A stretch of DNA of 64,000 bases from Fuerstiella marisgermanici (GTDB lineage: Bacteria > Planctomycetota > Planctomycetia > Planctomycetales > Planctomycetaceae), in the NCBI RefSeq assembly GCF_001983935.1, contig NZ_CP017641.1, positions 2,604,001-2,668,000 on the forward strand, read 5' to 3'. A program made the position numbers and the translations under genes. Below the pieces are notes generated by a model that was not told where the DNA came from, ran no database searches, and was given only the letters and a program-made list of their open reading frames with translations. Within the stretch, counting starts at the first letter, position 1. Each line of letters begins with the position of its first letter. Positions 1 to 64,000 of this stretch are shown in pieces.

Positions 1-102
1 GGAAGACTTTGCGCCGGGAATGCGAGAACTTCGATGCAACGGACGGTATCGATGCCCAATAATCTCACAGGAGAAAACCGGCCATTGACGGCGGAATCAA
101 CC

Positions 103-1197
103 ATGAGACTGCGTTTGCTTGCTGTGCCATACTGCCTGCGTCCAATCCAGCTTACCGCTCTGGCCGCGCTGATCGTTTTGTTCAGCCACGCGCCGACCAG
201 TGCGCAACTGACGGTCGAAACGGTCCCGCCCGCGACCTACGAATCGGAAGATGTTCCGTTCGGTGAGTATGCTCCTCCTTCTGAAGGCGAGCCGCACTAT
301 TCATCGATGGCGGATTCGGGGTATTGGTTCCTCAGTACCAACAACTGCCCTCAGTCATTTGATCACACGTGTCCGCAGTTTTGCCCGATTGTGCTGCGAC
401 GCGAACAGTGCGACGACTTCCGGCGGTCCAGCCTGGCGGAACTTTCTGGCGGGCTTGAGCCCGGTGTTCCCGTGTGCATCGTCATCCATGGCAGCTTTGT
501 GGACACTCCCAGCGCCTGCCACGAGTCTGGTTTCGTCTGGAATTGGCTGCGGTCGGCGAGCTGCGGGAACCGCATGCAGATGGTCTACTTTAGCTGGCCC
601 AGCTTTAAGCCGCTGTCGATTTTCGCAGCCAATGATGTCAACATCCTCGGTCGCCAGGCCGCTCGAAACGGTTACTACCTTGCAGAACTGATTCAGCACA
701 TCCCGCCCGAATGTCCTATCTGCATTCTGGGTCACAGCCATGGAACTCGCGTGGCGTCAGCCGGCCTGCACCTGATGGCGGGTGGACGAATTCAGGGGAT
801 TTGCCATCCGTTTGCACGAGCGAACGGGCGACAGATTCGCACTGTCTTCGCCGCCGCAGCGGTTGACCACAACTGGCTGAATCCCGGCAAACGATACGAC
901 CGAGCTCTGTACAGCACAGAATGCATTTTGAACCTGACCAACTGCAAAGACCCGGCTCTGGCCGTTTATCCGTTGCGAATGCCACTGTTCGTCAAGCGTC
1001 CCATTGGTTCAACGGGCCTCACCGGCTGGGACCGCCGACAACTCGGCCGCATGGGGACGAAGATTCGAGACTACGACGTCAGTCGAGCCGTCGGAGCATC
1101 TCACCTGTGGCCTTACTACTTCCGCAATAACGACCTCGCCATGGCGATGAGAAACTACGTCTACTTCCCAGACCGCATCACCGCCGCCACAAACTAA
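103..1197 (+). CDS. Exported alpha/beta-hydrolase fold protein
   Basis: Predicted 364-aa secreted hydrolase of unknown substrate. An N-terminal hydrophobic segment (about residues 14-30, ending near TSAQ) looks like a signal peptide and favours the ATG at 103 over an upstream in-frame start at 34. The fold is suggested by a beta-strand/oxyanion region VCIVIHG (about 124-130) and a nucleophile elbow G-H-S-H-G with Ser212. Cysteines at about 82, 90, 94 and 103 could form disulfides after export. A repeat (GGAGC/GCTCC hairpin family) begins about 10 bases after the stop. No neighbour suggests a pathway. The hydrolase family is a confident inference from the GxSxG context; the reaction is not known. 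Confidence 0.75.
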   Translation: MRLRLLAVPYCLRPIQLTALAALIVLFSHAPTSAQLTVETVPPATYESEDVPFGEYAPPSEGEPHYSSMADSGYWFLSTNNCPQSFDHTCPQFCPIVLRREQCDDFRRSSLAELSGGLEPGVPVCIVIHGSFVDTPSACHESGFVWNWLRSASCGNRMQMVYFSWPSFKPLSIFAANDVNILGRQAARNGYYLAELIQHIPPECPICILGHSHGTRVASAGLHLMAGGRIQGICHPFARANGRQIRTVFAAAAVDHNWLNPGKRYDRALYSTECILNLTNCKDPALAVYPLRMPLFVKRPIGSTGLTGWDRRQLGRMGTKIRDYDVSRAVGASHLWPYYFRNNDLAMAMRNYVYFPDRITAATN

Positions 1198-1207
1198 AAT
1201 GGCGTGC

Positions 1208-1281
1208 GGGGCGGGGCGGCCCGCCAGCCGGTTGGAGCTGACGCTCCGAATTGAAGTTGGCGTTCCCGTTGGTCACTGACG
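1208..1281 (+). repeat. Repeat family E, copy 1 (GGAGC-TGAC-GCTCC hairpin)
   Basis: A palindromic GGCCCGCC block followed by the hairpin GGAGCTGACGCTCC and a GTTCCCGTTGGTCACT tail. It closely matches copies at 14231, 14338 and 16699, and starts right after the stop of the hydrolase gene. Confidence 0.7.
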
Positions 1282-1331
1282 CGGGAAAGTCCCCCGGCCT
1301 GCCGGAGGTTACTACCACGGTCCGCGCGCCC

Positions 1332-1423
1332 TTAGCGACCACCGGGAGCATCGCCGGCGATTCAGCCTTCATCCGGCTCAACCCCCTCACCACGCCAACC
1401 GCCCACCGGTGCATACCGGCCGC
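1332..1423 (-). repeat. REP-like repeat family D, copy at 3' end of thioredoxin-YHS gene
   Basis: Read on the minus strand it begins GCCGGTATGCACCGG, continues GGGCGGTTGGCGTGG and ends in a GGTCGCTA motif. It lies 6 bases beyond the stop codon of the minus-strand gene at 1429. The same family appears at 8021, 16995, 20395, 23242, 25302 and 28359. Confidence 0.75.
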
Positions 1424-1428
1424 ATGGC

Positions 1429-2370
1429 TTAGTTGACAGTGTTGGCGTTTAGGAACGGGTAGGCCTTGCTGTCGGCGCTGCGAGCGTCGGCCATCGCGCT
1501 GAGGTACCATGTTGGGTTGTTTTCGAAGCGATCACGGTTCTTCACGCTTGCGAAAAAGTACACCTGCCCTTTGTAGAAGGCACCGTACTCAATGGCACCG
1601 GTCGTGGTCCGGTTTTCCAGATGCAGCTCAACCAGGTCCAGGCCATGCAGCAGAGGAATGTACCTGGTGGGATTGGCGGTAAACTGATCCACTTCCTGCT
1701 GCGACTGCAGAAAATACTGGACGCCTTCATGAGTGGCCACGAACTTGTCGCTGCCTTTGATCCAGCGGCGCTGTGCCACCAAAGCGACGGGAGAAAAGCC
1801 GCCAGCACCGACCATCTTTCCATCGTGCCGGACAATCAGACACGACCGAACTTCGGCAGCATCTTTTTCGCCTGCGGCCGATTCCGCGCCAGACTTGGCA
1901 AGAGCTGTTGCCGCTGAACTGGCAAATTGCTGCAGACGCAATTTGTATTTGCTTAACGAAACCGCTCCCACAAACAGTTCGCTGCGTTTGCCGTCCGGTT
2001 GAACGATCAGTTCCGTTGGCAGAGTCGAGATGCCGTATTCGGTGATCAGATCTTTGTAGCGATCCGCATCAATACGCACTCCGATCAGCGTTCGGCCCAG
2101 CTGCTCGGTCACAGCCGGCTTGTGCATCACTTCGGCTTCCATCACGCGGCAGGCGCCGCACCATGTGGCGTCGAAGTGCAGCAGCAATGGCAACTTGTGC
2201 TTGGTGGCCAATGCTTTGGCGTCTTCGTAAGACGTCAACCATTCTTGCGAAACCTGCACATCTGCGGCATCAGCCGCTACGCCTGGTTCAACGTTCTTTG
2301 AGATCTGTTCAGAACCAGACCCCGCGAGAAAATACACTGTCAGCAATGTTGTCAGTGAAGCGACACTCAT
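1429..2370 (-). CDS. Exported thioredoxin-fold protein with C-terminal YHS-like domains
   Basis: 313-aa protein beginning with a hydrophobic segment (about residues 4-17) that may be a signal peptide or anchor. A thioredoxin domain (about 42-155) carries W-C-G-A-C at 70-74, so a redox-active dithiol is likely, followed by cis-Pro-like STLPT. The C-terminal half (about 195-310) contains two YHS-like stretches with aromatic FLQSQQEVDQF and FFASVKNRDRF motifs, a class often linked to metal or redox proteins. The start at 2370 is chosen because AAAGGATG precedes it on the minus strand; an in-frame start at 2415 would add 15 polar residues before the hydrophobic segment. Periplasmic disulfide chemistry is inferred. 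Confidence 0.8.
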   Translation of the reverse strand: MSVASLTTLLTVYFLAGSGSEQISKNVEPGVAADAADVQVSQEWLTSYEDAKALATKHKLPLLLHFDATWCGACRVMEAEVMHKPAVTEQLGRTLIGVRIDADRYKDLITEYGISTLPTELIVQPDGKRSELFVGAVSLSKYKLRLQQFASSAATALAKSGAESAAGEKDAAEVRSCLIVRHDGKMVGAGGFSPVALVAQRRWIKGSDKFVATHEGVQYFLQSQQEVDQFTANPTRYIPLLHGLDLVELHLENRTTTGAIEYGAFYKGQVYFFASVKNRDRFENNPTWYLSAMADARSADSKAYPFLNANTVN

Positions 2371-2853
2371 CGCGCATCCTTTCTGCAGCCCATGCGTTGG
2401 ATTCCGAACGCACATCCCTGCGTCTGGAATTCATTGGAATTCACTTTCTCGAACAATCCTTGCTCAAGCGATTTCTACTTAGAACGCCTAACAAAACCTG
2501 GATTAGCCGCGACGTTTGTGGTTTCGTTTCAGGCAAGAAGAGAGGTGGAGGCGACAAGTGTCGTCGACGACGAACGACGCCGCCTGAAACGAAACCGCAA
2601 GCGTCCCGGAAGGTTGCGACGACAGCAGCCGATCTGCGGCGTCAGCGCTCCTCGACGACATTTGTCGACTCGTCACTTTTCCTTGCATCTCGACTCCTGT
2701 CGTCACAACGCGGCGATCCAAGTTTTGTTAGGCGTTCTTTTGCTGAAGCGGGCAGCAAAGGAATCAGGATTCCTCCGACACTCGCCTCAGCACGATTACT
2801 GACCAACTGTCACAGAACAGGACAAAGAACGTTGGGTCAGTTAGTTTTCTTCG
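2371..2853. other. Intergenic region with no supported gene
   Basis: About 480 bases between the thioredoxin-YHS gene and cysC. Open frames here do not look like proteins. Most of the gap is the foldback element at 2481-2738. Confidence 0.7.
2481..2738. repeat. 258-bp foldback (MITE-like) element with 31-bp imperfect terminal inverted repeats
   Basis: The left end (2481-2511) and right end (2708-2738) are inverted copies with only a few mismatches, sharing AGAACGCCTAACAAAAC. Three inner inverted pairs are visible: 2520-2534 with 2582-2596 (15 of 15 bases), 2552-2567 with 2652-2667 (one mismatch) and 2613-2625 with 2697-2709 (one mismatch). There is no coding capacity. The outermost GCCTAAC...GTTAGGC also fits the outer boxes of integron attC sites, although the element is longer than known attC sites. 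Confidence 0.8.
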
Positions 2854-3468
2854 TTAGACGCTGAGGCGACCTGTCGCTTCCAGGTGAGCGATCACTTCAT
2901 TGGCCAGCTCTTCGATGCCCTTGCTGTCGGAATCCAGTTCCAGTTCGCCCTTTTCAGGCGCTTCGTAAGGTGCGTCGATACCGGTAAAACCTTTGATTTC
3001 GCCAGCGCGAGCTTTCTTATACAGGCCTTTTGGGTCGCGTTCTTCGCAGGTTTCCAGTGACGCGTTCACGTAGACTTCGTGAAACTCACCGTCGTCCAGA
3101 ATTTCACGCACCTGATCGCGGTCTTCGCGGTAAGGAGAGATGAACGCGGTCAACACAATCGTGCCGCCCTGGCAGAACAACTTGGCCACTTCACCAATGC
3201 GGCGAATGTTTTCTGTGCGGTCTTCCGGAGAAAAACCGAGGTTCTTGTTCAAACCCATTCGGACGTTATCGCCGTCCAGTACGAATGTGTGAATGCCTCG
3301 GTCGTGCAGAAGGCGGTCAACGGCGTTGGCGATTGTGCTTTTCCCACAGCCACTCAAGCCCGTAAACCACAGCACAGCTCCTTTGTGCCCATTCAGTTTC
3401 TGACGTTCTTCCGACGTCACGTTGTGTTCGTGCCAGGTAACGTTGGTTGCCTTCTGCTCTGCCATCAA
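2854..3468 (-). CDS. cysC: Adenylylsulfate kinase
   Basis: 204-aa APS kinase, which phosphorylates adenosine 5'-phosphosulfate at the 3' position to give PAPS in cytosolic sulfate assimilation and sulfation. The Walker A loop GLSGCGKST lies near residues 37-45. Conserved CysC blocks [22 protein letters not shown] and [12 protein letters not shown] follow. The length is typical of a stand-alone enzyme. There are two adjacent in-frame ATGs (3468 and 3465). No sulfate adenylyltransferase gene lies in the window, so PAPS supply may depend on a distant locus; planctomycetes carry many sulfatases and sulfated polymers. Identification is confident. Confidence 0.96.
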
Positions 3469-4029
3469 TCAGGAACTCTCAAAGTGTTTGCGTAAACCGA
3501 ACTGTGTTTACCTGTCCGGATAAAGGTCCGCTCGCCAGTGATATTCTGAGTCGATCGGCATTGGCGATCGCATTGCGAGACGGAAATAAGTTGCCAGATC
3601 AATTCTGGACGGGCGGAATGATAGGGAACTGAATTGCGTTGACAATCCCACCTCAACCACCAGGGGGGACTTCCTGTCGGACTTCTCGCGATTGAAAGCT
3701 GGGCCGGTAGGGAAGGTCCCATGTGTTCAAAATGCTGGTGTTATGTCAATTTTTGATAAAAGTTATTGCGTTTTCAAACCTTCAATGTCATGCCCGGTGA
3801 CCTTCGGATTTTCGGAGCAATTCGGCCGGAATCCGGATCAATGCGTCACAGAAACGGCGCATTCATGGCGAAGTCGGGCGGAACGGTTCGCCCGATTATG
3901 AAATTCTCATGCGTCTGTTCCGTGTGCAGTGGAGTAGGCCACATTCGACTGATAACCTCCCGTTTCAATAACGCTAACCTTCTAAGCGCATTCACCGCGT
4001 TTCGATTTGCGCACGCTGAAAGACTCATC
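3469..4029. other. Intergenic region, probably divergent promoters of cysC and hisI
   Basis: About 560 bases between divergent cysC and hisI. I see no convincing coding sequence, repeat or terminator. An in-frame extension of hisI to 3766 exists but has no family similarity and is poorly preceded by a ribosome site. Confidence 0.5.
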
Positions 4030-4419
4030 ATGGGCAGCCCGTCCGGTCCCGACTTTTCGAAAACTGAACTCATACCCGCCATCGCTCAGGACGCCGCAAC
4101 CGGCGACGTGCTGATGATGGCATGGATGAATGAAGAAGCTTATCACGAAACGCTGAAGACAAATCGAGCCGTCTATTTCAGCCGCAGCCGACAGAAGTTG
4201 TGGCGAAAGGGCGAAGAAAGCGGCAACGTTCAGGAACTGAAAGCCATCTACTTCGACTGTGATGCGGACACACTGCTGCTGAAAGTTAATCAGATCGGCG
4301 GCGCAGCGTGCCACGAAGGTTATCGCAGCTGCTTCTTCCGGAAGATCGATCCGGCGACTGGTCAGTTTTCCATCGAAGGCGAACGCGTATTTGATCCGGC
4401 TGAGGTTTACAAGAAGTAA
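4030..4419 (+). CDS. hisI: Phosphoribosyl-AMP cyclohydrolase
   Basis: 129-aa enzyme of the third step of histidine biosynthesis, opening the adenine ring of PR-AMP to give ProFAR. Diagnostic segments are [23 protein letters not shown] with the GNVQ motif, the metal-binding DCDADTLL and the two cysteines in [12 protein letters not shown]. The length matches stand-alone HisI without a HisE domain. The ATG at 4030 gives the standard N-terminus ([15 protein letters not shown]). hisG follows after 72 bases on the same strand, so the two are probably co-transcribed. Confidence 0.95.
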
Positions 4420-4491
4420 ACAAAGCGTCGTACCGCAGTTCACCTTTCCCGCAGTCCATTCCTCTTCCGTCAGAAGACAAGTCACATCAAC

Positions 4492-5370
4492 ATGTCAGAA
4501 CGCATTTTGAAACTCGGCATCCCCGCCGGCAGCCTCAAAGATTCAACCGCCGAACTGTTTGACCGAGCCGGCTACAAAATTAAGTTTTCGTCACGATCGT
4601 ATTTTCCGACCGTCAACGATGACGAAATCGAATGCATGCTGATTCGAGCTCAGGAGATGGCTCGCTACGTCGCCAACGGAATCCTGGATGCCGGGATCAC
4701 AGGCCACGACTGGGTGCTGGAAACGAATGCCGACGTGCACGAAGTTTGCGAACTGGTCTTTTCGAAAGTCAGTCGACGCCCCGTCCGCTGGGTATTGTGC
4801 GTGCCTGAAGACAGCGACATCAAAACTGTCAAAGACCTGGAAGGCAAGCGGATTGCAACGGAAGCCGTGGGTCTGACAACCAATTACCTGAAGCAACACG
4901 GCGTCAATGCGGAAGTCGAATTTTCATGGGGCGCGACGGAAGTCAAACCGCCGAAGCTGGCCGATGCAATCGTCGAAGTCACCGAAACGGGAAGCTCACT
5001 GCGAGCCAACAATCTCCGCATTCTGGACGAAGTGATTCAAAGCACGACTCGCTTTATCGCCAACCCCAAAAGCTACGCCGACGAATGGACGAAGAACAAG
5101 ATCGACAACATTGCTCTGATGCTGCAGTCCTGCCTGGCGGCCGAAGGTAAAGTCGGCCTCATGATGAACGTGCACCGCGAACAGTTGGACGCCGTCGTCG
5201 ACATCCTTCCCGCGTTGCAGACACCAACAGTGTCGCACCTGTCAGATCCCGACTGGATCGCGGTGAACACAATTGTGGAAGAAAAGCTGGTCCGCACCGC
5301 CGTACCGCAGCTAAAGGCGGCCGGCGCGAAAGGTATTGTTGAATATCCGATCAGCAAAATTATCGATTAG
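4492..5370 (+). CDS. hisG: ATP phosphoribosyltransferase, long form
   Basis: 292-aa HisG, first and committed step of histidine biosynthesis (ATP + PRPP to PR-ATP). The N-terminal catalytic region has [14 protein letters not shown] and [14 protein letters not shown]. The PRPP-loop region is [17 protein letters not shown]. The length and the C-terminal portion (about 215-292) correspond to the long form with an ACT-like regulatory domain, which usually gives feedback inhibition by histidine and independence from HisZ. It forms a likely operon with hisI upstream. It ends 6 bases before the stop of the convergent PfpI-family gene. Confidence 0.95.
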
Positions 5371-5376
5371 CAAAGC

Positions 5377-5892
5377 CTAACGGTAGAACGCCAGAATCGC
5401 TTTACAAAAGTCCGGCAGGTCATCCGGCCGACGGCTGCTGATAAAGTGTCGATCGACAATGACCGGCGCGTCTTCAAACATGCCGCCGGCGTTGACCAGA
5501 TCGTCTTTAATGCCTGGCGACCCCGTGACCTTGACTCCCTTATAGACGTCAGCGGAGATCGGAATCCAGCCGCCGTGGCAGATGGCGGCGACCAACTTTC
5601 CGGCGTTGGCGAATTCCCGAGTAATCCGCAGCACTTCCGGATCACGACGCAGCTTGTCCGGCATCCACCCGCCGCCGCAGATCAGGCCATTGTACTTTGA
5701 CGTGTCGATCCCCTGAATGGCGATGTCCGATACGCACGGATAGCCGTTCTTCCCAATGTACTTCGCGCCTGCCTCCGGCCCGGCCATCACAAACGTCGCG
5801 CCTTCTTCAATCAGTCGCAGTTTGGGGTACCATAGTTCGAGGTCTTCGTAGTCGGTGCCCACGAAGGCGAGAAATGATTTTCCGGTGAGCAT
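5377..5892 (-). CDS. DJ-1/PfpI family protein
   Basis: 171-aa class I glutamine amidotransferase-like protein. The nucleophile elbow A-A-I-C-H-G-G-W places Cys105 next to His106. Asp/Glu residues near the N-terminus (GTDYEDLELW, about 12-21) fit the acidic partner of the DJ-1/PfpI active site. Members are annotated as deglycases, glyoxalase III-like enzymes or intracellular proteases, so the reaction cannot be assigned. It is convergent with hisG. Confidence 0.88.
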   Translation of the reverse strand: MLTGKSFLAFVGTDYEDLELWYPKLRLIEEGATFVMAGPEAGAKYIGKNGYPCVSDIAIQGIDTSKYNGLICGGGWMPDKLRRDPEVLRITREFANAGKLVAAICHGGWIPISADVYKGVKVTGSPGIKDDLVNAGGMFEDAPVIVDRHFISSRRPDDLPDFCKAILAFYR

Positions 5893-5958
5893 AGGTGTTA
5901 TTCCGAACGTTTGACGGGTGAAAGGAGCCCGCGATTATTCAATAGTGATCGAGAAACG

Positions 5959-5993
5959 AAAAAAGGGGCAGCTCACGTCTTGTGAACTGCCCC
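5959..5993 (-). terminator. Rho-independent terminator of the Cys-rich repeat gene
   Basis: On the minus strand GGGGCAGTTCAC pairs with GTGAGCTGCCCC across a 5-base loop and is followed by a run of six T. It lies 126 bases past the stop at 6119. Confidence 0.9.
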
Positions 5994-6118
5994 TTCGGCA
6001 ATGAAACACATCTTGGTGGATGGTTTACCTCAGCTTAAAGCTGCGGCCGTTTTGCGTTGGTGGCAACAAGAGATGAGTTGCAGGCATGTTAGCCGCAGCC
6101 ATCTCCGTTGCAACCAGT

Positions 6119-7435
6119 CTAGTTGCATCCGCCCGGAGCTGTGCAGGTTGGAGCACAGCAAGGATCGCAGGCGACAGCCACGCGACGGCAGACTACTCGA
6201 GGAACGCACTTGGTGACGGTGACAGGCACACAGCGAGGAACACACTTCGTCTTTGTGACCATCTTCGTTTCCACAACCTGTTCGCAGGTCGTGTAAGGAA
6301 CTCGCTTGGTGCAGGTCTGCTGAACCATGCGGCAAGTTGTGTAAGGAATTCGCTTTGTGACGCAGTGAGTTTCCATGCGGCACTTGGTGTAAGGAATTCG
6401 CTTCGTAACGCACTCATTCGTCCACGTACACGTTGTGTAAGGAACTTTCTTGGTGCAGGTCTCTCGGTGCATCGTGCAGGTTGTGTAAGGAATCCGTCGA
6501 GTACAAGTCTGCTGAACCATGGTGCAGGTGGTGTACGGAACCTTCTTGGTGCACGTTACAGGAACGCGGTGACACACGGTGTAAGGAACTTTGCGAGTGC
6601 AAACTTCGGGAACCATTCGAGTGCAGGTGATTGTCTTGTTGGCAGTGCATGGGACCCAACGCTTGCAGCAGATCGTGCGGCAAGGACCTGGGCAGCAAAC
6701 AATCTTTGAACAGCATGGGTTGCACGGATCAGGAACGCACTTCTTAACCATTGGGCCTGGCACCGTCTTGGTGTAGGTTTCCCAACGGCCACTCTGAACT
6801 GGAACCGTGCGAGTTTCAGTCACAGGCTTCATCACAGTGTAGCTGCAATCGCGGTAGCAGGTCTGTGTTTCCGTCTTGTACGTTGTGTAGCACTGTTCAC
6901 GGTAGCAGGTCTTGTAAACCGGCTTGCAAACGGTGTAACACTGTTCGCGATAGCAGGTCTTGTAGACAGGCTTGCAAACGTTGTAGCACACGTCGCGGTA
7001 GCAGGTCTTGTAAACCGGCTTACGGACGTTACAGGTAACTGTGCGGTAGCAGGTTTCCACAACCGGCTTGCACACATTGATCGTTTTTGTGCGGTAACAG
7101 GTTTCGTAGACCGGCTTGCAAACCGTGTAGGTCTCATCACGGTAGCACGTCTTGTACACGTTTCGAACACAGGAAACCGGAACGGTTTCGGTGCAGCGGT
7201 CAACAACGACTCGCATTCGTTGACATTGCTTTTGTTCCCACACAACTTCGCGGACCGTCTTGTACTGGACGCCGCTTCCACATTTTGCACCTGCGAAATC
7301 TCCGCAGGCATCGCAAGCGCCGGTTGGACACGATGCGTATCCACCGAGGCCTAACAAACCAGCATTCGTAGCTCCGCCGTTCATCAGCATGATTACTGCT
7401 GCAGCGGCTCCCACCATGAGCCTTTTCATTGCCAT
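6119..7435 (-). CDS. Exported Cys/Thr-rich repeat protein (planctomycete type)
   Basis: 438-aa low-complexity secreted protein. The N-terminus MAMKRLMVGAAAAVIMLMN is a clear signal peptide ending near ATNAG. Residues about 90-215 contain roughly eight tandem variants of a 16-residue unit resembling VCKPVYETCYR with D/E/K insertions. A linker (about 215-250, SGRWETYTKTVPGP) and a Pro/Cys patch follow. The C-terminal half holds a second series resembling CTRRIPYTTCTM, spaced 16-18 residues apart. Regular Cys and Tyr spacing suggests a disulfide-cross-linked beta structure at the cell surface. Similar repeat proteins are common in planctomycetes, but their function is not established. It has its own strong terminator and no operon partner. 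Confidence 0.85.
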   Translation of the reverse strand: MAMKRLMVGAAAAVIMLMNGGATNAGLLGLGGYASCPTGACDACGDFAGAKCGSGVQYKTVREVVWEQKQCQRMRVVVDRCTETVPVSCVRNVYKTCYRDETYTVCKPVYETCYRTKTINVCKPVVETCYRTVTCNVRKPVYKTCYRDVCYNVCKPVYKTCYREQCYTVCKPVYKTCYREQCYTTYKTETQTCYRDCSYTVMKPVTETRTVPVQSGRWETYTKTVPGPMVKKCVPDPCNPCCSKIVCCPGPCRTICCKRWVPCTANKTITCTRMVPEVCTRKVPYTVCHRVPVTCTKKVPYTTCTMVQQTCTRRIPYTTCTMHRETCTKKVPYTTCTWTNECVTKRIPYTKCRMETHCVTKRIPYTTCRMVQQTCTKRVPYTTCEQVVETKMVTKTKCVPRCVPVTVTKCVPRVVCRRVAVACDPCCAPTCTAPGGCN

Positions 7436-8020
7436 CTACCTTCTGAAACCGGGTTAAGTTGGGTGCGAGCGAAACGTCGTTGTCTGCTCGCAGAATGATT
7501 CACACAGTCTTCTTCGACTTCACAAACCACCCAACTTCACCTGCCGATCTGTTCTACGCCGATTGCGAAACCAGAACCCATTCGGTGAACCACATAACCA
7601 AATTAGCCGTTCCGAAGGTTTTCATCGGCGTTCCAGGCACGACCCGCACATCCGGACCACACGATGCGGGAATGAGAAGCAGTGGTTGGAATGGCTGAAG
7701 CCGGAAAGGTACCCGAGGCTTCCCAACGTTCACTAACCGGTAAGGTTTAACAGGTCGGGGCAGTCCGCCATTTGGCCAAAGCTGCGGCTGCGACGGCAGG
7801 GCGACACGGGTTGAGGACACGCGCCTGATGTGAGCCCCCGGCACTTCAGTTTCCACACCGGCCACCACACCACTACGCCCATCGCTGGTGTCCTCATTGC
7901 AGCACAGTGTAAGTTGCCCGCCTCGTGGGAATGACCCTGGCATGTGTTGCGGACCAACAATGCATTGCGTCCAAAGCCGTGACCCTGGGAACGTACCGTC
8001 TATCAGGACACCACTGCTCA
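7436..8020. other. Intergenic region without a supported gene
   Basis: The leader of the Cys-rich gene occupies the first part. The rest contains open frames on both strands (for example 7554-8021 minus) without recognisable domains or good ribosome sites. I could not assign a function to this stretch. Confidence 0.4.
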
Positions 8021-8580
8021 CAGCTCAGCAAGCCACATCATTCCCCAAGCAACCGATCCACCCAACGCCGGCGCTTCCGCTCCCACCAAGTTCACCAAGG
8101 CGCCACGCCAATCGCCCGTCGGTGCACACCGACCTGAACGCCATTTCGGGGCCGCGCACAACACCGCTTGCAGCTCAGTAAGCCACGCCCCCCAAAACAA
8201 CCGCCCCACCCAACGCCGGCGCTTCCGCTCCCACCCCGCTCACCAAGGCACCATGCCAACCGCCCGTCGGTGCACACCGACCTGAGCGCCGTTTCGGGCC
8301 GCGCACAACACCGCTTGCAGCTCAGTAAGCCACGCCCCCCAAAACAACCGCCCCACCCAACGCCGGCGCTTCCGCTCCCACCCCGCTCACCAAGGCACCA
8401 TGCCAACCGCCCGTCGGTGCGTACCGACCTGAGCGCCATTTCGGGGTCGCCCACAACATCGATCGCAGCTCAGCAAGCCACGCCCCCCAAAAAACAACCG
8501 CCCCACCCAACGCCGGCGCTTCCGCTCCCACGCAGCTCACCAAGGCACCACGCCAACCGCCCGTCGGTGCGTACCGACCT
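8021..8580 (-). repeat. Tandem array of about 3.8 units, period about 148 bp (family D)
   Basis: Units start at 8021, 8171, 8318 and 8466 with CAGCTCAGCAAGCCACG or a close variant, and end with the family D palindrome GGTGCGTACCGACC. Units 2 and 3 are almost identical. The last unit ends exactly at the stop codon of the hydrolase gene at 8579. The whole unit is conserved, unlike CRISPR repeat-spacer structure. Confidence 0.9.
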
Positions 8581-9265
8581 ACGAAAGGTCAAAGTGTTCG
8601 CCGACCTGGAGGACGACGGGGGTGGCGGAGGTCTGTAGATTGATATTGGTTTCCCATGCGGCCGTGTCCTGATTGATCAGTGGCCACGTGTTGTAGTGCT
8701 GCGGAATCACGATTCTGGGCGACAGGAAGTTGGTAGCTTTCACGCTGTCGTCTGGCCCCATGGTGAAGTTGTCGCCGATTGGCAGTACGGCGACTTCCAG
8801 GTCTTCGTCGCCGATCAACTGCATGTCTGAAAACAGAGCTGTGTCGCCGGCGAAGTAGATGTTGCCGTCGGCGGTCTTCAGAATGATGCCGGCGGGGTTT
8901 CCGCCGTAGCTGTTGTCTGGCAAAGCCGATCCGTGGTGAGCGATCGTGAGCTTCACGGTGCCGAAGTCAAACGCATGACTGCCGCCGATGTGCATCGCGT
9001 GGACGTTCTCCAGCCCCTGTCCCTGCAACCATGTGACGATCTCAAAATTTGCCACCACCAACGCGCCCGTGCGTTTGGCGATGTCGACGGTGTCACCGAT
9101 ATGATCGCCGTGCCCGTGAGTAATCAAGATTGCATCGGCGGCAACGGAATCTGCCGAGACAGTGGCCGCCGGGTTGCCGGTAAAAAACGGGTCCAGCAGA
9201 ATCGTCTTGCCTGCCGTTTCGACTTGAAAGGCGGAATGGCCCAGCCATGTAATTTTAGTTGTCAT
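8579..9265 (-). CDS. Metallo-beta-lactamase-fold metal-dependent hydrolase (UPF0173 type)
   Basis: 228-aa cytosolic protein of the UPF0173/YtkL-like group. The N-terminus ITWLGHSAFQVE, the metal-binding signature H-G-H-G-D-H (about residues 50-55), the later HIGGSHAFDFG, AGDTALF and the terminal IPQHYNTWP are typical. The substrate is unknown; relatives are often annotated as L-ascorbate-6-phosphate lactonase-like. Its start is 6 bases downstream of the pgi stop, so both are probably one transcript. The stop codon lies at the edge of the tandem repeat array. Confidence 0.92.
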   Translation of the reverse strand: MTTKITWLGHSAFQVETAGKTILLDPFFTGNPAATVSADSVAADAILITHGHGDHIGDTVDIAKRTGALVVANFEIVTWLQGQGLENVHAMHIGGSHAFDFGTVKLTIAHHGSALPDNSYGGNPAGIILKTADGNIYFAGDTALFSDMQLIGDEDLEVAVLPIGDNFTMGPDDSVKATNFLSPRIVIPQHYNTWPLINQDTAAWETNINLQTSATPVVLQVGEHFDLS

Positions 9266-9271
9266 ATCTCC

Positions 9272-10681
9272 TTACCCCTGCGACAAATTCGCGTTCATAT
9301 TCTTCTTGTACGCTTCCACGCCTGGCTGGCCATAGGGATTTGTGCCGACAAGGCGGCCTTCGACGACCGTTGCCAGCATCAGCATTTGGAAAACCTGGCC
9401 GATGGTGTGTTCGTTAACGGTGGGCAGAAGGATGTCGGCCGTGGGGCGGTTGTCGTCGGCGTAGGCCTGGTTGGTTCCGTCGATGGCAGCTTGAAGGATT
9501 TTGGGCAGAGGGTAGCCGGCGAACTTGTTCAGCTGATCGTGGTCGTCTTCGCGTTCTGGCAGAGTCAGCGGATCGGAATTCGGGGCACCGGGCAGCAGGT
9601 TGGTGATCAGTTTGTCGCGTCGACCTTCCTGATGCTGCTGGCCTCGGCTGTGCAAATCGCGAGTGTTCACGACTGTCAGCGGGGTCGCTCCTTTTTCGTG
9701 TTTGCCCAGACTTTCTGACAGCAACTGGTCGTACCAGAGGCCGACAGCTTCCAGCTTGCTTCCCCACGTCGACAGAATGCGAGTCGTCAGCCCCTGATCG
9801 ACTTCGAATGCGTGTCCGACCGCCGTGTAATCCAGCACGGCGTTGCTGCCGTAGTCGGCGTGGCGAAAATGATCTGTCATCGCAACCGCTCCCTGCAGCA
9901 GCTGGCGAACGTTCAGGCCGGCGACCGCGGCTGGCAGCAGGCCGACTGGTGTGAGCACCGAAAACCGTCCGCCGATACCGTCCGGAATCGAAAAAACGTC
10001 TTCGAATCCGGCTTCGTTAGAAAGGTCGCGCAGCTTTCCGCTGTCGCCGGTGACTGGCACGATGAGTCGTTTGGCGTCGTCACCAAACTGGCGTTCGATG
10101 AGTGCTCGGAAATTGCGGAACGACACAGCCGTTTCCATCGTGCCGCCGGATTTGCTGATCACGATGACGGCCGTGCGAGCGTCAGCGACGGTGTTGTCTG
10201 TAGCGCAGACGGCTCGTTGTTCGCACAGGTTCAACAGTGCCTTCTGCTGATCGGAATCAACGTTCCAGCCTTCGTAATAAATTCGCGGCACGCCGTTGCG
10301 TTCGCTGCGAGATAGTTCGTTGTGGTACGGGTGGCCCAACGCGTCGAACATGGCCTTCATGCCCATGTAGGATCCGCCGATGCCCAAAATCACGACACCG
10401 TCGGCCGTTTCGCGAATCCGAGCCGCGCAGTTTTCGATGCGAGCGACAAGGCTGTTGTCGCCGTTTTCGTTCAGGTCCAGCAGCAATTCTTCGGGCCATT
10501 GAATGAACCCCGCATCCAGCGGGTCTTTGGCTGGTGGAACGGCCGCGCCACTTTGCCACAATTCAACGTCGTTCAGAGTTTCATCGCGTGCGTTTTCGAG
10601 GTCCGCTTTTAGTCCCTCAAACCGTCCGTCCGCAAGGTAAGCCAACGCAGCTGATGGGTGATATTGCAGCAGTGAACTCAT
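9272..10681 (-). CDS. pgi: Glucose-6-phosphate isomerase
   Basis: 469-aa enzyme interconverting glucose-6-phosphate and fructose-6-phosphate in glycolysis and gluconeogenesis. The first SIS half shows VVILGIGGSYMGMKAMFDALG, and the second region VIVISKSGGTMETAVSFR binds the phosphate. The catalytic-region segments SVLTPVGLLPAA and the C-terminal HTIGQVFQMLMLATV fit the short, bacterial-type Pgi. An extended frame to 10972 has no similarity, so the ATG at 10681 (MSSLLQYHPSAAL) is preferred. It is followed by the MBL-fold hydrolase after 6 bases. Confidence 0.95.
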   Translation of the reverse strand: MSSLLQYHPSAALAYLADGRFEGLKADLENARDETLNDVELWQSGAAVPPAKDPLDAGFIQWPEELLLDLNENGDNSLVARIENCAARIRETADGVVILGIGGSYMGMKAMFDALGHPYHNELSRSERNGVPRIYYEGWNVDSDQQKALLNLCEQRAVCATDNTVADARTAVIVISKSGGTMETAVSFRNFRALIERQFGDDAKRLIVPVTGDSGKLRDLSNEAGFEDVFSIPDGIGGRFSVLTPVGLLPAAVAGLNVRQLLQGAVAMTDHFRHADYGSNAVLDYTAVGHAFEVDQGLTTRILSTWGSKLEAVGLWYDQLLSESLGKHEKGATPLTVVNTRDLHSRGQQHQEGRRDKLITNLLPGAPNSDPLTLPEREDDHDQLNKFAGYPLPKILQAAIDGTNQAYADDNRPTADILLPTVNEHTIGQVFQMLMLATVVEGRLVGTNPYGQPGVEAYKKNMNANLSQG

Positions 10682-11185
10682 GGTAAATTCCGTGTTGAAG
10701 GAGACGCTGTGAGCAGACTTCGTGTTGTACAGAATTCTGATCGAATGACAAACGGAGTGCGGCGGGGCATGTTCATGACTACACCGGAATTGAGAAGCCC
10801 ACGAAACAAGCCTATCTAAAATCAGCCGCATCCGATCGTCGTCGAAGGCGTTGGAGGCATGCAATCGCAGCCCGCCGCGTTCTACATGCCCCGTGTCCGC
10901 CGTAGTTTGACTTTCCAGATTGGCGGGACGAAAACGCTGCAAATTCGAGACGATTGAGTCCGCGAAATTCACGGATTTGACGCCCGTCTCCTCCCGTTGA
11001 CACTTTGCCGCACTTTATCGATAATCTGAACTCGAACTTACCCCATGCGTCATGTGAACAAATATCTGCGCACACCGCACAGAATGTGTAAGGAAACGAG
11101 CCCCAAACACGTCGGATTACAGACTGCGGCAACAATGTAATTGGCCACAGGTCCGGCAACTTGATTAGCAGGAAGAAGAAGTAAG
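10682..11185. other. Intergenic region between divergent pgi and trx
   Basis: About 500 bases carrying the promoters of both genes. I see no coding region, repeat or strong hairpin that I can support. Confidence 0.5.
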
Positions 11186-11515
11186 ATGGCAGAAAATCTG
11201 CAGGAATTTACCGATGCAAACTTTGATGCGGACGTGCTGAAATCGTCGGAACCCGTCCTTGTGGACTTCTGGGCGCCATGGTGCGGACCTTGTCGCATGC
11301 TCATGCCGACCATCGAAGAACTCGCGGGCGAATACGCGGGAAAAGTTAAAATAGGCAAAGTGAATACGGACGAGAACCAGCAAACAGCGGCTGGTTACGG
11401 AATTACGAGCATCCCGACTGTGATGCTGTTCAAAGACGGCGAAATGGTCGATAAAGTTGTCGGAGCACCTCCGAAAGAACATTTCGTGAAGATGCTGGAC
11501 TCGGCAGTCGGCTGA
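11186..11515 (+). CDS. trxA: Thioredoxin
   Basis: 109-aa classical cytosolic thioredoxin, reducing disulfides in ribonucleotide reductase, PAPS reductase and other targets. The active site is W-C-G-P-C with Cys33 and Cys36. The buried Asp (VLVDFWAPW) and cis-Pro loop (GITSIPTVMLF) are intact. AGGAAGAAG lies just upstream of the ATG. It is monocistronic, closed by the terminator at 11544. Confidence 0.97.
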   Translation: MAENLQEFTDANFDADVLKSSEPVLVDFWAPWCGPCRMLMPTIEELAGEYAGKVKIGKVNTDENQQTAAGYGITSIPTVMLFKDGEMVDKVVGAPPKEHFVKMLDSAVG

Positions 11516-11543
11516 TTCGACCGGTTCACCAAAAATACATCTG

Positions 11544-11580
11544 ACCGCCATGGGTTTTCATTAGCCCATGGCGGTTTGTC
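11544..11580 (+). terminator. Terminator downstream of thioredoxin
   Basis: ACCGCCATGGG (11544-11554) pairs perfectly with CCCATGGCGGT (11565-11575) over a 10-base loop, followed by a short T-rich tail (TTGTC). The tail is weak but the stem is perfect and sits 28 bases after the trx stop. Confidence 0.75.
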
Positions 11581-11672
11581 GTATTGTGGTGCGCAATGAA
11601 TTGTCTCAGAATCTGGCGGACTGACTGTCAGAAGCCACGTCTTTTTACGAGCTGGGCCATTTTGCAGTCACG

Positions 11673-13454
11673 TTGGATGCCAACACCCGTCGCCGGAAAT
11701 CCCACTTGAGCCACCAGCCGGACAATGCTCAGCCTGCCGAAGACGCCTCCCAGAAGGCGGAGGGCCGCGCATTGGTTATGAAGCAGCACGGCTCAGACGC
11801 TGCGGCGTACTCGCAGGCAGAATCCGACGGCGATGCGTTTAAGGTCCTTCTACAAGCCAGCGCGGCAGCCGAAGCGCTGCAGCACCGATTTTCTGAATTA
11901 CAGTCGCGCCAAGCAGAACTGGTTGCCGAACGTACCCAGCTTAGCGCCGATCGAGGCGCGTTCGAAGCTCGCGCACGCGAGTTTGCCGAACAGGTGGCAC
12001 GCGACCGGACCGCTCAACGCGAACTGACCGCAGAACTGCAGGAACGCCAGCAACACCTGAAGCAACTGCAGCAGGAACTGGATCATCAACGCGAAATCAT
12101 CGAAGAAAATCGCGAAGAACTCGACAACAAACGCCAGCGACTGCACGACGCCGTCAACGACGAACTGGCTCGCGAACGCGAAGCCATGCAGCGGCAGCGC
12201 GATGCGTTGGATCAGGAGCGGACGCGGCTAAGCGAGCGGACTGAGCAGCTGGAACGACAGCACGCCGATCGTCTACAGCAGGTCGACGAAACTCTGGAAG
12301 CTGAACGCGAAGCGATGCGTGAGGCCGTTCGCCGTGAACTGGCGACTGAGCTGGATCAGCTGCATCGCGAGCGACAGGAATGGAGCAATCGGCGCGAAGC
12401 TGAGCAGCAGGCATTCCGACAGCAGGAAGAAGACCTTCAGCAGCAGCGCGAATTGTTCGGCGAGCAACTCGAAACAGAACATCAGCGGCTTCGCGAAGAG
12501 ATCGAAAAGCGAAAGCAGGCGTTGCTGTCTGAGCAGAACAATCTGCAACGACGCTACCGGTTTCAGTTTGAACACCTGGCTCGATCGCGCGAAGACTTCG
12601 AACTTGAGTTGCGTGAACTGCGCCGCGAACAGCAGTTGTTCCGATGCGAACGCAAGAGCTTCGAAGATCAGCACCGACTTCGTTTTCGTCAGTTGCAGCA
12701 ACTGCGAGCCACTTTGATGGAACGCGACGCGTCACTGCTTCGTGAACAGAAAGTCATCGACCGTCAACGAGTCAGCGCGGAACTCGACATCAAACGACAA
12801 CAGGATCGCACGGCCGAACATCACGCGTCGGTCATGCAGGATCTGGATTCGCGAACGCGACAACTGCGGCAGGCCGAACAGGCGTCAGCGGAAACGGCGC
12901 GACGCGTCGAGCAGCGGCTCCAGCACGTGAATCAAATGCGCGGCGAACTGGATGCCAAGCAACGTGACATTCTTGAGCAGCGGTTGATTCTGGAAGAACT
13001 TCAGGCGACTCACCGCGAAAATGGTTTGACACTGGAACAGCATCCGGGCTACCTACAGGCTCGAAAGTCTGTGGAATCGTTCTTCGAGCAATTGCATCAG
13101 CACCTGCAGGCCGAACGCGATCGCCTCGAAAGTCAGGCCGTAGAACTGTCGTCGCGACAAGAGCAATTCCGCCGCGATCGCAACGATCTGGAACGCTGGT
13201 TTGCGGAGCAGGAACTGAAACTGGCCGAACGTGCGCCGAACGATGCGGAAACCGAAGCCGTGGCCAAAGTCGCCCAGCTGGAAGAAGAATTGGCGACGGT
13301 ACGCATGGAACGCAATCGTGAGCGTCGTGAAACCGAAGCCAAGCTGCGTCAGTTTCTGGACCAGCTGTCGGCCGCCGAATCAAAGGCAATCGCAAAGCAT
13401 CGCGGCCCGTTGCCGGAACTGGATGACGACGACGAGCAACGTTCGGCCGCGTAG
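11673..13454 (+). CDS. Long coiled-coil protein rich in Gln, Glu and Arg
   Basis: 593-aa protein almost wholly predicted as coiled coil from about residue 45 to 575, with continuous heptad-like runs of Q, E, R and L and no enzymatic motif. The first 35 residues are polar and the C-terminus is acidic (ELDDDDEQRS). There is no signal peptide or membrane segment, so it is presumably a cytosolic filament or scaffold. The 11673 start is TTG; the first in-frame ATG is at 11778 (MKQHGSDAA) and is a strong alternative. Similarity to SMC-like or intermediate-filament-like proteins would come from composition alone, so no function is assigned. Confidence 0.75.
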   Translation: MDANTRRRKSHLSHQPDNAQPAEDASQKAEGRALVMKQHGSDAAAYSQAESDGDAFKVLLQASAAAEALQHRFSELQSRQAELVAERTQLSADRGAFEARAREFAEQVARDRTAQRELTAELQERQQHLKQLQQELDHQREIIEENREELDNKRQRLHDAVNDELAREREAMQRQRDALDQERTRLSERTEQLERQHADRLQQVDETLEAEREAMREAVRRELATELDQLHRERQEWSNRREAEQQAFRQQEEDLQQQRELFGEQLETEHQRLREEIEKRKQALLSEQNNLQRRYRFQFEHLARSREDFELELRELRREQQLFRCERKSFEDQHRLRFRQLQQLRATLMERDASLLREQKVIDRQRVSAELDIKRQQDRTAEHHASVMQDLDSRTRQLRQAEQASAETARRVEQRLQHVNQMRGELDAKQRDILEQRLILEELQATHRENGLTLEQHPGYLQARKSVESFFEQLHQHLQAERDRLESQAVELSSRQEQFRRDRNDLERWFAEQELKLAERAPNDAETEAVAKVAQLEEELATVRMERNRERRETEAKLRQFLDQLSAAESKAIAKHRGPLPELDDDDEQRSAA

Positions 13455-13603
13455 AGCAGCTTGACGAAGGCGAACCAATGCGGTGCTGGGCAGGCAATTG
13501 CCCGCGTGTGGTGCAGGCAACCTTCTGACGCCGCAGGTTCGGTTGGCCAACGGTCGTGTGTTTCTGCCTTTGAAATTGCCCGCTTATCGTCACGTGCGCG
13601 CAC

Positions 13604-13642
13604 GAAAAAACGTCGCGTGTCTTCTGAAGGACGCACGACGTT
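13604..13642 (-). terminator. Terminator of the cold-shock gene
   Basis: On the minus strand AACGTCGTGCGTCC pairs with GACACGCGACGTT over a short loop and is followed by TTTTTTCG. It lies 26 bases beyond the stop at 13668. Confidence 0.85.
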
Positions 13643-13667
13643 TTATTTACATCAACTTCGTTTCGTC

Positions 13668-13865
13668 TCAGACGACGCGAACGTTTTCTGCGCGTGGTCC
13701 TTTAGGGCCTTCGCCGACGTTGTAAGAGACCTGCTGGCCTTCTCGCAGTTCTTCGTAACGGATGCCTTCCAGGGCTGAGCTATGAAAGAACATGTCTTTC
13801 CCGCTTCCGTCCTCAATAAAACCGAATCCCTTGTCGGTCATTCGCTTGATCGTACCTTCTGCCAT
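13668..13865 (-). CDS. Cold-shock domain protein
   Basis: 65-aa single cold-shock domain (OB fold) that binds single-stranded RNA or DNA. RNP1 K-G-F-G-F-I (about 12-17) and RNP2 D-M-F-F-H-S (about 24-29) are intact, and the protein starts MAEGTIKRMTDKG. The ATG at 13865 is chosen since upstream in-frame sequence is not domain-like. The leader between 13866 and 14043 is long, as often seen for thermoregulated csp mRNAs. A 55-codon gene lies just upstream on the same strand and may be co-transcribed. Confidence 0.95.
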   Translation of the reverse strand: MAEGTIKRMTDKGFGFIEDGSGKDMFFHSSALEGIRYEELREGQQVSYNVGEGPKGPRAENVRVV

Positions 13866-14043
13866 CTTATTACTCACTAACCTGAAAATGTCGGCCACCT
13901 CGAACACGCAAAACATATGTGTGGCCGGTAGCAGCCTGAGAGTGTTTCCTAAACAGATGGTGGGGGTCAAAAGTTCCCGTCTACCCAAGACAGGGAGCCT
14001 CAAATCACTCCGTTCACCATCTGTATTTCTGACGTTGCCTTAA

Positions 14044-14211
14044 CTAACCGCGCTCGCCTCGCATGCGAGCGACCAAGCTGAGGGGTTCGTTCGACTGCGG
14101 GGTGTCGTCCCCGTTTTTCCGCTGAGTTCGACGAGCTCGCTTCTTATCGGCCTTAGCCTTCTTTTCCATTTCGCGTTGTCGTTTGGCGAAGGTGTTTTGA
14201 TTCTGTGCGAT
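14044..14211 (-). CDS. Small basic protein (55 aa) with apparent ATC start
   Basis: Translated on the minus strand from ATC at 14211, it reads AQNQNTFAKRQREMEKKAKA then DKKRARRTQRKNG and ends LVARMRGERG before TAG at 14044. The Lys/Arg-rich helical core and the NTFAKRQRE opening resemble small conserved basic proteins found near cold-shock genes in other bacteria; this is from memory. A good Shine-Dalgarno AAGGAG lies 6 bases before the ATC. No ATG, GTG or TTG is available at a sensible position: an ATG occurs only at codon 15. Initiation could be at ATC, at the ATT just before it, or the base may be a sequencing error. Probably nucleic-acid binding; function not established. Confidence 0.65.
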   Translation of the reverse strand: MAQNQNTFAKRQREMEKKAKADKKRARRTQRKNGDDTPQSNEPLSLVARMRGERG

Positions 14212-14230
14212 AATTCTCTCCTTTTACTTG

Positions 14231-14380
14231 GCGGTGTGGCCCGCTTGCCGGTTGGGAGCTGACGCTCCGATCAACATTGTTCACTTCCGTCGTTCGCTAA
14301 GCAAGCTGCCAAGCCTGGACGGAAACTGTTAATGACAGGGGCGGGGCGACCCGCCTGCCATTCGGAGCTAACGCTCTGAC
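14231..14380. repeat. Two further copies of repeat family E
   Basis: GGCCCGC...GGGAGCTGACGCTCCGA at 14231-14295 and a more diverged copy, GACCCGCC...CGGAGCTAACGCTCTGA, at 14338-14380. They match 1208-1281 and 16699-16770. Confidence 0.65.
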
Positions 14381-15342
14381 AAACGATACAATTCTGATTC
14401 TCGTCATTTCCGCGAAAGCGGGAACCCAATATAGTGCGATGAATCCTCGCTTTCGCAGGAATAACGACAACACTTGGCGTTTAGCGCTTCGTTGCGGAAT
14501 CTTTAGCCAACTTGCGAAACGCTCAGCCAGGAAAAGACTGATCGTTTATGCCAAACGGTAGACGCCGCTTCGACCGGAATCACGGACAAACAAGAAAGTC
14601 ACGAAATTCGATGCGCCCTACGGCGCGAGCAGCTTTCCAGAGCGGTGCACGTCACCGATGGTTGGCAGCGATCGTCAGCAAACGGGCTGACGAAACAAGG
14701 ACAGACTGATAAAGCCACCCAGCTTTACCTCAATACTCTGCCCGACAAAACTCTGTCCGATCAAGATGCACCAAACACCTTCGTGTTCAATGCGACTCGC
14801 TTATTCCCGATCGTCGAGCCCTCCGCTGCGAATATTCGCGAACGTTGAGCTGGCGTCAGTGTAGCCGAGCCGAACGACTTCGCCAACCGTCTTTCTCCAG
14901 AAACGCGAATCCATGCGCAAAAGGCAGGCCGCGCGAGGCGCCATGAACGCCGCAGAAATTCACGGCTCTGCATTTGCGAAGATGGCTCGACAATCGCGTA
15001 GCAGCCACGGACTGCAACCGTTGGCAAGCAGCGCAGCATAGGCGAGCCGCCCGACAAAATCACCAGCGTTTTCAGTGCGCCGCAGGTACCGCCTCGCCTT
15101 GCCGCTCCCTACGCCGAAGACGAACACGTATCTGCGGGTGACCGCCGAGTTCGCGACGTTCCGCGATCGCTATTGACCGGTTTTCAGGAAAACAGTACTT
15201 GACGGTCTGATACGCGATATCTGGTGGCAATGGCATTTCTGTCATTACGTGATGGGCCTTCGTCGGTCAGGGACGAACACGAAATCTCCGCCTTTTGTAG
15301 CAAACGAGTTCTTCCTTCCTTTTGCCTTTTGGGATATCCGCA
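14381..15342. other. Intergenic region, about 960 bases, no supported gene
   Basis: An inverted pair CATTTCCGCGAAAGCGGGAA and CTCGCTTTCGCAGGAATAA (about 14405-14465) may form another foldback repeat. From 14570 to 15180 several short frames exist on both strands, none with recognisable motifs. The final part is the leader of the synthase gene at 15343. A decayed gene is possible but cannot be shown. Confidence 0.45.
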
Positions 15343-16698
15343 ATGTTCGGACGCGAACAACGACGAAAGCGACAAATTGCAGCTGCCAGAACTTTACTGG
15401 AACAGTTGGCAGTGCAAATCAACAATCGCGTTTCGGTGCGGCTATGGGATGGAACGTTGGTGCCTCTTGGAACCGACGTTGACCCCGAACTGGTTTTGTC
15501 GATCAGCGGGCCTGGCGTGATCGGTTCACTCCTCAGACGGCCAACCTCAGACAACCTTCTGCGACACTATGCGCTAGGCCACATCGATTTTCATGGCGCC
15601 GACATTCACACGTTTCTGGAAGCGTTGACCGTTCGCAATTCGCGGCAGCGAGCGAAGAAGATCAATAAGTCAGTACTCGTGAAATCGTTGTTCCCGTTCC
15701 TGCTGGAACGTTCGACATCGTTGAATGTGCAAAACGCATACAAAGGCGACAGCACTGGTCGAGAACGCGAACAGGTTGAGAACCTCGACTTCATCCAGTT
15801 CCACTATGACGTCAGCAACGAGTTTTACGAGTTGTTTCTGGATAAGGAAATGGTCTACACGTGTGCCTATTTCCGCACCCCCGAAACGTCACTCGACCAG
15901 GCGCAAATTGACAAGCTCGACATGACGTGTCGCAAGCTGCAGCTTCAGCCCGGCGAACGTTTTCTGGACATTGGCTTCGGCTGGGGTGGCCTGCTGTGCC
16001 ATGCCGCCAAACACTATGGCGTGAAAGCGCACGGCATCACGCTGTCGACGGAACAGCTCGAATACACAGAGCAAAAAATCCGTTCGCTGGGACTTCAGGA
16101 TCAGGTCACGGTCGAGATCTGCGACTACGCGAATCTTGAAGGTGAGTTCGACAAGGTCGCATCGATTTGCATGTACGAACATGTAGGTATCAACAACCTG
16201 CCGAGCTTCATGAAGAAGGTCAATTCGCTGATGACCACGAACGGCCGTTTTCTACTGCAGGGGATCACTCGCCCTGGCAAGACCAGTATGAAAGAGTTCC
16301 GCAAGCTGAACGCCGATCGTCGCCTTCTGGCCAAGCACATCTTTCCGGGTGCGGAACTCGATCATCTCGGACACATGGTCACATCGATGGAATCCGCCGG
16401 CTTCGAAGTCGCAGACGTCGAAGGGTGGCGAAACCACTACATTAAGACGTGCCGAATCTGGTGCCAGCGTTTGTACGAAAACCGCGACACAGCCATCAAA
16501 TGTGTGGGTGAAGAAAAATACCGCATGTGGTTGCTGTACCTAGTCGGCTGCAGCATGGCATTCAAGAACGGCGGCGCTCGGCTGTATCAGGTCCTTGTCG
16601 AAAAAGTGGCTAAGAAGGAAGAGTCCGGAATGCCCGCAACTCGCGATCACCTCTACGGCCACGAATCCCGCGACGTCTCCAACCGCCGCGCTGCTTAA
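15343..16698 (+). CDS. Cyclopropane-fatty-acyl-phospholipid synthase family methyltransferase
   Basis: 451-aa SAM-dependent enzyme of the CFA synthase/mycolic-acid-cyclase class, which transfers a methylene or methyl group to unsaturated lipid chains at the membrane. An N-terminal lipid-binding-like region (about 1-130) is followed by the synthase block DFIQFHYDVSNEFYELFLD, then YTCAYF, SAM motif I FLDIGFGWGGLLCHAAKHYG (about 205-224), GITLSTEQ and SICMYEHVG. The C-terminal RIWCQRLYENRD block is also typical. The ATG at 15343 is used; an in-frame TTG at 15322 is possible. A family E repeat abuts its stop. The lipid product is unknown. Confidence 0.92.
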   Translation: MFGREQRRKRQIAAARTLLEQLAVQINNRVSVRLWDGTLVPLGTDVDPELVLSISGPGVIGSLLRRPTSDNLLRHYALGHIDFHGADIHTFLEALTVRNSRQRAKKINKSVLVKSLFPFLLERSTSLNVQNAYKGDSTGREREQVENLDFIQFHYDVSNEFYELFLDKEMVYTCAYFRTPETSLDQAQIDKLDMTCRKLQLQPGERFLDIGFGWGGLLCHAAKHYGVKAHGITLSTEQLEYTEQKIRSLGLQDQVTVEICDYANLEGEFDKVASICMYEHVGINNLPSFMKKVNSLMTTNGRFLLQGITRPGKTSMKEFRKLNADRRLLAKHIFPGAELDHLGHMVTSMESAGFEVADVEGWRNHYIKTCRIWCQRLYENRDTAIKCVGEEKYRMWLLYLVGCSMAFKNGGARLYQVLVEKVAKKEESGMPATRDHLYGHESRDVSNRRAA

Positions 16699-16770
16699 GG
16701 CGGGATGGCCCGCCGACCGATTGGAGCTGACGCTCCGAGTAGTAGACGTCGTTCCCGTAGGTCACTCACC
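16699..16770 (+). repeat. Repeat family E copy at the stop of the lipid synthase
   Basis: GGCGGGATGGCCCGCC then TTGGAGCTGACGCTCCGA and a CGTTCCCGTAGGTCACT tail. It begins directly after TAA, as copy 1 does after the hydrolase gene. Confidence 0.75.
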
Positions 16771-17342
16771 AGATCAAGCGCGCCATACCGCGCGCTTGGC
16801 CTTCACAGCTTGACAAACTGGCACACTCACCTTGCACACGTTTGACCGCACACGTGATCGCGTCACCAACCGCGCTCACCTGCCAGGGTGGGATATCCCG
16901 CCGGCAAAGTGAACCTGACTCGCGCATCAACGCGCATCAGTAAAACCGACCTTCGACCACAACTTGCGCACCAACTTCATACGCCGTCACTATCGGCGAC
17001 CAACGGGAGCACCGCCGGCGATTCAGCCGTTACACCGTCACCCGTTAGCCACGCCAATCGCCCGCCGGTGCGCACCGGCAACAAAAACTGTTCGTCAAAA
17101 AATTCGGTATTAGAAAACATTTTGAAAGTATTTTAAGCCTTCTGCGCGCGAGCGGAAAAGCGCGTTGTGGAACGAGATCTTTCGGGCGAATCACCAATCG
17201 TTTCACTGGATTCAACAAGGGCCGACTCGTAAAATTCGCCCTCGGACCTGACCCCAGGTAAACCGACTACCAGATACCAATACGTCCTTGTGCGAACGGA
17301 TCTGTCAGCCATGCGCACGGGCCCGCCACAGGAAGCTTTTTG
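16771..17342. other. Intergenic region with a family D repeat
   Basis: No gene is supported. A family D repeat occupies 16995-17080. The final 250 bases form the leader of the receiver protein; AGGAAG lies just before its ATG. Confidence 0.5.
16995..17080 (-). repeat. REP-like family D copy, not at a gene end
   Basis: On the minus strand GCCGGTGCGCACCGGCGGGC, then GATTGGCGTGG, GAATCGCCGGCGGTGCTCCCG and GGTCGC. It lies more than 250 bases from either flanking gene. Confidence 0.7.
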
Positions 17343-17981
17343 ATGTCGGATTCACGTCCTCTCACATACACCCACCGACTCAGAAACCAACTCAACCAAA
17401 TCGTGTTGGAAGCAGAATCATTGCTTCAGCACAATGAGTTCTCACCGGACGAAGCCACACTGCGACAACTGGAACGCATCGAATCGTTGGCGCTGAAGCT
17501 TCATCAGGTGGAATCAGAACTGAAGTTGAGTGTCGATCCTGAGTGGTTGGAATCCGTCACGCGCGTGCTGGTTGTTGAAGACGACGCGATGCAACGAGTC
17601 AGCCTCGCGACTGCTCTTCGCGCTGAAGGTTGTTTTGTGGCGACGGCCGCTGACGGCAACGAAGCGATCGATTACCTGTTGCAGGCCATGTCGCCCGACG
17701 TCATCCTTCTGGACCTCGTGATGCCTCATTGCGATGGCGTTTCTGCGAATCGAGTAATCCGACATTCGGCGTTTGGTGGCGGCGCGAAAGTAATCGCACT
17801 GACAGCTCACGACGCCACAGATCTGGACCTGTCTGACTTCGACGCTTACCTTCAAAAGCCATTCAGAATTCCAGACCTGCTCGACACAATCAGCGCGGTC
17901 CTGAAAAGCGAAGATAAGGCCGAAGACAACGGTACGCTGGTGACGTCTCAAGGGCAGGACGAACAACACAGCGAACTTTAA
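17343..17981 (+). CDS. Response-regulator receiver protein with N-terminal HisKA-like helix
   Basis: 212-aa cytosolic signalling protein. A CheY-like receiver spans about residues 72-190: acidic pair E79/D80-D81, phospho-acceptor Asp124 in ILLDLVMP, Thr154 and Lys172. The N-terminal helical region (about 8-62) contains H-R-L-R-N-Q-L-N-Q-I, which closely resembles the H-box of histidine-kinase dimerisation domains (H-E-L-R-N-P-L-N-A-I), but no ATP-binding domain follows. It could be a phosphorelay intermediate or a dimerisation module. No DNA-binding output domain is present. The ATG at 17343 is preceded by AGGAAG. No kinase gene is adjacent. Confidence 0.88.
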   Translation: MSDSRPLTYTHRLRNQLNQIVLEAESLLQHNEFSPDEATLRQLERIESLALKLHQVESELKLSVDPEWLESVTRVLVVEDDAMQRVSLATALRAEGCFVATAADGNEAIDYLLQAMSPDVILLDLVMPHCDGVSANRVIRHSAFGGGAKVIALTAHDATDLDLSDFDAYLQKPFRIPDLLDTISAVLKSEDKAEDNGTLVTSQGQDEQHSEL

Positions 17982-17989
17982 GTCGCCGT

Positions 17990-19909
17990 TTAAGCGTCTA
18001 CGTCGTCAGCGAAACTCGCGTCTTCCATGATGACTTTGTATCGCTCAGACGCTTCCTTGCCCAACAGCTGGTGAAACGTCTGGTCTGCTTCCAGCTGACT
18101 CTCGATGTCGACTCGCAGCAAAACACGAGCCGCAGGATTCAGCGTCGTGTCACGCAGCTGCGACGAATTCATTTCGCCCAGCCCCTTGAACCGCAGCACC
18201 GTCGGCGTCCGATTCTCAGGCAGCGATGCAAGGATCTCCTCTTTATGCGCATCTGTCTGCGCGTAGTGAGTTGTCTTGCCGACTTCGATCCGGAACAGGG
18301 GCGGTTGAGCGATAAACAACTTGCCCTGTCGGATCAATTCCGTCATATGGCGGAAGAAGAAGGTCAGCAGCAGAGTGGAAATATGGTACCCGTCGCTGTC
18401 GGCATCCATGAGCAGAATGATGCGAGCGTACCTCAGGCGATGAATGTCAAAATTCGGCCCAATGCCCGTTCCCAGCGTTTCGACAAGGTCGTTGATTTCC
18501 TGGTTCTTCAGAATCTTTGATAAGCCCAACGACTCCGTATTCAGAATCTTGCCTCGCAGCGGCAGCACGGCTTGAGTCGACGAATTGCGGCCCATCACGG
18601 CAGTTCCGCCGGCCGAATCACCTTCCACGATAAACAGTTCTGAATCGCCGGTATTCTTGGTCTGACAATCCACCAGCTTGCCCGGTAGATTCGTCCGTCG
18701 GTTGGCCACCGACTTGCGTTTCACGTCGCTCACCGCATCGCGGCTGGCCAGGCGAGCTCGCGCAGAAAGCACGATGCGCCCCAGAATCGCGTCGGCCACA
18801 GTCGGGTTATTGTTCAGCCAGTTTTCCAGCGCCGGACGCACAAGGCCGTCGATCATCGACGTCATTTCCGGGTTATTCAGCCGCTCTTTGGTCTGCCCCT
18901 GAAACATCGGGTCGCCGTGAAAAATCGACAGCACAGCCACGACACCTTCGCGGATGTCGTCCGTCGTGATGTTTACTCCACGCGGCTTAAAGCTGTGCAC
19001 CTCCATATAGTTGCGAACGGCTTTTGCCAGTCCCGCTTTCATGCCGTTTTCATGAGTTCCACCAGCATGAGTGCGGATGCCGTTGACGTAGCTGCGGATC
19101 TGTTCGTCCGTGCTTTCCGTCCACTTCAGAACCAGCTCAACCCGAGCCACCTTGTCATCTTTGTCCGTCTTGAACAACAAGTCGTGAACGGTTTTCTTGC
19201 CGCTGTCACCGATCACTTTTTCGATGTAGCTGACAATGCCGTCCGGGTGGTGCAGTTCGTGAGTTTCGCCTTTGTGTTCGTCTTTGAACACGATCGTCAG
19301 GCCGCCGTGGATGTACGAAATGTCTTCCAGGTGCTGACGGATCGTTTCTGAATTGAACTGCGTACGCCGAAAGATCGTGTCGTCCGGCTGAAAGAAAATC
19401 GTGGTCCCGTGGCCTCGAAACGGCTTCACTTTCTTCGCCGGAGCAGTCGGCTTGCCTCGCCGATACGTCTGTGTCCATTCGTGCCCGTCTCGATGAATCG
19501 TCGCGACCATCTTCGACGACAGCGCGTTGACCACAGACGAACCCACGCCGTGCAGTCCGCCGCTGCGAGCGTAGCTTTTGTTGTCGAATTTTCCGCCTGC
19601 ATGCAGCGTCGTCAGAATAACTTCCAACGACGACTTCTTCATCTTTGGATGCTTGTCGACGGGGATGCCACGGCCGTCATCGCTGACCGTACAACTGCTG
19701 CCGTCCTTATGCAGAGTCACCACAATGCGTTTGCATTCGCCCGCCAGAAATTCATCAACCGAGTTGTCGACCACTTCCCACAACAGATGATGCAGTCCTC
19801 GCGAATCCACACCTCCAATGTACATGGACGGACGCTTGCGGACCGGTTCCAGCCCCTCAAGAACTTCAATGTCGCTGCCGGTATAATTACTTTTTGTCGC
19901 GGTACTCAT
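17990..19909 (-). CDS. DNA topoisomerase type IIA subunit B (GyrB/ParE)
   Basis: 639-aa ATPase subunit of gyrase or topoisomerase IV. The GHKL ATPase motifs are EVVDNSVDEFLAG, VSDDGRGIPVDKH and the lid-like GGLHGVGSSVVNAL. The transducer domain (about 225-395) is followed by TOPRIM with FIVEGDSAGGTA and the DADSDGYHI metal site, and then the C-terminal FKGLGEMN. There is no roughly 170-residue insertion as in proteobacterial GyrB, so it has the length of ParE or of Gram-positive-type GyrB; the two cannot be separated here. The ATG at 19909 is preferred over 19969. No A subunit gene is nearby. Confidence 0.94.
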   Translation of the reverse strand: MSTATKSNYTGSDIEVLEGLEPVRKRPSMYIGGVDSRGLHHLLWEVVDNSVDEFLAGECKRIVVTLHKDGSSCTVSDDGRGIPVDKHPKMKKSSLEVILTTLHAGGKFDNKSYARSGGLHGVGSSVVNALSSKMVATIHRDGHEWTQTYRRGKPTAPAKKVKPFRGHGTTIFFQPDDTIFRRTQFNSETIRQHLEDISYIHGGLTIVFKDEHKGETHELHHPDGIVSYIEKVIGDSGKKTVHDLLFKTDKDDKVARVELVLKWTESTDEQIRSYVNGIRTHAGGTHENGMKAGLAKAVRNYMEVHSFKPRGVNITTDDIREGVVAVLSIFHGDPMFQGQTKERLNNPEMTSMIDGLVRPALENWLNNNPTVADAILGRIVLSARARLASRDAVSDVKRKSVANRRTNLPGKLVDCQTKNTGDSELFIVEGDSAGGTAVMGRNSSTQAVLPLRGKILNTESLGLSKILKNQEINDLVETLGTGIGPNFDIHRLRYARIILLMDADSDGYHISTLLLTFFFRHMTELIRQGKLFIAQPPLFRIEVGKTTHYAQTDAHKEEILASLPENRTPTVLRFKGLGEMNSSQLRDTTLNPAARVLLRVDIESQLEADQTFHQLLGKEASERYKVIMEDASFADDVDA

Positions 19910-20085
19910 ACGTCGATTCTTTGTCACACGATAAGCCGTGTGTAGATTTAATGAGGGCCAGTGGCACACAAACCATCAACCATGCCTGACGCATCAATGG
20001 TGCTGGTCTGTTAAAAATTTGGTGTTGAACAGTCGTTCTTTGTTGGTTTGTAAATTGTGGTATGGGTTTACGATTCGCCCGGCGG

Positions 20086-20270
20086 GCGGCAGCACTTAGC
20101 CTTGGGCGTAAGCCCAAGGTCGTGTTCTAACAAGCTTGAGAAAGCCCCGAAGGGGTGACACCAGTTGTTGTTTTATCCTTTTGCTGTCGCCCCTCCGGGG
20201 CTTTGTGGGCGTCGCGTCTCTAACCTCGGGCTTACACCCGAGGCTAAGTGCTGTCGCCCCTCCGGGGCAA
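20086..20270. repeat. Nested foldback element (GCCTTGGGCGTAAGCCCAAGG type)
   Basis: About 34 bases at 20086-20119 are inverted at 20224-20257 with few mismatches (GCACTTAGCC...GGCTAAGTGC). A second inverted pair lies inside: AAAGCCCCGAAGGGGTGACA (about 20141-20160) and TGTCGCCCCTCCGGGGCTTT (about 20185-20204). Each arm is itself palindromic. A further half-copy follows at 20251-20268. Confidence 0.8.
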
Positions 20271-20394
20271 AAACACAGTAGTAAATGACGATGCCCCCGC
20301 AGCTTGCCACTCACGGATGGCTCCGCAACTTCGCCTAAACCGGCACCACAACCACAGATCGCGAACAATACAAAGTCCGCTCAAACCTTGCCAT

Positions 20395-20572
20395 GCCGGT
20401 ACGCACCGACGGGCGGTCGGTATGCACCGACGGGCGATTGGCGTGGCGGGCGGGTGAGCCGGATAGAAGCTGAAGCGCCGGCGATGTTCCCGCTGGTCGC
20501 CGGTAGGCACCGGCGGGCGGTTGGCGTGGGGGGGGCGGATGAGCCGGATTGGAGCTTAAGCGCCGGCGATGA
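20395..20572 (+). repeat. Family D repeats, two copies head to tail
   Basis: GCCGGTACGCACCGACGGGC at 20395, then GAAGCGCCGGCGATGTTCCCG and GGTCGCCGG; a second copy begins near 20500. They end about 100 bases before the next gene start. Confidence 0.7.
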
Positions 20573-20673
20573 AATGGGTTGACTATGGCTGGTGCGGCTC
20601 GACAATTGCAGCGCATCGGCGGTGCGTTTCACGCGGAACGGTTTCGTCGGAAGCATGGAAAGGTACGAGCGAA

Positions 20674-21288
20674 ATGAAGTACGTCGCCACAATCATCTTA
20701 GTCGTTGTCGCGTTCTTCTGTGGCCGCTTCTTCGCCCCGCAGCAGGAGTCGTTGCCCAGTATCCCGATCGCTTTCGTCCAGGCAACTCAGCCCGTAGCGG
20801 TTGCGATTGAGGTGGATCTTGAAGACGAAGACGCCCGCAGTGAAGGCGATGGCGCGAGTGTACACGACCTGAAGGGGACAGCCGTCTACACGTTTTTGAA
20901 CATAACTGATCGGCCAATTTCGATCTCATTTCCGCCCGCTCGAACGTTTCATGTTTCAGAAACACAAATCGCGAAGGGCGAGCAGCAAACCCCGGCAGCA
21001 CTCACTGCGACTCAAATTATCCAGCTCGCCCCGAACGAATCTACCAAGCTGTCCGGCCCGTGGTCATGCGTCATCACTGATCAAAAGTCCGAAATGCTGA
21101 GCCCCCGCGCGGGCTGGGAAGGGTACACGTTTCAGCCGCCTCCCGACGCTCAAGCTGATCACAATTTCCTGTCAGGCACATTGATTGCATTCCAGTCGTT
21201 CGAAGGCTTCTCGTCTCATCAGGAATTCAACTCGGCGGCCGCGCATCTCAAACTCGTTGCCGATGCCGCTTCGACTCCCGACAATTAG
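20674..21288 (+). CDS. Membrane-anchored or exported hypothetical protein
   Basis: 204-aa protein of unknown function. The N-terminal segment MKYVATIILVVVAFFCGRFF is a signal anchor. The remainder is soluble and probably periplasmic, with a beta-rich central part (AVYTFLNITDRPISISFPPA, about 70-90) reminiscent of Ig-like or intracellular-protease-inhibitor-like folds, though no family can be named. The ATG at 20674 is selected for its hydrophobic start; upstream in-frame codons lie in the repeat. It is convergent with the KaiC-like gene. Confidence 0.65.
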   Translation: MKYVATIILVVVAFFCGRFFAPQQESLPSIPIAFVQATQPVAVAIEVDLEDEDARSEGDGASVHDLKGTAVYTFLNITDRPISISFPPARTFHVSETQIAKGEQQTPAALTATQIIQLAPNESTKLSGPWSCVITDQKSEMLSPRAGWEGYTFQPPPDAQADHNFLSGTLIAFQSFEGFSSHQEFNSAAAHLKLVADAASTPDN

Positions 21289-21314
21289 TCGCTGACTCGC
21301 GCTGCAGCCTCAAG

Positions 21315-22205
21315 CTACGACGGCAAAATCTGAAGGCCTTGTTCCGCGATTTGGTACGGCAGAATTTCGTCGCTGCACGCGCTGCCGCGATGCTTGGCGA
21401 CGTAGAGGGCTCGGCCAATCTTGTTGCCGTCGCGCGTTTTGCCGAGCATGATAATGGTGTTGGCGTTCGATAGCACATCGCCCGATTGAATCGGCCGTGA
21501 AAGCAGGTCGTCCAGCATCACTTCGTGACTGGTGTACAGCAGCAGGCCGCCGATGTCCTGGTTGTCGTAAGCGTGCTGCTCGACCTTTTCTTGCTGCGAC
21601 CGAAAATGGACGCGGAACAAATCGCGAGCCAGCCAGTCGTGTTCTTTGCGCAGGATCTGGTGATAAATGTAGTCGAACAAATGGAACTGGAACGAGTCAG
21701 AATCCTTCTCCGTCGGCTCAACGCCATCGATGACAGCTCGCCGCACCCCATGCACAAAGTTGCCATAGAAGAAGGCAATCGTCTGATCCAGACGTCTCAT
21801 TAAATCGGCTTTGAACTCCTGCCATTGTTCCGGCGGCATGTCACCGATTGTGACTCGCCGACCACCACGGTGAAAGACGTGAAGGTAGTCGGATCGAATT
21901 TCCGCTTCGTCCCAAACCACGGCCGGGTCGATGCGATCGATTAATTTTCGCTGGCGGAGTTTCCAGTTGAACATCCGTTCGGCATATTCTGCCTGGTTTT
22001 GTGAATCGCCGCGCGTGGTCAGGTCGAAGATGACGCCGGTCTGACCTTCCTGCTGTTCGCCGGCTTGAGCGTAACTGACGCCGAGTTGCGTTTTTCCAAT
22101 ACCGGTGGCGCCCATGACCACGGTCAGCGTTCCCGGAATCAGGCCTCCGCCTAGCGCTTCGTCAAGCTTCGGAATGCCGGTGGATTGTCGATTGGCGTTG
22201 GTCAT
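21315..22205 (-). CDS. KaiC/RecA-like P-loop ATPase
   Basis: 296-aa single-domain ATPase. [19 protein letters not shown] is the classic KaiC/RadA opening, followed by Walker [10 protein letters not shown] (about 32-40). The hydrophobic strand [10 protein letters not shown] carries a Walker-B-like Asp. The sequence lacks the second ATPase domain and the phosphorylation-site pair of circadian KaiC. Members are usually of unknown function in signalling or DNA transactions. The ATG at 22205 is chosen since it gives the family N-terminus. It lies 136 bases downstream of ubiX on the same strand. Confidence 0.82.
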
Positions 22206-22341
22206 TTGCGGTTTTGTTTCCGTGTTGAAAAAGGGATTTAGTGGAGTTCGCCAGAGAGCCCGATTTGGGTGGCGGATCGCAGGAACTCGGGCGAGCCCCA
22301 CTACGAGTCGCCAGTCCTGGCAAGCGGATGCGTCCGATTTC

Positions 22342-23004
22342 TTACGACTCATCACCCCAGCGTTGGATGAGCGAATTCGGAATTCGCAAATGGTCGCAGA
22401 TTCGAGCGACCACAAAGTTCACCAGATCTGCCACGCAAACGGGGTTCTGATAGAAGCCGGGCATGGACGGAAGGATGGTGGCACCGGCGTTCGTGAGCCG
22501 CACCATATTCTCCAACGCAATCAGACCAAGCGGCGTTTCGCGAGGTACCATGACCAGCGGTCGACGTTCCTTCAAGTGAACATCCGCCGCTCGCTGAATC
22601 AGGTTTGTCGACGCGCCAGTGGCGACGGAAGATAACGTTCCCATCGAGCACGGGCACACGACCATGCCGCTGGTTAGAAACGAACCGCTCGCAATCCCTG
22701 CTGAGTAGTCTCGGATTGAATGGCAGTGCAGGCGAGCGTCCGTGGGTGGTTCGAAACTGTCGAAGCCCCATTCAGCGGCGGGATGCTGATCGAAAGCTGT
22801 GGCCAGAAAAGTGAGCCACTCCTTCGACGTTGCCGCTTCGCCGGGCAGTTGAGTTCCCAGTTCTCGCAGTGCGACCTGCCGAGCGGCTTCGCTGACGACA
22901 AGGTGCAGCGTCGCTCCGGATTGCAGCATGGCTTGAGCTAACCGGATGGCGTACGCCGTCCCGCTGGCTCCGGTGATGGCGAGGACGTAGTTTTGCGACT
23001 CCAT
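22342..23004 (-). CDS. ubiX: Flavin prenyltransferase UbiX
   Basis: 220-aa UbiX, which prenylates FMN to the prenyl-FMN cofactor used by UbiD-type decarboxylases in quinone biosynthesis and other pathways. The N-terminal [18 protein letters not shown], the central [24 protein letters not shown], the block [17 protein letters not shown] and [20 protein letters not shown] are diagnostic. The ATG at 23004 (MESQNYVLA) is preferred. No ubiD gene is in the window. A KaiC-like ATPase gene lies downstream. Confidence 0.95.
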
Positions 23005-23327
23005 GGTGATGCCGGTTCGTAATTCGGATAAGCGAAGTGAATGTCGAGACACGGGCCCTGAAAGGTTGGAACAAAGTATCTGGCAGGTTGTCGTGGATCG
23101 TTTCGACTTTCCCGGGCGCTTGTGAATGGTACAGGAAAAGCGGTCCGTGCGTCGTGCGGCCCTCCCCCGATCTTGCTTCGCTCGATCGACCCCTCCCGCA
23201 ATAAATTGCGGGAGGGGTTATTACATTCCGCGACTGTCTGCAGCGACCGACGGGAGCACCGCCGGCGCTTCAGCCTCCACCCGGCTCCCCCGCTCCCCAC
23301 GCCAACCGCCCGCCGGTGCGTACCGGC
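23005..23327. other. Intergenic region with a strong hairpin and a family D repeat
   Basis: Contains a copy of the GGCCCTCCCCCGATCTTGCT element (from 23158), ending in the perfect hairpin CCCCTCCCGCAA-TAAA-TTGCGGGAGGGG at 23191-23218, then the family D repeat. The hairpin may help stop transcription from glnA. Confidence 0.65.
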
Positions 23328-23328
23328 C
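23242..23328 (-). repeat. Family D repeat abutting the glnA stop codon
   Basis: On the minus strand, directly after TAG: GCCGGTACGCACCGGCGGGC, GGTTGGCGTGGGG, GAAGCGCCGGCGGTGCTCCCG, GTCGGTCGCTG. Same orientation relative to the gene as at 1429, 8579, 25281 and 28400. Confidence 0.8.
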
Positions 23329-24761
23329 TAAAAGTAGAGGGCGAATTCGTAGGGGTGAGGGCGTTGGTTGAGGGCGTCGACTTCTTCGGAGCGTTTGAAG
23401 CGGACCCAGTTCTCGATCACGTCCGGAGTAAACACGTCGCCTCGCAGTAGGAAATCGTGGTTGGATTCAAGAGCGGCCAAAGCGTGTTCCAGCGTCGCGG
23501 GCGTCGACGGCACGTCTCGTCGTTCTTCTGGCGCGAGGTCATACAAGTCTTTGTCCAGCGGCTTGCCGGAGCTGATGCGATTTTGGATTCCGTCCAGCAT
23601 CGCCATCAGCACGGCCGACATCGCGAGGTACGGATTGCAGGTAGGATCCGGGCACCGGAACTCAATGCGTCGATCTGCTTCGTCGCCGGAATTCACCGGG
23701 ATGCGAATCGCGGCCGACCGATTGCGGTAACTGTAGGACAGGTTGACCGGGGCTTCGAATCCGGGAATCAGTCGTTTGTAGCTGTTGGTCGACGGGCAGC
23801 AGAACGCCAGCAGGGACGGCGCGTGTTTGAGAATTCCGCCCATCGCGTACATGGCGGTTTCGCTTAGGCCGCCGTAGCCAGCGCCCGCGAACAGCGGCGA
23901 GCCGTCTTTCCACAAAGACAAGTGCAGGTGCAGACCGGAGCCGTTGTCGTTGAAGACGGGCTTGGGCATGAAGGTTGCCACTTTGCCGTGCCGAGCCGCG
24001 AAGTTGCGAGCCAGGTATTTCAGTCGCAGCAGGTGGTCCCCGGCGCGTTGTAGCGGGGCTGCTTTGAGGTCCAGGTGGCACTGGCCGCCAGTCGCGGTCG
24101 CTCGCTGCTGGCTGTTAACCGCCACGCCACTTTCCGCCAGCACCAGCATCAGTTCCGTGCGAAGGTCCTGAAGCGTGTCCATCGGCGGCATTGTGAGGTA
24201 GCCGTCGCGGTGACGAATTTGGTGAGCGGTCGACGATGGACGGTCGCTGTCGCCGTTCCATTCGCCTTCACTGCTGTCGATGCGGTAGTAGGCTTCGTGA
24301 GCGTTCTGGTCAAAGACAACGCTGTCGAACACGAAGAATTCGATGTCGCTGCCGACGTTGGCCTGGTCCGCGATGCCCGTCGACTGCATATACATTTCGG
24401 CCTTGCGAGCCACATGGCGGGGGTCTCGCGGATAGCTTTGGTGCGTGACGGGATCCTTGACGTTGCACAAAATCGCGAGCGTGTTCTGCAGGCACGGGTC
24501 GACGAACGCCGTCTGAGCATCGGGGACGATCAGCATGTCACTTTCATGAATCGCCTGCCAACCCTGCATGGACGAACCGTCGAAGCCGAACCCGTCTTCG
24601 AACCTGGCTTCGGTCAGCTGTTCGGCCGGGATCGTGACGTGTCTTTGTTGGCCCAGGAAATCGGCGAAGCGAAGATCAATCGCACGGATTTCGCGCTGGC
24701 GGCACAGGGCGAGGACTTCTCGCGGAGACTGTTCTTTCAATGGCTGAGCGGTCGCTGTCAT
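23328..24761 (-). CDS. glnA: Glutamine synthetase, type I
   Basis: 477-aa GlnA, condensing glutamate and ammonia with ATP in nitrogen assimilation. Signature FGFDGSSMQGW, metal-binding region GSDIEFFVFD, NDNGSGLHLHLSLW and the glutamate flap IPGFEAPVNLSYSYRNRSAAIRIP are present. DKDLYDLAPEE keeps a Tyr where GSI-beta enzymes are adenylylated, so GlnE-type control is possible. The length fits a dodecameric GSI. The gene stands alone; a family D repeat touches its stop codon. Confidence 0.95.
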   Translation of the reverse strand: MTATAQPLKEQSPREVLALCRQREIRAIDLRFADFLGQQRHVTIPAEQLTEARFEDGFGFDGSSMQGWQAIHESDMLIVPDAQTAFVDPCLQNTLAILCNVKDPVTHQSYPRDPRHVARKAEMYMQSTGIADQANVGSDIEFFVFDSVVFDQNAHEAYYRIDSSEGEWNGDSDRPSSTAHQIRHRDGYLTMPPMDTLQDLRTELMLVLAESGVAVNSQQRATATGGQCHLDLKAAPLQRAGDHLLRLKYLARNFAARHGKVATFMPKPVFNDNGSGLHLHLSLWKDGSPLFAGAGYGGLSETAMYAMGGILKHAPSLLAFCCPSTNSYKRLIPGFEAPVNLSYSYRNRSAAIRIPVNSGDEADRRIEFRCPDPTCNPYLAMSAVLMAMLDGIQNRISSGKPLDKDLYDLAPEERRDVPSTPATLEHALAALESNHDFLLRGDVFTPDVIENWVRFKRSEEVDALNQRPHPYEFALYF

Positions 24762-24972
24762 GATTTGAAGTTTTGCAGAGGCGCGAGACCCGTGGAGATT
24801 CGGTTCGCCGGGATAGGATGAAGAAATGCTCGCCTGATGTCACATGTTAGCGGATCGCGCGGCGAGGGCGAGCGTGGGAAGGGGAGGGAAAACAGAAGAA
24901 GTCGCCCGCGGATTTTTCTCCTTCTGCCCCAGCCTTCATCGTTCAGCCCTCATCCCGTACACTGCCACGGCT

Positions 24973-25281
24973 ATGCCCAAACTGCCTCAAAAACGCGAAC
25001 CCCAGCCCGACGTCCCCACTGTGCCGATCGCATTGCTGGTGACGCTCATGGTCAGCTTCGCGTTTTTCGGATTGCTGGCCGTGATCCTGCCCGGCGCCGG
25101 GATGATGGCCCTGACCATGTTCGTCCTGGGAGTCTTCTTCTGGCTGCAGTACGTGATCTGGGGCAAGTGGCTGTTCGGACTCGCGGTAAGAATGGAACAC
25201 AAGGCTGAAGCGGCCGAACGCCAGAAGGAAGAACGAATGGCCACGAACCAACACCAATCCCCAAACACCGATTCACCATAA
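24973..25281 (+). CDS. Small two-helix membrane protein
   Basis: 102-aa protein with two predicted membrane helices (about residues 19-40 and 44-66: IALLVTLMVSFAFFGLLAVIL and MMALTMFVLGVFFWLQYVIW) and a charged C-terminal tail. No family recognised. The ATG at 24973 follows a 200-base leader. A truncated, diverged copy of its 3' half lies at 25702-25866, beyond an array of repeats, so the locus has undergone duplication. Confidence 0.6.
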   Translation: MPKLPQKREPQPDVPTVPIALLVTLMVSFAFFGLLAVILPGAGMMALTMFVLGVFFWLQYVIWGKWLFGLAVRMEHKAEAAERQKEERMATNQHQSPNTDSP

Positions 25282-25284
25282 CTC

Positions 25285-25300
25285 CGTTCCACGTGAAACA
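25285..25300. promoter_or_regulatory. parS-like site 1
   Basis: CGTTCCACGTGAAACA, one base from the Bacillus subtilis parS consensus TGTTCCACGTGAAACA bound by ParB/Spo0J. It lies 4 bases after the preceding stop. Confidence 0.6.
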
Positions 25301-25427
25301 CGCCGGTACGCACCGGCGGGCGGTTGGCGTGGGGGAGCGGGTGAGCTAGATGAGAGCTGAAGCGCCGGCGGTGCTCCCGATGGTCGCTGGAGAAGGGTTG
25401 CGGCGAGGCGGGCAGAGCGCGGCTTTG

Positions 25428-25443
25428 TGTTCCACGTGAAACA
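25428..25443. promoter_or_regulatory. parS site 2 (exact consensus)
   Basis: TGTTCCACGTGAAACA, identical to the B. subtilis parS 16-mer. Confidence 0.75.
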
Positions 25444-25575
25444 GGCCGGGCCGGTATGCACCGGCGGGCGGTTGGCGTGGGGGAGTGGGTGAGCCGGGTG
25501 CGAGCTGAAGCGCCGCCGGTGCTCCCGTTGGTCGCTGGAGAAGGGTTGCGGGGAGGCGGGCAGAGCGCGGCTTTG

Positions 25576-25591
25576 TGTTCCACGTGAAACA
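25576..25591. promoter_or_regulatory. parS site 3 (exact consensus)
   Basis: TGTTCCACGTGAAACA again, exactly 148 bases after site 2, within the next repeat unit. Confidence 0.75.
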
Positions 25592-25701
25592 GGCCGGTAC
25601 GCACCGGCGGGCGGTTGGCGTGGGGGAGCGGGTGAGCTGGATGAGAGCTGAAGCGCCGGCGGTGTGCCCGGTGGTCGCTGGAGAAGGGCGGAGGCTGGCT
25701 G

Positions 25702-25866
25702 ATGTTCGCGCTGGGCGTCTTCTTTTGGCTGCAGTACGTGATCTGGGACAAGTGGCCGTTCGGACTCATGGTGAGAATGGAACACAAGGCAGAAGCCGCC
25801 AGGCAGCAACAGCAATCGCCGATCGCTGCGGAGCAGAAGCCGCTTGCCGATGCCTATCCGAACTGA
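25702..25866 (+). pseudogene. Truncated duplicate of the two-helix membrane protein gene
   Basis: Starting at an internal ATG it reads MFALGVFFWLQYVIWDKWPF and continues GLMVRMEHKAEAARQQQQ, 54 codons to TGA. Residues up to MEHKAEAA are nearly identical to the second helix and following segment of the 24973 gene; the tail then differs. The first helix is missing and repeats precede it, so it is probably a decayed duplicate, though a short protein could still be made. Confidence 0.7.
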
Positions 25867-25870
25867 GACT

Positions 25871-25886
25871 CGTTCCACGTGGAACG
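25871..25886. promoter_or_regulatory. parS-like site 4 (perfect palindrome)
   Basis: CGTTCCACGTGGAACG, two-fold symmetric variant of the parS core with mismatches only at outer and one inner position. Confidence 0.55.
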
Positions 25887-25921
25887 GGTTGCACCACGAC
25901 GTATCTCGATCTCATTGAATT

Positions 25922-26145
25922 CGTTTAACCCGCAGCCGGAGGCGCAGGCGTCCGCTCTGACGTGGGATTCGCTAGCAACGATCGGAAACTTACTGTCGGT
26001 GCTTTCGCAGCTGCGGCTGGACGCCCCAGCCGCAGCACTTCCGATCGAACCTTCGGCGACAGGCTGCTGCCGACCGTGTGTCGGATCATCAAACTGCGTT
26101 CAGCCCGCCACGCTCACGCCTGCGCCTCCGGCTGCGGGTTAAACG
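25922..26145. repeat. Foldback element family C, copy 1
   Basis: CGTTTAACCCGCAGCCGGAG-GCGCAGGCG at 25922-25950 is repeated in perfect inverse orientation at 26117-26145. The interior has its own hairpin (GCTGCGGCTGG...CCAGCCGCAGC). It lies between parS-like sites 4 and 5. Other copies are at 46528, 47248 and 52174. Confidence 0.85.
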
Positions 26146-26188
26146 ATCCAACCGCGACAGATCGACTCTGGAGAGAACGATCGACGTC

Positions 26189-26204
26189 TGTTTCACGTGG
26201 AACG
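26189..26204. promoter_or_regulatory. parS-like site 5
   Basis: TGTTTCACGTGGAACG, 13 of 16 positions match the B. subtilis consensus and 13 of 16 match the TGTTTCACGTGAAACA variant. It is about 95 bases upstream of the glycosyltransferase start. Confidence 0.55.
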
Positions 26205-26297
26205 AACGGACGATGGCATTCCAATCACCAATTTCCGAAGATGCCGCCGCGTCGGACATCTCAAATCTGCCATTTCAGATCTTAAAATTCTGCCTCC

Positions 26298-28400
26298 ATG
26301 AAGCTTCCCTGTTCCAAACCCGAACTCGTCCTTGTCGGCATGGCCATCGTAATGGGCGTGTTGCTGCGAGTTCAGCATCTGGACCGACTGGCCGTCGAAC
26401 ACTTTGACGAAGGCGTCTACGCCGCTGGCCTGTGGCACGACGGCGACTTTGGGACCTCGTACCCGCATCGTCAACTGTATGCACCGCCGCTGCTGCCGAC
26501 GATGATTGAAGTCAGTTCTGCCATCACAGGGCATCAGCCGTGGGCCGTTTTTCTGCCGAGCCTCCTTCTGGGCTGTGCCACCATCCCGCTGATGTGGTGG
26601 CTGGCTCGCATGAGCTTCGGAATGAACGCCGGACTGTTCATCGTGTACGTGGTTGCTTTCAGTGACTACCACATTCAGTTTTCTCGCATGGCGTTAACAG
26701 ACGTGCCCGTGCTGTTCTGGATGACTCTGGCCGTGACCGTCGCAGCAGCGGGAATCAATCGCAGTTCGTACCAGCTGATGATCGTCGCCGGAATCTGCTG
26801 CGCCGCAGCGTGGTGGACGAAGTACACCGGCTGGTTACCGCTGGCAATCGTCAGTAGCGGAGTTGCCTTTCGATGGCTACTGAGACAACGCACCATCGCG
26901 ACGTTCAGGACATCGGCCGCGCTGGTTCTGGTGATGGCTGCGACGGCCTTCGTCTGCTGGTCGCCCTGGCTTTGGATGTTGCAGGACGCTGGCGGCTATG
27001 CGGCCGTCGCTGCGAACCATTCTGGCTACTACACCGGGTTGAGTCAGTGGCAGAACAACATGGCGGCTCACATCATGTACTACTTCCACTTCGACAGCTG
27101 GCTGGCCGCGCTGGCTGTGATCGTTGGCATGATGGCCGCCGGAAGTCGGCGCTGGATGGAACTGGCTCAATCAAGACCTACCGATCAAATAGCCACCGAC
27201 GCCACTTCCACTGACGCCGCGCCTTCCAAATCGACAACAGCACCAGCATGGTTTCCGCCGCCACGGTTGCTCGCCAAATTCTGCAGCACAGCACTAGTGA
27301 TGGGCGTGGTGGCGACTGGTGTGAGTTCCGTTGGGCTGCTGACATGTCTTGGAATCGGCGGCCTGGCTGGAATGTTTCTGTGGCCAACGTTGACGGAGTT
27401 GCACCGTCGCCGAGTCGAACAAGACACGTCGCTGATCATGCCGGGCGGCGCAGGTTTCTTTCCGGCCGATATGAGAGCCGCACCGGCCATCGATCCCATG
27501 ATCGGATTTGCCTTCGCGGCATCGTGGCTGTTGGGAATGGTGTTCGCCACGCCGATGTATTCTCCGTTCCCTCGATTGTCGATGCCTCTGCTGGCGTCGA
27601 TCTGGCTGGCCGGAGCAGGCGGCGTGGCATGGTGGATGGAAGCCAACACCAACGTCGCTCGCCGAAGTCCGATCGACGATGTCCCACCGCCCGGGCCACT
27701 CAAGCGAATCGTCAACGCGATGGTCGTGGTCGCGTTAGCGCTCACGATTTCAGTCACGGGCGGTATCCGAACACCAACCATCTGGCGCGACCGAACGTCG
27801 CTGCGAGATGCGTCGTGGCATCTGGGGGAAGCCGCTTTGCAGGATGCGGCGGGCAAGTTTCAACCCGAAGCCATTCCGTGGGTCACCGAGGAGGATGGCA
27901 TCATCCGTCCCGATCCGCCGGAACAATTTGACGAAGACGGCAACCTGATTCCGCCGCCCGGATTTATGGCTCAACTGTACGAACGGATTTCAAAACCGTA
28001 CGACACCTCGACACCACTCGCGGACATCGACAAACCAACCTGCGTCGTCTACGGGTTCGGCGAACCGTCCGTGTTGTTCCATCTTCGCAACGCCGGTTTG
28101 AATGTATCTCCGGTCCAGGACGTCAACTTCCCACCAGCCGCGTTGAACGGCGAGGAACTCCCGACCTACCTGGTCCTCGGTCCGAATGCGCTGCGCACCG
28201 AAGAACTACTCTACGACTGGACAGTCGCCCAGTACCGGTTCGAGCATGTCGCCGACTTCCGTTTCGCGCCGAGTGACGTCGTCCTCTTCAATCTCTTCTC
28301 CCCCATGTTCGTCTCACAACACGACGAAGCCTACGTCCAAAAACTCGAACTCTATCGCGTCGGTACGCACCGACAGGCGGTTGGCGTGGCAGGCGAGTGA
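26298..28400 (+). CDS. GT39-like membrane glycosyltransferase
   Basis: 700-aa polytopic inner-membrane protein resembling the ArnT/PMT (glycosyltransferase 39) group, which moves a sugar from a polyprenyl-phosphate donor to lipid or protein on the periplasmic face. The first helix is followed by HFDEGVYAAGLW, whose Asp-Glu pair matches the catalytic acidic motif of the family, then several hydrophobic helices to about residue 490 with a His/Arg-containing FSRMALTDVPVLFWM. The C-terminal 200 residues are soluble. The acceptor is unknown. The last codons (VGTHRQAVGVAGE) and the stop derive from a family D repeat, so the ancestral C-terminus was replaced. Confidence 0.82.
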   Translation: MKLPCSKPELVLVGMAIVMGVLLRVQHLDRLAVEHFDEGVYAAGLWHDGDFGTSYPHRQLYAPPLLPTMIEVSSAITGHQPWAVFLPSLLLGCATIPLMWWLARMSFGMNAGLFIVYVVAFSDYHIQFSRMALTDVPVLFWMTLAVTVAAAGINRSSYQLMIVAGICCAAAWWTKYTGWLPLAIVSSGVAFRWLLRQRTIATFRTSAALVLVMAATAFVCWSPWLWMLQDAGGYAAVAANHSGYYTGLSQWQNNMAAHIMYYFHFDSWLAALAVIVGMMAAGSRRWMELAQSRPTDQIATDATSTDAAPSKSTTAPAWFPPPRLLAKFCSTALVMGVVATGVSSVGLLTCLGIGGLAGMFLWPTLTELHRRRVEQDTSLIMPGGAGFFPADMRAAPAIDPMIGFAFAASWLLGMVFATPMYSPFPRLSMPLLASIWLAGAGGVAWWMEANTNVARRSPIDDVPPPGPLKRIVNAMVVVALALTISVTGGIRTPTIWRDRTSLRDASWHLGEAALQDAAGKFQPEAIPWVTEEDGIIRPDPPEQFDEDGNLIPPPGFMAQLYERISKPYDTSTPLADIDKPTCVVYGFGEPSVLFHLRNAGLNVSPVQDVNFPPAALNGEELPTYLVLGPNALRTEELLYDWTVAQYRFEHVADFRFAPSDVVLFNLFSPMFVSQHDEAYVQKLELYRVGTHRQAVGVAGE

Positions 28401-28445
28401 CGGTGTGAAGGCTGATGCGCCGGCGGTGCTTCTGTAAGTCGCTGG
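28359..28445 (+). repeat. Family D repeat providing the end of the glycosyltransferase frame
   Basis: GTCGGTACGCACCGACAGGC, GGTTGGCGTGG, GATGCGCCGGCGGTGCTTC and GTCGCTGGG. It overlaps the last 14 codons and supplies the TGA of the upstream gene. Confidence 0.75.
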
Positions 28446-28930
28446 GGGTGAGGAAGTGGGGCGCGATGTCTCCAGCAGTACAACCCCGGAGCTCGCGCAA
28501 AATTGTGGCTCGACTTTCCAAGTCGAGAAGCAGCCCCTCCTACAAACCTCACGCTCCCACATGCTCAATCCGCCCTCGCCAATCGCTCGCACAATCGCCG
28601 CCGCGCTGCTATCCGAACGGGCAGAAGCGAGAGGCAATTCGACGACGTTCGCGCGGTCTTTTTTGTCGACTCGGAGAGTCGACCCACAATAATCGCAACC
28701 GGCACCATTTGCCGGTTGCAGTTGTCCGTTGAAGTGGTCTTTGGGCGACTCATCGCGCCGAGGTAAATCCCGCACGGCAACGCATTATTTCGTCTGTGAC
28801 GCCTGGCTTCGTTATAGCGCACGAAACGGATATCGGGTGCCTCAACAACCTTCAAAACAATGGTGACGCGTTGTTCCGATACCCACCGTGGGGCGCAATA
28901 ATTTCTTCAGATCCACGGCAGGAGGCCGTC
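28446..28930. other. Intergenic region with several hairpins
   Basis: CTCGACTT-TCC-AAGTCGAG near 28509, GTCGACTC-GGA-GAGTCGAC near 28667 and the strong GCAACCGGCA-CCATT-TGCCGGTTGC at 28695-28719. No coding region is supported. GGAGG at 28921-28925 belongs to the next gene. Confidence 0.55.
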
Positions 28931-29152
28931 ATGTCGACATCGCTAAACGTGCTGGCAATGGTGCGTGAACAGCATCGGTTTGTATTTGTCTACGACGACC
29001 ACAGCATCGACACACTGCTGGATACGTTAAGCCAATACGCGGAAGATCCGGATCTGGAATTCACATGGTACGACGCCGCCATGTTGGCTCAACGAGTCCG
29101 CGGGATGCTGGAACAACAGCAGGCATTGGAAGACTTTCCTAACGCAGCATAA
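28931..29152 (+). CDS. Small acidic hypothetical protein
   Basis: 73-aa cytosolic protein, MSTSLNVLAMVREQHRFVFV and then YDDHSIDTLLDTLSQYAEDP. Strong ribosome site GGAGG five bases before the ATG. It has a mixed alpha/beta pattern, no membrane segment and no signal. I do not recognise a named family, though the clean start and protein-like composition make a real gene likely. It is followed after about 160 bases by the Xer recombinase. Confidence 0.7.
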   Translation: MSTSLNVLAMVREQHRFVFVYDDHSIDTLLDTLSQYAEDPDLEFTWYDAAMLAQRVRGMLEQQQALEDFPNAA

Positions 29153-29315
29153 CGTGTTGCACAAAGTACGCCTGAGAGCAGTTTACGTTTTGTTGTGGAC
29201 AGTTCGGGCTCGTGGGAAGCAGCCCCCATAGTCCAAGACATTTGTTCCGCGGCCACAAGTCAGCGAGCTTCGCTGTAGCCTCCGCGCTGTCCAACTTCAA
29301 TGGCGAGGTTGCTAA

Positions 29316-30230
29316 ATGAAGAATGCCGTTCGATCATTTTTGAACTATCTCAAAGTTGAACGCAACGCGTCACCACTGACCATGAAGTCATACGGGGACG
29401 ACCTGATTCACCTGCAGGAATTCTTTGAAGAACAGCACGGGCACATCCCCGAACCGTCCGACGTCAACGTCAGCCAGTTGCGAACGTATGTGGCTTACCT
29501 TCACGAATGCGGATACGCGCGAGCCACGGTGGCTCGGCGACTGGCGTGCCTTCGCAGCTTCTTCCGATTCTGTAATCGCGAAGGCATCTGCGAAACGAAT
29601 CCAGCAAAGCCACTCAGAACGCCTCGCGCTGGCCGCAAACTGCCTCACTTTCTGACCACGGACGAAGTCGGCCGACTACTCTCCACGCCACCGGCCAACA
29701 AGAACGATGGGCTGCGTGATCGAGCGATCCTGGAAACGATGTACTCAGCGGGCTTGCGTGTTGCCGAACTGGTGAGCCTGAACCTTAGCGATTTGGATCG
29801 AGCGTCGGGAATTGTTCGAGTGCTCGGTAAGGGACGTAAAGAACGGGTCGCTCCGATTGGCAGCTTTGCGTTGAAAGCCTTGGCAGCCTGGCTGGACGTT
29901 CGCAAACCAGACACAACCGCCAGCGCCGCAGAGCAGGACGCGTTGTTTCTGAATCGTTTCGGCAAGCGTCTGACAACTCGCAGCATCGGGCGAATGCTGG
30001 AAAAGCATATTAAGATCGCGGGCCTGTCGATTCAGACATCACCCCACACACTGCGTCACAGTTTTGCCACTCATCTTTTGGACGGAGGCGCGGACCTTCG
30101 AAGCGTGCAGGAACTATTGGGACACAAGAGTCTCACGACCACACAAATCTACACGCACGTCAGCACTCGCCGCCTGAAAGAAGCCTACGAAGCGGCTCAC
30201 CCGCACGCTCAGCCACACACTCAATCGTGA
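29316..30230 (+). CDS. xerC: Tyrosine recombinase, XerC/XerD type
   Basis: 304-aa site-specific recombinase of the Xer class, which resolves chromosome dimers at dif. The SAM-like N-terminal core-binding domain spans about 1-90. The catalytic domain has Arg in [11 protein letters not shown], Lys in [10 protein letters not shown], the H-x-x-R box [19 protein letters not shown], the second His of [10 protein letters not shown] and the nucleophile Tyr in IYTHVS. The length and NxNP-type inter-domain region match chromosomal Xer rather than phage integrase. XerC versus XerD is not certain. Its last 10 bases overlap the convergent regulator gene. Confidence 0.92.
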
Positions 30231-31591
30231 TCGTCATCCAGGCCCAGAGTTTTCAAACGCCGGTACAGACGAGGTCGCGTCATGCCCAGTCTGCGAGCAG
30301 CCTCAGCTTTGTTACCGTCGCAGGCTTGCAGTGTTTGCGTCAGTACGTCGGCCTCAAACCGAAGCATAATTTCTTCGAGCGACTGAACGGGCGCGTCCGG
30401 AGTCTGCGGCAATTGTTGAGCGTCCTGGCCGGCGCGAAACGCGAACGGCAGGTCTTCAACTTCCAGCTTCACTGAAAAGCTGTCTTCGCACGCCGTCGTG
30501 ATTACGTCGCGCAGTTCGCGCACGTTGCCAGGCCAGCGGTAGAATCGCAACTCACGTTCCACGTCGTTGGTCATGCCTTCGGCGGATGTCTCCAGCGTTC
30601 GTTGGCATTCTTCAATGAAGTGCTGAGCCAGCAAAACGATATCGTCGCCACGCTGGTGCAGAGGCGGCAAGTCGATCTGCAGTGTGGAAAACAGAGCTCG
30701 AAATTCCGGCAGCAGCCATCCTTCCTGTTCGGCGGCGAGCAGCGAATCACTCGTCATGGCAACCAGCCGAACGCCCGTCAATTCCGCCGCAAAATCCTCA
30801 ACGATAGCCTGCTGCACTTCTCGCGGACATCGGTCGGCATCAATCAACAGCAACGTTCCGACCCGTCGATGAGGCGCGCCCTGTTGTTCGGGGGAAAGCT
30901 GTTTCAGACGTCCCAGAGTGTCCAGCAGGTGGTCCGGCAAAAGCAGTCGGCAATCCAACGCGACGAAGCTTTGTTCGTGATGTTGACCGGCCACGTGGAT
31001 GAGTTTCGCCAGATGCCGACGTCCGCTTCCCGGCGGCCCTAAAATGCTGTAACCGCAGTCGGCCCCCTTCAACAGTTCCGCCTGAAACAAAGCTTTGCGA
31101 ATGGCGGGGCAGTTGCCCAGAAATGACTGATCGGAAAACCGTCGTCGAAATTCGTTTCGAAGCGACGTCACTTCCGCGTGAAGTTTTTGCGTGAGTGACG
31201 TGCCAACCGGCGCCGCAGCGGAAGCTTCGTGGCGAACAATCAGTATACGTGAAACGATCCCGTCCGCATTCGGAATCGGGACGAACACCAGCGTCATTTT
31301 CACGCCAGTCCCGTTGCGGTGCGGAAGCACAACAGTGGTCGATTCCATCTCACCGTTCAGCACCTCGGACGACGGCGCGAGACCACTCGTGAGCAGGTCG
31401 ACGGGCGTGGCGTTGGGAGCAACAAACGGCGCGCATTTCAGTCCCTTGATCTGATCCGCAGGCCAGCCGGTGAGTTCTTCCATGCCAGCACTGAAGAACC
31501 GAACTCGCCGTTCATCGTCCAGCGCGCACGCTGCCATGGTCGTTTCGGACAGAGCAGCATCCAGCAGATTTCTTTTTCGGCGAGCCGTCAT
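30221..31591 (-). CDS. PAS-AAA-Fis regulator resembling sigma-54 activators, degenerate
   Basis: 456-aa protein with a PAS domain (about residues 12-125), a sigma-54-activator-like AAA+ region (about 160-380) and a Fis-type helix-turn-helix (about 410-452: [20 protein letters not shown]). The Walker A position reads GPPGSGRRH, with Arg for the usual Lys, and the GAFTGA loop that contacts sigma-54 is not visible. [10 protein letters not shown] (the family's R-finger-distal signature) is intact. It may therefore be a DNA-binding regulator that no longer drives sigma-54 polymerase. There is no receiver domain. It is convergent with xerC. Confidence 0.85.
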
Positions 31592-31865
31592 TCCTGGTGA
31601 TCGCCATGTCGGGGAAGAGTCATGTGATGCATGTACGGTTCCATGGTTGCAGCACGCGAAAAAGCGTGACTAAAGGTGTCCGATTTCAGCATGCGAAGGT
31701 TCGTGCCTTCGCACAGAAGGATACCACAATGGACGCAACGTTTTCGACCAATCAACGCGAAGGTTCACTCGGCCAGGTGCACCCACTTCAGACAGATCGG
31801 GAAAAGCTGCGGACACGTCCTCACCGTTCATGCCGCATTGGTCGCAACGACCTGACGTTGATAAC

Positions 31866-33296
31866 TTACGGGTTGGGCGAACTTCCACCTTCGCCATTCT
31901 GCGCAGATTGGCGGACAGTTGTAATCCATTTCTTCGGGCGCAACGACCGTACTTCGTTTGCCAGATTGACGTCGGGATCAATCAGTAATTGCGGCGGACG
32001 CCCGTTGAGCGAAACCGGCACGATCGCGCGGATGTCGAGGTCCTCAGCGCCCTGAGCTTTTAGCTTTTCAGCTTGCTGATGTACGAATTGCAGAATCAGG
32101 TCCGGGTCGATCAGCATCTTTCGGGCTTGCCAGTGGTGAGCCCAGAAATCCGGATCCTGCGGAATCGGGACCTCAGCTTCATAGACCGTGCCGTCCAGCG
32201 AATAGCGAACGGGGAACCTTGGAACCGTCCCTGTTTTTACACGCATTAGCATTCGCCAGGCAAATGTCTGACCTTCGTCTGTCCAGGCAGCATCGCCCGG
32301 GTAAGCCAGGTGTCGAAGAGGTATTAACACCTGAAGAAGGGCGTAAGCGCCGCCCATGGTCAAGGCAAACTTCGACGTTTTCAAGTCAGATGCATCGCGG
32401 TCTGTCGTGTCGCGAAGGTCGGCAGGTTGCGGCAAAAACAGGATCAGCGTGGCCCCAGCCATCAGTACCGGAAACACGTCGATTTTGAACAGCACAGTAT
32501 TGCACGCGTGGAAGATCGCCATCATCACGAACGCTGCAATTCGCGTGCGTTTCCACAGCAGGAGTGGGACGATCAAAATGTCGAACAGCATGGCCAGCCA
32601 GGAAGCAGCCAGAACCATTGACGGCGTTTCAACAATCCACGAGACCAGCGGTAAGTGCTGTTTGTACTCCAACATCTCGCCCAACACACGACCGCTAAGC
32701 CAATCCGGCGTCACCTTGGCAAGTCCCGCATAAAAGTACACAACGCCAAGTTGCAATCGCAAAATCCACAACATCCAGGCCGGGCACCAACGGCGGCGCA
32801 CCGACGGACGAAGAACGGCGTCCGCAGACCACGCCGCATGCGCAGGCATAAAAGCCAGGACCGCACATAACAGAATGATCAGGTAGAAGTGATTCATGTA
32901 CCGTGCTTTCTCAAGAAGAAACACGTACGTGAATCCGAAGCAAAACAGTGAGATCGCAAGCCGATAAGCGAACCCAATCAGCACCATCAAGGCGAGTATG
33001 CCCAACACGATGAAGTGAAAATGCATGGCTTGCGGCGACAGAACGGGAAGCCAGTCGAACCACAAATAGGTGAAGTGAGTTTTCTGTTCGACGAAATAGC
33101 GTGTGATCAGATTGTGTTCGAAAAAAAGCCAGACTTCGTACGCCAGCACGAGCCCCAGCAAAATGCGTAGTTGGATCAGAAATCGAATTCCGACCGGTTC
33201 ACACGCTCGAGCCAGCGCACCTTCCAGCAACCCCGTTCCGGGGCGTACGCGAGGTGACGTCTCTTTTGTTACGGATTCGCTAATTGGCATTTTCAT
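31866..33296 (-). CDS. HTTM domain membrane protein (vitamin-K gamma-carboxylase-like)
   Basis: 476-aa integral membrane protein. The HTTM region (about 35-300) contains several helices and the family motifs WFDWLP, ARYMNHFYLI, LRLQLGVVYFYAGLAKV and DWLSGRVLGEML. The C-terminal 150 residues are soluble (PVRYSLDGTVYEAEVPI, MLIDPDLILQFVHQQAE). Bacterial HTTM proteins are homologues of gamma-glutamyl carboxylase, but their substrates are mostly unknown. It starts MKMPIS at 33296, with a second ATG at 33290. It is divergent from the polytopic protein gene at 33411 with about 110 bases between them. Confidence 0.88.
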   Translation of the reverse strand: MKMPISESVTKETSPRVRPGTGLLEGALARACEPVGIRFLIQLRILLGLVLAYEVWLFFEHNLITRYFVEQKTHFTYLWFDWLPVLSPQAMHFHFIVLGILALMVLIGFAYRLAISLFCFGFTYVFLLEKARYMNHFYLIILLCAVLAFMPAHAAWSADAVLRPSVRRRWCPAWMLWILRLQLGVVYFYAGLAKVTPDWLSGRVLGEMLEYKQHLPLVSWIVETPSMVLAASWLAMLFDILIVPLLLWKRTRIAAFVMMAIFHACNTVLFKIDVFPVLMAGATLILFLPQPADLRDTTDRDASDLKTSKFALTMGGAYALLQVLIPLRHLAYPGDAAWTDEGQTFAWRMLMRVKTGTVPRFPVRYSLDGTVYEAEVPIPQDPDFWAHHWQARKMLIDPDLILQFVHQQAEKLKAQGAEDLDIRAIVPVSLNGRPPQLLIDPDVNLANEVRSLRPKKWITTVRQSAQNGEGGSSPNP

Positions 33297-33410
33297 CCAA
33301 CAATTCTACACACGCTGTAAACGGGATCCGGTTGTCTGGCCAAATACGTACGTTTAAGATTCAATGAGGGTCAACAGCGTTGTCGCCCCGGGACATTCAT
33401 CCAAACTGCG

Positions 33411-34640
33411 ATGTATGATCTGAAGACGACTTTCGCAATCGAGATTGCCGTAAGCAAAACACATGCAACCGCATCTGTTTCCTGTCCGGGCCGACAGTTA
33501 GCAGAATTCGGACCTGAAAGCTCATACGAAGTGGATGTTCCCCACGACAACAGTCGTTTGCGTTTTGCGTATATCGTTGGCCCAAGAGCAGACGTGATCT
33601 GGTTTTTGGGCCTGCCGTTCGCCGCTCTTGCCCTGGCATTTGCCGGGCGAGCGTGGATGTCCGCGGTTGCAGTAGCGTCTATAGCTCTGTGGGTCGATGT
33701 GCCCCACCAAATCGTGACGCTGTTTCGCACATGGGGTGTCGCCGACGATCGGCGACGATTTCGTGTTCAGCTAATCGCCGGGTTACTCGTAATCTCGGCG
33801 ATCATCGCCGGTGGACTCGCCTGGGCTCCTCTTTCATTGCTGTTGTTGTCCACGCTTTGGAATCACCAGCACCAGTTGATGCAGCTGCACGGTTTCGCTC
33901 GTATTTATGACTTCAAGGCAGGGGTTCGTGACAATTCTGTAGGGAAAAGGGACCAGGCACTAGCGTGGATTCTGTATGGAAACCTGTTCTTGAGTTCTCC
34001 GCTATTCACGAGTTACTGGCTGCGCGAAAGCTACCGACTGGGCCTGCCGCTCACCGCCTTCGATGTCAACATGATTCACGGACTGGCCTGGACCATCACC
34101 ATTGCCTTTTCCGGCTTTTATGTCGTGATGACGATTAAGCGATTCAAGAACGGGGCAGTGCTGAATCCTCTAAAGTACCTGTACATTTTGATTAACTATT
34201 CCGTGCTGTACTTCGTCTGCTGGCAAAGTTCTTCGCTGTTGATGTACGGCATCACCAACGTGCTCATGCACGGCATCCAGTACGTGGTGTTCGTCTTTTA
34301 TTACCTGCAGCGTTCTTCTTCAAAAGCGAATGGAAAGGACCGGTTGGTACACTGGATTGTGAATCCGGGCAACGGTGTCGTTTTCGTTTGCGTGCTGCTG
34401 TTTTATGCGGTCCTGTACCAGCTCATGACGGGGCGGCCGCTGGACGAACTAGGCTTCGGAGCGGTGCATTTCGCATCCCAATATGAAGCTGTTCCCGAGG
34501 TTCAACTGAGAGCCATGTCAGTATTAACCGGGAAGGAAATCTGGTTACTGACCCTGTTAAACGTGCCCGGCATGCTACACCTGTATTACGATTCGTTCAT
34601 CTGGAAGGTGCGCGAAGGCCGGACTCAGGAGAGCCTCTAA
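33411..34640 (+). CDS. Polytopic membrane protein with conserved-looking histidines
   Basis: 409-aa protein with about eight or nine predicted membrane helices from residue 60 on. Histidines cluster at helix ends: TLWNHQHQLMQLHGFARIYD (about 153-172), MIHGLAW, MHGIQYVVF and GMLHLYYDSFIW. The H-x-H and scattered His pattern recalls metal-binding membrane oxygenases or desaturases, but no family can be named. The first 50 residues are soluble and the start is uncertain. A TPR-like anchored protein gene follows after one base, so the two are co-translated. Its divergent HTTM neighbour may share the promoter region. Confidence 0.72.
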   Translation: MYDLKTTFAIEIAVSKTHATASVSCPGRQLAEFGPESSYEVDVPHDNSRLRFAYIVGPRADVIWFLGLPFAALALAFAGRAWMSAVAVASIALWVDVPHQIVTLFRTWGVADDRRRFRVQLIAGLLVISAIIAGGLAWAPLSLLLLSTLWNHQHQLMQLHGFARIYDFKAGVRDNSVGKRDQALAWILYGNLFLSSPLFTSYWLRESYRLGLPLTAFDVNMIHGLAWTITIAFSGFYVVMTIKRFKNGAVLNPLKYLYILINYSVLYFVCWQSSSLLMYGITNVLMHGIQYVVFVFYYLQRSSSKANGKDRLVHWIVNPGNGVVFVCVLLFYAVLYQLMTGRPLDELGFGAVHFASQYEAVPEVQLRAMSVLTGKEIWLLTLLNVPGMLHLYYDSFIWKVREGRTQESL

Positions 34641-34641
34641 A

Positions 34642-35145
34642 ATGAAGGCAACATTTCGCCGCTATCGGCTGCTGATTATTGTTGTCACGTTTCTGGTCAT
34701 TGTGTCGCTTCAGGAAAACAGTGAACGGGATTCGCAGTCCAAAGAAACGGACGAACAGCTTCCTTACGTGATGCACGCTCTGTATCCAAACAGCGCGCGT
34801 GTGGAGTATGCACTGGCGGTGCAGTCTGTGATGAACAACGACCTGAAGGCCGCTCGAGCACACTTCGAGGCAGCTCTTGCGACAGGCGAAAAGACGAACG
34901 AAGACCTGTTTTACTACTACGCTGTCACGCTGGTCCGCATGCGAGCTCACCCTGAAGAAATTGATGCCGCCGTCAAGGCGTGGCGTTTCAACTTTCCCTA
35001 TTCCGATCGAAGCGACCCGAAAACCGCAGCAGCCAGGCCCGCGGCCAAATCTACGGTTAAAAACTCAGGTTCTTCTGATGGCGGTCCGCAACGCCGCGAC
35101 CGATCTCAGACAGCCGTGGAAACCGCGACTCAATGTCTTGATTGA
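34642..35145 (+). CDS. Anchored TPR-like protein
   Basis: 167-aa protein with an N-terminal membrane anchor (RLLIIVVTFLVIVSL) and a helical region (about 50-115: YPNSARVEYALAVQSVMNND, ARAHFEAALATG) with TPR-like spacing. The C-terminal 40 residues are polar and probably disordered. It starts one base after the stop of the polytopic membrane protein, so it is likely a partner of it. No further function can be read. Confidence 0.68.
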   Translation: MKATFRRYRLLIIVVTFLVIVSLQENSERDSQSKETDEQLPYVMHALYPNSARVEYALAVQSVMNNDLKAARAHFEAALATGEKTNEDLFYYYAVTLVRMRAHPEEIDAAVKAWRFNFPYSDRSDPKTAAARPAAKSTVKNSGSSDGGPQRRDRSQTAVETATQCLD

Positions 35146-35545
35146 GCCGCCTTGCTACGGACTGAGCCTCACATCATCGTCGCCATACCAGCCGCAAACT
35201 TCTTCGCCTGTTTCGGATTCAGTCACCGTGGCCTCCTGATGCAAATTGGTTGCACGAAAATGCATCACCGTGGCCGCCACGTCTACCAGAAAAGCGGCCC
35301 GAAAATACAAAATAAACCTCACTATTAAATTTAGTTTAAGGGTAAGCTTTACTCCTTCACTCCGCACCGTAGGTGTGTTAGCATCAGCACCAAGCGGGCA
35401 TCACCGCCCAGTATTTTTCCAGTTCGACTCAACTTCGACGGAATGTCGTAACTGAACGGGATCATTTCTACGGAGCCCACCAACAGCAATTCAGTACCTC
35501 TAATTCTAGTGTTTTTTAACTTTCATTCTCGAAGGTCACAGACCC
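35146..35545. other. Intergenic region, no supported gene
   Basis: AT-richer than its surroundings near 35300-35345. A short minus-strand frame ending at 35155 (…EEVCGWYGDDDVRLSP) looks protein-like at its end but has no domain, and I do not call it. The last 100 bases are the leader of the prepilin-like gene. Confidence 0.4.
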
Positions 35546-36688
35546 ATGAAAAAGCACCTTAGCACGCCGCAACGTCCTGCCGTGAATCGCGGATTCACGT
35601 TGATTGAGCTACTCGTTGTAATTGCAATTATTGCGATCCTGATCGCTCTGCTGCTGCCCGCCGTCCAGCAAGCGCGCGAAGCCGCTCGTCGGACACAGTG
35701 TCGCAACAACCTGAAACAATTTGGCATTGCTCTGCATTCGTTTCATGACGTTTACAATGCGTTCCCGGTGGGTGATCGCGCGAGGACGGCAGGAGACGGT
35801 TTCTGCTACACCGAGAACCATCCCACGACCGCTCTGTTACCGTACTTCGATCAGGCCAACCTGTATAACGCAGAAGGCGTCGTTGATGACTGGTACGCTG
35901 CGGCCGAAGATTCTGAGATCGAAAAGACAGTGCTTACGATGGCGATTTGTCCGTCGGCGACCAATGGCCCGTTAAACTTTGTCGCCAACTGGGGTCCTGA
36001 AGGAGACGACATCGATGGCTCCGGAACGTTTGGTGCCATGCACTACGCCTTCTGCAAAGGCGTTAACGATTCGTGGGCGATCGATTTCGATGATGCCGAT
36101 GAAAGCGCCGGATATCGGTCAGACAACAACGGTCGGCCAGCGTCGGGCACGAAAAAAGGGTATACACACGGACCAATCCCAGCCAGCGAAAAAGGGGCCT
36201 TCAATCGAGGTCTGAAAGTTCGAATTGCTGAAATCTCCGATGGCACAAGTAACACGTTTGCCATGGGCGAAGCGGCTGGCGGCTCTAACTGGCCACTTTG
36301 TCGCGGTGTTGGCTGCACAGACCCTGACATACTTGGCAAGCGGTTCCCTGCAAATAGCGGCTGGATCATTGCTCAGCCTGCCGACGAAGATGTTCCCCTG
36401 GTGCTTGGGACAAGTAACTTCGGTTCGACCATGGAGCCACTCAACAAGTGGCCGGTCACAGACAGTTACATGGCGCTTGGTGGAGACCGCCGCGTGACTC
36501 AGCGAGATACCAGAAGCAGCGCGAATGGTGGGTTGAGCAGCACGTCCAATTTTCGAAGCGAACACACGGGCGGCGGCACATTCCTGCTGTGCGATGGATC
36601 GGCCCGTTTTGTGAGTGAGAACATCGACCTGGGCGTCTATCGTGGCCTGTCGACAATCGCCGGTGGCGAGATCATTGGCGAGTTCTAA
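35546..36688 (+). CDS. DUF1559 prepilin-like secreted protein
   Basis: 380-aa type II secretion/type IV pilus-like pseudopilin of the large planctomycete DUF1559 family. The prepilin signal is [15 protein letters not shown] (cleavage before Phe, N-methylation), followed by [21 protein letters not shown] globular domain with [12 protein letters not shown] and the C-terminal H-X9-DG motif ([16 protein letters not shown]) complete the family pattern. It is expected at the inner membrane or in an exported filament. Function not established; genomes often carry many copies. The ATG at 35546 is well placed before the basic leader [16 protein letters not shown]. Confidence 0.95.
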
Positions 36689-36989
36689 GCTCTTGCCTTC
36701 AAAGTAAGTTTGAGTTTGGGATGCAGCGAGCGTCAGCATGTTTCTTCGATGCTTCTGAATTGTCATCGAAAGCGCGTTGAATATCGTTGCCCCCAAACCA
36801 ATATGATGCCAGCTGGACACGCTTGCCCGATGGTCAGTACAGTCGTATTGCTGTGAGCGGCCATTGGTGTTCACGCGTTGTCTCACTGTACAGCACCAAT
36901 AGCCAGACGTGGCAGGGCGTACGGCGAGTCGTTAGTTTGTATCACACTTCACGCGCAATTTTCGTTGTAGTTACCACGGGGAGATATCG
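36689..36989. other. Intergenic gap of 301 bases
   Basis: No gene, terminator or repeat that I can support. GGGGAG before 36990 is the ribosome site of the lipoprotein gene. Confidence 0.5.
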
Positions 36990-37334
36990 GTGTTGATGAA
37001 GAAACTTTCTGTCGGGTCGATGGTTCTGTGCAGTATCCTACTTGCCGGATGTATTCAAGACCGAGAGCCGACGGCGAAAGGTCCGCAGCCCGAACATCAG
37101 CGGGCCAAGACAGACGATGAAACCATCGACTATCTCATCGCGATGTTGCACCGTGAGGACAGTACGAAGAAAAACGGGATGGCCGCTCGGAACCTTGCAA
37201 CGTTTGGAGTCAAGGCAGAACGAGCACTGCCAGACTTGAAAAAGGTTGCGCAGGAGCATCCTGATTCTGGAGTCAAATTAGACGCCGAAGCCGCAGTCCT
37301 TGTCATTGAAGCAGCCATGGAAGCTGCTCCGTGA
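36990..37334 (+). CDS. Lipoprotein with HEAT-like helical domain
   Basis: 114-aa predicted lipoprotein. Signal peptide with lipobox L-A-G-C (Cys about 21), so the mature protein starts at Cys and is membrane-anchored. The rest is helical: DETIDYLIAMLHREDSTKKN, ARNLATFGVKAERALPDLKK, like a short HEAT repeat pair. GTG at 36990 is 7 bases from GGGGAG; an ATG at 36996 also exists. The stop TGA overlaps the GTG start of the downstream acyltransferase (GTGA), so translation is coupled. Confidence 0.75.
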   Translation: MLMKKLSVGSMVLCSILLAGCIQDREPTAKGPQPEHQRAKTDDETIDYLIAMLHREDSTKKNGMAARNLATFGVKAERALPDLKKVAQEHPDSGVKLDAEAAVLVIEAAMEAAP

Positions 37335-38566
37335 CGGGCAACGAACCGGTACCTGCTTCAGAAGGCACCAAACTGCCATCAAACAGAATCGTGTCGCTGG
37401 ACCAGTTTCGAGGCTACACGGTTGTTGGGATGCTGCTGGTCAACTTCCTGGCCAGCTTTTCTGTTTCGCCAACTGTTCTGAAGCATCATCACGACTATTG
37501 CAGTTACGCCGACACGATCATGCCGCAGTTTCTGTTCGCGGTTGGGTTCGCATTTCGGCTGACGTACGGTCGCCGCGTTCAGCGTGCGGGGACGTCGGCC
37601 GCATGGCTGCGTATGGTCCGCCGATTGTTAGGCCTGATGCTGGTTTCCATCGTGGTCTACAACGTGTCGGCTCCGGCAGACACATGGGAGGAATTAGTCG
37701 ACCTGGGTGTTGGCGGAATTCTTCCCGGACTCCTGAAACGCCAGTGGTTCCAGACGCTAATGCACATCGCCGTCACCTCATTGTGGCTGCTGCCCGTGAT
37801 TGGCTGTGCGACTCGAGTCCGCGTAATCTGGATGGCCGCGTCTGCTGTTGCTCACGTGCTGCTGTCCTGGTGGTTCAACTATGAGTGGGTGAACACAAGC
37901 CCCAACGGAATTGACGGCGGCCCGCTGGCATTTTTGACGTGGTCGGTACCCGCTTTGATGGGTACGTTCACCTGTGACACCGTTGTCGGAAAGTCCGAAG
38001 GCGCGCCGTTATGGCGATTGACTGCCTGGGCGTTCGGCCTGATGGCGGCCGGTTGGCTGATGTCGTGCGGTACTCGCTTCTACGATGTGCCGGAATCATC
38101 TGTGGCGGCGGCCAGCGATTCGAAACTCGCCGCAGATCCGGTGTGGCCTTCGGAAGCACGAGTCGCCGCATGGCAAGAACGCGAAGCTTGGAGCGAGCGG
38201 ATCGCTGAGCCTCCGTTTGTGCCGCCGCCGGATCAGCAACACCGAAAATGGAACTACTGGATGATGAGTCAGCGCGGGGGCACGCTGTCGTACGTCACGT
38301 TTTGTGCAGGAGTCTCAGTGCTGGTGTATGTGTTATTTTATGTGGCGTGTGATCTGTACGGATGGCGATGGTCGTTCTTTCACACGTTCGGTACCAACGC
38401 GCTGGCGGCCTATGTCCTGCATGAAATGGTGGGCATGGCAGTGAAGCCGTTCATTCCGCGAGACTCGCCGGGATGGTACGTCGCCACGGGTCTGGCCGTG
38501 TTCTTTCTGATCACGTGGACTTTCGTGCGTAGCCTTGAGAAACAGAATATCTTTCTGAAGCTGTAG
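37331..38566 (+). CDS. HGSNAT-like predicted acyltransferase, copy 1
   Basis: 411-aa polytopic protein of the COG4299/DUF5009 group related to heparan-alpha-glucosaminide N-acetyltransferase. The hallmark RIVSLDQFRGYTVVGMLLVN opens helix 1, followed by HHHDYCSYADTIMPQFLFAVG with the His/Asp-rich family loop. About ten helices and a conserved C-terminal NALAAYVLHEM are present. Members probably acetylate sugars across the membrane. Start GTG overlaps the lipoprotein stop by four bases. A close paralogue follows 48 bases downstream. Confidence 0.88.
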   Translation: MTGNEPVPASEGTKLPSNRIVSLDQFRGYTVVGMLLVNFLASFSVSPTVLKHHHDYCSYADTIMPQFLFAVGFAFRLTYGRRVQRAGTSAAWLRMVRRLLGLMLVSIVVYNVSAPADTWEELVDLGVGGILPGLLKRQWFQTLMHIAVTSLWLLPVIGCATRVRVIWMAASAVAHVLLSWWFNYEWVNTSPNGIDGGPLAFLTWSVPALMGTFTCDTVVGKSEGAPLWRLTAWAFGLMAAGWLMSCGTRFYDVPESSVAAASDSKLAADPVWPSEARVAAWQEREAWSERIAEPPFVPPPDQQHRKWNYWMMSQRGGTLSYVTFCAGVSVLVYVLFYVACDLYGWRWSFFHTFGTNALAAYVLHEMVGMAVKPFIPRDSPGWYVATGLAVFFLITWTFVRSLEKQNIFLKL

Positions 38567-38614
38567 ACGCCACGACATTGGGTTGTCCGTGTCGCCTTCT
38601 TTCGAGCCAGTTCT

Positions 38615-39889
38615 ATGTCAAATGCTGCCGTCAGCTCTTCAGTGCCTGAACCATCAAGAGGACGCATTGCGTCGATGGATCAGTTTCGCGGCTACTGCGT
38701 GGCGGGCATGTTTGTCGTCAACTTCCTGGGCGGGTTGGACGTCACGCACCAGATTCTGAAGCACAACAACACTCACTTTAGCTGGGCAGATTCTATTATG
38801 CCCGGCTTCCTGTTTGCCTGCGGCTTTTCATATCGCTTGTCGGTGGCCCGGAAGGTCACGGTCAATGGACGATGGCCTACGTGGCAAGGAATTATTCGAC
38901 GATCGCTTGGCCTGGTGCTGGCTTCGCTGGTGTTGTACGGATTGGGCAGCAGTTTCAAAACCTGGGAAGCAATGGATGCAGTCGGCATTCGAGGCTTCGT
39001 CGCGGAACTGTTGAAGGCCGACTTGTGGGAAGTCCTGGCGATCATCGGCGTCACTCAGCTACTGTTGCTGCCAGTGATCGAAGCATCGAGCAAAGTGCGG
39101 CTCATGGCCGCTGTGTTCTGCTCAGTCGCGCACATCGCACTGTCGTGGTGGTTCAACCATGCGTTCGTCTACGGCCAGCCGAATGTGATGGACGAATGGT
39201 GGGGAGCCGCTGGCCGCCGAGCCTGGGATGGTGGTTTTTTTGGCATTGTTTCGTGGGCCGTACCGATGCTCGTGGGAACGCTGGTTTACGACCTGATGAT
39301 GAACAGGCCGACTTCCCGCGCTAGCCGCAGTCTGCTGCAGTGGGGATCGGCACTGATGCTGCTGGGCTATGCTGCGTCCTGCTTGACCACGCTCTACGAT
39401 GTCCGCGACAGCAATCAGGTCCCCGTTGCCGCTGCGGCGGACGACAAGTTCGCCATTGATCCCGTGCTGCCGCCACTGAAGAACGCGAGCGGACGTCCGT
39501 GGAACACGCTGCTTGCCGAACCGCCCTTCGTTGTACCGCCAGAAGCGGACGCGCGTAAAAAGAACTACTGGATGATGGATAAGCGAGTCGTCACGCAGTC
39601 GTTTGTGTGGTTTTCGACGGGCTTCACCTGCTTTACATACGGGTTCTTCGTGCTCGCCTGCGACGGTGGCAACAAACGCAGTCGGCTGTTCACCGTCTTT
39701 GGTCAGAATGCTTTAATCGCGTATGTGATTCATCACCCCGTAGCCGAAATGGTACTTTCGGTGGTCCCCGATGATTCGCCTACATGGTGGGTCACCATCG
39801 GGTTCGTGATCTTTTTCGCAATCACGTGGCTGTTCGTTGGCTGGTTTACAAACTTAACCGGTCAACGATCCCGATCGGCAAGCCGCTGA
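38615..39889 (+). CDS. HGSNAT-like predicted acyltransferase, copy 2
   Basis: 424-aa paralogue of the preceding gene. RIASMDQFRGYCVAGMFVVN, HNNTHFSWADSIMPGFLFACG and the C-terminal NALIAYVIHHPV align with copy 1 throughout, including the soluble loop with FVVPPEADARKKNYWMM. It therefore arose by tandem duplication. The two could form a heterodimer or act on different sugars. It ends about 150 bases before the convergent CBS protein. Confidence 0.88.
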   Translation: MSNAAVSSSVPEPSRGRIASMDQFRGYCVAGMFVVNFLGGLDVTHQILKHNNTHFSWADSIMPGFLFACGFSYRLSVARKVTVNGRWPTWQGIIRRSLGLVLASLVLYGLGSSFKTWEAMDAVGIRGFVAELLKADLWEVLAIIGVTQLLLLPVIEASSKVRLMAAVFCSVAHIALSWWFNHAFVYGQPNVMDEWWGAAGRRAWDGGFFGIVSWAVPMLVGTLVYDLMMNRPTSRASRSLLQWGSALMLLGYAASCLTTLYDVRDSNQVPVAAAADDKFAIDPVLPPLKNASGRPWNTLLAEPPFVVPPEADARKKNYWMMDKRVVTQSFVWFSTGFTCFTYGFFVLACDGGNKRSRLFTVFGQNALIAYVIHHPVAEMVLSVVPDDSPTWWVTIGFVIFFAITWLFVGWFTNLTGQRSRSASR

Positions 39890-40043
39890 TCGCCGGCGCG
39901 CTGTCTTCGAGCTCAGCGCAGCACTTGGTTCTGTGCTGTGATTCGAAGTTTGCCCACGAACACGTGAGCCACAAGGCGATAGCCGCGCGTTTTTCGTTCC
40001 ACCGGTGGTTAACGCCTTGCCGGTGCGTTGAGTCCCCAGGGAA

Positions 40044-40988
40044 CTACTTCATTACCGCATGCGCGTCTCGCTTATTCACGGACGACAGATACAGCGGCTG
40101 TGCTCCGGCGTCGTCGCTAACGGTACCAGGAAAGAACCGCTGCACGGCTCGCAACAGATCGCTGCGGCTAATCTGGCCGTCAAGCCGATCTCCATCCAGC
40201 ACGGGCAGTTGTCGAGCTTCCGAACGCAAAAACAGACGCGCGATTGCCAGCACGTCGGCGTCGTGAGCGACCGATTCAGCTTCCCGCTGCATCCAGCTGA
40301 CAACAATCGTCTTCACGCCCAACTGGTTTTCGCCGGGCACCTGCATCGATGCCGCAAGAGGCTCGCGACTGTGCTGCAGCGCGGCGGCCAAAGCGTCTCG
40401 GCGAGTAATCTGGCCGACCAGTTTGGGACCGTGCAGAACCATCAATCGACGGTAAGGCGTGTCCTGAAAGCGTTGTAGAATTTCGTCGAGACCTGTGTCT
40501 TCCGCGATGCGACGATCATCGTGCCGATCCAGCCACGCGCTGACTCGCGACGACGGAAGCTGTTCCCAGCACAGCCCAATAAACACGTGCATGGCTGACT
40601 GTTCTGAAAACACGCCCAACAGCGTCCCGTCCTCGTCAATCACTGGCGCGCCTGAAACTCGCCGTGTGATCAGTTCGGAAGCGCTTTCGAAGACGTCCTG
40701 ATCAGCAGACAGCACAGCCCCGGCACGATCCATAATATCGGCCGCCGTCACTTGCCGTAGTTGATCCATCGCGCGGCGGTTCTTCTCCACAAAACCCAAG
40801 TCCAGCGCCGCGATGGCCGTGCGTTCAGAAAAGCGGCCGACAAAACGACCACCGGCGTCGATGACCGGCAGTCCGGACACTCGTTGAGCGATCAGGCGTT
40901 CGATGGCCTGCATCACATGAGTTTCCGGAGTTGTGATCGCCAGGTGGCGAGTCATGATGTCTGCGGCGGTGATAGTTGGCTTTTGCAT
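40044..40988 (-). CDS. Four-CBS-domain protein
   Basis: 314-aa cytosolic protein made of two CBS pairs (about 5-130 and 155-305), each with characteristic VSGLPVIDAGGRFVG, VSGAPVIDEDGTLLG, RRLMVLHGPKLVGQITRRD and ARQLPVLDGDRLDGQISRSD. Such stand-alone proteins sense adenine nucleotides. There is no enzyme domain. The ATG at 40988 has AAAGGCG upstream; an ATG five codons earlier (41003) is possible. No partner gene is suggested by context. Confidence 0.88.
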   Translation of the reverse strand: MQKPTITAADIMTRHLAITTPETHVMQAIERLIAQRVSGLPVIDAGGRFVGRFSERTAIAALDLGFVEKNRRAMDQLRQVTAADIMDRAGAVLSADQDVFESASELITRRVSGAPVIDEDGTLLGVFSEQSAMHVFIGLCWEQLPSSRVSAWLDRHDDRRIAEDTGLDEILQRFQDTPYRRLMVLHGPKLVGQITRRDALAAALQHSREPLAASMQVPGENQLGVKTIVVSWMQREAESVAHDADVLAIARLFLRSEARQLPVLDGDRLDGQISRSDLLRAVQRFFPGTVSDDAGAQPLYLSSVNKRDAHAVMK

Positions 40989-41427
40989 GGCGTCGCCTTT
41001 CATGCCCTAAAAGGGTCGTGTGTGCTGCTCGAGAAGTAGCCGTCAGAATTGACGTTGCTGCGAGAATCCGCAGCGATGGACCGAAGAATCGGCCTTCAAA
41101 GAAACAGAAGAACTCTGCGTCTCCCTCCAGTGTGAGTGTTTGCTGAACGTTCACAAGGGGAAAGGAGGCGTTCTTTGGCTGATTCGATTCGCGTCTGTTT
41201 TGCGGCAATTCTGCACTTGCGGCGCGGGTGAAATTTTCTACTCAGTTCCCCCCACGCTCGCAGGCCTTCCGTGCGCTCCGCCGTGGCAAACGGAATAATC
41301 CACATCGTTGTTTCGGCAAGCCGACCGCTGCGTTGCAATAAACCAACGTCGCGTTCGAATTGTGTCATACTCTTAAGGCGGGCCACTGCGTTCAGTCGCA
41401 GAAACGGTTCGGAGAAGATTTGACACC
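40989..41427. other. Intergenic region between divergent CBS and export genes
   Basis: About 440 bases. No repeat or gene supported. It must contain the promoter of the three-gene export operon. Confidence 0.5.
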
Positions 41428-42468
41428 ATGAATACTGCTCATATCCGATTTCCATATCGCTCAGCCATCGTGCTGGCCGTCGCAACGTTTTGCGCCATCA
41501 GTTTCGCGCCGATACGGCTTGCGGGCGGCAGCGATCGCGCGGTACCTCCACGCGCAGTGAAGTCTGTGCATAAGACGGCGGCCGCCAGTTCGAATACATC
41601 GACTCGCGACGTTGCGCAAATGCGATTCGGCAAAGATTCTATGATGCCTTCCGACAACCGCCAGTCATTCCAATCGGCGGGCGACGTGATTCAGGGGTTC
41701 ACCGAACCGTATTCTGATATCAACATGGCAGCGTCTGAAATGGGAACTCTGGCAGACGTTTTTGTACGTGAAGGCCAGGTGGTCAAAGCCGGAGAACTGA
41801 TCGCAAAGCTTGACGACGCCGTGCTGCGAGCATCACTTGAAGTCGCTGCGGCCGGGATGTCGGCAGAAGGCGAACTCAAGTCGGCCGCCACGCAACTGGA
41901 ACTCAAGAAAGTTGAACAAGAGAAACTGGCGGAACTTTTTGGACGGCAGCACGCCAGTCAGCAGGAACTGGATCGCGTTCGAGGCGAAGTCGACATCGCG
42001 ACCGCTCGATTGCAATCCGTCTGCGAAGACCTGGAAGTCCGACGCCTGGAACACGCTCGTATTCAGACGCAGCTGAAGCAGCGACAGATACGTTCCACAA
42101 TCGACGGTGTCGTCGTGGACGTTCGCAAAGACAAAGGCGAATTCGTATCGCCATCCGATCCCGTCGTCGCTCAAATCGTACAGCTCGATCCGCTGCTGGT
42201 CGTGTTCTCGGTACCAATCGGCAACCGTGATCAGATTCACAGCGGGCAAACGGTCGCCATGTCGATCGGCGAACGAGCGGCGGCTGTTCAGGGTGAGGTC
42301 GAATTTGTATCGCCCACGGCCGATGCGTCCAGTGGTAGCTTTCGCGTCCACGTGCGACTGCCGAATTCAGAACGTCGCTGGCATGGCGGCGAGAAGACAA
42401 TTCTGCTGCTGGACGAAGCGGTCCCAAGTCCACAGCCGACCGAGAAGCTGGCGAAGAAAACGCGATGA
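41428..42468 (+). CDS. HlyD-like periplasmic membrane-fusion protein
   Basis: 346-aa protein with an N-terminal signal/anchor (RSAIVLAVATFCAISFAP). A biotinyl-lipoyl half-motif MGTLADVFVREGQVVKAGELIAKLDD, an alpha-helical hairpin (about 130-210: LELKKVEQEKLAELFGRQHA, RVRGEVDIATARLQ), the second lipoyl half IRSTIDGVVVDVRKDKGEF and beta-barrel segments IVQLDPLLVVFSVP follow. These are standard adaptor features of tripartite exporters. It overlaps the next gene by ATGA, so they are translationally coupled. First gene of a three-gene operon. Confidence 0.88.
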   Translation: MNTAHIRFPYRSAIVLAVATFCAISFAPIRLAGGSDRAVPPRAVKSVHKTAAASSNTSTRDVAQMRFGKDSMMPSDNRQSFQSAGDVIQGFTEPYSDINMAASEMGTLADVFVREGQVVKAGELIAKLDDAVLRASLEVAAAGMSAEGELKSAATQLELKKVEQEKLAELFGRQHASQQELDRVRGEVDIATARLQSVCEDLEVRRLEHARIQTQLKQRQIRSTIDGVVVDVRKDKGEFVSPSDPVVAQIVQLDPLLVVFSVPIGNRDQIHSGQTVAMSIGERAAAVQGEVEFVSPTADASSGSFRVHVRLPNSERRWHGGEKTILLLDEAVPSPQPTEKLAKKTR

Positions 42469-44156
42469 AGTCAATCGGACCACATCCCGAAATCACCGCC
42501 AAAGCCTCGCATCTTACAGACCAACCAGACGCCACCGCGTCCGCCAAACGGTTGATCAGGACGACGGCCGGGCAAGTCGCGTCAGCGCGGATTGAAGACC
42601 TGATCGACGTTGCGCCGTTGTCCACCAATGACCTGCCGACCATGCAGGAATCGCTGGTGGAAACCTTCGTCGACGATGGCTTGAACAGCCTTCCATTGAT
42701 GCCGGAGCACACGCTTCAAGCCACCGCAACGGAACCCGGCACTGATGCTGGTCCTTCCGAAGAACTCGGAACCGGCGGTAGTTCTGAAAACTGTGGCGAA
42801 GCTGAACATCTTGCAGCGATGATCGAGCTGTTCAGCAAAGTCGCGTCTAAGCACCGCCTGCCCGAAGCGATGCAGTGCCTGGCAACCACCCTACAACAAC
42901 ACCTTCACGCGTACGAAGTTTTCGTTGGCGTGTGTCCGGCCGGCGGACGCACCAGCCGACTTATTGCGTCGTCTGACAACCAGCCGCCCGATCCGCTTGC
43001 AAAAGTCACTCGATCCGCTGAAGCCGTTTTTCAGGAAGCGGCCGTTCGTCGAGCGGTTTCGTGTTGGCCTGCGATCGATGCGAATTCAAGGCACGCGTTG
43101 GTCAGTCATCAGCAGTTTGCGGAACTACAACAAGCGACTCATATCGTATCGTGCTCGTTGCAGGACGAAACCGGCGCACCCGTGGGCGCGGTCGCCGTGC
43201 TGTTTCGTGAATGCGACGAAGATACTCGCAAGGCGACCACCGCAATTCGGTTCCTGCGCGCCGCCGGCCCAGTGTTGACGTGTACGATTCAATCTGTGCA
43301 GCGAGCCACTCAAAGTTTGACCGATCGAATCCGAGCAGGCGGTCGCAGCTTGTGGAATAGTCAGCGTACGAAGACGGTCGGCATCATTCTGGCGGCCGTC
43401 GCTGGCGTGCTGCTGATTCCAGTGGACTATCGAGTTCGTTGTGAAAGCGAAATACAACCTGTGTCGCGTCGCTTCGTGGCCGCACCGTTTGCGGCACCGC
43501 TAAAACAGTGTCTGGTTGAACCTGGCGACGTCGTCGAAGAAGGACAGTTGCTGGCCGAACTGGACGGCCGTGAACTGAGATGGGAGCTGGCCGGCATCAC
43601 GGCTGACTTCGGCAAAGCGACCAAAGAACACAACGCATGGCTGTCGGAGCAGGACTTCGGCAAAGCGGCCATATCGCGTCACGAAATTGAACGCCTGCAA
43701 AACCGATCGGCCGTTCTAAACGATCGCACTCGTCAACTGGAAGTGCGCAGCCCAATAGGCGGAATTATCGTCGCGGGCGATCATCAGGATTCTGAAGGCG
43801 TGCCGCTGGAAACCGGGCAGTCACTGTTTGAAGTCGCTCCGCTTGATCGCATGCGAATTGAAGTCGCCATTCCTGAAGACGATGTTCGTCACGTCGTCGC
43901 CGGGATGAAGATTTCACTGGTGTTGGATTCCATGCCGTCAGAAGCGGTGCCCGCCACGATCGACAGTATTCATCCGCGAGCCGAATTGCGTGAACACGAA
44001 AACGTGTTTATCGCAGAAGCATTGTTGGACAACAACGACCTTCAACTGCGTCCCGGCATGCGTGGCACGGCGAAAGTGTCGACCGGTCGGCGACCGTTGG
44101 GTTGGAACCTGTTCCACAAGCCCGTCGCGCATCTTATCGGCTGGCTGGGGTGGTAA
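42465..44156 (+). CDS. GAF-like and membrane-fusion hybrid protein
   Basis: 563-aa single-pass membrane protein. Residues about 100-280 are cytosolic and GAF-like (AAMIELFSKVASKHRLPEAM, AYEVFVGVCPAGGRTSRLIA, CSLQDETGAPVGAVAVLF). A membrane helix (TVGIILAAVAGVLLIPV, about 307-323) leads to a periplasmic HlyD-like part with APLKQCLVEPGDVVEEGQLL and RSPIGGIIVAG. Cytosolic sensing coupled to an adaptor arm is unusual. ATGA overlap with the upstream adaptor, and one base from stop to the ATG of the M50 gene, indicate one transcript. Confidence 0.85.
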   Translation: MKSIGPHPEITAKASHLTDQPDATASAKRLIRTTAGQVASARIEDLIDVAPLSTNDLPTMQESLVETFVDDGLNSLPLMPEHTLQATATEPGTDAGPSEELGTGGSSENCGEAEHLAAMIELFSKVASKHRLPEAMQCLATTLQQHLHAYEVFVGVCPAGGRTSRLIASSDNQPPDPLAKVTRSAEAVFQEAAVRRAVSCWPAIDANSRHALVSHQQFAELQQATHIVSCSLQDETGAPVGAVAVLFRECDEDTRKATTAIRFLRAAGPVLTCTIQSVQRATQSLTDRIRAGGRSLWNSQRTKTVGIILAAVAGVLLIPVDYRVRCESEIQPVSRRFVAAPFAAPLKQCLVEPGDVVEEGQLLAELDGRELRWELAGITADFGKATKEHNAWLSEQDFGKAAISRHEIERLQNRSAVLNDRTRQLEVRSPIGGIIVAGDHQDSEGVPLETGQSLFEVAPLDRMRIEVAIPEDDVRHVVAGMKISLVLDSMPSEAVPATIDSIHPRAELREHENVFIAEALLDNNDLQLRPGMRGTAKVSTGRRPLGWNLFHKPVAHLIGWLGW

Positions 44157-44157
44157 A

Positions 44158-46326
44158 ATGCAGACGCTCGCGGACGCATCCACTGTCGACATGACTCGCA
44201 CGCGCCTGCGGCTATGCAGCGGCGTGACCTTTACTCCACAGGTTTACGGCGATCAGACGTTCTACCACATCGAAGTGGGCGCGAAGTCACTGTACTACCG
44301 CATCGGCTACACAGAATATGTGTTCCTGTCGTTGCTGGACGGTCGCACCAGCTTCTGCGAAGCCCTCGCGCTAACCGCGCGCACGCTGGGTGCCGACGCG
44401 TTGCCTCAACCACAGGCGATGTCGCTGTACACATGGGCCGTCGAAAACAAAGTGGCGACCTTCGCGGAAGGTGACGCGTCAAAATCTACGCCCGACAAGC
44501 CTGCCGCTACCAACCCGCTGCAGAAGTACAATCCGCTCTGGATTCGCATTCCGCTCGGACGCCCGGACGCAATGCTGAAAGTGATGCAACCGTTTCTGGG
44601 CTGGCTGTTTTCACCCGTCGCGACCATGCTGGGTGTCCTGCTGATGCTGGCCGCCATGTTCCGTTTGGCGACCGACTGGGACCGCTTTGCGGCCGCCTCC
44701 GAAAACGTGTTCGCGAAGGAAAATTGGTTGTGGCTGCTGCTGGCGTGGATCGGCCTGAAGTCTGTTCACGAACTTGGCCACGGACTTGTCTGCCGTCGTT
44801 ACGGTGGAACAGTTCGCGAAACGGGAATCATTCTGGCCTTCTTCGCGCCGCTCGCGTATGTCGATGTCACCAGCTGCTGGGCGTTTCGTTCGCGGTGGCA
44901 GCGCATTCACACGGCGGTGGCCGGGATGTACGTGGAACTGCTGCTGGCGTCGATCGCGATCTTCACGTGGACTCAGTTTCGTTCTGAAGTCACGTCGCAT
45001 TTGCTGTACAACGTAATTGTAATGGCCAGCGTTTCGACGTTGCTGTTTAATGCGAATCCGTTGATGAGGTTCGACGGCTACTACATTCTGGCCGACCTTC
45101 TTCAGGTTCCCAATCTGTACACAGAATCCGGCCTGGCCGTCAAACGCTTTATGTCGCGAGTGTTGTTCGGCATCCGCAGCTCAACGCCGACGGTGGGCGG
45201 AGGTCATGGCGGGATTCTCACTGTCTATGGCGTCGCCGCGTTCGTTTGGCGAATCTTCATTTGCTTCACAATGGCGTTAGCCGCATCGGCGTTGTTTCAC
45301 GGAGCGGGCATGATGCTGTCGATCATGGCAGCGGTGGCGTGGTTCGCAATGCCCGTCGTCAAATCAGTGAAAGGCGGCCTGCAGATCTTCCACTCAGAGC
45401 CCGCTCGCGCCGTGCGAGGAGCCGTGATTGCCACAGCGATGGCGGGCCTCATCGTAGCCGTCTTCTGCAAAATGCCGGTCCCATTTTCGAACACCGCGCC
45501 GGGCGTGGTCACACTGCCGGACGGTCGCATGATACGTAGTGAGGTGTCTGGTTTCATCGACCGCATTCACGTGGTCGACGGTCAACGAGTCGAAGAAGGC
45601 GAACTGTTGATCCTGCTGCGAAACGAAGACATCACGTCTGAGTACCAGGACTTGCGGCTGGAACATCAGCAGGAAACCGTCCGTTATCAAACAGCCCTAA
45701 AAGAGCACGATGCTGGCACAGCCAAGGTGGCTCGCGGCAACCTCGCGTCACTGGACGAACGCCTGGCAGAAGCCGCTCAACAAGCCGCCGCTTTGGAAAT
45801 CCGCGCCGCGGCTGCCGGAATTGTGGTGGCTCGACAGTTAGAAACGCGTCTGAATTCGTACATCAAAGAAGGCGAAGAATTGCTGTTGGTGGATGACGAT
45901 CAACCGCGTGAACTACGAGTGTCGGTCGCTCAGCAGGACTTCGCAGAACTCGAATCAAAACTCGGCCACACCGTGCCCGTCCGCTTGGGAACTCGCGCGA
46001 GAACCACCGGAATCGTGACGCGAGTGGTACCGCGAGCATCCCGCCGATTGCCGTTTCAATCCCTGGCGGCAACCGAAGGCGGTTCGCTACCCGTTGTGTC
46101 GGCCAGCGGTGACGATGGCGAAACGGAAAGCCGATTAACCGAACAACGTTTCGAAGCAGTGATTCAGCTGCGCGGCGAAGATGCAGCCACCGAACATGTC
46201 GTCGGCGAACGCGGCTACATTTCGCTGCCCAGCATGCACCGATCCCTCGGCAGCCACGCCTACTACGGCTTCCGCAACTGGCTCCACAACCAAATCGCCG
46301 CCACTACACGTGCCGCTCGCGGCTAA
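44158..46326 (+). CDS. PqqD-like/M50 zinc metalloprotease with C-terminal membrane-fusion domain
   Basis: 722-aa polytopic membrane protein. Residues about 20-110 resemble a PqqD-type peptide-recognition domain (YHIEVGAKSLYYRIGYTEYV). The M50 core carries H-E-L-G-H at 204-208 and the distal motif N-P-L-M-R-F-D-G-Y-Y, whose Asp supplies the third zinc ligand, as in putative peptide zinc metalloproteases. Several helices follow, then at about 455-650 a biotinyl-lipoyl plus coiled-hairpin domain (MIRSEVSGFIDRIHVVDGQR). The combination suggests intramembrane or periplasmic proteolysis coupled to a conduit. It is the last gene of the operon; no substrate peptide gene is recognised. Confidence 0.88.
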   Translation: MQTLADASTVDMTRTRLRLCSGVTFTPQVYGDQTFYHIEVGAKSLYYRIGYTEYVFLSLLDGRTSFCEALALTARTLGADALPQPQAMSLYTWAVENKVATFAEGDASKSTPDKPAATNPLQKYNPLWIRIPLGRPDAMLKVMQPFLGWLFSPVATMLGVLLMLAAMFRLATDWDRFAAASENVFAKENWLWLLLAWIGLKSVHELGHGLVCRRYGGTVRETGIILAFFAPLAYVDVTSCWAFRSRWQRIHTAVAGMYVELLLASIAIFTWTQFRSEVTSHLLYNVIVMASVSTLLFNANPLMRFDGYYILADLLQVPNLYTESGLAVKRFMSRVLFGIRSSTPTVGGGHGGILTVYGVAAFVWRIFICFTMALAASALFHGAGMMLSIMAAVAWFAMPVVKSVKGGLQIFHSEPARAVRGAVIATAMAGLIVAVFCKMPVPFSNTAPGVVTLPDGRMIRSEVSGFIDRIHVVDGQRVEEGELLILLRNEDITSEYQDLRLEHQQETVRYQTALKEHDAGTAKVARGNLASLDERLAEAAQQAAALEIRAAAAGIVVARQLETRLNSYIKEGEELLLVDDDQPRELRVSVAQQDFAELESKLGHTVPVRLGTRARTTGIVTRVVPRASRRLPFQSLAATEGGSLPVVSASGDDGETESRLTEQRFEAVIQLRGEDAATEHVVGERGYISLPSMHRSLGSHAYYGFRNWLHNQIAATTRAARG

Positions 46327-46390
46327 GGTGGGAAAGTCTATCCCGCAGAATGTTGAGTGCCCCGTGGCCAACTTTCCCGACGCTTTTCAA

Positions 46391-46525
46391 TCGCCGAAGT
46401 TTACACCTCTCCCCAGCAAAGCTGAGGGGGAGGTCGGACAAGCGAAGCAACGTCCGGGAGGGGGCCGTGCGAACGCGCAGCACCAGAACACAACTCGCTT
46501 CCCACGCGCGATCGGACGTCCTCCG
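46391..46525. repeat. Family F repeat, copy 1
   Basis: CACCTCTCCCCAGCAAAGCT, GAGGGGGAGGTCGGACAAGC and GTCCGGGAGGGGGCCGTGCG with flanking CGCAGCACCAGAACA. Shared with 46985 and, more distantly, 56318. Confidence 0.75.
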
Positions 46526-46527
46526 AT

Positions 46528-46685
46528 CGTTTGACCCGCAGCCGAAGGCGCAGGCGGTGCTCACGCGGTCCCGTGTGTGGCAAGGCTTCTCGAGAACAGT
46601 CAGAGGTTGCAGCCTCGTTGTTGTGGCCGGAATCCACCAAACAACCGTCAGAGCGCCGCCTGCGCCTTCGGCTGCGGGTTAAACG
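46528..46685. repeat. Foldback element family C, copy 2
   Basis: CGTTTGACCCGCAGCCGAAG-GCGCAGGCG at 46528-46556, inverted at 46657-46685 with one difference. The interior (GGTCCCGTGTGTGGCAAGGC) is nearly identical to copy 3. Confidence 0.85.
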
Positions 46686-46760
46686 CGAAACCGTTCAAAC
46701 ACTGGCAAAGCCAGTGGCACCCGGCGACGCATTCGCAGTGGTGCGGGTACGCTCGATTTG

Positions 46761-46858
46761 AAACGCAGAGGTCGCGGAGACGCAGAGGGTCGCAGAGTTT
46801 GCCAGGGGCTGCATTTCTCTCTGCGGTCCTCTGCGTCTCCGCGCACTCCGCGTTAAAC
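46761..46858. repeat. Family G inverted repeat (CGCAGAGG type), copy 1
   Basis: AACGCAGAGGTCGCGGAGAC...GTCTCCGCGCACTCCGCGTT, a 98-base palindromic unit rich in CGCAGAG. The second copy is at 47477. Confidence 0.8.
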
Positions 46859-46862
46859 CGTT

Positions 46863-46979
46863 CTTAGCCGCGTTCCGTCGACGTTCACACAACGCTGCCG
46901 ATTCGCTTCAGCTTGCGATCGAAGACGAATGGCCCAAACCACACGATCGCCGGAGCGGCGCTTCGCCTGATCCGGCCTA
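46863..46979 (-). pseudogene. Degenerate copy of a small coding segment
   Basis: On the minus strand it reads GRIRRSAAPAIVWFGPFVFD then RKLKRIGSVV and a stop. This aligns with the 47580-47732 frame on both sides of a missing central stretch (MLMVAISGVPI…AVVR), so about 25 codons seem deleted. Confidence 0.45.
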
Positions 46980-46984
46980 CTCAA

Positions 46985-47168
46985 TCGCCTAAGTTTGCAC
47001 CTCTCCCCAGCGAAGCTGAGGGGGAGGTCGGACGAGCGAAGCAATGTCCGGGAGGGGGCCGTGCGAACGCGCAGCACCAGAACATGGCGCGGTCTCCACG
47101 CGCGATCGGCCCTCCCCCGATCTTACTTCGCTCGATCGCCCCCTCCCGCAATAAATTGCGGGAGGGGG
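46985..47168. repeat. Family F repeat, copy 2, with terminal hairpin
   Basis: Repeats copy 1 and continues into GGCCCTCCCCCGATCTTACT and the perfect hairpin CCCCCTCCCGCAA-TAAA-TTGCGGGAGGGGG at 47139-47168, which is also seen at 23191. Confidence 0.75.
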
Positions 47169-47247
47169 CCAAGTCGCGGTGGGGCAGGCTCCTGCCTGCC
47201 GATTCTTATTCCGGCCGTCAGACACCCTACCCGCCGGTCGCCCCGAT

Positions 47248-47404
47248 CGTTTAACCCGCAGCCGAAGGCGCAGGCGCTGCTCACGCGGTCCCGTGTGTGG
47301 CAAGGCTTCTTGAGAACGTCAGAGGTTGCAGTATCGTTGTTGTGACCGGAATCCACCAAACAACCGTCAGAGCGCCGCCTGCGCCTTCGGCTGCGGGTTA
47401 AACG
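47248..47404. repeat. Foldback element family C, copy 3
   Basis: CGTTTAACCCGCAGCCGAAG-GCGCAGGCG at 47248-47276, inverted exactly at 47376-47404. Confidence 0.88.
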
Positions 47405-47476
47405 CGAAACCGTTCAACTGGTAAAGCCAGTGGCACCCGGCAACGTATTCGCAGTGGTGCGGGCACGCTCGATTTG

Positions 47477-47574
47477 AAACGCAGAGGTCGCGGAGACGCA
47501 GAGGGTCGCAGAGTTCGCCAGGGGCAGCATTTCTCTCTGCGGTCCTCTGCGTCTCCGCGATCTCCGCGTTAAAC
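47477..47574. repeat. Family G inverted repeat, copy 2
   Basis: Nearly identical to 46761-46858, including the inner GCATTTCTCTCTGCGGTCC. Confidence 0.8.
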
Positions 47575-47579
47575 TGTTC

Positions 47580-47732
47580 TTAGCCGCATTCCGTCGACGT
47601 TCCCGCCACGCTGCCGATTGGCTTCAGCTCGCTATCGAAGACGAATGGCCCATACCGCACGACCGCCACCAAGAATCCGGCGAACGCCAGGCCCTGTGAT
47701 ATGGGAACTCCCGAAATCGCAACCATCAGCAT
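47580..47732 (-). pseudogene. 50-codon membrane-segment frame, probable gene remnant
   Basis: MLMVAISGVPISQGLAFAGF followed by LVAVVRYGPFVFDSELKPIG and a TAA stop. In-frame codons upstream read AGRIKRSAAPA without an ATG, so this is probably the C-terminal end of a lost gene; one hydrophobic helix is visible. The shorter related copy at 46863 supports decay after duplication. Confidence 0.45.
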
Positions 47733-47967
47733 CGCCGGAGCGGCGCTTCGCTTGATCCGGCCTGCTTTACTCTCATAGAAATACGTGTCAGGCTGGCCCC
47801 TGACTTACGACCTTGTGGTTATTGGACGCAAGTCGAAGGGCGACTGACTCAGCCACCTTCCTGCATGGCCAAAATTGCTTAACTAGCCTTGTCCGATGTG
47901 CTGGAGTGTTATGATGATGGGCATTGAGCCCAACACTCAGAAAACACCGAGATGGGAAGCGGCGTTG

Positions 47968-49470
47968 ATGCGCAACAGGTTCGTACTCTTATTCATCGTT
48001 CTTCTTTGTCTGCCCAGCGTCTGCGTCGCACAGGGTTTCATTCCGTTCACACTGCCTTCGCGCAACGACGCGACTCGGCCAGATATTTTGAAAAAGGAAC
48101 TCCAGCGAGCCACCGCCGCGCGATTGCGCCGCCTTGAAGCGTTCGCCGGGGCGCAGCAGGCGTGGATCATTCACACCTGCAAGTTGACCGGTGATCAACA
48201 GACGAGACTTAAGGAACGGTGTCGGCAGAAGATCGCTGCATCACAGGCTGAATGGATGCGGACCGGCGGCGCAAGAAGCGACAACGGAGCGTACTACGAC
48301 GCCAGACCTGTTGACTTTGTCAAACGAGGCGGCGCGGCAGATGATGTCGACCTCATCCACAAGGACGGAATTGACGAAACGTTAGCCGCACTGCTGACGC
48401 GCGATCAGATGGCGGCATTGGAGAAAGGCGTTTCGGATCGCCTTGCGTTTTTATCTGATTCTATGATCAGTCAAGCCATCAACATTCTCGACAACGAGTT
48501 CTACCTCACTTCACAGCAACGAAACGAACTGCGTGTGGTCTTGAAACCTCGACTTGCAGTCGTGTTGGAGGAGTCGCCGGGCCGCAACGCCCAGTATGCA
48601 GAGCCAGTCAATGCATGGGTGTTTAAACTGATCCGGACAGCGGATGAATTGATAGCGTTAAGTGAGCTGCAAATCGAATGGGCAAAGGATATACGCAGCA
48701 GAGGAGCAGACTTCAATTACTACGGCAGCCAGTACATGATCAACGCACAGAACCTGCCGTCAGGAAAACCATGGCGAGAAGAGCTCAAAGAACTTGGCCA
48801 ACTGCAGCGTGACCGCATCTCCAAAGCAGTTCAGCGTTGTGTTGCTGTGGCGGCAACCGGTGGTGAGCTTTCCGCCGAAGATCGCCAGCGAATTCGGTTG
48901 GCTGGCAAAGGTGTCGCGGACCAGGTCGTGACCGATTGGCTTAGGACCGAACGGGAGCGTTTGAGTGCTCGGGAAGAAACCATGCGAAACGGGGATCCTG
49001 CTGAAGCTCAAAGCCTGCAGTCGTCGCAGCCAATCGTATGGGTGCGTCATGTGTCGGTAATCGAGCACAGCCCGCTTTGGCACCATACTCTCAGCAAGCT
49101 GTCAGACGCTGGGCAAAAATCCTTCGCCGTTCGACAGCACGCCAGAAACCGAGCCGACGCGGAAGCGCTTGTCGCAATGATGGATCGCGAAATGTGGTTA
49201 ACGCCCACGCAACGCAGCGAGTTGATTGGTGACGTCCTGAAAAGACTTCCGGACGACGGGTTGTCGACCAGCCATGGCGGCTACTTTCCGGACCAGGCGA
49301 TGCTGGTGTATTTAATGTATGAGGCATCCAACCAGGAGAACTTCGGCGGCCTCACGCCCTTACAGCAGCAGATCTGGACGATGATGAAGGGGCACTTTAC
49401 TCCGTCGGAAGACGGGCTCTACCAATCGCCTTCGGTACACCTTGGCTGGGCGTTTGAAGTGGCGAAATGA
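47968..49470 (+). CDS. Secreted hypothetical protein
   Basis: 500-aa exported protein of unknown function. The signal peptide MRNRFVLLFIVLLCLPSVCVAQ begins at the ATG at 47968, preceded by GGGAAG. The mature part is helical, with repeated LTxxQRxEL-type motifs (LTGDQQTRLKERC, LTSQQRNELRVVL, LTPTQRSELIGDV) spaced along the chain, suggesting an internal repeat fold. No catalytic motif is seen. An in-frame start at 47896 would place 24 polar residues before the signal, so it is rejected. Confidence 0.75.
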   Translation: MRNRFVLLFIVLLCLPSVCVAQGFIPFTLPSRNDATRPDILKKELQRATAARLRRLEAFAGAQQAWIIHTCKLTGDQQTRLKERCRQKIAASQAEWMRTGGARSDNGAYYDARPVDFVKRGGAADDVDLIHKDGIDETLAALLTRDQMAALEKGVSDRLAFLSDSMISQAINILDNEFYLTSQQRNELRVVLKPRLAVVLEESPGRNAQYAEPVNAWVFKLIRTADELIALSELQIEWAKDIRSRGADFNYYGSQYMINAQNLPSGKPWREELKELGQLQRDRISKAVQRCVAVAATGGELSAEDRQRIRLAGKGVADQVVTDWLRTERERLSAREETMRNGDPAEAQSLQSSQPIVWVRHVSVIEHSPLWHHTLSKLSDAGQKSFAVRQHARNRADAEALVAMMDREMWLTPTQRSELIGDVLKRLPDDGLSTSHGGYFPDQAMLVYLMYEASNQENFGGLTPLQQQIWTMMKGHFTPSEDGLYQSPSVHLGWAFEVAK

Positions 49471-49916
49471 CCGGCTTAGTCATGGTAGGGCAGGAGCGAC
49501 GATTGCCATGGCGGGTGGCACATCCACAAAGTGGGTGTGTGCCGCAGGCACACGAAGCCGGTATGTGAGGTGAAAAATATCCCCGGTCAGGTCCTGCGTG
49601 GAGACCGTTAGAGCGGCTTCTTGTTGCTTCGCAGCACACCCTGCCACGGTGTGCCACCCAAATTCTTGTGGGATCGCTTTCGAACCAACGAACGCCGTCG
49701 CCCCGGGGGCTGATTTGCATCGCATTCACTCTAATCGGGGCCAAAACACCACAATGCGGCCGACCGGCTTTTTGAGGGTGGACGCCGGGTTTTTGGCGCG
49801 ATAAACTGTTTCCGGCCTTGAAAGCCAAGGTTCCCCACCAGTGTTTTGCCTACCTCTTGAGTCACTCAGTTCGTTCTGCGTGACTTATCCGTTTGGCCTC
49901 TTTCGGAAACGACTTG
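49471..49916. other. Intergenic region, 446 bases
   Basis: Contains short inverted motifs (GGTGTGCCACC/GGTGGCACA) but no gene. It serves as the leader of the DUF1549 gene. Confidence 0.5.
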
Positions 49917-52166
49917 ATGGCCCCGTGCTCGCGAATCAGCCTGCCCTGTTTGCTTCTGCGCAATCGTTACGTACTGATGTCGTTCGCGATTGTACTGATC
50001 GCCTCGACGTTGCAGGCTGCTGACGCTCAACCGTCGGTCAGTTTTGTCAACGACGTCATGCCCGTGCTGACCAAAGCAGGGTGCAACACAGGCGTGTGTC
50101 ATGCCAAAGCGGGCGGGGGGCAGAATGGCTTTCAGCTTTCTTTGCTCGGCTTTGAAGCTCGCGAAGACTACGAAAGCATCGTGCAGGAAGCGCGGGGGCG
50201 ACGGCTGTTTTTGGCTGCTCCGGAACGCAGCCTTCTGCTGATGAAGGCCACCGCCCAGACGCCTCACGGCGGCGGCGAACGAGTGAAGCAGGACTCTTCG
50301 CAATACCAAACACTGCTGCAGTGGGTTCAGCAAGGCACGCCTTACACTCGCGACAACGAACCGGAACTCGTATCGGTGGACGTTCAGCCCGAACGCGGCA
50401 TTGTCGCGATGAACACTCAGAAGCAACTGAAGGCAACGGCCACGTATTCCGACGGCAGCACACGCGACATCACGGAATTGGCGTTGTTCGAATCCAATGA
50501 CGACGCGATGGCAACAGTTTCCGAAGCGGGGCTCGTTTCCGTCAGCGACATCCCTGGCAAAGTTTCGGTGATGCTTCGGTACCAGGCCAAAACGGCGGTG
50601 TTTAGTGCGGCCGTGCCGCTGGGCGTTGCGGTGACGGATTTGCCGGAACCAAACAACTTCATCGACGATTATGTCTTCGCGAATCTGCAGGAGATCGGGA
50701 TTCCACCATCGCCCGTTTGTGACGATGCCACGTTCATCCGTCGCGTGTCGCTCGACATTGCCGGACGTTTGCCGACTCCCGCTGAAACGGCTGAGTTCCT
50801 CGCCAGCACAGACGACAACAAGCGCGAACAGGTCATTGATTCGCTACTGCGAAGTCCGCAGTATGCCGACTTCTTCGCCAACAAGTGGACAGCCTTGCTA
50901 AAAAACCGTCGCGACGACACTCGTGACATCACCACCAACTTTGCGTTCCATGCGTGGATTCGAGACAGCCTGCTGGCGAATGTGCCGTACGACCAACTGG
51001 TGCGTCAGTTGTTGGCGGCGACCGGGCGAGTCGTCAGCAATCCGCCGGTGGCGTGGTACAAGCGAGTCAAAGATCCGAAGGAGCAGTTGGAAGACGTCGC
51101 TCAATTGTTCCTCGGCGTTCGCATGCAGTGTGCTCAATGTCATCACCATCCGTTTGAACGCTGGAGCCAGGACGATTACTACAGCCTGTCGGCGTTCTTC
51201 ACTCAGGTTGGTCGCAAGCCGACGGACACTTTTGGCGAAGATTTGATCTTTCACAAACGAGGCCGCGCAACGGCAAAGAACGTGAAGACAGGGACCGTTC
51301 TTGTGCCAGCAGCCTTCGGCGACGACGTCGGCGAAATTCGACCGGACGAAGACCCGCGGCTGCGTCTGGCGGACTGGATGAGTGCCCCGGACAATCCGTT
51401 CTTTGCGAAGTCGCTGGTGAATCGGTATTGGAAGCACTTTCTGAGTCGCGGGCTGATCGAACCCGAAGACGACATCCGCGACACGAATCCGCCGACGAAT
51501 CCGGAATTGCTGGCCGCGTTGGAAGAACGTTTCATCGGCAGCGGCTACGACCTGAAGGATCTGGTGAAGGCGATCACGTTGTCAAAGACCTACCAACTGA
51601 GCGCAGTGCCCAACAAACATAACCTCGTCGACCGCCAAAACTATTCACGCTATTACCCTCGCCGACTTCAGGCAGAAGTGCTGCTGGATGCGATCGACGA
51701 TTTGACCGGTGCAACGACCAGCTTTGCCAACCTGCCCGCGGGAACCAGTGCGGTGGGTTTGCCAGATAACAGCTACAACAAGTCGTCACAGTTTTTACAG
51801 GTGTTCGGTCGTCCCAACGGTGACAGTGTGTGTGAATGCGAACGAGTGCAGTCGTCCAATCTGGGTCAAAGCCTGCATTTGCTGAATTCGGGTGAGATCA
51901 AGTCCAAACTGGCGGTTGCCAAGGGCCGAGCCACAACGTTGGCGGCCAGCGAAAAGCCCCTTGAGGAACGAATCGCAGAACTGTATGCCGTCGCGTTCTC
52001 TCGCAAACCAACGGCGGACGAAGTGAAGACAGCCGTCGAGTATTTCAACGAACCGTTAACCGCGAAGGATGGGAAGCCCATCGACGACAAAGCGGCTGCG
52101 AAGATTAACTTTCAGGACATGATCTGGGCATTGATGAACACGAAGGAATTTCTATTCAACCATTAA
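49917..52166 (+). CDS. DUF1549/DUF1553 secreted protein with c-type motif and Ig-like domain
   Basis: 749-aa exported planctomycete protein. A signal segment (MSFAIVLIASTLQA, about residues 21-34) precedes GCNTGVCHAKAGGGQNGFQL, a cytochrome-like Cys pair with His. A bacterial Ig-like (BIG2) domain spans about 145-230. DUF1549 begins at IDDYVFANLQEIGIPPSPVC and includes MQCAQCHHHPFERWSQDDYY; DUF1553 is at SLVNRYWKHFLSRGLIEPEDD and LQAEVLLDAIDDLTG. Such proteins are paired with DUF1501 proteins, as here. Their role is unknown; surface or periplasmic polysaccharide metabolism is often guessed. Start at ATG 49917; 49977 would also keep the signal. Confidence 0.9.
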   Translation: MAPCSRISLPCLLLRNRYVLMSFAIVLIASTLQAADAQPSVSFVNDVMPVLTKAGCNTGVCHAKAGGGQNGFQLSLLGFEAREDYESIVQEARGRRLFLAAPERSLLLMKATAQTPHGGGERVKQDSSQYQTLLQWVQQGTPYTRDNEPELVSVDVQPERGIVAMNTQKQLKATATYSDGSTRDITELALFESNDDAMATVSEAGLVSVSDIPGKVSVMLRYQAKTAVFSAAVPLGVAVTDLPEPNNFIDDYVFANLQEIGIPPSPVCDDATFIRRVSLDIAGRLPTPAETAEFLASTDDNKREQVIDSLLRSPQYADFFANKWTALLKNRRDDTRDITTNFAFHAWIRDSLLANVPYDQLVRQLLAATGRVVSNPPVAWYKRVKDPKEQLEDVAQLFLGVRMQCAQCHHHPFERWSQDDYYSLSAFFTQVGRKPTDTFGEDLIFHKRGRATAKNVKTGTVLVPAAFGDDVGEIRPDEDPRLRLADWMSAPDNPFFAKSLVNRYWKHFLSRGLIEPEDDIRDTNPPTNPELLAALEERFIGSGYDLKDLVKAITLSKTYQLSAVPNKHNLVDRQNYSRYYPRRLQAEVLLDAIDDLTGATTSFANLPAGTSAVGLPDNSYNKSSQFLQVFGRPNGDSVCECERVQSSNLGQSLHLLNSGEIKSKLAVAKGRATTLAASEKPLEERIAELYAVAFSRKPTADEVKTAVEYFNEPLTAKDGKPIDDKAAAKINFQDMIWALMNTKEFLFNH

Positions 52167-52463
52167 CGGAAATCGTTTAACCCGCAGCCGAAGGCGCAGG
52201 CGTTGCAGGACACGGCTTCGTCGCAGTGGAAACGGAAGAATTATGGACACCAATTAAAGAACACCTGCAATTTCGCAGGCGTGCGCCGGGGATGGTTGAT
52301 TCGGCGCCACACTGAGATGTTATGGATGCCGTCAGAGCAGCGCCTGCGCCTTCGGCTGCGGGTTAAACGAGCGGCTGCGGCTGGAAGGCGCAGGCGTTGC
52401 CAGGAATTTGTGCGATAATCGGAATGGGCTCGACTCGGGAGAGTTCGAGCTACGAGGAAAATT
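52167..52463. other. Intergenic region with a family C foldback
   Basis: The element at 52174-52369 occupies most of the gap, with an extra half palindrome to about 52400. No gene is supported. Confidence 0.6.
52174..52369. repeat. Foldback element family C, copy 4
   Basis: CGTTTAACCCGCAGCCGAAG-GCGCAGGCG at 52174-52202 and its inverse at 52341-52369. The interior differs from copies 2 and 3, so only the ends define the family. It starts 8 bases after the DUF1549/DUF1553 stop. Confidence 0.85.
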
Positions 52464-54779
52464 ATGCGACTTAAGACACTGTCAACAACATCGTTCATGG
52501 TTCTGCTCTGCGTTGCCGCGTTGGCTTCGGACGCGGTTGCTCAGTCCGTCTGCCTGCCGTCGCCGCGACTGCTGACCACCATGCCAATGGGCGGACAAGC
52601 GGGCACGGACGTCGAAATCACGATTACCTGTCAAAACGTCGACGACCCGGAAGAACTGATCTTTTCGCACCCGTCAATCACGGCGACGCCCAAGCTAAAC
52701 GACAAGGGGCTGCCGGTTGAAAACCAGTATATCGTCAAAATCGGCGAAGACTGCCCCGCTGGTATTCACGATGTGCGAATCATGTCGCGATTGGGGATCT
52801 CATCCGCGCGAGCGTTCAATGTGGGCACGCTGCCTGAAGTGACAAGGACGAAGCCGAACATCACTTTGGCTAACGCGATGGCGTTGGATTTGAATTCAAT
52901 CTGCAACGCGACAATGACCAATCGTCAGGTCGATTACTTTACGTTCGAAGCCGCCAAAGGCCAGCGAATCGTCGTCGACTGTGCGGCAGGCGGAATTGAT
53001 TCCAAGTTGACTCCTGTACTGATTGTCGCCGATGCAGCGGGCAATGATCTGAACGTCGAACGCCGTGGCGGCGCGATCGATTTCACGGCACCGGAAGCCG
53101 GCAAGTATGTCGTGAAGGTTCATGATCTGACGTTCAACGGCGGTGCGACCTACTTCTATCGTCTGGCATTGCAAACGGCTCAGCCAGAACAATCTGTGCC
53201 GCGTCTGCCTGCCACCAGTACCGTGAGCTCCTTTTCGTGGCCGCCCGCCAACTTATCCAACGACAGCATCATTGCAGAAGCGGAACCGAACAAGCTTTCT
53301 TCAAACGCCATGAAGGTTGACCTGCCGTGTGATATCAGCGGCAGCTTCTTTCCGGCGGCCGATGTTGATGTGTTCGAATTCACGGCAAAGAAGGGCGAGG
53401 TTTGGTGGGTGGAAGTCGCTTCCGAACGACTCGGTCGTCCCACTGACGCCAACGTCATTGTGCAACACGTGGCTGGCGATAGTGAAAACGAAACCATCAC
53501 CGACGTTGCCGAACTCACCGATATCACTCACCCAATCAAGGTGTCGCGGAATCACTATTCGTACGACGGACCTCCCTACCACGCCGGTTCGCCGGACGTT
53601 TTGGGGAAGGTTGAAATTAAGCAGGACAGCATTCACCGGTTGCAGGTGCTGGATCTGTTCGGCGGAACTCGCAACGATCCGAGCAACATCTACCGCCTGA
53701 TCATTCGCAAAGCCAAGCCTGACTTCGCCGTCATCGCGTGGGCGTTGCACATGGAACTGCGAAACGGCGACCGCAACGCTCTATCCAAGCCGCTGGCTCT
53801 GCGAGGTGGCTACACGATTCCGCTGGAAGTGGCCGCGATTCGCCGAGACGGATTTAATGGCGACATCAATTTGCAACTAACCAACCTTCCGGACGGTGTC
53901 ACCGCGACCGGGCTGAAAATTCCGGCCGGGCAAACTCGCGGCATCCTGCTGGTCACCGCCGACGAATCCGCACCGCGAGGGTTAAGCTTCGCAGAATTCA
54001 CGGCGTCGGCCACTATCGACGGCGCAGAAGTCACACGACACGGGCATCTGGCCGCGCACAGGTGGCCGGTCACGAATGCTCGCTCAGAAATTCCGGCACC
54101 GCGTTTGATGGCCAGTTTCCCGGTATCGGTCGGTGGATCCGAAGCCACGCCGATCACGATTGCGGCAGCCGAAGACAAAGTGTGGGAAGTGACTGCTGGC
54201 GAAAAGTTAACGATCCCGCTGGTCCAGACTCGTCGCTGTGAGTTCTCCGGCCCCAAAATGAAACTCAAAACCTACGGCCACGGCTTTGATGCGGCCGCCG
54301 CTTTCGACGTGCCTTTGACCGCCGACACGTCCGACGCGGTCCTCGACACAGCCGCCTTAAAGACCGCTCCCGGCGAATACACAATTGCCTTCTACGGCAG
54401 CGCTGTGGCGAAGTATGCTTACAACCTTCCCGCCGTGCAGGCCGCCGAAGTAGCCGCAGAGGCTGCAAAGCAAAAAGCGGCCGAGATAAAAGCAGAAACC
54501 AAGGCCGCAGCGGATGCCGTGGCACTGCTGGCAGACGCTGCAACGCAAACGGAAGACGAAGAGGCAGCCACGGCTCGAAGTGCTGAAGTCGAAGCGGCGA
54601 AGACTCACTTAACGGAACTGGAAGCTCGGCAAAAAGCGGCCGATAAAGAAGTGGTGGCCACAGAGGCTCGTTTGAAGCAGGCTCAAAGTCGCAGCAACCC
54701 CAAAGACATTGTGGATATCGTGGTTTCGAAACCTGTACGCATTCGAGTGACCCCGAAAACCGAAACCGCAGCGAAGTAG
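52464..54779 (+). CDS. Secreted protein with PPC-type domains and C-terminal coiled coil
   Basis: 771-aa exported protein. Signal peptide MRLKTLSTTSFMVLLCVAAL then ASDAVAQ. Two pre-peptidase-C-like beta domains are suggested at about 140-240 (QVDYFTFEAAKGQRIVVDCA) and 275-410 (DVDVFEFTAKKGEVWWVEVA). The C-terminal part (about 655-745) is an Ala/Lys/Glu-rich coiled coil. No peptidase active site is present; it is probably a structural or carbohydrate-binding partner. It lies between the DUF1549/DUF1553 and DUF1501 genes, the usual planctomycete arrangement, all on the plus strand. Confidence 0.85.
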   Translation: MRLKTLSTTSFMVLLCVAALASDAVAQSVCLPSPRLLTTMPMGGQAGTDVEITITCQNVDDPEELIFSHPSITATPKLNDKGLPVENQYIVKIGEDCPAGIHDVRIMSRLGISSARAFNVGTLPEVTRTKPNITLANAMALDLNSICNATMTNRQVDYFTFEAAKGQRIVVDCAAGGIDSKLTPVLIVADAAGNDLNVERRGGAIDFTAPEAGKYVVKVHDLTFNGGATYFYRLALQTAQPEQSVPRLPATSTVSSFSWPPANLSNDSIIAEAEPNKLSSNAMKVDLPCDISGSFFPAADVDVFEFTAKKGEVWWVEVASERLGRPTDANVIVQHVAGDSENETITDVAELTDITHPIKVSRNHYSYDGPPYHAGSPDVLGKVEIKQDSIHRLQVLDLFGGTRNDPSNIYRLIIRKAKPDFAVIAWALHMELRNGDRNALSKPLALRGGYTIPLEVAAIRRDGFNGDINLQLTNLPDGVTATGLKIPAGQTRGILLVTADESAPRGLSFAEFTASATIDGAEVTRHGHLAAHRWPVTNARSEIPAPRLMASFPVSVGGSEATPITIAAAEDKVWEVTAGEKLTIPLVQTRRCEFSGPKMKLKTYGHGFDAAAAFDVPLTADTSDAVLDTAALKTAPGEYTIAFYGSAVAKYAYNLPAVQAAEVAAEAAKQKAAEIKAETKAAADAVALLADAATQTEDEEAATARSAEVEAAKTHLTELEARQKAADKEVVATEARLKQAQSRSNPKDIVDIVVSKPVRIRVTPKTETAAK

Positions 54780-54818
54780 TCGGGAAGGCAACTGCCCACA
54801 ACCATCGAAAGAACAACC

Positions 54819-56249
54819 ATGAGTCATCAATTTAACGCATCCGACACGACAGTTTGCCCCGGCCCGGGTGGTCGGCGAGGCTTCATGCGCATGGGCCTGG
54901 GTGGGTTCGCCTCGCTAAGCCTGCCGGGCATCCTGCGTATGCGAGCCGCCGCGAATGCTGGCGACGCGACGACCGACAAAAAGAAATCGGCCGTGATTAT
55001 GGTGTGGCAACCGGGCGGTTGTTCGCACATCGACACGTACGATCCCAAGCCGAATTCCGGCAGCGAATACCGAGGCCCCTTCGCGACAATTCCGACCGCT
55101 GTGCCCGGCATGCACTTCACGGAACTGTTGCCGATGCAGGCCAAAATCGCGGACAGGTTCACGGTGCTGCGTTCCATGAAGCAAACCGCTGGCGGCCATC
55201 CGGCGGGGTCAATGCAAATGCTGTCCGGTGATCCGGCCACGCGAGATAAGCCAAAACCGAAGTACCCGGACTGGATGTCGGTCGCCAATTATCTGAGATC
55301 GCTGGATGGCCCGCGCGCCAATCCGGTGCCTCGTTCTGTGGGCGTCAACCCACCCACCACTTACACCGGACCGGCCTACCTGGGCGATGCGTATTCGCCG
55401 TTTTCCGTGACGGGCGATCCCAACAAGCCAAACTTTTCGGTACCAAACATCGGACTGTCAGACCTGCACGAAGTCAAACACCTGAACCGCCGATCCACAC
55501 TGCGTCAGAATCTGGACAACATGCAGCGAGCCTTCGACCAGGCGGGCGAACTGCAGGCGTTGGACGAATTCGAAACTCAGGCGATGACGCTGCTGACCAA
55601 TCCCAAAACCAAAGATGCCTTCGACCTGTCCAAAGAAGACGACGCAACTCGCGACCGCTACGGCCGTAACACATGGGGTCAACAACTTCTGTTGGCGCGA
55701 CGTCTTGTTGAAGCGGGTGTGGAAATTTTAACCAGCAGTCTGCGAGGGCCGTTGTGCGGTCGAGTTCAAAACTGGGACGACCACGCGGTCAATCATAACA
55801 TCTTCGATGCACTGCGTTTTCGAGCTCAAGCGTATGACCAGGCCGTATCCGCGCTGATTGAAGACATCTACGATCGAGGCCTGGACGATCGCGTGCTGGT
55901 TGTCGTCACGGGAGAATTCGGTCACACGCCCAAAATCAGTTATCAACCCAGCACGGGCGCAGGTAACGGGAGTGCCGCCGCAGGGACTCGCCAACCCGGC
56001 CGAGACCACTGGCCTCGCGCGTTCAGCAACATCTGGGCGGGCGGCGGTATCGAAACCGGTCGTTTTATCGGGGCCACCGACAAGCGAGGCGAAGATTCGA
56101 TCGAACGCATCTGCAGCGCGGAAGACTTTCTGGCCACCATTTATCATCACCTTGGCATTGATGGTTCCAAGGTGATGATCAAAGACTTCAACGGCCGCCC
56201 CACGCCGATTATCAATCACGGTCGGCCGATTGCCGAGTTGATGGGTTAG
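54819..56249 (+). CDS. DUF1501 Tat-exported protein
   Basis: 476-aa protein with twin-arginine signal G-R-R-G-F-M-R-M-G and hydrophobic LGGFASLSLPGIL, so it is exported folded. The DUF1501 body shows VIMVWQPGGCSHIDTYDPKP, FTELLPMQAKIADRFTVLRS, GEFGHTPKIS and GRDHWPRAFS, typical sulfatase-like/alkaline-phosphatase-superfamily positions (Asp/His). The substrate is unknown. It follows the PPC-domain gene after 39 bases and is expected to act with the DUF1549/DUF1553 protein. Confidence 0.93.
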   Translation: MSHQFNASDTTVCPGPGGRRGFMRMGLGGFASLSLPGILRMRAAANAGDATTDKKKSAVIMVWQPGGCSHIDTYDPKPNSGSEYRGPFATIPTAVPGMHFTELLPMQAKIADRFTVLRSMKQTAGGHPAGSMQMLSGDPATRDKPKPKYPDWMSVANYLRSLDGPRANPVPRSVGVNPPTTYTGPAYLGDAYSPFSVTGDPNKPNFSVPNIGLSDLHEVKHLNRRSTLRQNLDNMQRAFDQAGELQALDEFETQAMTLLTNPKTKDAFDLSKEDDATRDRYGRNTWGQQLLLARRLVEAGVEILTSSLRGPLCGRVQNWDDHAVNHNIFDALRFRAQAYDQAVSALIEDIYDRGLDDRVLVVVTGEFGHTPKISYQPSTGAGNGSAAAGTRQPGRDHWPRAFSNIWAGGGIETGRFIGATDKRGEDSIERICSAEDFLATIYHHLGIDGSKVMIKDFNGRPTPIINHGRPIAELMG

Positions 56250-56629
56250 CCAGCGGCTCGATCTATTCGCCTTGAGAGATCATGCCGCTTTGGGCTCCCG
56301 CATAGGCATTGCTCACGTACCTCTCCCAGCGCAGCGTCGGGGGGGAGGTCGGACGGAGCGAAGCCACGTCCGGGAGGGGGCCGCGCATGTCGGCTCGCGG
56401 GGGCGAGTTGCGTCTGCCACACCGACGGCTACGTGCGTGCGCCCGCTGGGCGAAAAATCAACGCTCGCATACTCCAGCGGAACAAACTGCTTGTGTCGCG
56501 ACCAAACCAACGTTCCCGGATTTTGGCCCGTGCATCAGACCTTCCTCCGTACATCGCTGCGCCCGTTCGCCCCGCCCCTGCCTTGGGCTGAATAGGGGAA
56601 AGATTCGCCTGGCAGGCGTTTACCTTCTA
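56250..56629. other. Intergenic region with a family F repeat
   Basis: About 380 bases between convergent genes. A family F copy (CTCTCCCAGCGCAGC...GGGAGGTCGGACGGAGCG) is at 56318-56390. No gene supported. Confidence 0.6.
56318..56390. repeat. Family F repeat, copy 3
   Basis: GTACCTCTCCCAGCGCAGC, then GGGGGAGGTCGGACGGAGCG and GTCCGGGAGGGGGCCGCGC. More diverged than copies 1 and 2. Confidence 0.65.
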
Positions 56630-57559
56630 TCACTTCACGTACAGATAGATATCCGTCACCAATTCGGCCTCGGGCGTGTTGTCCGGATCGTTTCGGTACG
56701 CTTCAAACGCGGCGCGTTTCGCCAGCTTGATTTTCTTGTAGCGAGCGTACTGATGAGCACCACTCCATGCATTGCCAAGATTTTCGTAGCGGCCGCTGTG
56801 GCGAATATGCAGGGCGCGACCTTCTGGCAGGCGAAACTCCGTTAAGTCTGGTGGCGTCTGACAGTCCGCCGACACCGCGTAGCCGCTCGTGAATTCAAAC
56901 CGACGCTGCTTCAAATCACACGGGTGGTACACGCTAATCATTTCGAAGCCGTCCGGCGGAGACTGACCGGCAAGGACGTTCTTCACTTTAGTGAAGGCGG
57001 CATTCATGGTTGGTCCAACATCGTTAGTTGGACACGAATCGCGGACGCCGGCGATTCGACGAGAATCGACCGGTTCAATACCCACGACTTCGATGTCCGA
57101 AAGAACTTCGCCGGTTTCGATGTACTCCTTCAGCATCTTCAAACCACGTTCGTAGTCCATGCCGATATACGTCTCAATATTGGACGCCATCCAGAACAGA
57201 AACCACGGCAAGCTACCGTTCATCCCCCACGTAATCTTTGTGCCATTCCCATCGGGCTGAAGCTCGAAGGACACAGCCGACTTCGACTTAAACGGTTTTG
57301 TGAAGCGGATTTCGTCGTCAATTTTGTTCGGTCGCTGAAGCTGTTTGTGTTCGATCTCTCCCTGCCCGACAACTTCACCTGCCCAGCCGTAAATTGAGTT
57401 CACAGAGTTGGGATTGTCCGTGACGATTACCGTCGCCTGCTTGTCGATGCCCAGCCATGGCGACCACTTCGTCCACGTCCCGTAGTCGGCAACCGTGTCG
57501 AACACAGTTTCCGGAGTGGCATCAATTGTGATCGAACGTCGAACTTCATACGCTGGCAT
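56630..57559 (-). CDS. SRPBCC (polyketide-cyclase-like) and GyrI-like effector-binding fusion
   Basis: 309-aa cytosolic protein. The first half (about 1-150) is a START/SRPBCC fold: VRRSITIDATPETVFDTVAD, YGTWTKWSPW and a C-terminal helix. The second half (about 155-309) is a GyrI-like/AraC-effector-binding domain (DSRRIAGVRDSCPTNDVGPT, ISVYHPCDL, ALHIRHSGRYENLGNAW). Both bind small hydrophobic ligands, so it may be a sensor or detoxification protein. No DNA-binding domain is present. Divergent from sixA. Confidence 0.88.
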   Translation of the reverse strand: MPAYEVRRSITIDATPETVFDTVADYGTWTKWSPWLGIDKQATVIVTDNPNSVNSIYGWAGEVVGQGEIEHKQLQRPNKIDDEIRFTKPFKSKSAVSFELQPDGNGTKITWGMNGSLPWFLFWMASNIETYIGMDYERGLKMLKEYIETGEVLSDIEVVGIEPVDSRRIAGVRDSCPTNDVGPTMNAAFTKVKNVLAGQSPPDGFEMISVYHPCDLKQRRFEFTSGYAVSADCQTPPDLTEFRLPEGRALHIRHSGRYENLGNAWSGAHQYARYKKIKLAKRAAFEAYRNDPDNTPEAELVTDIYLYVK

Positions 57560-57710
57560 GGCAGAGGCTTTCTGTAAATGAAACGAGCGATCGCGGCCGC
57601 AGGACCGTCAACAGATACAATTTACGCGAACGAAGGCGCGACTGTCGAAGTTCAATAGACGGTCCGCACCTCAATACACCTGACGATAAAACAACGCACC
57701 GGAACGTGAT

Positions 57711-58202
57711 ATGACTGCCAGAATACTGCTGTTGGTGCGGCACGCCAAGTCAAGCTGGAAACATCCCGAACTGGACGACATCGACCGTCCTCTGAACAAG
57801 CGTGGCCGTCGCGACGCGCCGGAAATGGGGCGAAGGCTGTCGCACCGAAAGTTGATTCCGGATCTGGTGCTCTGCAGCCCTGCTGTTCGCACAAAAGCGA
57901 CTGCTGAAGCGATTGCAGCAGAAGTCGGCTATTCGGCCGATCAGATCGTCATCAATGATGACCTCTACGCGGCTTCCGAACAGGAAGTGCTGGATGCTGT
58001 CGCATCAACGGACGACCGCGTGCGAACTCTTATGGTGGTCACTCACAACCCGGTGATCACAGATCTGGCCAATCGGTTTTCACCCACGCCGATCGACAAC
58101 GTGCCAACCTGCGGAGTGCTGACGGTGACCCTTGAAAGCTGGACGCGACCGGAGCTGGGCGTCCTCGCGGACTTCGACTATCCCAAACGCGAACCCTGTT
58201 GA
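57711..58202 (+). CDS. sixA: SixA-like phosphohistidine phosphatase
   Basis: 163-aa histidine-phosphatase-superfamily protein. The catalytic R-H-A-K-S-S-W starts with Arg10-His11; LNKRGRRDAPEMG and DLVLCSPAVRTKATAEAI follow, and the second catalytic His is in VVTHNP. E. coli SixA acts on phospho-His domains of ArcB or PTS proteins; the target here is unknown. The length matches SixA. Confidence 0.9.
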   Translation: MTARILLLVRHAKSSWKHPELDDIDRPLNKRGRRDAPEMGRRLSHRKLIPDLVLCSPAVRTKATAEAIAAEVGYSADQIVINDDLYAASEQEVLDAVASTDDRVRTLMVVTHNPVITDLANRFSPTPIDNVPTCGVLTVTLESWTRPELGVLADFDYPKREPC

Positions 58203-58292
58203 CCGCCATCGATCTCGTCGACTTTTCATGGAGACGTGCAGGGCGAATAGTGTCCCACGCGGGGCGGTTATGGATGATTGTCAGTTTCATAG

Positions 58293-58371
58293 GTGTGGCC
58301 GGGGATGGAGCGAGGAGCGAGCGAAACCCCGAGGGTTTCGTTCACTTCGCTCAGTCCAACCCCGGCCACAC
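58293..58371. terminator. Long hairpin between convergent genes
   Basis: GTGTGGCCGGGG (58293-58304) pairs with CCCCGGCCACAC (58360-58371), with an inner stem GCGAAACCC/GGGTTTCGTT. No T-run follows, so a bidirectional terminator or repeat element is possible; 90 bases after sixA and 46 beyond the small-gene stop. Confidence 0.5.
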
Positions 58372-58416
58372 AGAAACAACCACAGAAATCGATGCGCGTA
58401 CCTTGGCTCGCGTTCA

Positions 58417-58587
58417 TCATTTCTTTTTGCCGCTCTTCGACTTCGCCTTTTTGCCGGATGCCTTTGCGGCAGACTTCTTTTTCTTCTTCCCGCCTGTTGA
58501 CTGCTTTTTATCATCGCCACCGAAGATGCTATCCCAACCTGCGACAAACTTTTTGGAGGCACCCGTGTGAACGGTGTATCCGGTCAT
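58417..58587 (-). CDS. Small protein (56 aa) with Lys-rich tail
   Basis: MTGYTVHTGASKKFVAGWDS then IFGGDDKKQSTGGKKKKKSA and a tail of AKASGKKAKSKSGKKK to a TGA. The N-terminal 23 residues are structured-looking (GYTVHTGASKKF) and the C-terminal 30 are basic, like histone-H1-type tails, so nucleic-acid binding is likely. I recall similar short planctomycete proteins, but the family name is not known. The ATG at 58587 follows an A/G-rich stretch on the minus strand. It is convergent with sixA. Confidence 0.72.
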   Translation of the reverse strand: MTGYTVHTGASKKFVAGWDSIFGGDDKKQSTGGKKKKKSAAKASGKKAKSKSGKKK

Positions 58588-58655
58588 TGATTTAATCTTT
58601 CTGGTCTGCTGGTGAATGAAGTCGTGTGAAGCGCGGATTATCGCACGGGGTGAAA

Positions 58656-58691
58656 TAAAAAAAAGCCCGGCATCGCGAAGAGGCCGGGCTT
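58656..58691 (-). terminator. Terminator of the Hsp20 operon
   Basis: On the minus strand AAGCCCGGC pairs with GCCGGGCTT over an 11-base loop, followed by a run of eight T. It lies 16 bases past the stop at 58707. Confidence 0.9.
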
Positions 58692-58706
58692 ATCGTGTGG
58701 GCCTGT

Positions 58707-59147
58707 CTACGATTCGTCCGCTTTGCGGATCTCAATCTTTTTAGGCAGCACGGAATCGGATTTGTGGATCGTCACCTTCAGCACTCCGTCGCCAAGTTCT
58801 GCGTCGACAGATTCTGAATTCACGTCCTTGCCGAGTTTCAGTTTCCGATGAAACTTGTCGCAACGACGTTCGTCGATCGTGACTTTGGTGCCTTCGTCCA
58901 GAACCGGTTGCTGACGGTGTCCCGTAATTTCCAGGACTCCGTTGTCGATGCTGAGTCCGATATCTGCGAGTTCAACGCCGGGCACATCGCATTCCACGAC
59001 GTAGCGATTGTCGAATTCGTAGATTGTTAACGGTGGCACTTTCGATTGTCCACGTTCTGAATGCAGGACTTCGTTCACAAGCGTGTTCAAGCCCTTGTCC
59101 AGTTCGTCGAACAAAGAAAATCGTGGTCGTGTCGATTGTGTATTCAT
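58707..59147 (-). CDS. Small heat-shock protein (Hsp20), copy 2
   Basis: 146-aa alpha-crystallin-domain chaperone that holds unfolding proteins. Domain about 45-140: VVECDVPGVELADIGLSIDN, LEITGHRQ, the FHRKLKL strand, and GDGVLKVTIHKSD. The C-terminal anchoring IEIRKAD lacks a clear I-x-I beyond it. It is downstream of another Hsp20 by 29 bases, same transcript, ended by a strong terminator. Confidence 0.94.
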   Translation of the reverse strand: MNTQSTRPRFSLFDELDKGLNTLVNEVLHSERGQSKVPPLTIYEFDNRYVVECDVPGVELADIGLSIDNGVLEITGHRQQPVLDEGTKVTIDERRCDKFHRKLKLGKDVNSESVDAELGDGVLKVTIHKSDSVLPKKIEIRKADES

Positions 59148-59176
59148 TAAGCTATCTCCTGTTGGAAAGTTGATGG

Positions 59177-59593
59177 TTAGGATGCGGCGCGGATATCGAT
59201 TTTACGCGGCTGAAGTTCAGGCCGCTTCGACAATTTCAGTGTAAGCACTCCATTTTTCAGAACGGCATCCACGCTGGCCGGATCAATGGATTCGTGAAGT
59301 TTGAGAGTTCTTCGAAATTCACCAAACACCTGGTTACTGAAGATCGCCTTCGCGCCTTCCGGCATTTCGCTTTTTCGGTCGCCAGCGATCGTTAACTCGC
59401 CGTTGTCTATTGTGACAGAAATGTCGTCCCGCGATAGCCCGGGCAAGTCGATACTAACGCTCACTCCGTCCTGAGCTTCAACGACAGACAGTTGAGCGAA
59501 CGGATCGGAAGACAAGCCGAGGTTTCGTTCGAATTCACGACGGACCGCGTCCAGAGGTTCAGACCGTCGAAGAGTGGCGGAATTGCAGTTCAT
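59177..59593 (-). CDS. Small heat-shock protein (Hsp20), copy 1
   Basis: 138-aa alpha-crystallin protein. Domain about 40-130: VSVSIDLPGLSRDDISVTID, LTIAGDRKSEMP, FRRTLKLHESIDPASVDAVL, KNGVLTLKLSK; it ends RKIDIRAAS. The ATG at 59593 is preferred to a start at 59689. First gene of the Hsp20 pair. No clear CIRCE or other heat-shock operator was seen in the upstream 150 bases. Confidence 0.93.
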   Translation of the reverse strand: MNCNSATLRRSEPLDAVRREFERNLGLSSDPFAQLSVVEAQDGVSVSIDLPGLSRDDISVTIDNGELTIAGDRKSEMPEGAKAIFSNQVFGEFRRTLKLHESIDPASVDAVLKNGVLTLKLSKRPELQPRKIDIRAAS

Positions 59594-60128
59594 GGATATC
59601 GCTCCTTGTTGGATGGTAAGTCTTTTCTTGATGCGGGCCGTCACAAATTGTGCCGGCCATTTCTGCACAGGATGCAATACAAATCCCATGCCAATTACGT
59701 ATTTCCGATCGTAAAGTATTTATTCATAGCACTTTGCATCAAATTTGAACATCTGCCGAAAACGCCAAAAGCTGCCGTTGTGGCACCAATTATGCGAACT
59801 CACGCAAGGCCATAATGGCAGCCTCGACTGTCTAGAGCCGCTTAACCGGTCAGTGACGGTACATGTTCGCCCTCACCCGACACTACGGTTTGACGTTCAC
59901 TCTTCGACGCTATCGGTTCCGACAGGCGCGTTTTCACACCGTCTGATCGCAATGGTGGCGGAGTCGCTGAAATGAGCCTTTCGCGGCGGTATCATGTGGT
60001 CCTGTCGGGCCAGGCGGTTGCCATCAGGTGTCGTTCCAGACGCGGTCGCATGATGGTTGTTTGAAGAACGTATTCGAATTTCGTGGCGGCGGTGCTGTCA
60101 CCACTGGCTGTTTGGGGGAGTGCACTAC
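59594..60128. other. Intergenic region between divergent hsp20 pair and alkylation-repair gene
   Basis: About 535 bases. No gene or repeat is supported; 59690-59800 is AT-rich and presumably holds the heat-shock promoter. GGGGGAG at 60115-60121 is the ribosome site of the next gene. Confidence 0.5.
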
Positions 60129-60824
60129 ATGGATCTGACGGCCGTAATGTCACAATTAAAATCGCTGGGCACATCACAGGCGGTCAAAACCTACAAACGT
60201 CACGGCGCGGGCGACGACGTGTTTGGCGTTAGCTATGCGGACTTAAAGAAACTGAAAAAGTCGATCGGCCCCAACCACGACCTGGCTCTTGAACTGTGGC
60301 AAACTGGAAACGTAGACGCTCGATCTCTGGCGACAATGGTGGCCGATCCAGACGAATTCACGCCCGCCCATGCGACTCAATGGATGAAAGACGTCACCTA
60401 CCCGCCTCACGGTGCAGAAGTGGCCGCCGTGATTGCCGAGTCAAATTTCGGCGTCTCCAAAATGCGGCAATGGCGCAAGCAGAAGTCTGAATACGCTCGA
60501 ACAACAGGCTATTCCATTCTGGCGTGTCTGCTGAAAGACGATCCGGACATCGTTGAAGAATCGGAAGGTCGCCGCATTCTCAAAGACATCGAAATGGAAA
60601 TTCATCGGTCGCCCAACCGAGCTCGCCATGCAATGGTCATGGCCGTCATCGCGATTGGCGTTTACAAACCCGAGCTGACCGACGACGCTTTGGAAGCAGG
60701 CGAACGCATCGGTGAAGTCCAGGTCGACCACGGCGATACCGCCTGTACGACGCCAAAGATTGTCGCGTATATTAAGAAGTCCCTGAAACGGACCAACGGC
60801 CGCAAAGCGAAGATTCGTCGGTAG
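60129..60824 (+). CDS. DNA alkylation repair (AlkD-like) HEAT-repeat protein
   Basis: 231-aa predicted HEAT-repeat glycosylase-family protein. Recognisable blocks are VFGVSYADLKKLKKSIGPNH, LALELWQTGNVDARSLATMV, DPDEFTPAHATQWMKDVTYP and YARTTGYSILACLLKDDPD. AlkD relatives excise N3- or N7-alkylated purines, but many of this branch are unproved. The ATG at 60129 lies seven bases after GGGGGAG. There are no repair genes nearby. Confidence 0.85.
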   Translation: MDLTAVMSQLKSLGTSQAVKTYKRHGAGDDVFGVSYADLKKLKKSIGPNHDLALELWQTGNVDARSLATMVADPDEFTPAHATQWMKDVTYPPHGAEVAAVIAESNFGVSKMRQWRKQKSEYARTTGYSILACLLKDDPDIVEESEGRRILKDIEMEIHRSPNRARHAMVMAVIAIGVYKPELTDDALEAGERIGEVQVDHGDTACTTPKIVAYIKKSLKRTNGRKAKIRR

Positions 60825-60903
60825 ATTAGCGACTCACGATTTTCGCCGCTGCCGGTTTCGCGATGTCCGTTGGACCGTCCCTACCTTTGTCAGGATGATC
60901 TCA

Positions 60904-63900
60904 ATGCTCCTTCGATCAATCGCGACAGCCGTCCTGTTGCTAGCGACAGCTGCCAACGCCGCAGACTGGCCAACGTGGCAGCACGACAACCGCCGCACGG
61001 GCGCAACAGACGAACAGTTGCCGGTCACGAAGCTGCGGCTGAGTTGGGCATGGCAGTCGGCGACGCCGCCAAAGACAGCGTGGGCCGGGCCAGCAAAGTG
61101 GGACGCGTACGCATTCCACCGCAACCTGCCGTCGATGAGGAACTATGATTCCGCGTTCCATGTTGTGGCGGCTCAGGGGCGAGTGTGGTTTGGGTCGTCC
61201 GCCGATGACACTCTGTATTGCCTGAACGCCGACGACGGCAAGCCCGCATGGACCTTCACCGCAGATGGACCGATCCGACTGGCTCCCACGTGGTCGGATG
61301 GGAAAGTCTATTTCGGATCCGACGATGGTCACGCACGCTGCGTCGATGCCGATGATGGCCGATTGGTTTGGGCGTTCACTCCTGCCGACACATCGCAGCT
61401 AATCCTCAACGACGGTCGCTTCATTCCGTTTCAGCCGTGTCGCACAGGCGTCACCGTGGACAACGGCACAGCGTGGTTCGCATGCGCGATGCTGCCGTGG
61501 GAAGACGCCTGGTTGTGTTCGCTGGACGCGGCAACTGGAAAAACAGACGGCGAACAGCACTACGTGAAGTCACTGCCCGGGCGAACGATGGAAGGTGCTC
61601 CTGCGCTGTCATCAAAGTTCCTTGTGCTGCCGCAGGGCCGAGTTGCTCCGCGAGTGTTCGATCGAACGACCGGCAAAGACCTCGGCGAAATGGTAAAAAG
61701 CGGCGGCGGTTCGGTCGTCGTTGTTTCGCTGGACGACAACGTGCTGCACGGTCCGGCCACGGATTCTCGCAAAGGCGGCTTTCGCGAATCCAGCAGTTCC
61801 AACCGCGAAGTTGTAGCCGGTCTCGGCACCGGCAACGCTCTTGTTGTCGACGGAGCCACGTCGTGGATGCTGACTGATTCCGAAATCATTGCGTCCAGTT
61901 TGACCAAACGAAACGTGCTGTGGAAGGCGGCCTGTGATTGCCCGTTCACGATGATCAAAGCGGGCGACACTCTGTTCGTCGGCGGCGATCAGATGGTCGC
62001 CGCTCATTCGGCCAGCGATGGAAAACTGTTGTGGAAACAGCCAGTGACCGGGCGAGCGTTCGGACTGGCGGTGGCGAACGGACGGCTGTTCGCCAGCACG
62101 GATGAGGGAGCGATTCATTGCTTTGCGGCGGACGAAACAACAACGGCACCAGCGATCGCCGCGGCTCTGACCGCATCATCAGACGACGCCGCAACTCGCG
62201 TCACGGATGTGGTACCGATTGACGACAAACGACTGCTGGGCCATTGGGCGTTTCAGCAGTCGGCCAACGACGGTCTGGTGGTGAAGGCGTTGCATGGATC
62301 GGATGTCACCCTATCCGGTCGACCACGGTTCTCGCGGCTTGGCAACCTTCAGGCCATCGAACTTGACGGCAGCGATCAGTCGCTCATGGTTGCTCCTGAC
62401 TTTCGCAGCGTTCCCGTGCCGACGACGGCATTCACGGCCGAAGCGTGGGTGAAGGTCGATCAGCCTCAGGACTGGGGCGGCATCGTCAGCGTTCTGCAGG
62501 ACAACGGCGATTACGAACGAGGCTGGTTGCTGGGCTTCAACAAAGACCAGTTTTGCGTCGGAGTGGCATCGGCCGGAGGCGCAGGCAAGATGACCTACCT
62601 GAAAGCAAAGCAGCCGTTTGAAACGGAACGCTGGTACCACGTGGCGGGAACCTATGACGGCACGTTGCTGCGGATCTATGTGGACGGCGCCTTACAGGCA
62701 GAGAGCGGAGCTCAATCGGGCGAGATTTCGTACCCTGATCGCACGTGGTTCGAAATCGGAGCGTATCACGACAAGGACGAATACCATCGGCTGCGTGGCG
62801 CGATTCACGAAGTCGCGTTGTATAGCGAAGCTCTATCCACCGATGAAATCGCGAGCCACTTTCGGCGCAAAAAGTCAGGCCTGCCTGCTCCGACGGAATA
62901 CGGCCATGTGGCGTCCGGCCCGTGGTTACGGTTTACAGATCCGCACACGGCCGTCGTTCGCTGGACGACGGAAACGCCTCAGCCGAGCGTTCTGCAGTTC
63001 GGTACGGAAGGCGAGATGACGAAGCTGTTGGACAAAAAACTGCAGACGGAACATCAGGCAAAGCTGACGGGGCTGAAACGGCAGAAGGTCTACCAATACC
63101 GGATCGGCGTGCAGGACGATGATGCGGACAAGTTGCGTTTCACGAAGGATTTTGAGTGCGATAACTTCTTCAACTATTCGCCGCCGACGTCGGACCGGAT
63201 TCCAGATACCACTGACGTTGCCGCGAGCACACGGGCTCAAGACTTGTTGGCTCAATGCGACGCGGACAACGGCTTGGCCCTGATTTGTGGTGCAGTCGAT
63301 GTCAAACTCTTGATTCAGTTGTGCAAGAACAGCACGTTGCGTTTCGTGATCGCAGACACCGATGCAGAACGAGTCGATTCGCTCCGAAGGCATCTGTTGC
63401 AGCACGGCGTTTACGGCAATCAGGTGGCCGTCCACTTGGTCGACAATCTGGCTGAGCTTCCGTTCGTCGGCCAGTGGGCCAACCTCGTCATCCTCGACGC
63501 TTCAGCAGATCCGGCAATGATCAAAGAAGCACAACGGCAAACGCAACCAGATGGCGGCGTGACTCTGCTTTCGCCCATTGCCGCAACGGAGCCGATTCAA
63601 AGCTTTGTCATGGTGCCGATAGGCAAATCCAATGGGTGGCAGCGATTCGTCAAGCCTGCTTTGCCAAATGCTGGCGATTGGTCGCATCTATACGGCGATC
63701 CTGATAACGCCGCTTTCGCCGGCGAACAACTCGGCGGAGCAAAATCGACGGACGACCTGCGAATCCAATGGGTGGGTCGACCGGGGCCTCGATACCAGGC
63801 CGATCGCAGTGGTCGCAAGCCGTCACCGCTGTCGACGGCGGGCCGGCTGTTCATGCAGGGGCTGCATCGCATTATCGCAGTCGATGCGTTTAACGGCTCG

Positions 63901-64000
63901 ATTCTATGGTCAATCGAAATCCCGGGTCTGGAACGCTTCAACATGCCGCGAGACTGCAGTAACTGGTGCGCCAGCCGCGACTATCTGTTCGTCGCCGTGA
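60904..64000 (+). CDS. PQQ-like beta-propeller and LamG multidomain exoprotein (3' partial)
   Basis: More than 1032 codons, open to the window end. Signal peptide MLLRSIATAVLLLATAANA. Domains in order: PQQ/WD40-like propeller repeats (about 20-430, LYCLNADDGKPAWTFTADGP, VSLDDNVLHGP), a LamG/concanavalin-like domain (about 440-640, TAFTAEAWVKVDQPQDWGGI, YVDGALQAESG), a purple-acid-phosphatase-N/FnIII-like domain (about 660-750, RFTDPHTAVVRWTTETPQPS), a Rossmann-like segment (about 770-900) and renewed propeller repeats (AVDAFNGSILWSIEIPG). It is likely extracellular or periplasmic; function unknown. Start ATG 60904. Confidence 0.88.
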   Translation, partial: MLLRSIATAVLLLATAANAADWPTWQHDNRRTGATDEQLPVTKLRLSWAWQSATPPKTAWAGPAKWDAYAFHRNLPSMRNYDSAFHVVAAQGRVWFGSSADDTLYCLNADDGKPAWTFTADGPIRLAPTWSDGKVYFGSDDGHARCVDADDGRLVWAFTPADTSQLILNDGRFIPFQPCRTGVTVDNGTAWFACAMLPWEDAWLCSLDAATGKTDGEQHYVKSLPGRTMEGAPALSSKFLVLPQGRVAPRVFDRTTGKDLGEMVKSGGGSVVVVSLDDNVLHGPATDSRKGGFRESSSSNREVVAGLGTGNALVVDGATSWMLTDSEIIASSLTKRNVLWKAACDCPFTMIKAGDTLFVGGDQMVAAHSASDGKLLWKQPVTGRAFGLAVANGRLFASTDEGAIHCFAADETTTAPAIAAALTASSDDAATRVTDVVPIDDKRLLGHWAFQQSANDGLVVKALHGSDVTLSGRPRFSRLGNLQAIELDGSDQSLMVAPDFRSVPVPTTAFTAEAWVKVDQPQDWGGIVSVLQDNGDYERGWLLGFNKDQFCVGVASAGGAGKMTYLKAKQPFETERWYHVAGTYDGTLLRIYVDGALQAESGAQSGEISYPDRTWFEIGAYHDKDEYHRLRGAIHEVALYSEALSTDEIASHFRRKKSGLPAPTEYGHVASGPWLRFTDPHTAVVRWTTETPQPSVLQFGTEGEMTKLLDKKLQTEHQAKLTGLKRQKVYQYRIGVQDDDADKLRFTKDFECDNFFNYSPPTSDRIPDTTDVAASTRAQDLLAQCDADNGLALICGAVDVKLLIQLCKNSTLRFVIADTDAERVDSLRRHLLQHGVYGNQVAVHLVDNLAELPFVGQWANLVILDASADPAMIKEAQRQTQPDGGVTLLSPIAATEPIQSFVMVPIGKSNGWQRFVKPALPNAGDWSHLYGDPDNAAFAGEQLGGAKSTDDLRIQWVGRPGPRYQADRSGRKPSPLSTAGRLFMQGLHRIIAVDAFNGSILWSIEIPGLERFNMPRDCSNWCASRDYLFVAV

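Follow-up and report, generated by a model that had tools for sequence, protein, structure and literature searches.

The par genes of bacterial chromosomes usually, although not universally, lie beside parS. The ParABS centromere is already known as a kind, and so are intragenic parS sites: according to one survey (PMC4368675), parS is mostly located in the 20% of the chromosome around oriC, and nine of the ten parS of Pseudomonas aeruginosa PAO1 most likely lie in coding sequences. The Noc/NBS system has a homologous DNA-binding protein family and a related palindrome; Noc proteins carry Gln and Arg at the equivalents of ParB positions 173 and 201 and Lys at 179/184, and six parS-contacting residues are listed as conserved across ParB and Noc (PMC7383237). 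Planctomycetes divide by budding, in part without FtsZ. Their chromosome segregation looks hardly studied, and we found no study of parS in this phylum in the literature searched.

Here we analyzed a window of 64,000 nucleotides from Fuerstiella marisgermanici, whose genome is a single contig of 8,920,478 bp; positions refer to the window unless given in Mb. A cluster of palindromes at 25285-26204 (about 2.63 Mb on the chromosome) is, with a probability of roughly 0.8 judged from sequence comparison, the chromosomal parS centromere of this species and the sole one by exact motif, on which the ParB encoded at 3.19 Mb would load. The locus resembles the chromosomal ParABS systems of Bacillus, Caulobacter and Pseudomonas in the 16-bp palindrome family and the clustering of several sites, in a ParB with the equivalents of R173 and G201, and in the recurrent linkage of parS and parB among relatives. 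Unlike the usual arrangement, parS here lies far from each of parB, the best parA and dnaA, and the constant parS neighbour in the family is a gene for a PMT-type glycosyltransferase, with an in-gene parS at one alignment column in several lineages. The sites of these relatives are like the intragenic parS of PAO1 in being written into protein-coding sequence, and differ from them in that one gene and one alignment column are reused across distant species, while the window species itself is without the in-gene site. No report of such reuse was found in the open-licence papers.

All five palindromes that a sequence-only reading had reported are present, exact at 25428 and 25576 and variant at the other three places. 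Site 1 (CGTTCCACGTGAAACA, 25285-25300) has one mismatch to the 16-mer and starts 3 bases past the stop codon of a small gene, here called gene X; sites 2 (25428-25443) and 3 (25576-25591) are both the exact 16-mer, TGTTCCACGTGAAACA; site 4 (CGTTCCACGTGGAACG, 25871-25886) is a perfect palindrome with three mismatches on either strand and starts 3 bases past the stop codon of a partial copy of gene X; and site 5 (TGTTTCACGTGGAACG, 26189-26204) has one mismatch on the minus strand. We take the palindrome to be parS by its consensus, with which, in the B. subtilis form, two of the five sites are identical. With the two strands counted apart, the window contained 12 matches with at most three mismatches, while 100 shuffles gave 0.75 on average and 7 at most. 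Exact copies of the 14-bp core GTTYCACGTGRAAC begin at 25286, 25429, 25577, 25872 and 26190, and these five are the only ones in the whole genome, all inside 919 bp, against about 0.13 expected by chance with equal bases and none for a reversed-pattern control. With one mismatch allowed, seven further places were found, two of them less than 70 kb from the cluster; given that the control yielded four at up to one mismatch, these places mean little. Scattered sites or the lack of a ParB homologue would have spoken against a partition centromere, as the sequence-only reading had pointed out; all five exact sites are clustered and a ParB homologue is present. The candidate centromere that it proposed is supported by the genome-unique sites, by a ParB with parS-type residues, and by the occurrence of parS, parB and the neighbouring gene together in many relatives. 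The link with the PMT gene, the in-frame parS of relatives and the distance from parB, parA and dnaA emerged from the present analysis rather than from that reading.

Along the locus, the order is gene X, parS 1, a tandem array that includes parS 1-3, the partial gene X copy, parS 4, a 226-bp stretch, parS 5 and the PMT gene. Gene X (24973-25281, plus strand; 102 aa, with a longer frame at 24844-25281) is predicted to encode a small hydrophobic protein and had no hit in a Pfam search; DNA coding for a gene X-like stretch lies upstream of PMT in three of the seven same-genus relatives. The array (25286-25688, plus strand) comprises 2.8 copies of a 148-bp unit with parS at the start of each unit, the rest of the unit being a dispersed repeat. 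Sites 2 and 3 are 148 bp apart and sites 1 and 2 are 143 bp apart. The earlier suggestion that tandem duplication had multiplied the sites was therefore right but incomplete, since sites 1 and 2 belong to the same array and site 4 follows a second duplication. The partial copy of the gene X 3' half (25702-25867, plus strand) shares a 99-nt match at 89% identity and ends in a stop codon. As parS 1 and parS 4 start equally far, 3 bases, past the stop codons of gene X and of its copy, respectively, the duplication probably took in the 3' end of the gene together with its parS. The 226-bp stretch between sites 4 and 5 (25921-26146) is delimited by a perfect 31-bp inverted repeat, the arms of which recur elsewhere in the genome, pairwise at 46527-46685, 47247-47404 and 52173-52370 of the window and also in two other sampled stretches (L082 and L124). 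This structure looks like a small dispersed inverted-repeat element.

The genome contains four ParB-family matches, at 3.194, 8.021, 5.625 and 4.058 Mb, the last of which is under the family cut-off, and seven ParA-like matches; none of the four and none of the seven falls inside the window, as the sequence-only reading had said. The protein encoded at 3.19 Mb, 564 kb from the cluster, matches TIGR00180 above its cut-off, contains MKRRLGRGLNALLG, and can be aligned to Caulobacter ParB (6t1f, E 3.8e-51) as well as to Noc structures. Residue equivalents were placed by hand on the printed alignment, in which the chain numbering is ten below that of PMC7383237. Among the six contacts shared by ParB and Noc, N178 and R204 are kept in this protein and the positions of Q162, G170, K171 and S172 differ. 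In nine ParBs encoded within 20-kb parS loci of relatives, R173, N178, G201 and R204 are kept in all and the other four contacts vary; par-linked ParBs of planctomycetes also differ at these positions. The closest pattern was that of a ParB whose gene lies 135 bp from parS (genome G045) and which has the same residue at eight of the ten positions compared. None of the seven ParA-like matches lies near 3.19 Mb. The best of them, at 8.273 Mb, stands alone, is 39% identical to the par-linked ParA of G117, and is 3.3 Mb from parS round the circle. With dnaA at base 73, the contig start, and thus 2.63 Mb (29.5% of the chromosome) from the cluster, parS, parB, the best parA and dnaA are all separate in this genome.

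In the relatives, the exact core occurred at least once in 122 of 148 genomes and was absent from 26, compared with 10 of 148 for the reversed control, and where several sites were listed for a genome, they shared a contig and fell within 15 kb of one another in 46 of 49 cases. We placed parS in 47 family genomes, namely our own, seven of the same genus, 12 complete or near-complete ones with sites and 27 others, the last being 28 selected genomes with 2-5 sites less G061 (one of the three sites of G041 is also missing from the listing). Outside the placement stood genomes with one site, some with 2-5 sites (for example, G009, G021, G065, G068 and G087), and the site-rich G043 (16), G044 (13) and G070 (11). 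One place per genome was taken for PMT, the best at E up to 1e-20, and likewise only the best one for parB; three of the 47 had no PMT place and one had no parB place. On this basis, parS lay within 5 kb of the PMT orthologue in 33 of the 44 family genomes with both placed, and parB lay within 5 kb of parS in 20 of 46. Among ten placed class genomes the corresponding figures were 3/5 and 7/10; outside this tally are G092, although its 20-kb locus has PMT at parS, and other class genomes, for example G091 and G109 with scattered sites. PMT and parB were at most 10 kb apart in 26 of 50 genomes with both. The 11 family genomes without parS near PMT include five drafts with the two on different contigs, one with a distance of 8.4 kb on the same contig and five in which they are truly apart; many relatives are drafts, in which cases scored as other contig may be near or far. 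Among 11 complete or near-complete family genomes, two pairs of which share a genus, the distance from parS to the PMT start is at most 5 kb in five and 5.7 kb in a sixth. This sixth, G054, counts as near by the nearer PMT end (4.9 kb) and not by the start, and its parB is 1.0 Mb away. Other arrangements also occur: in G011 and G020, PMT and parB are together and the exact parS sites are 330 kb and 2.1 Mb off, and in G008, G040 and G080 parS, PMT and parB are all apart. Two class relatives of another family (f3; G091 and G109) carry 24 and 48 exact sites, with GTTCCACGTGGAAC at all places listed, scattered over contigs, and the motif is thus not confined to one place in that family.

From the recurrent proximity of parS, PMT and parB in family and class genomes, we infer that the ancestral order of the locus was probably PMT-parS-parB. 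All eight Fuerstiella genomes have parB away from parS: the distance is 564 kb in the closed genome, and in the seven others the two are on different contigs, which for the larger contigs puts them at least tens of kb apart. In the nearest non-genus genome by PMT score (G012), parB is 8.7 kb from parS. Thus, parB would have left the locus in this genus; on the PMT tree, G012 may branch outside the genus or within it.

The PMT-type membrane glycosyltransferase gene (26298-28400, plus strand; 700 aa; PF13231 and PF02366) is the conserved neighbour. In all seven same-genus relatives, the exact parS sites (2-5 per genome) lie on one contig within 2.7 kb, around the PMT orthologue, and one is inside the PMT reading frame, in frame 1, where it encodes R-S/F-T-W-N. 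The window gene has QSRPT at this column, without a site, and the five sites lie upstream instead. When public genomes were scanned with the alignment of PMT, 80 loci were obtained; in 48, the exact core is present somewhere in the fetched DNA. A frame-1 parS was present at one alignment column in 20 of 74 aligned orthologues; five further orthologues encode the same peptide there (R or G, S or F, T, W, N) from a site that differs by a single synonymous change, and L160 and L166 have RSTGN with a one-base change. Exact motifs among these 25 peptides (20 seen against about 0.18 expected from own-gene codon usage) describe a constraint at the DNA level, in a comparison in which the rows are related, most were chosen for carrying the motif and every row was treated as R-S-T-W-N. 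In a quick PMT tree, the deep forks of which are weak, the 20 in-gene rows fell in four places: a Fuerstiella group (9), an L170-L182 group (6), L191/L192/L218/L224 (4) and L190 alone. A shuffle test of the in-gene label on this tree was set aside, as 47 rows did not enter it and the 20 in-gene rows were compared with 7 near-misses only. The in-gene parS may be either old with frequent loss, or regained. Two or three in-gene sites, 42-114 bp apart and all in the same frame, occur in L171, L175, L176, L181 and L182. The alignment varies in length across the stretch that contains the in-gene peptide. In the L126 protein as modelled by AlphaFold (mean pLDDT 87.7), the peptide corresponds by offset to residues 291-295, which puts it near the end of a long helix (269-299) and ahead of a lower-confidence loop. 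A single long reading frame in the orthologue L226 (match 6001-8847) contains eight exact parS cores, every one of them in frame 0 instead of frame 1.

Because of established ParABS biology, we infer that dimers of the 3.19-Mb ParB would bind each of the five palindromes and close as CTP-dependent clamps, that these clamps would slide outward over adjacent DNA that includes the PMT gene, and that the complex would be moved by a ParA ATPase and would help load SMC. Partition itself is proposed on the same analogy, and the ParA that serves it may or may not be the best match at 8.273 Mb. As for its history, the locus may have descended from a PMT-parS-parB ancestor, several lineages having a parS within the frame of PMT; parB would have come to lie elsewhere in this genus, and in F. 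marisgermanici the in-gene site would have gone and the upstream sites multiplied, both by the 148-bp tandem duplication and by duplication of the gene X 3' end together with its parS. What was counted against the parS-centromere reading is the distance of parB and ParA, the four changed contacts, the Noc model score described below, the 26 of 148 relatives without the exact motif, the 11 family genomes with parS not near PMT, and the 24 and 48 exact sites of G091 and G109.

Could the palindromes be mere passengers of a dispersed repeat family that was duplicated here by chance? The 148-bp unit outside parS is indeed dispersed: of 66 sampled stretches, 8 contain it, at 15 other places in all, with 7 in the 64-kb window against 8 in the other 65 stretches (about 1.3 Mb), and sites 1-3 differ little from one another. 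However, parS was not found within 60 bp of any of the 15 other places, the genome has no other exact site, and in relatives parS occurs at the same gene with other flanks and within its reading frame. We therefore rejected the repeat by-product reading on the genome-wide exact-site count and the repeat copies without parS, and consider it very improbable. Somewhat less remote, but still improbable, is binding by some other ParB-like protein, either of the Noc type or from a mobile element, which would serve nucleoid occlusion, gene silencing or maintenance of the element. There are three more ParB-family genes in the genome, the one at 8.02 Mb with an adjoining ParA-like gene, and Noc gave the best NCBIfam score for the 3.19-Mb protein (220.6 bits, above the score of the ParB domain model), albeit below the Noc cut-off of 315. 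At the positions equivalent to 173, 179, 184 and 201, however, this protein has R, M, E and G, and thus R and G rather than the Q and R of Noc; the gene for its orthologue is at most 5 kb from parS in 20 of the 46 family and 7 of the 10 class genomes counted above, and the motif is that of parS by its consensus. Both the specificity residues and the motif are unlike Noc/NBS and of the ParB/parS type, and the Noc/NBS reading was rejected on these residues and the sub-threshold score. Within the window, copies of the dispersed repeat include those at 1334-1421, 8063-8580, 16996-17079, 20415-20571, 23237-23329 and 28358-28445, one of which overlaps the 3' end of the PMT gene.

A more serious alternative, which we hold possible though doubtful, accepts the centromere and places it near the terminus or in mid-arm, with the origin at dnaA or near 6.3 Mb, in which case partition would not start at the origin. 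The 29.5% distance of dnaA is in its favor; as an origin test, this distance was rejected as a guide in the family, where dnaA and parS are separated by 24.8-45.1% of the chromosome in 9 of the 12 complete or near-complete genomes (the lengths of G080 and G082 being rounded in this comparison). Skew at sampled fourfold sites together with gene orientation gave an asymmetry axis of about 1.7-2.6 / 6.2-7.1 Mb, with parS (2.63 Mb) at its edge and dnaA off it; permutations as good as the observed data numbered 2/300 for the skew, 14/300 for gene orientation and 35/300 for AT skew. The top strand is G-rich at fourfold sites over the arc that begins at about 6.3 Mb, crosses position 0 and ends at about 2 Mb, with the best fit at 6.29 Mb. 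The leading strand is usually G-rich, and by this sign the origin would lie near 6.3 Mb, with parS in the half of the chromosome around the terminus; an origin at parS would give a leading strand that is C- and A-rich at fourfold sites, the opposite of the usual sign. Gene orientation, which rests on mechanical ORF calls, argues the other way: it fits an origin at 2.63 Mb best, with 359 of 619 genes (58.0%) on the leading strand, as against 312 (50.4%) for dnaA and 264 (42.6%) for 6.29 Mb. Thus, gene orientation and skew sign conflict over which end of the axis is the origin, and we lean towards parS as the origin side because genes seldom favour the lagging strand. The location of most parS near oriC in the survey cited above also counts against a terminus or mid-arm position. 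Plain GC skew of our sampled genome was flat, coding-corrected skew in two relatives (G132 and G040, 20 stretches each) was uninformative, and no clusters of DnaA boxes were found in the 1.36 Mb sampled. In G132, sampled 20-kb stretches of a single contig (C1) switch in GC skew between about +0.35 and -0.38, a pattern suggestive of a mosaic assembly or of numerous inversions.

If the cluster is the centromere of F. marisgermanici, it would be one that stays with a single protein-coding gene across deep divergence, with its site written into the reading frame, and, as the strain is in culture and its genome closed, such a defined centromere would be open to testing. The parS cluster could also serve as a marker for the replication origin where dnaA seems a poor guide. 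The bond between parS and the glycosyltransferase gene in Planctomycetia, the one-column in-frame site and the separation of parB, parA and dnaA in Fuerstiella were not found in the open-licence literature, which is weak evidence of absence. More speculatively, and in our view unlikely, parS may be held in or beside the PMT gene at a cost in codon choice, outlasting its bonds to parB, parA and dnaA; the gene may then help to place the centromere, for example if, in budding cells, its transcription is coupled to membrane insertion of the product, and this place rather than dnaA may be where replication starts.

Finally, some minor observations concern replication and recombination genes. A search for a dif-like core with at most two mismatches gave four matches against five for the control; one of them, at 7206772-7206792 of the chromosome (G000:C1), has a perfect XerD half-site and lies nearly opposite parS, in a count that is not above the control. 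A second, shorter DnaA-like gene (a frame of 337-344 aa) is present at the contig start, apart from the full-length dnaA, in three relatives (G045:C1:64-1017, G082:C1:61-1017 and G092:C1:19-975). In the window, a gene for an XerC-type tyrosine recombinase lies at 29316-30230, 3 kb from the parS cluster; it scores 356.8 bits with TIGR02224 (cut-off 335.15) and slightly below the cut-off of the XerD model.
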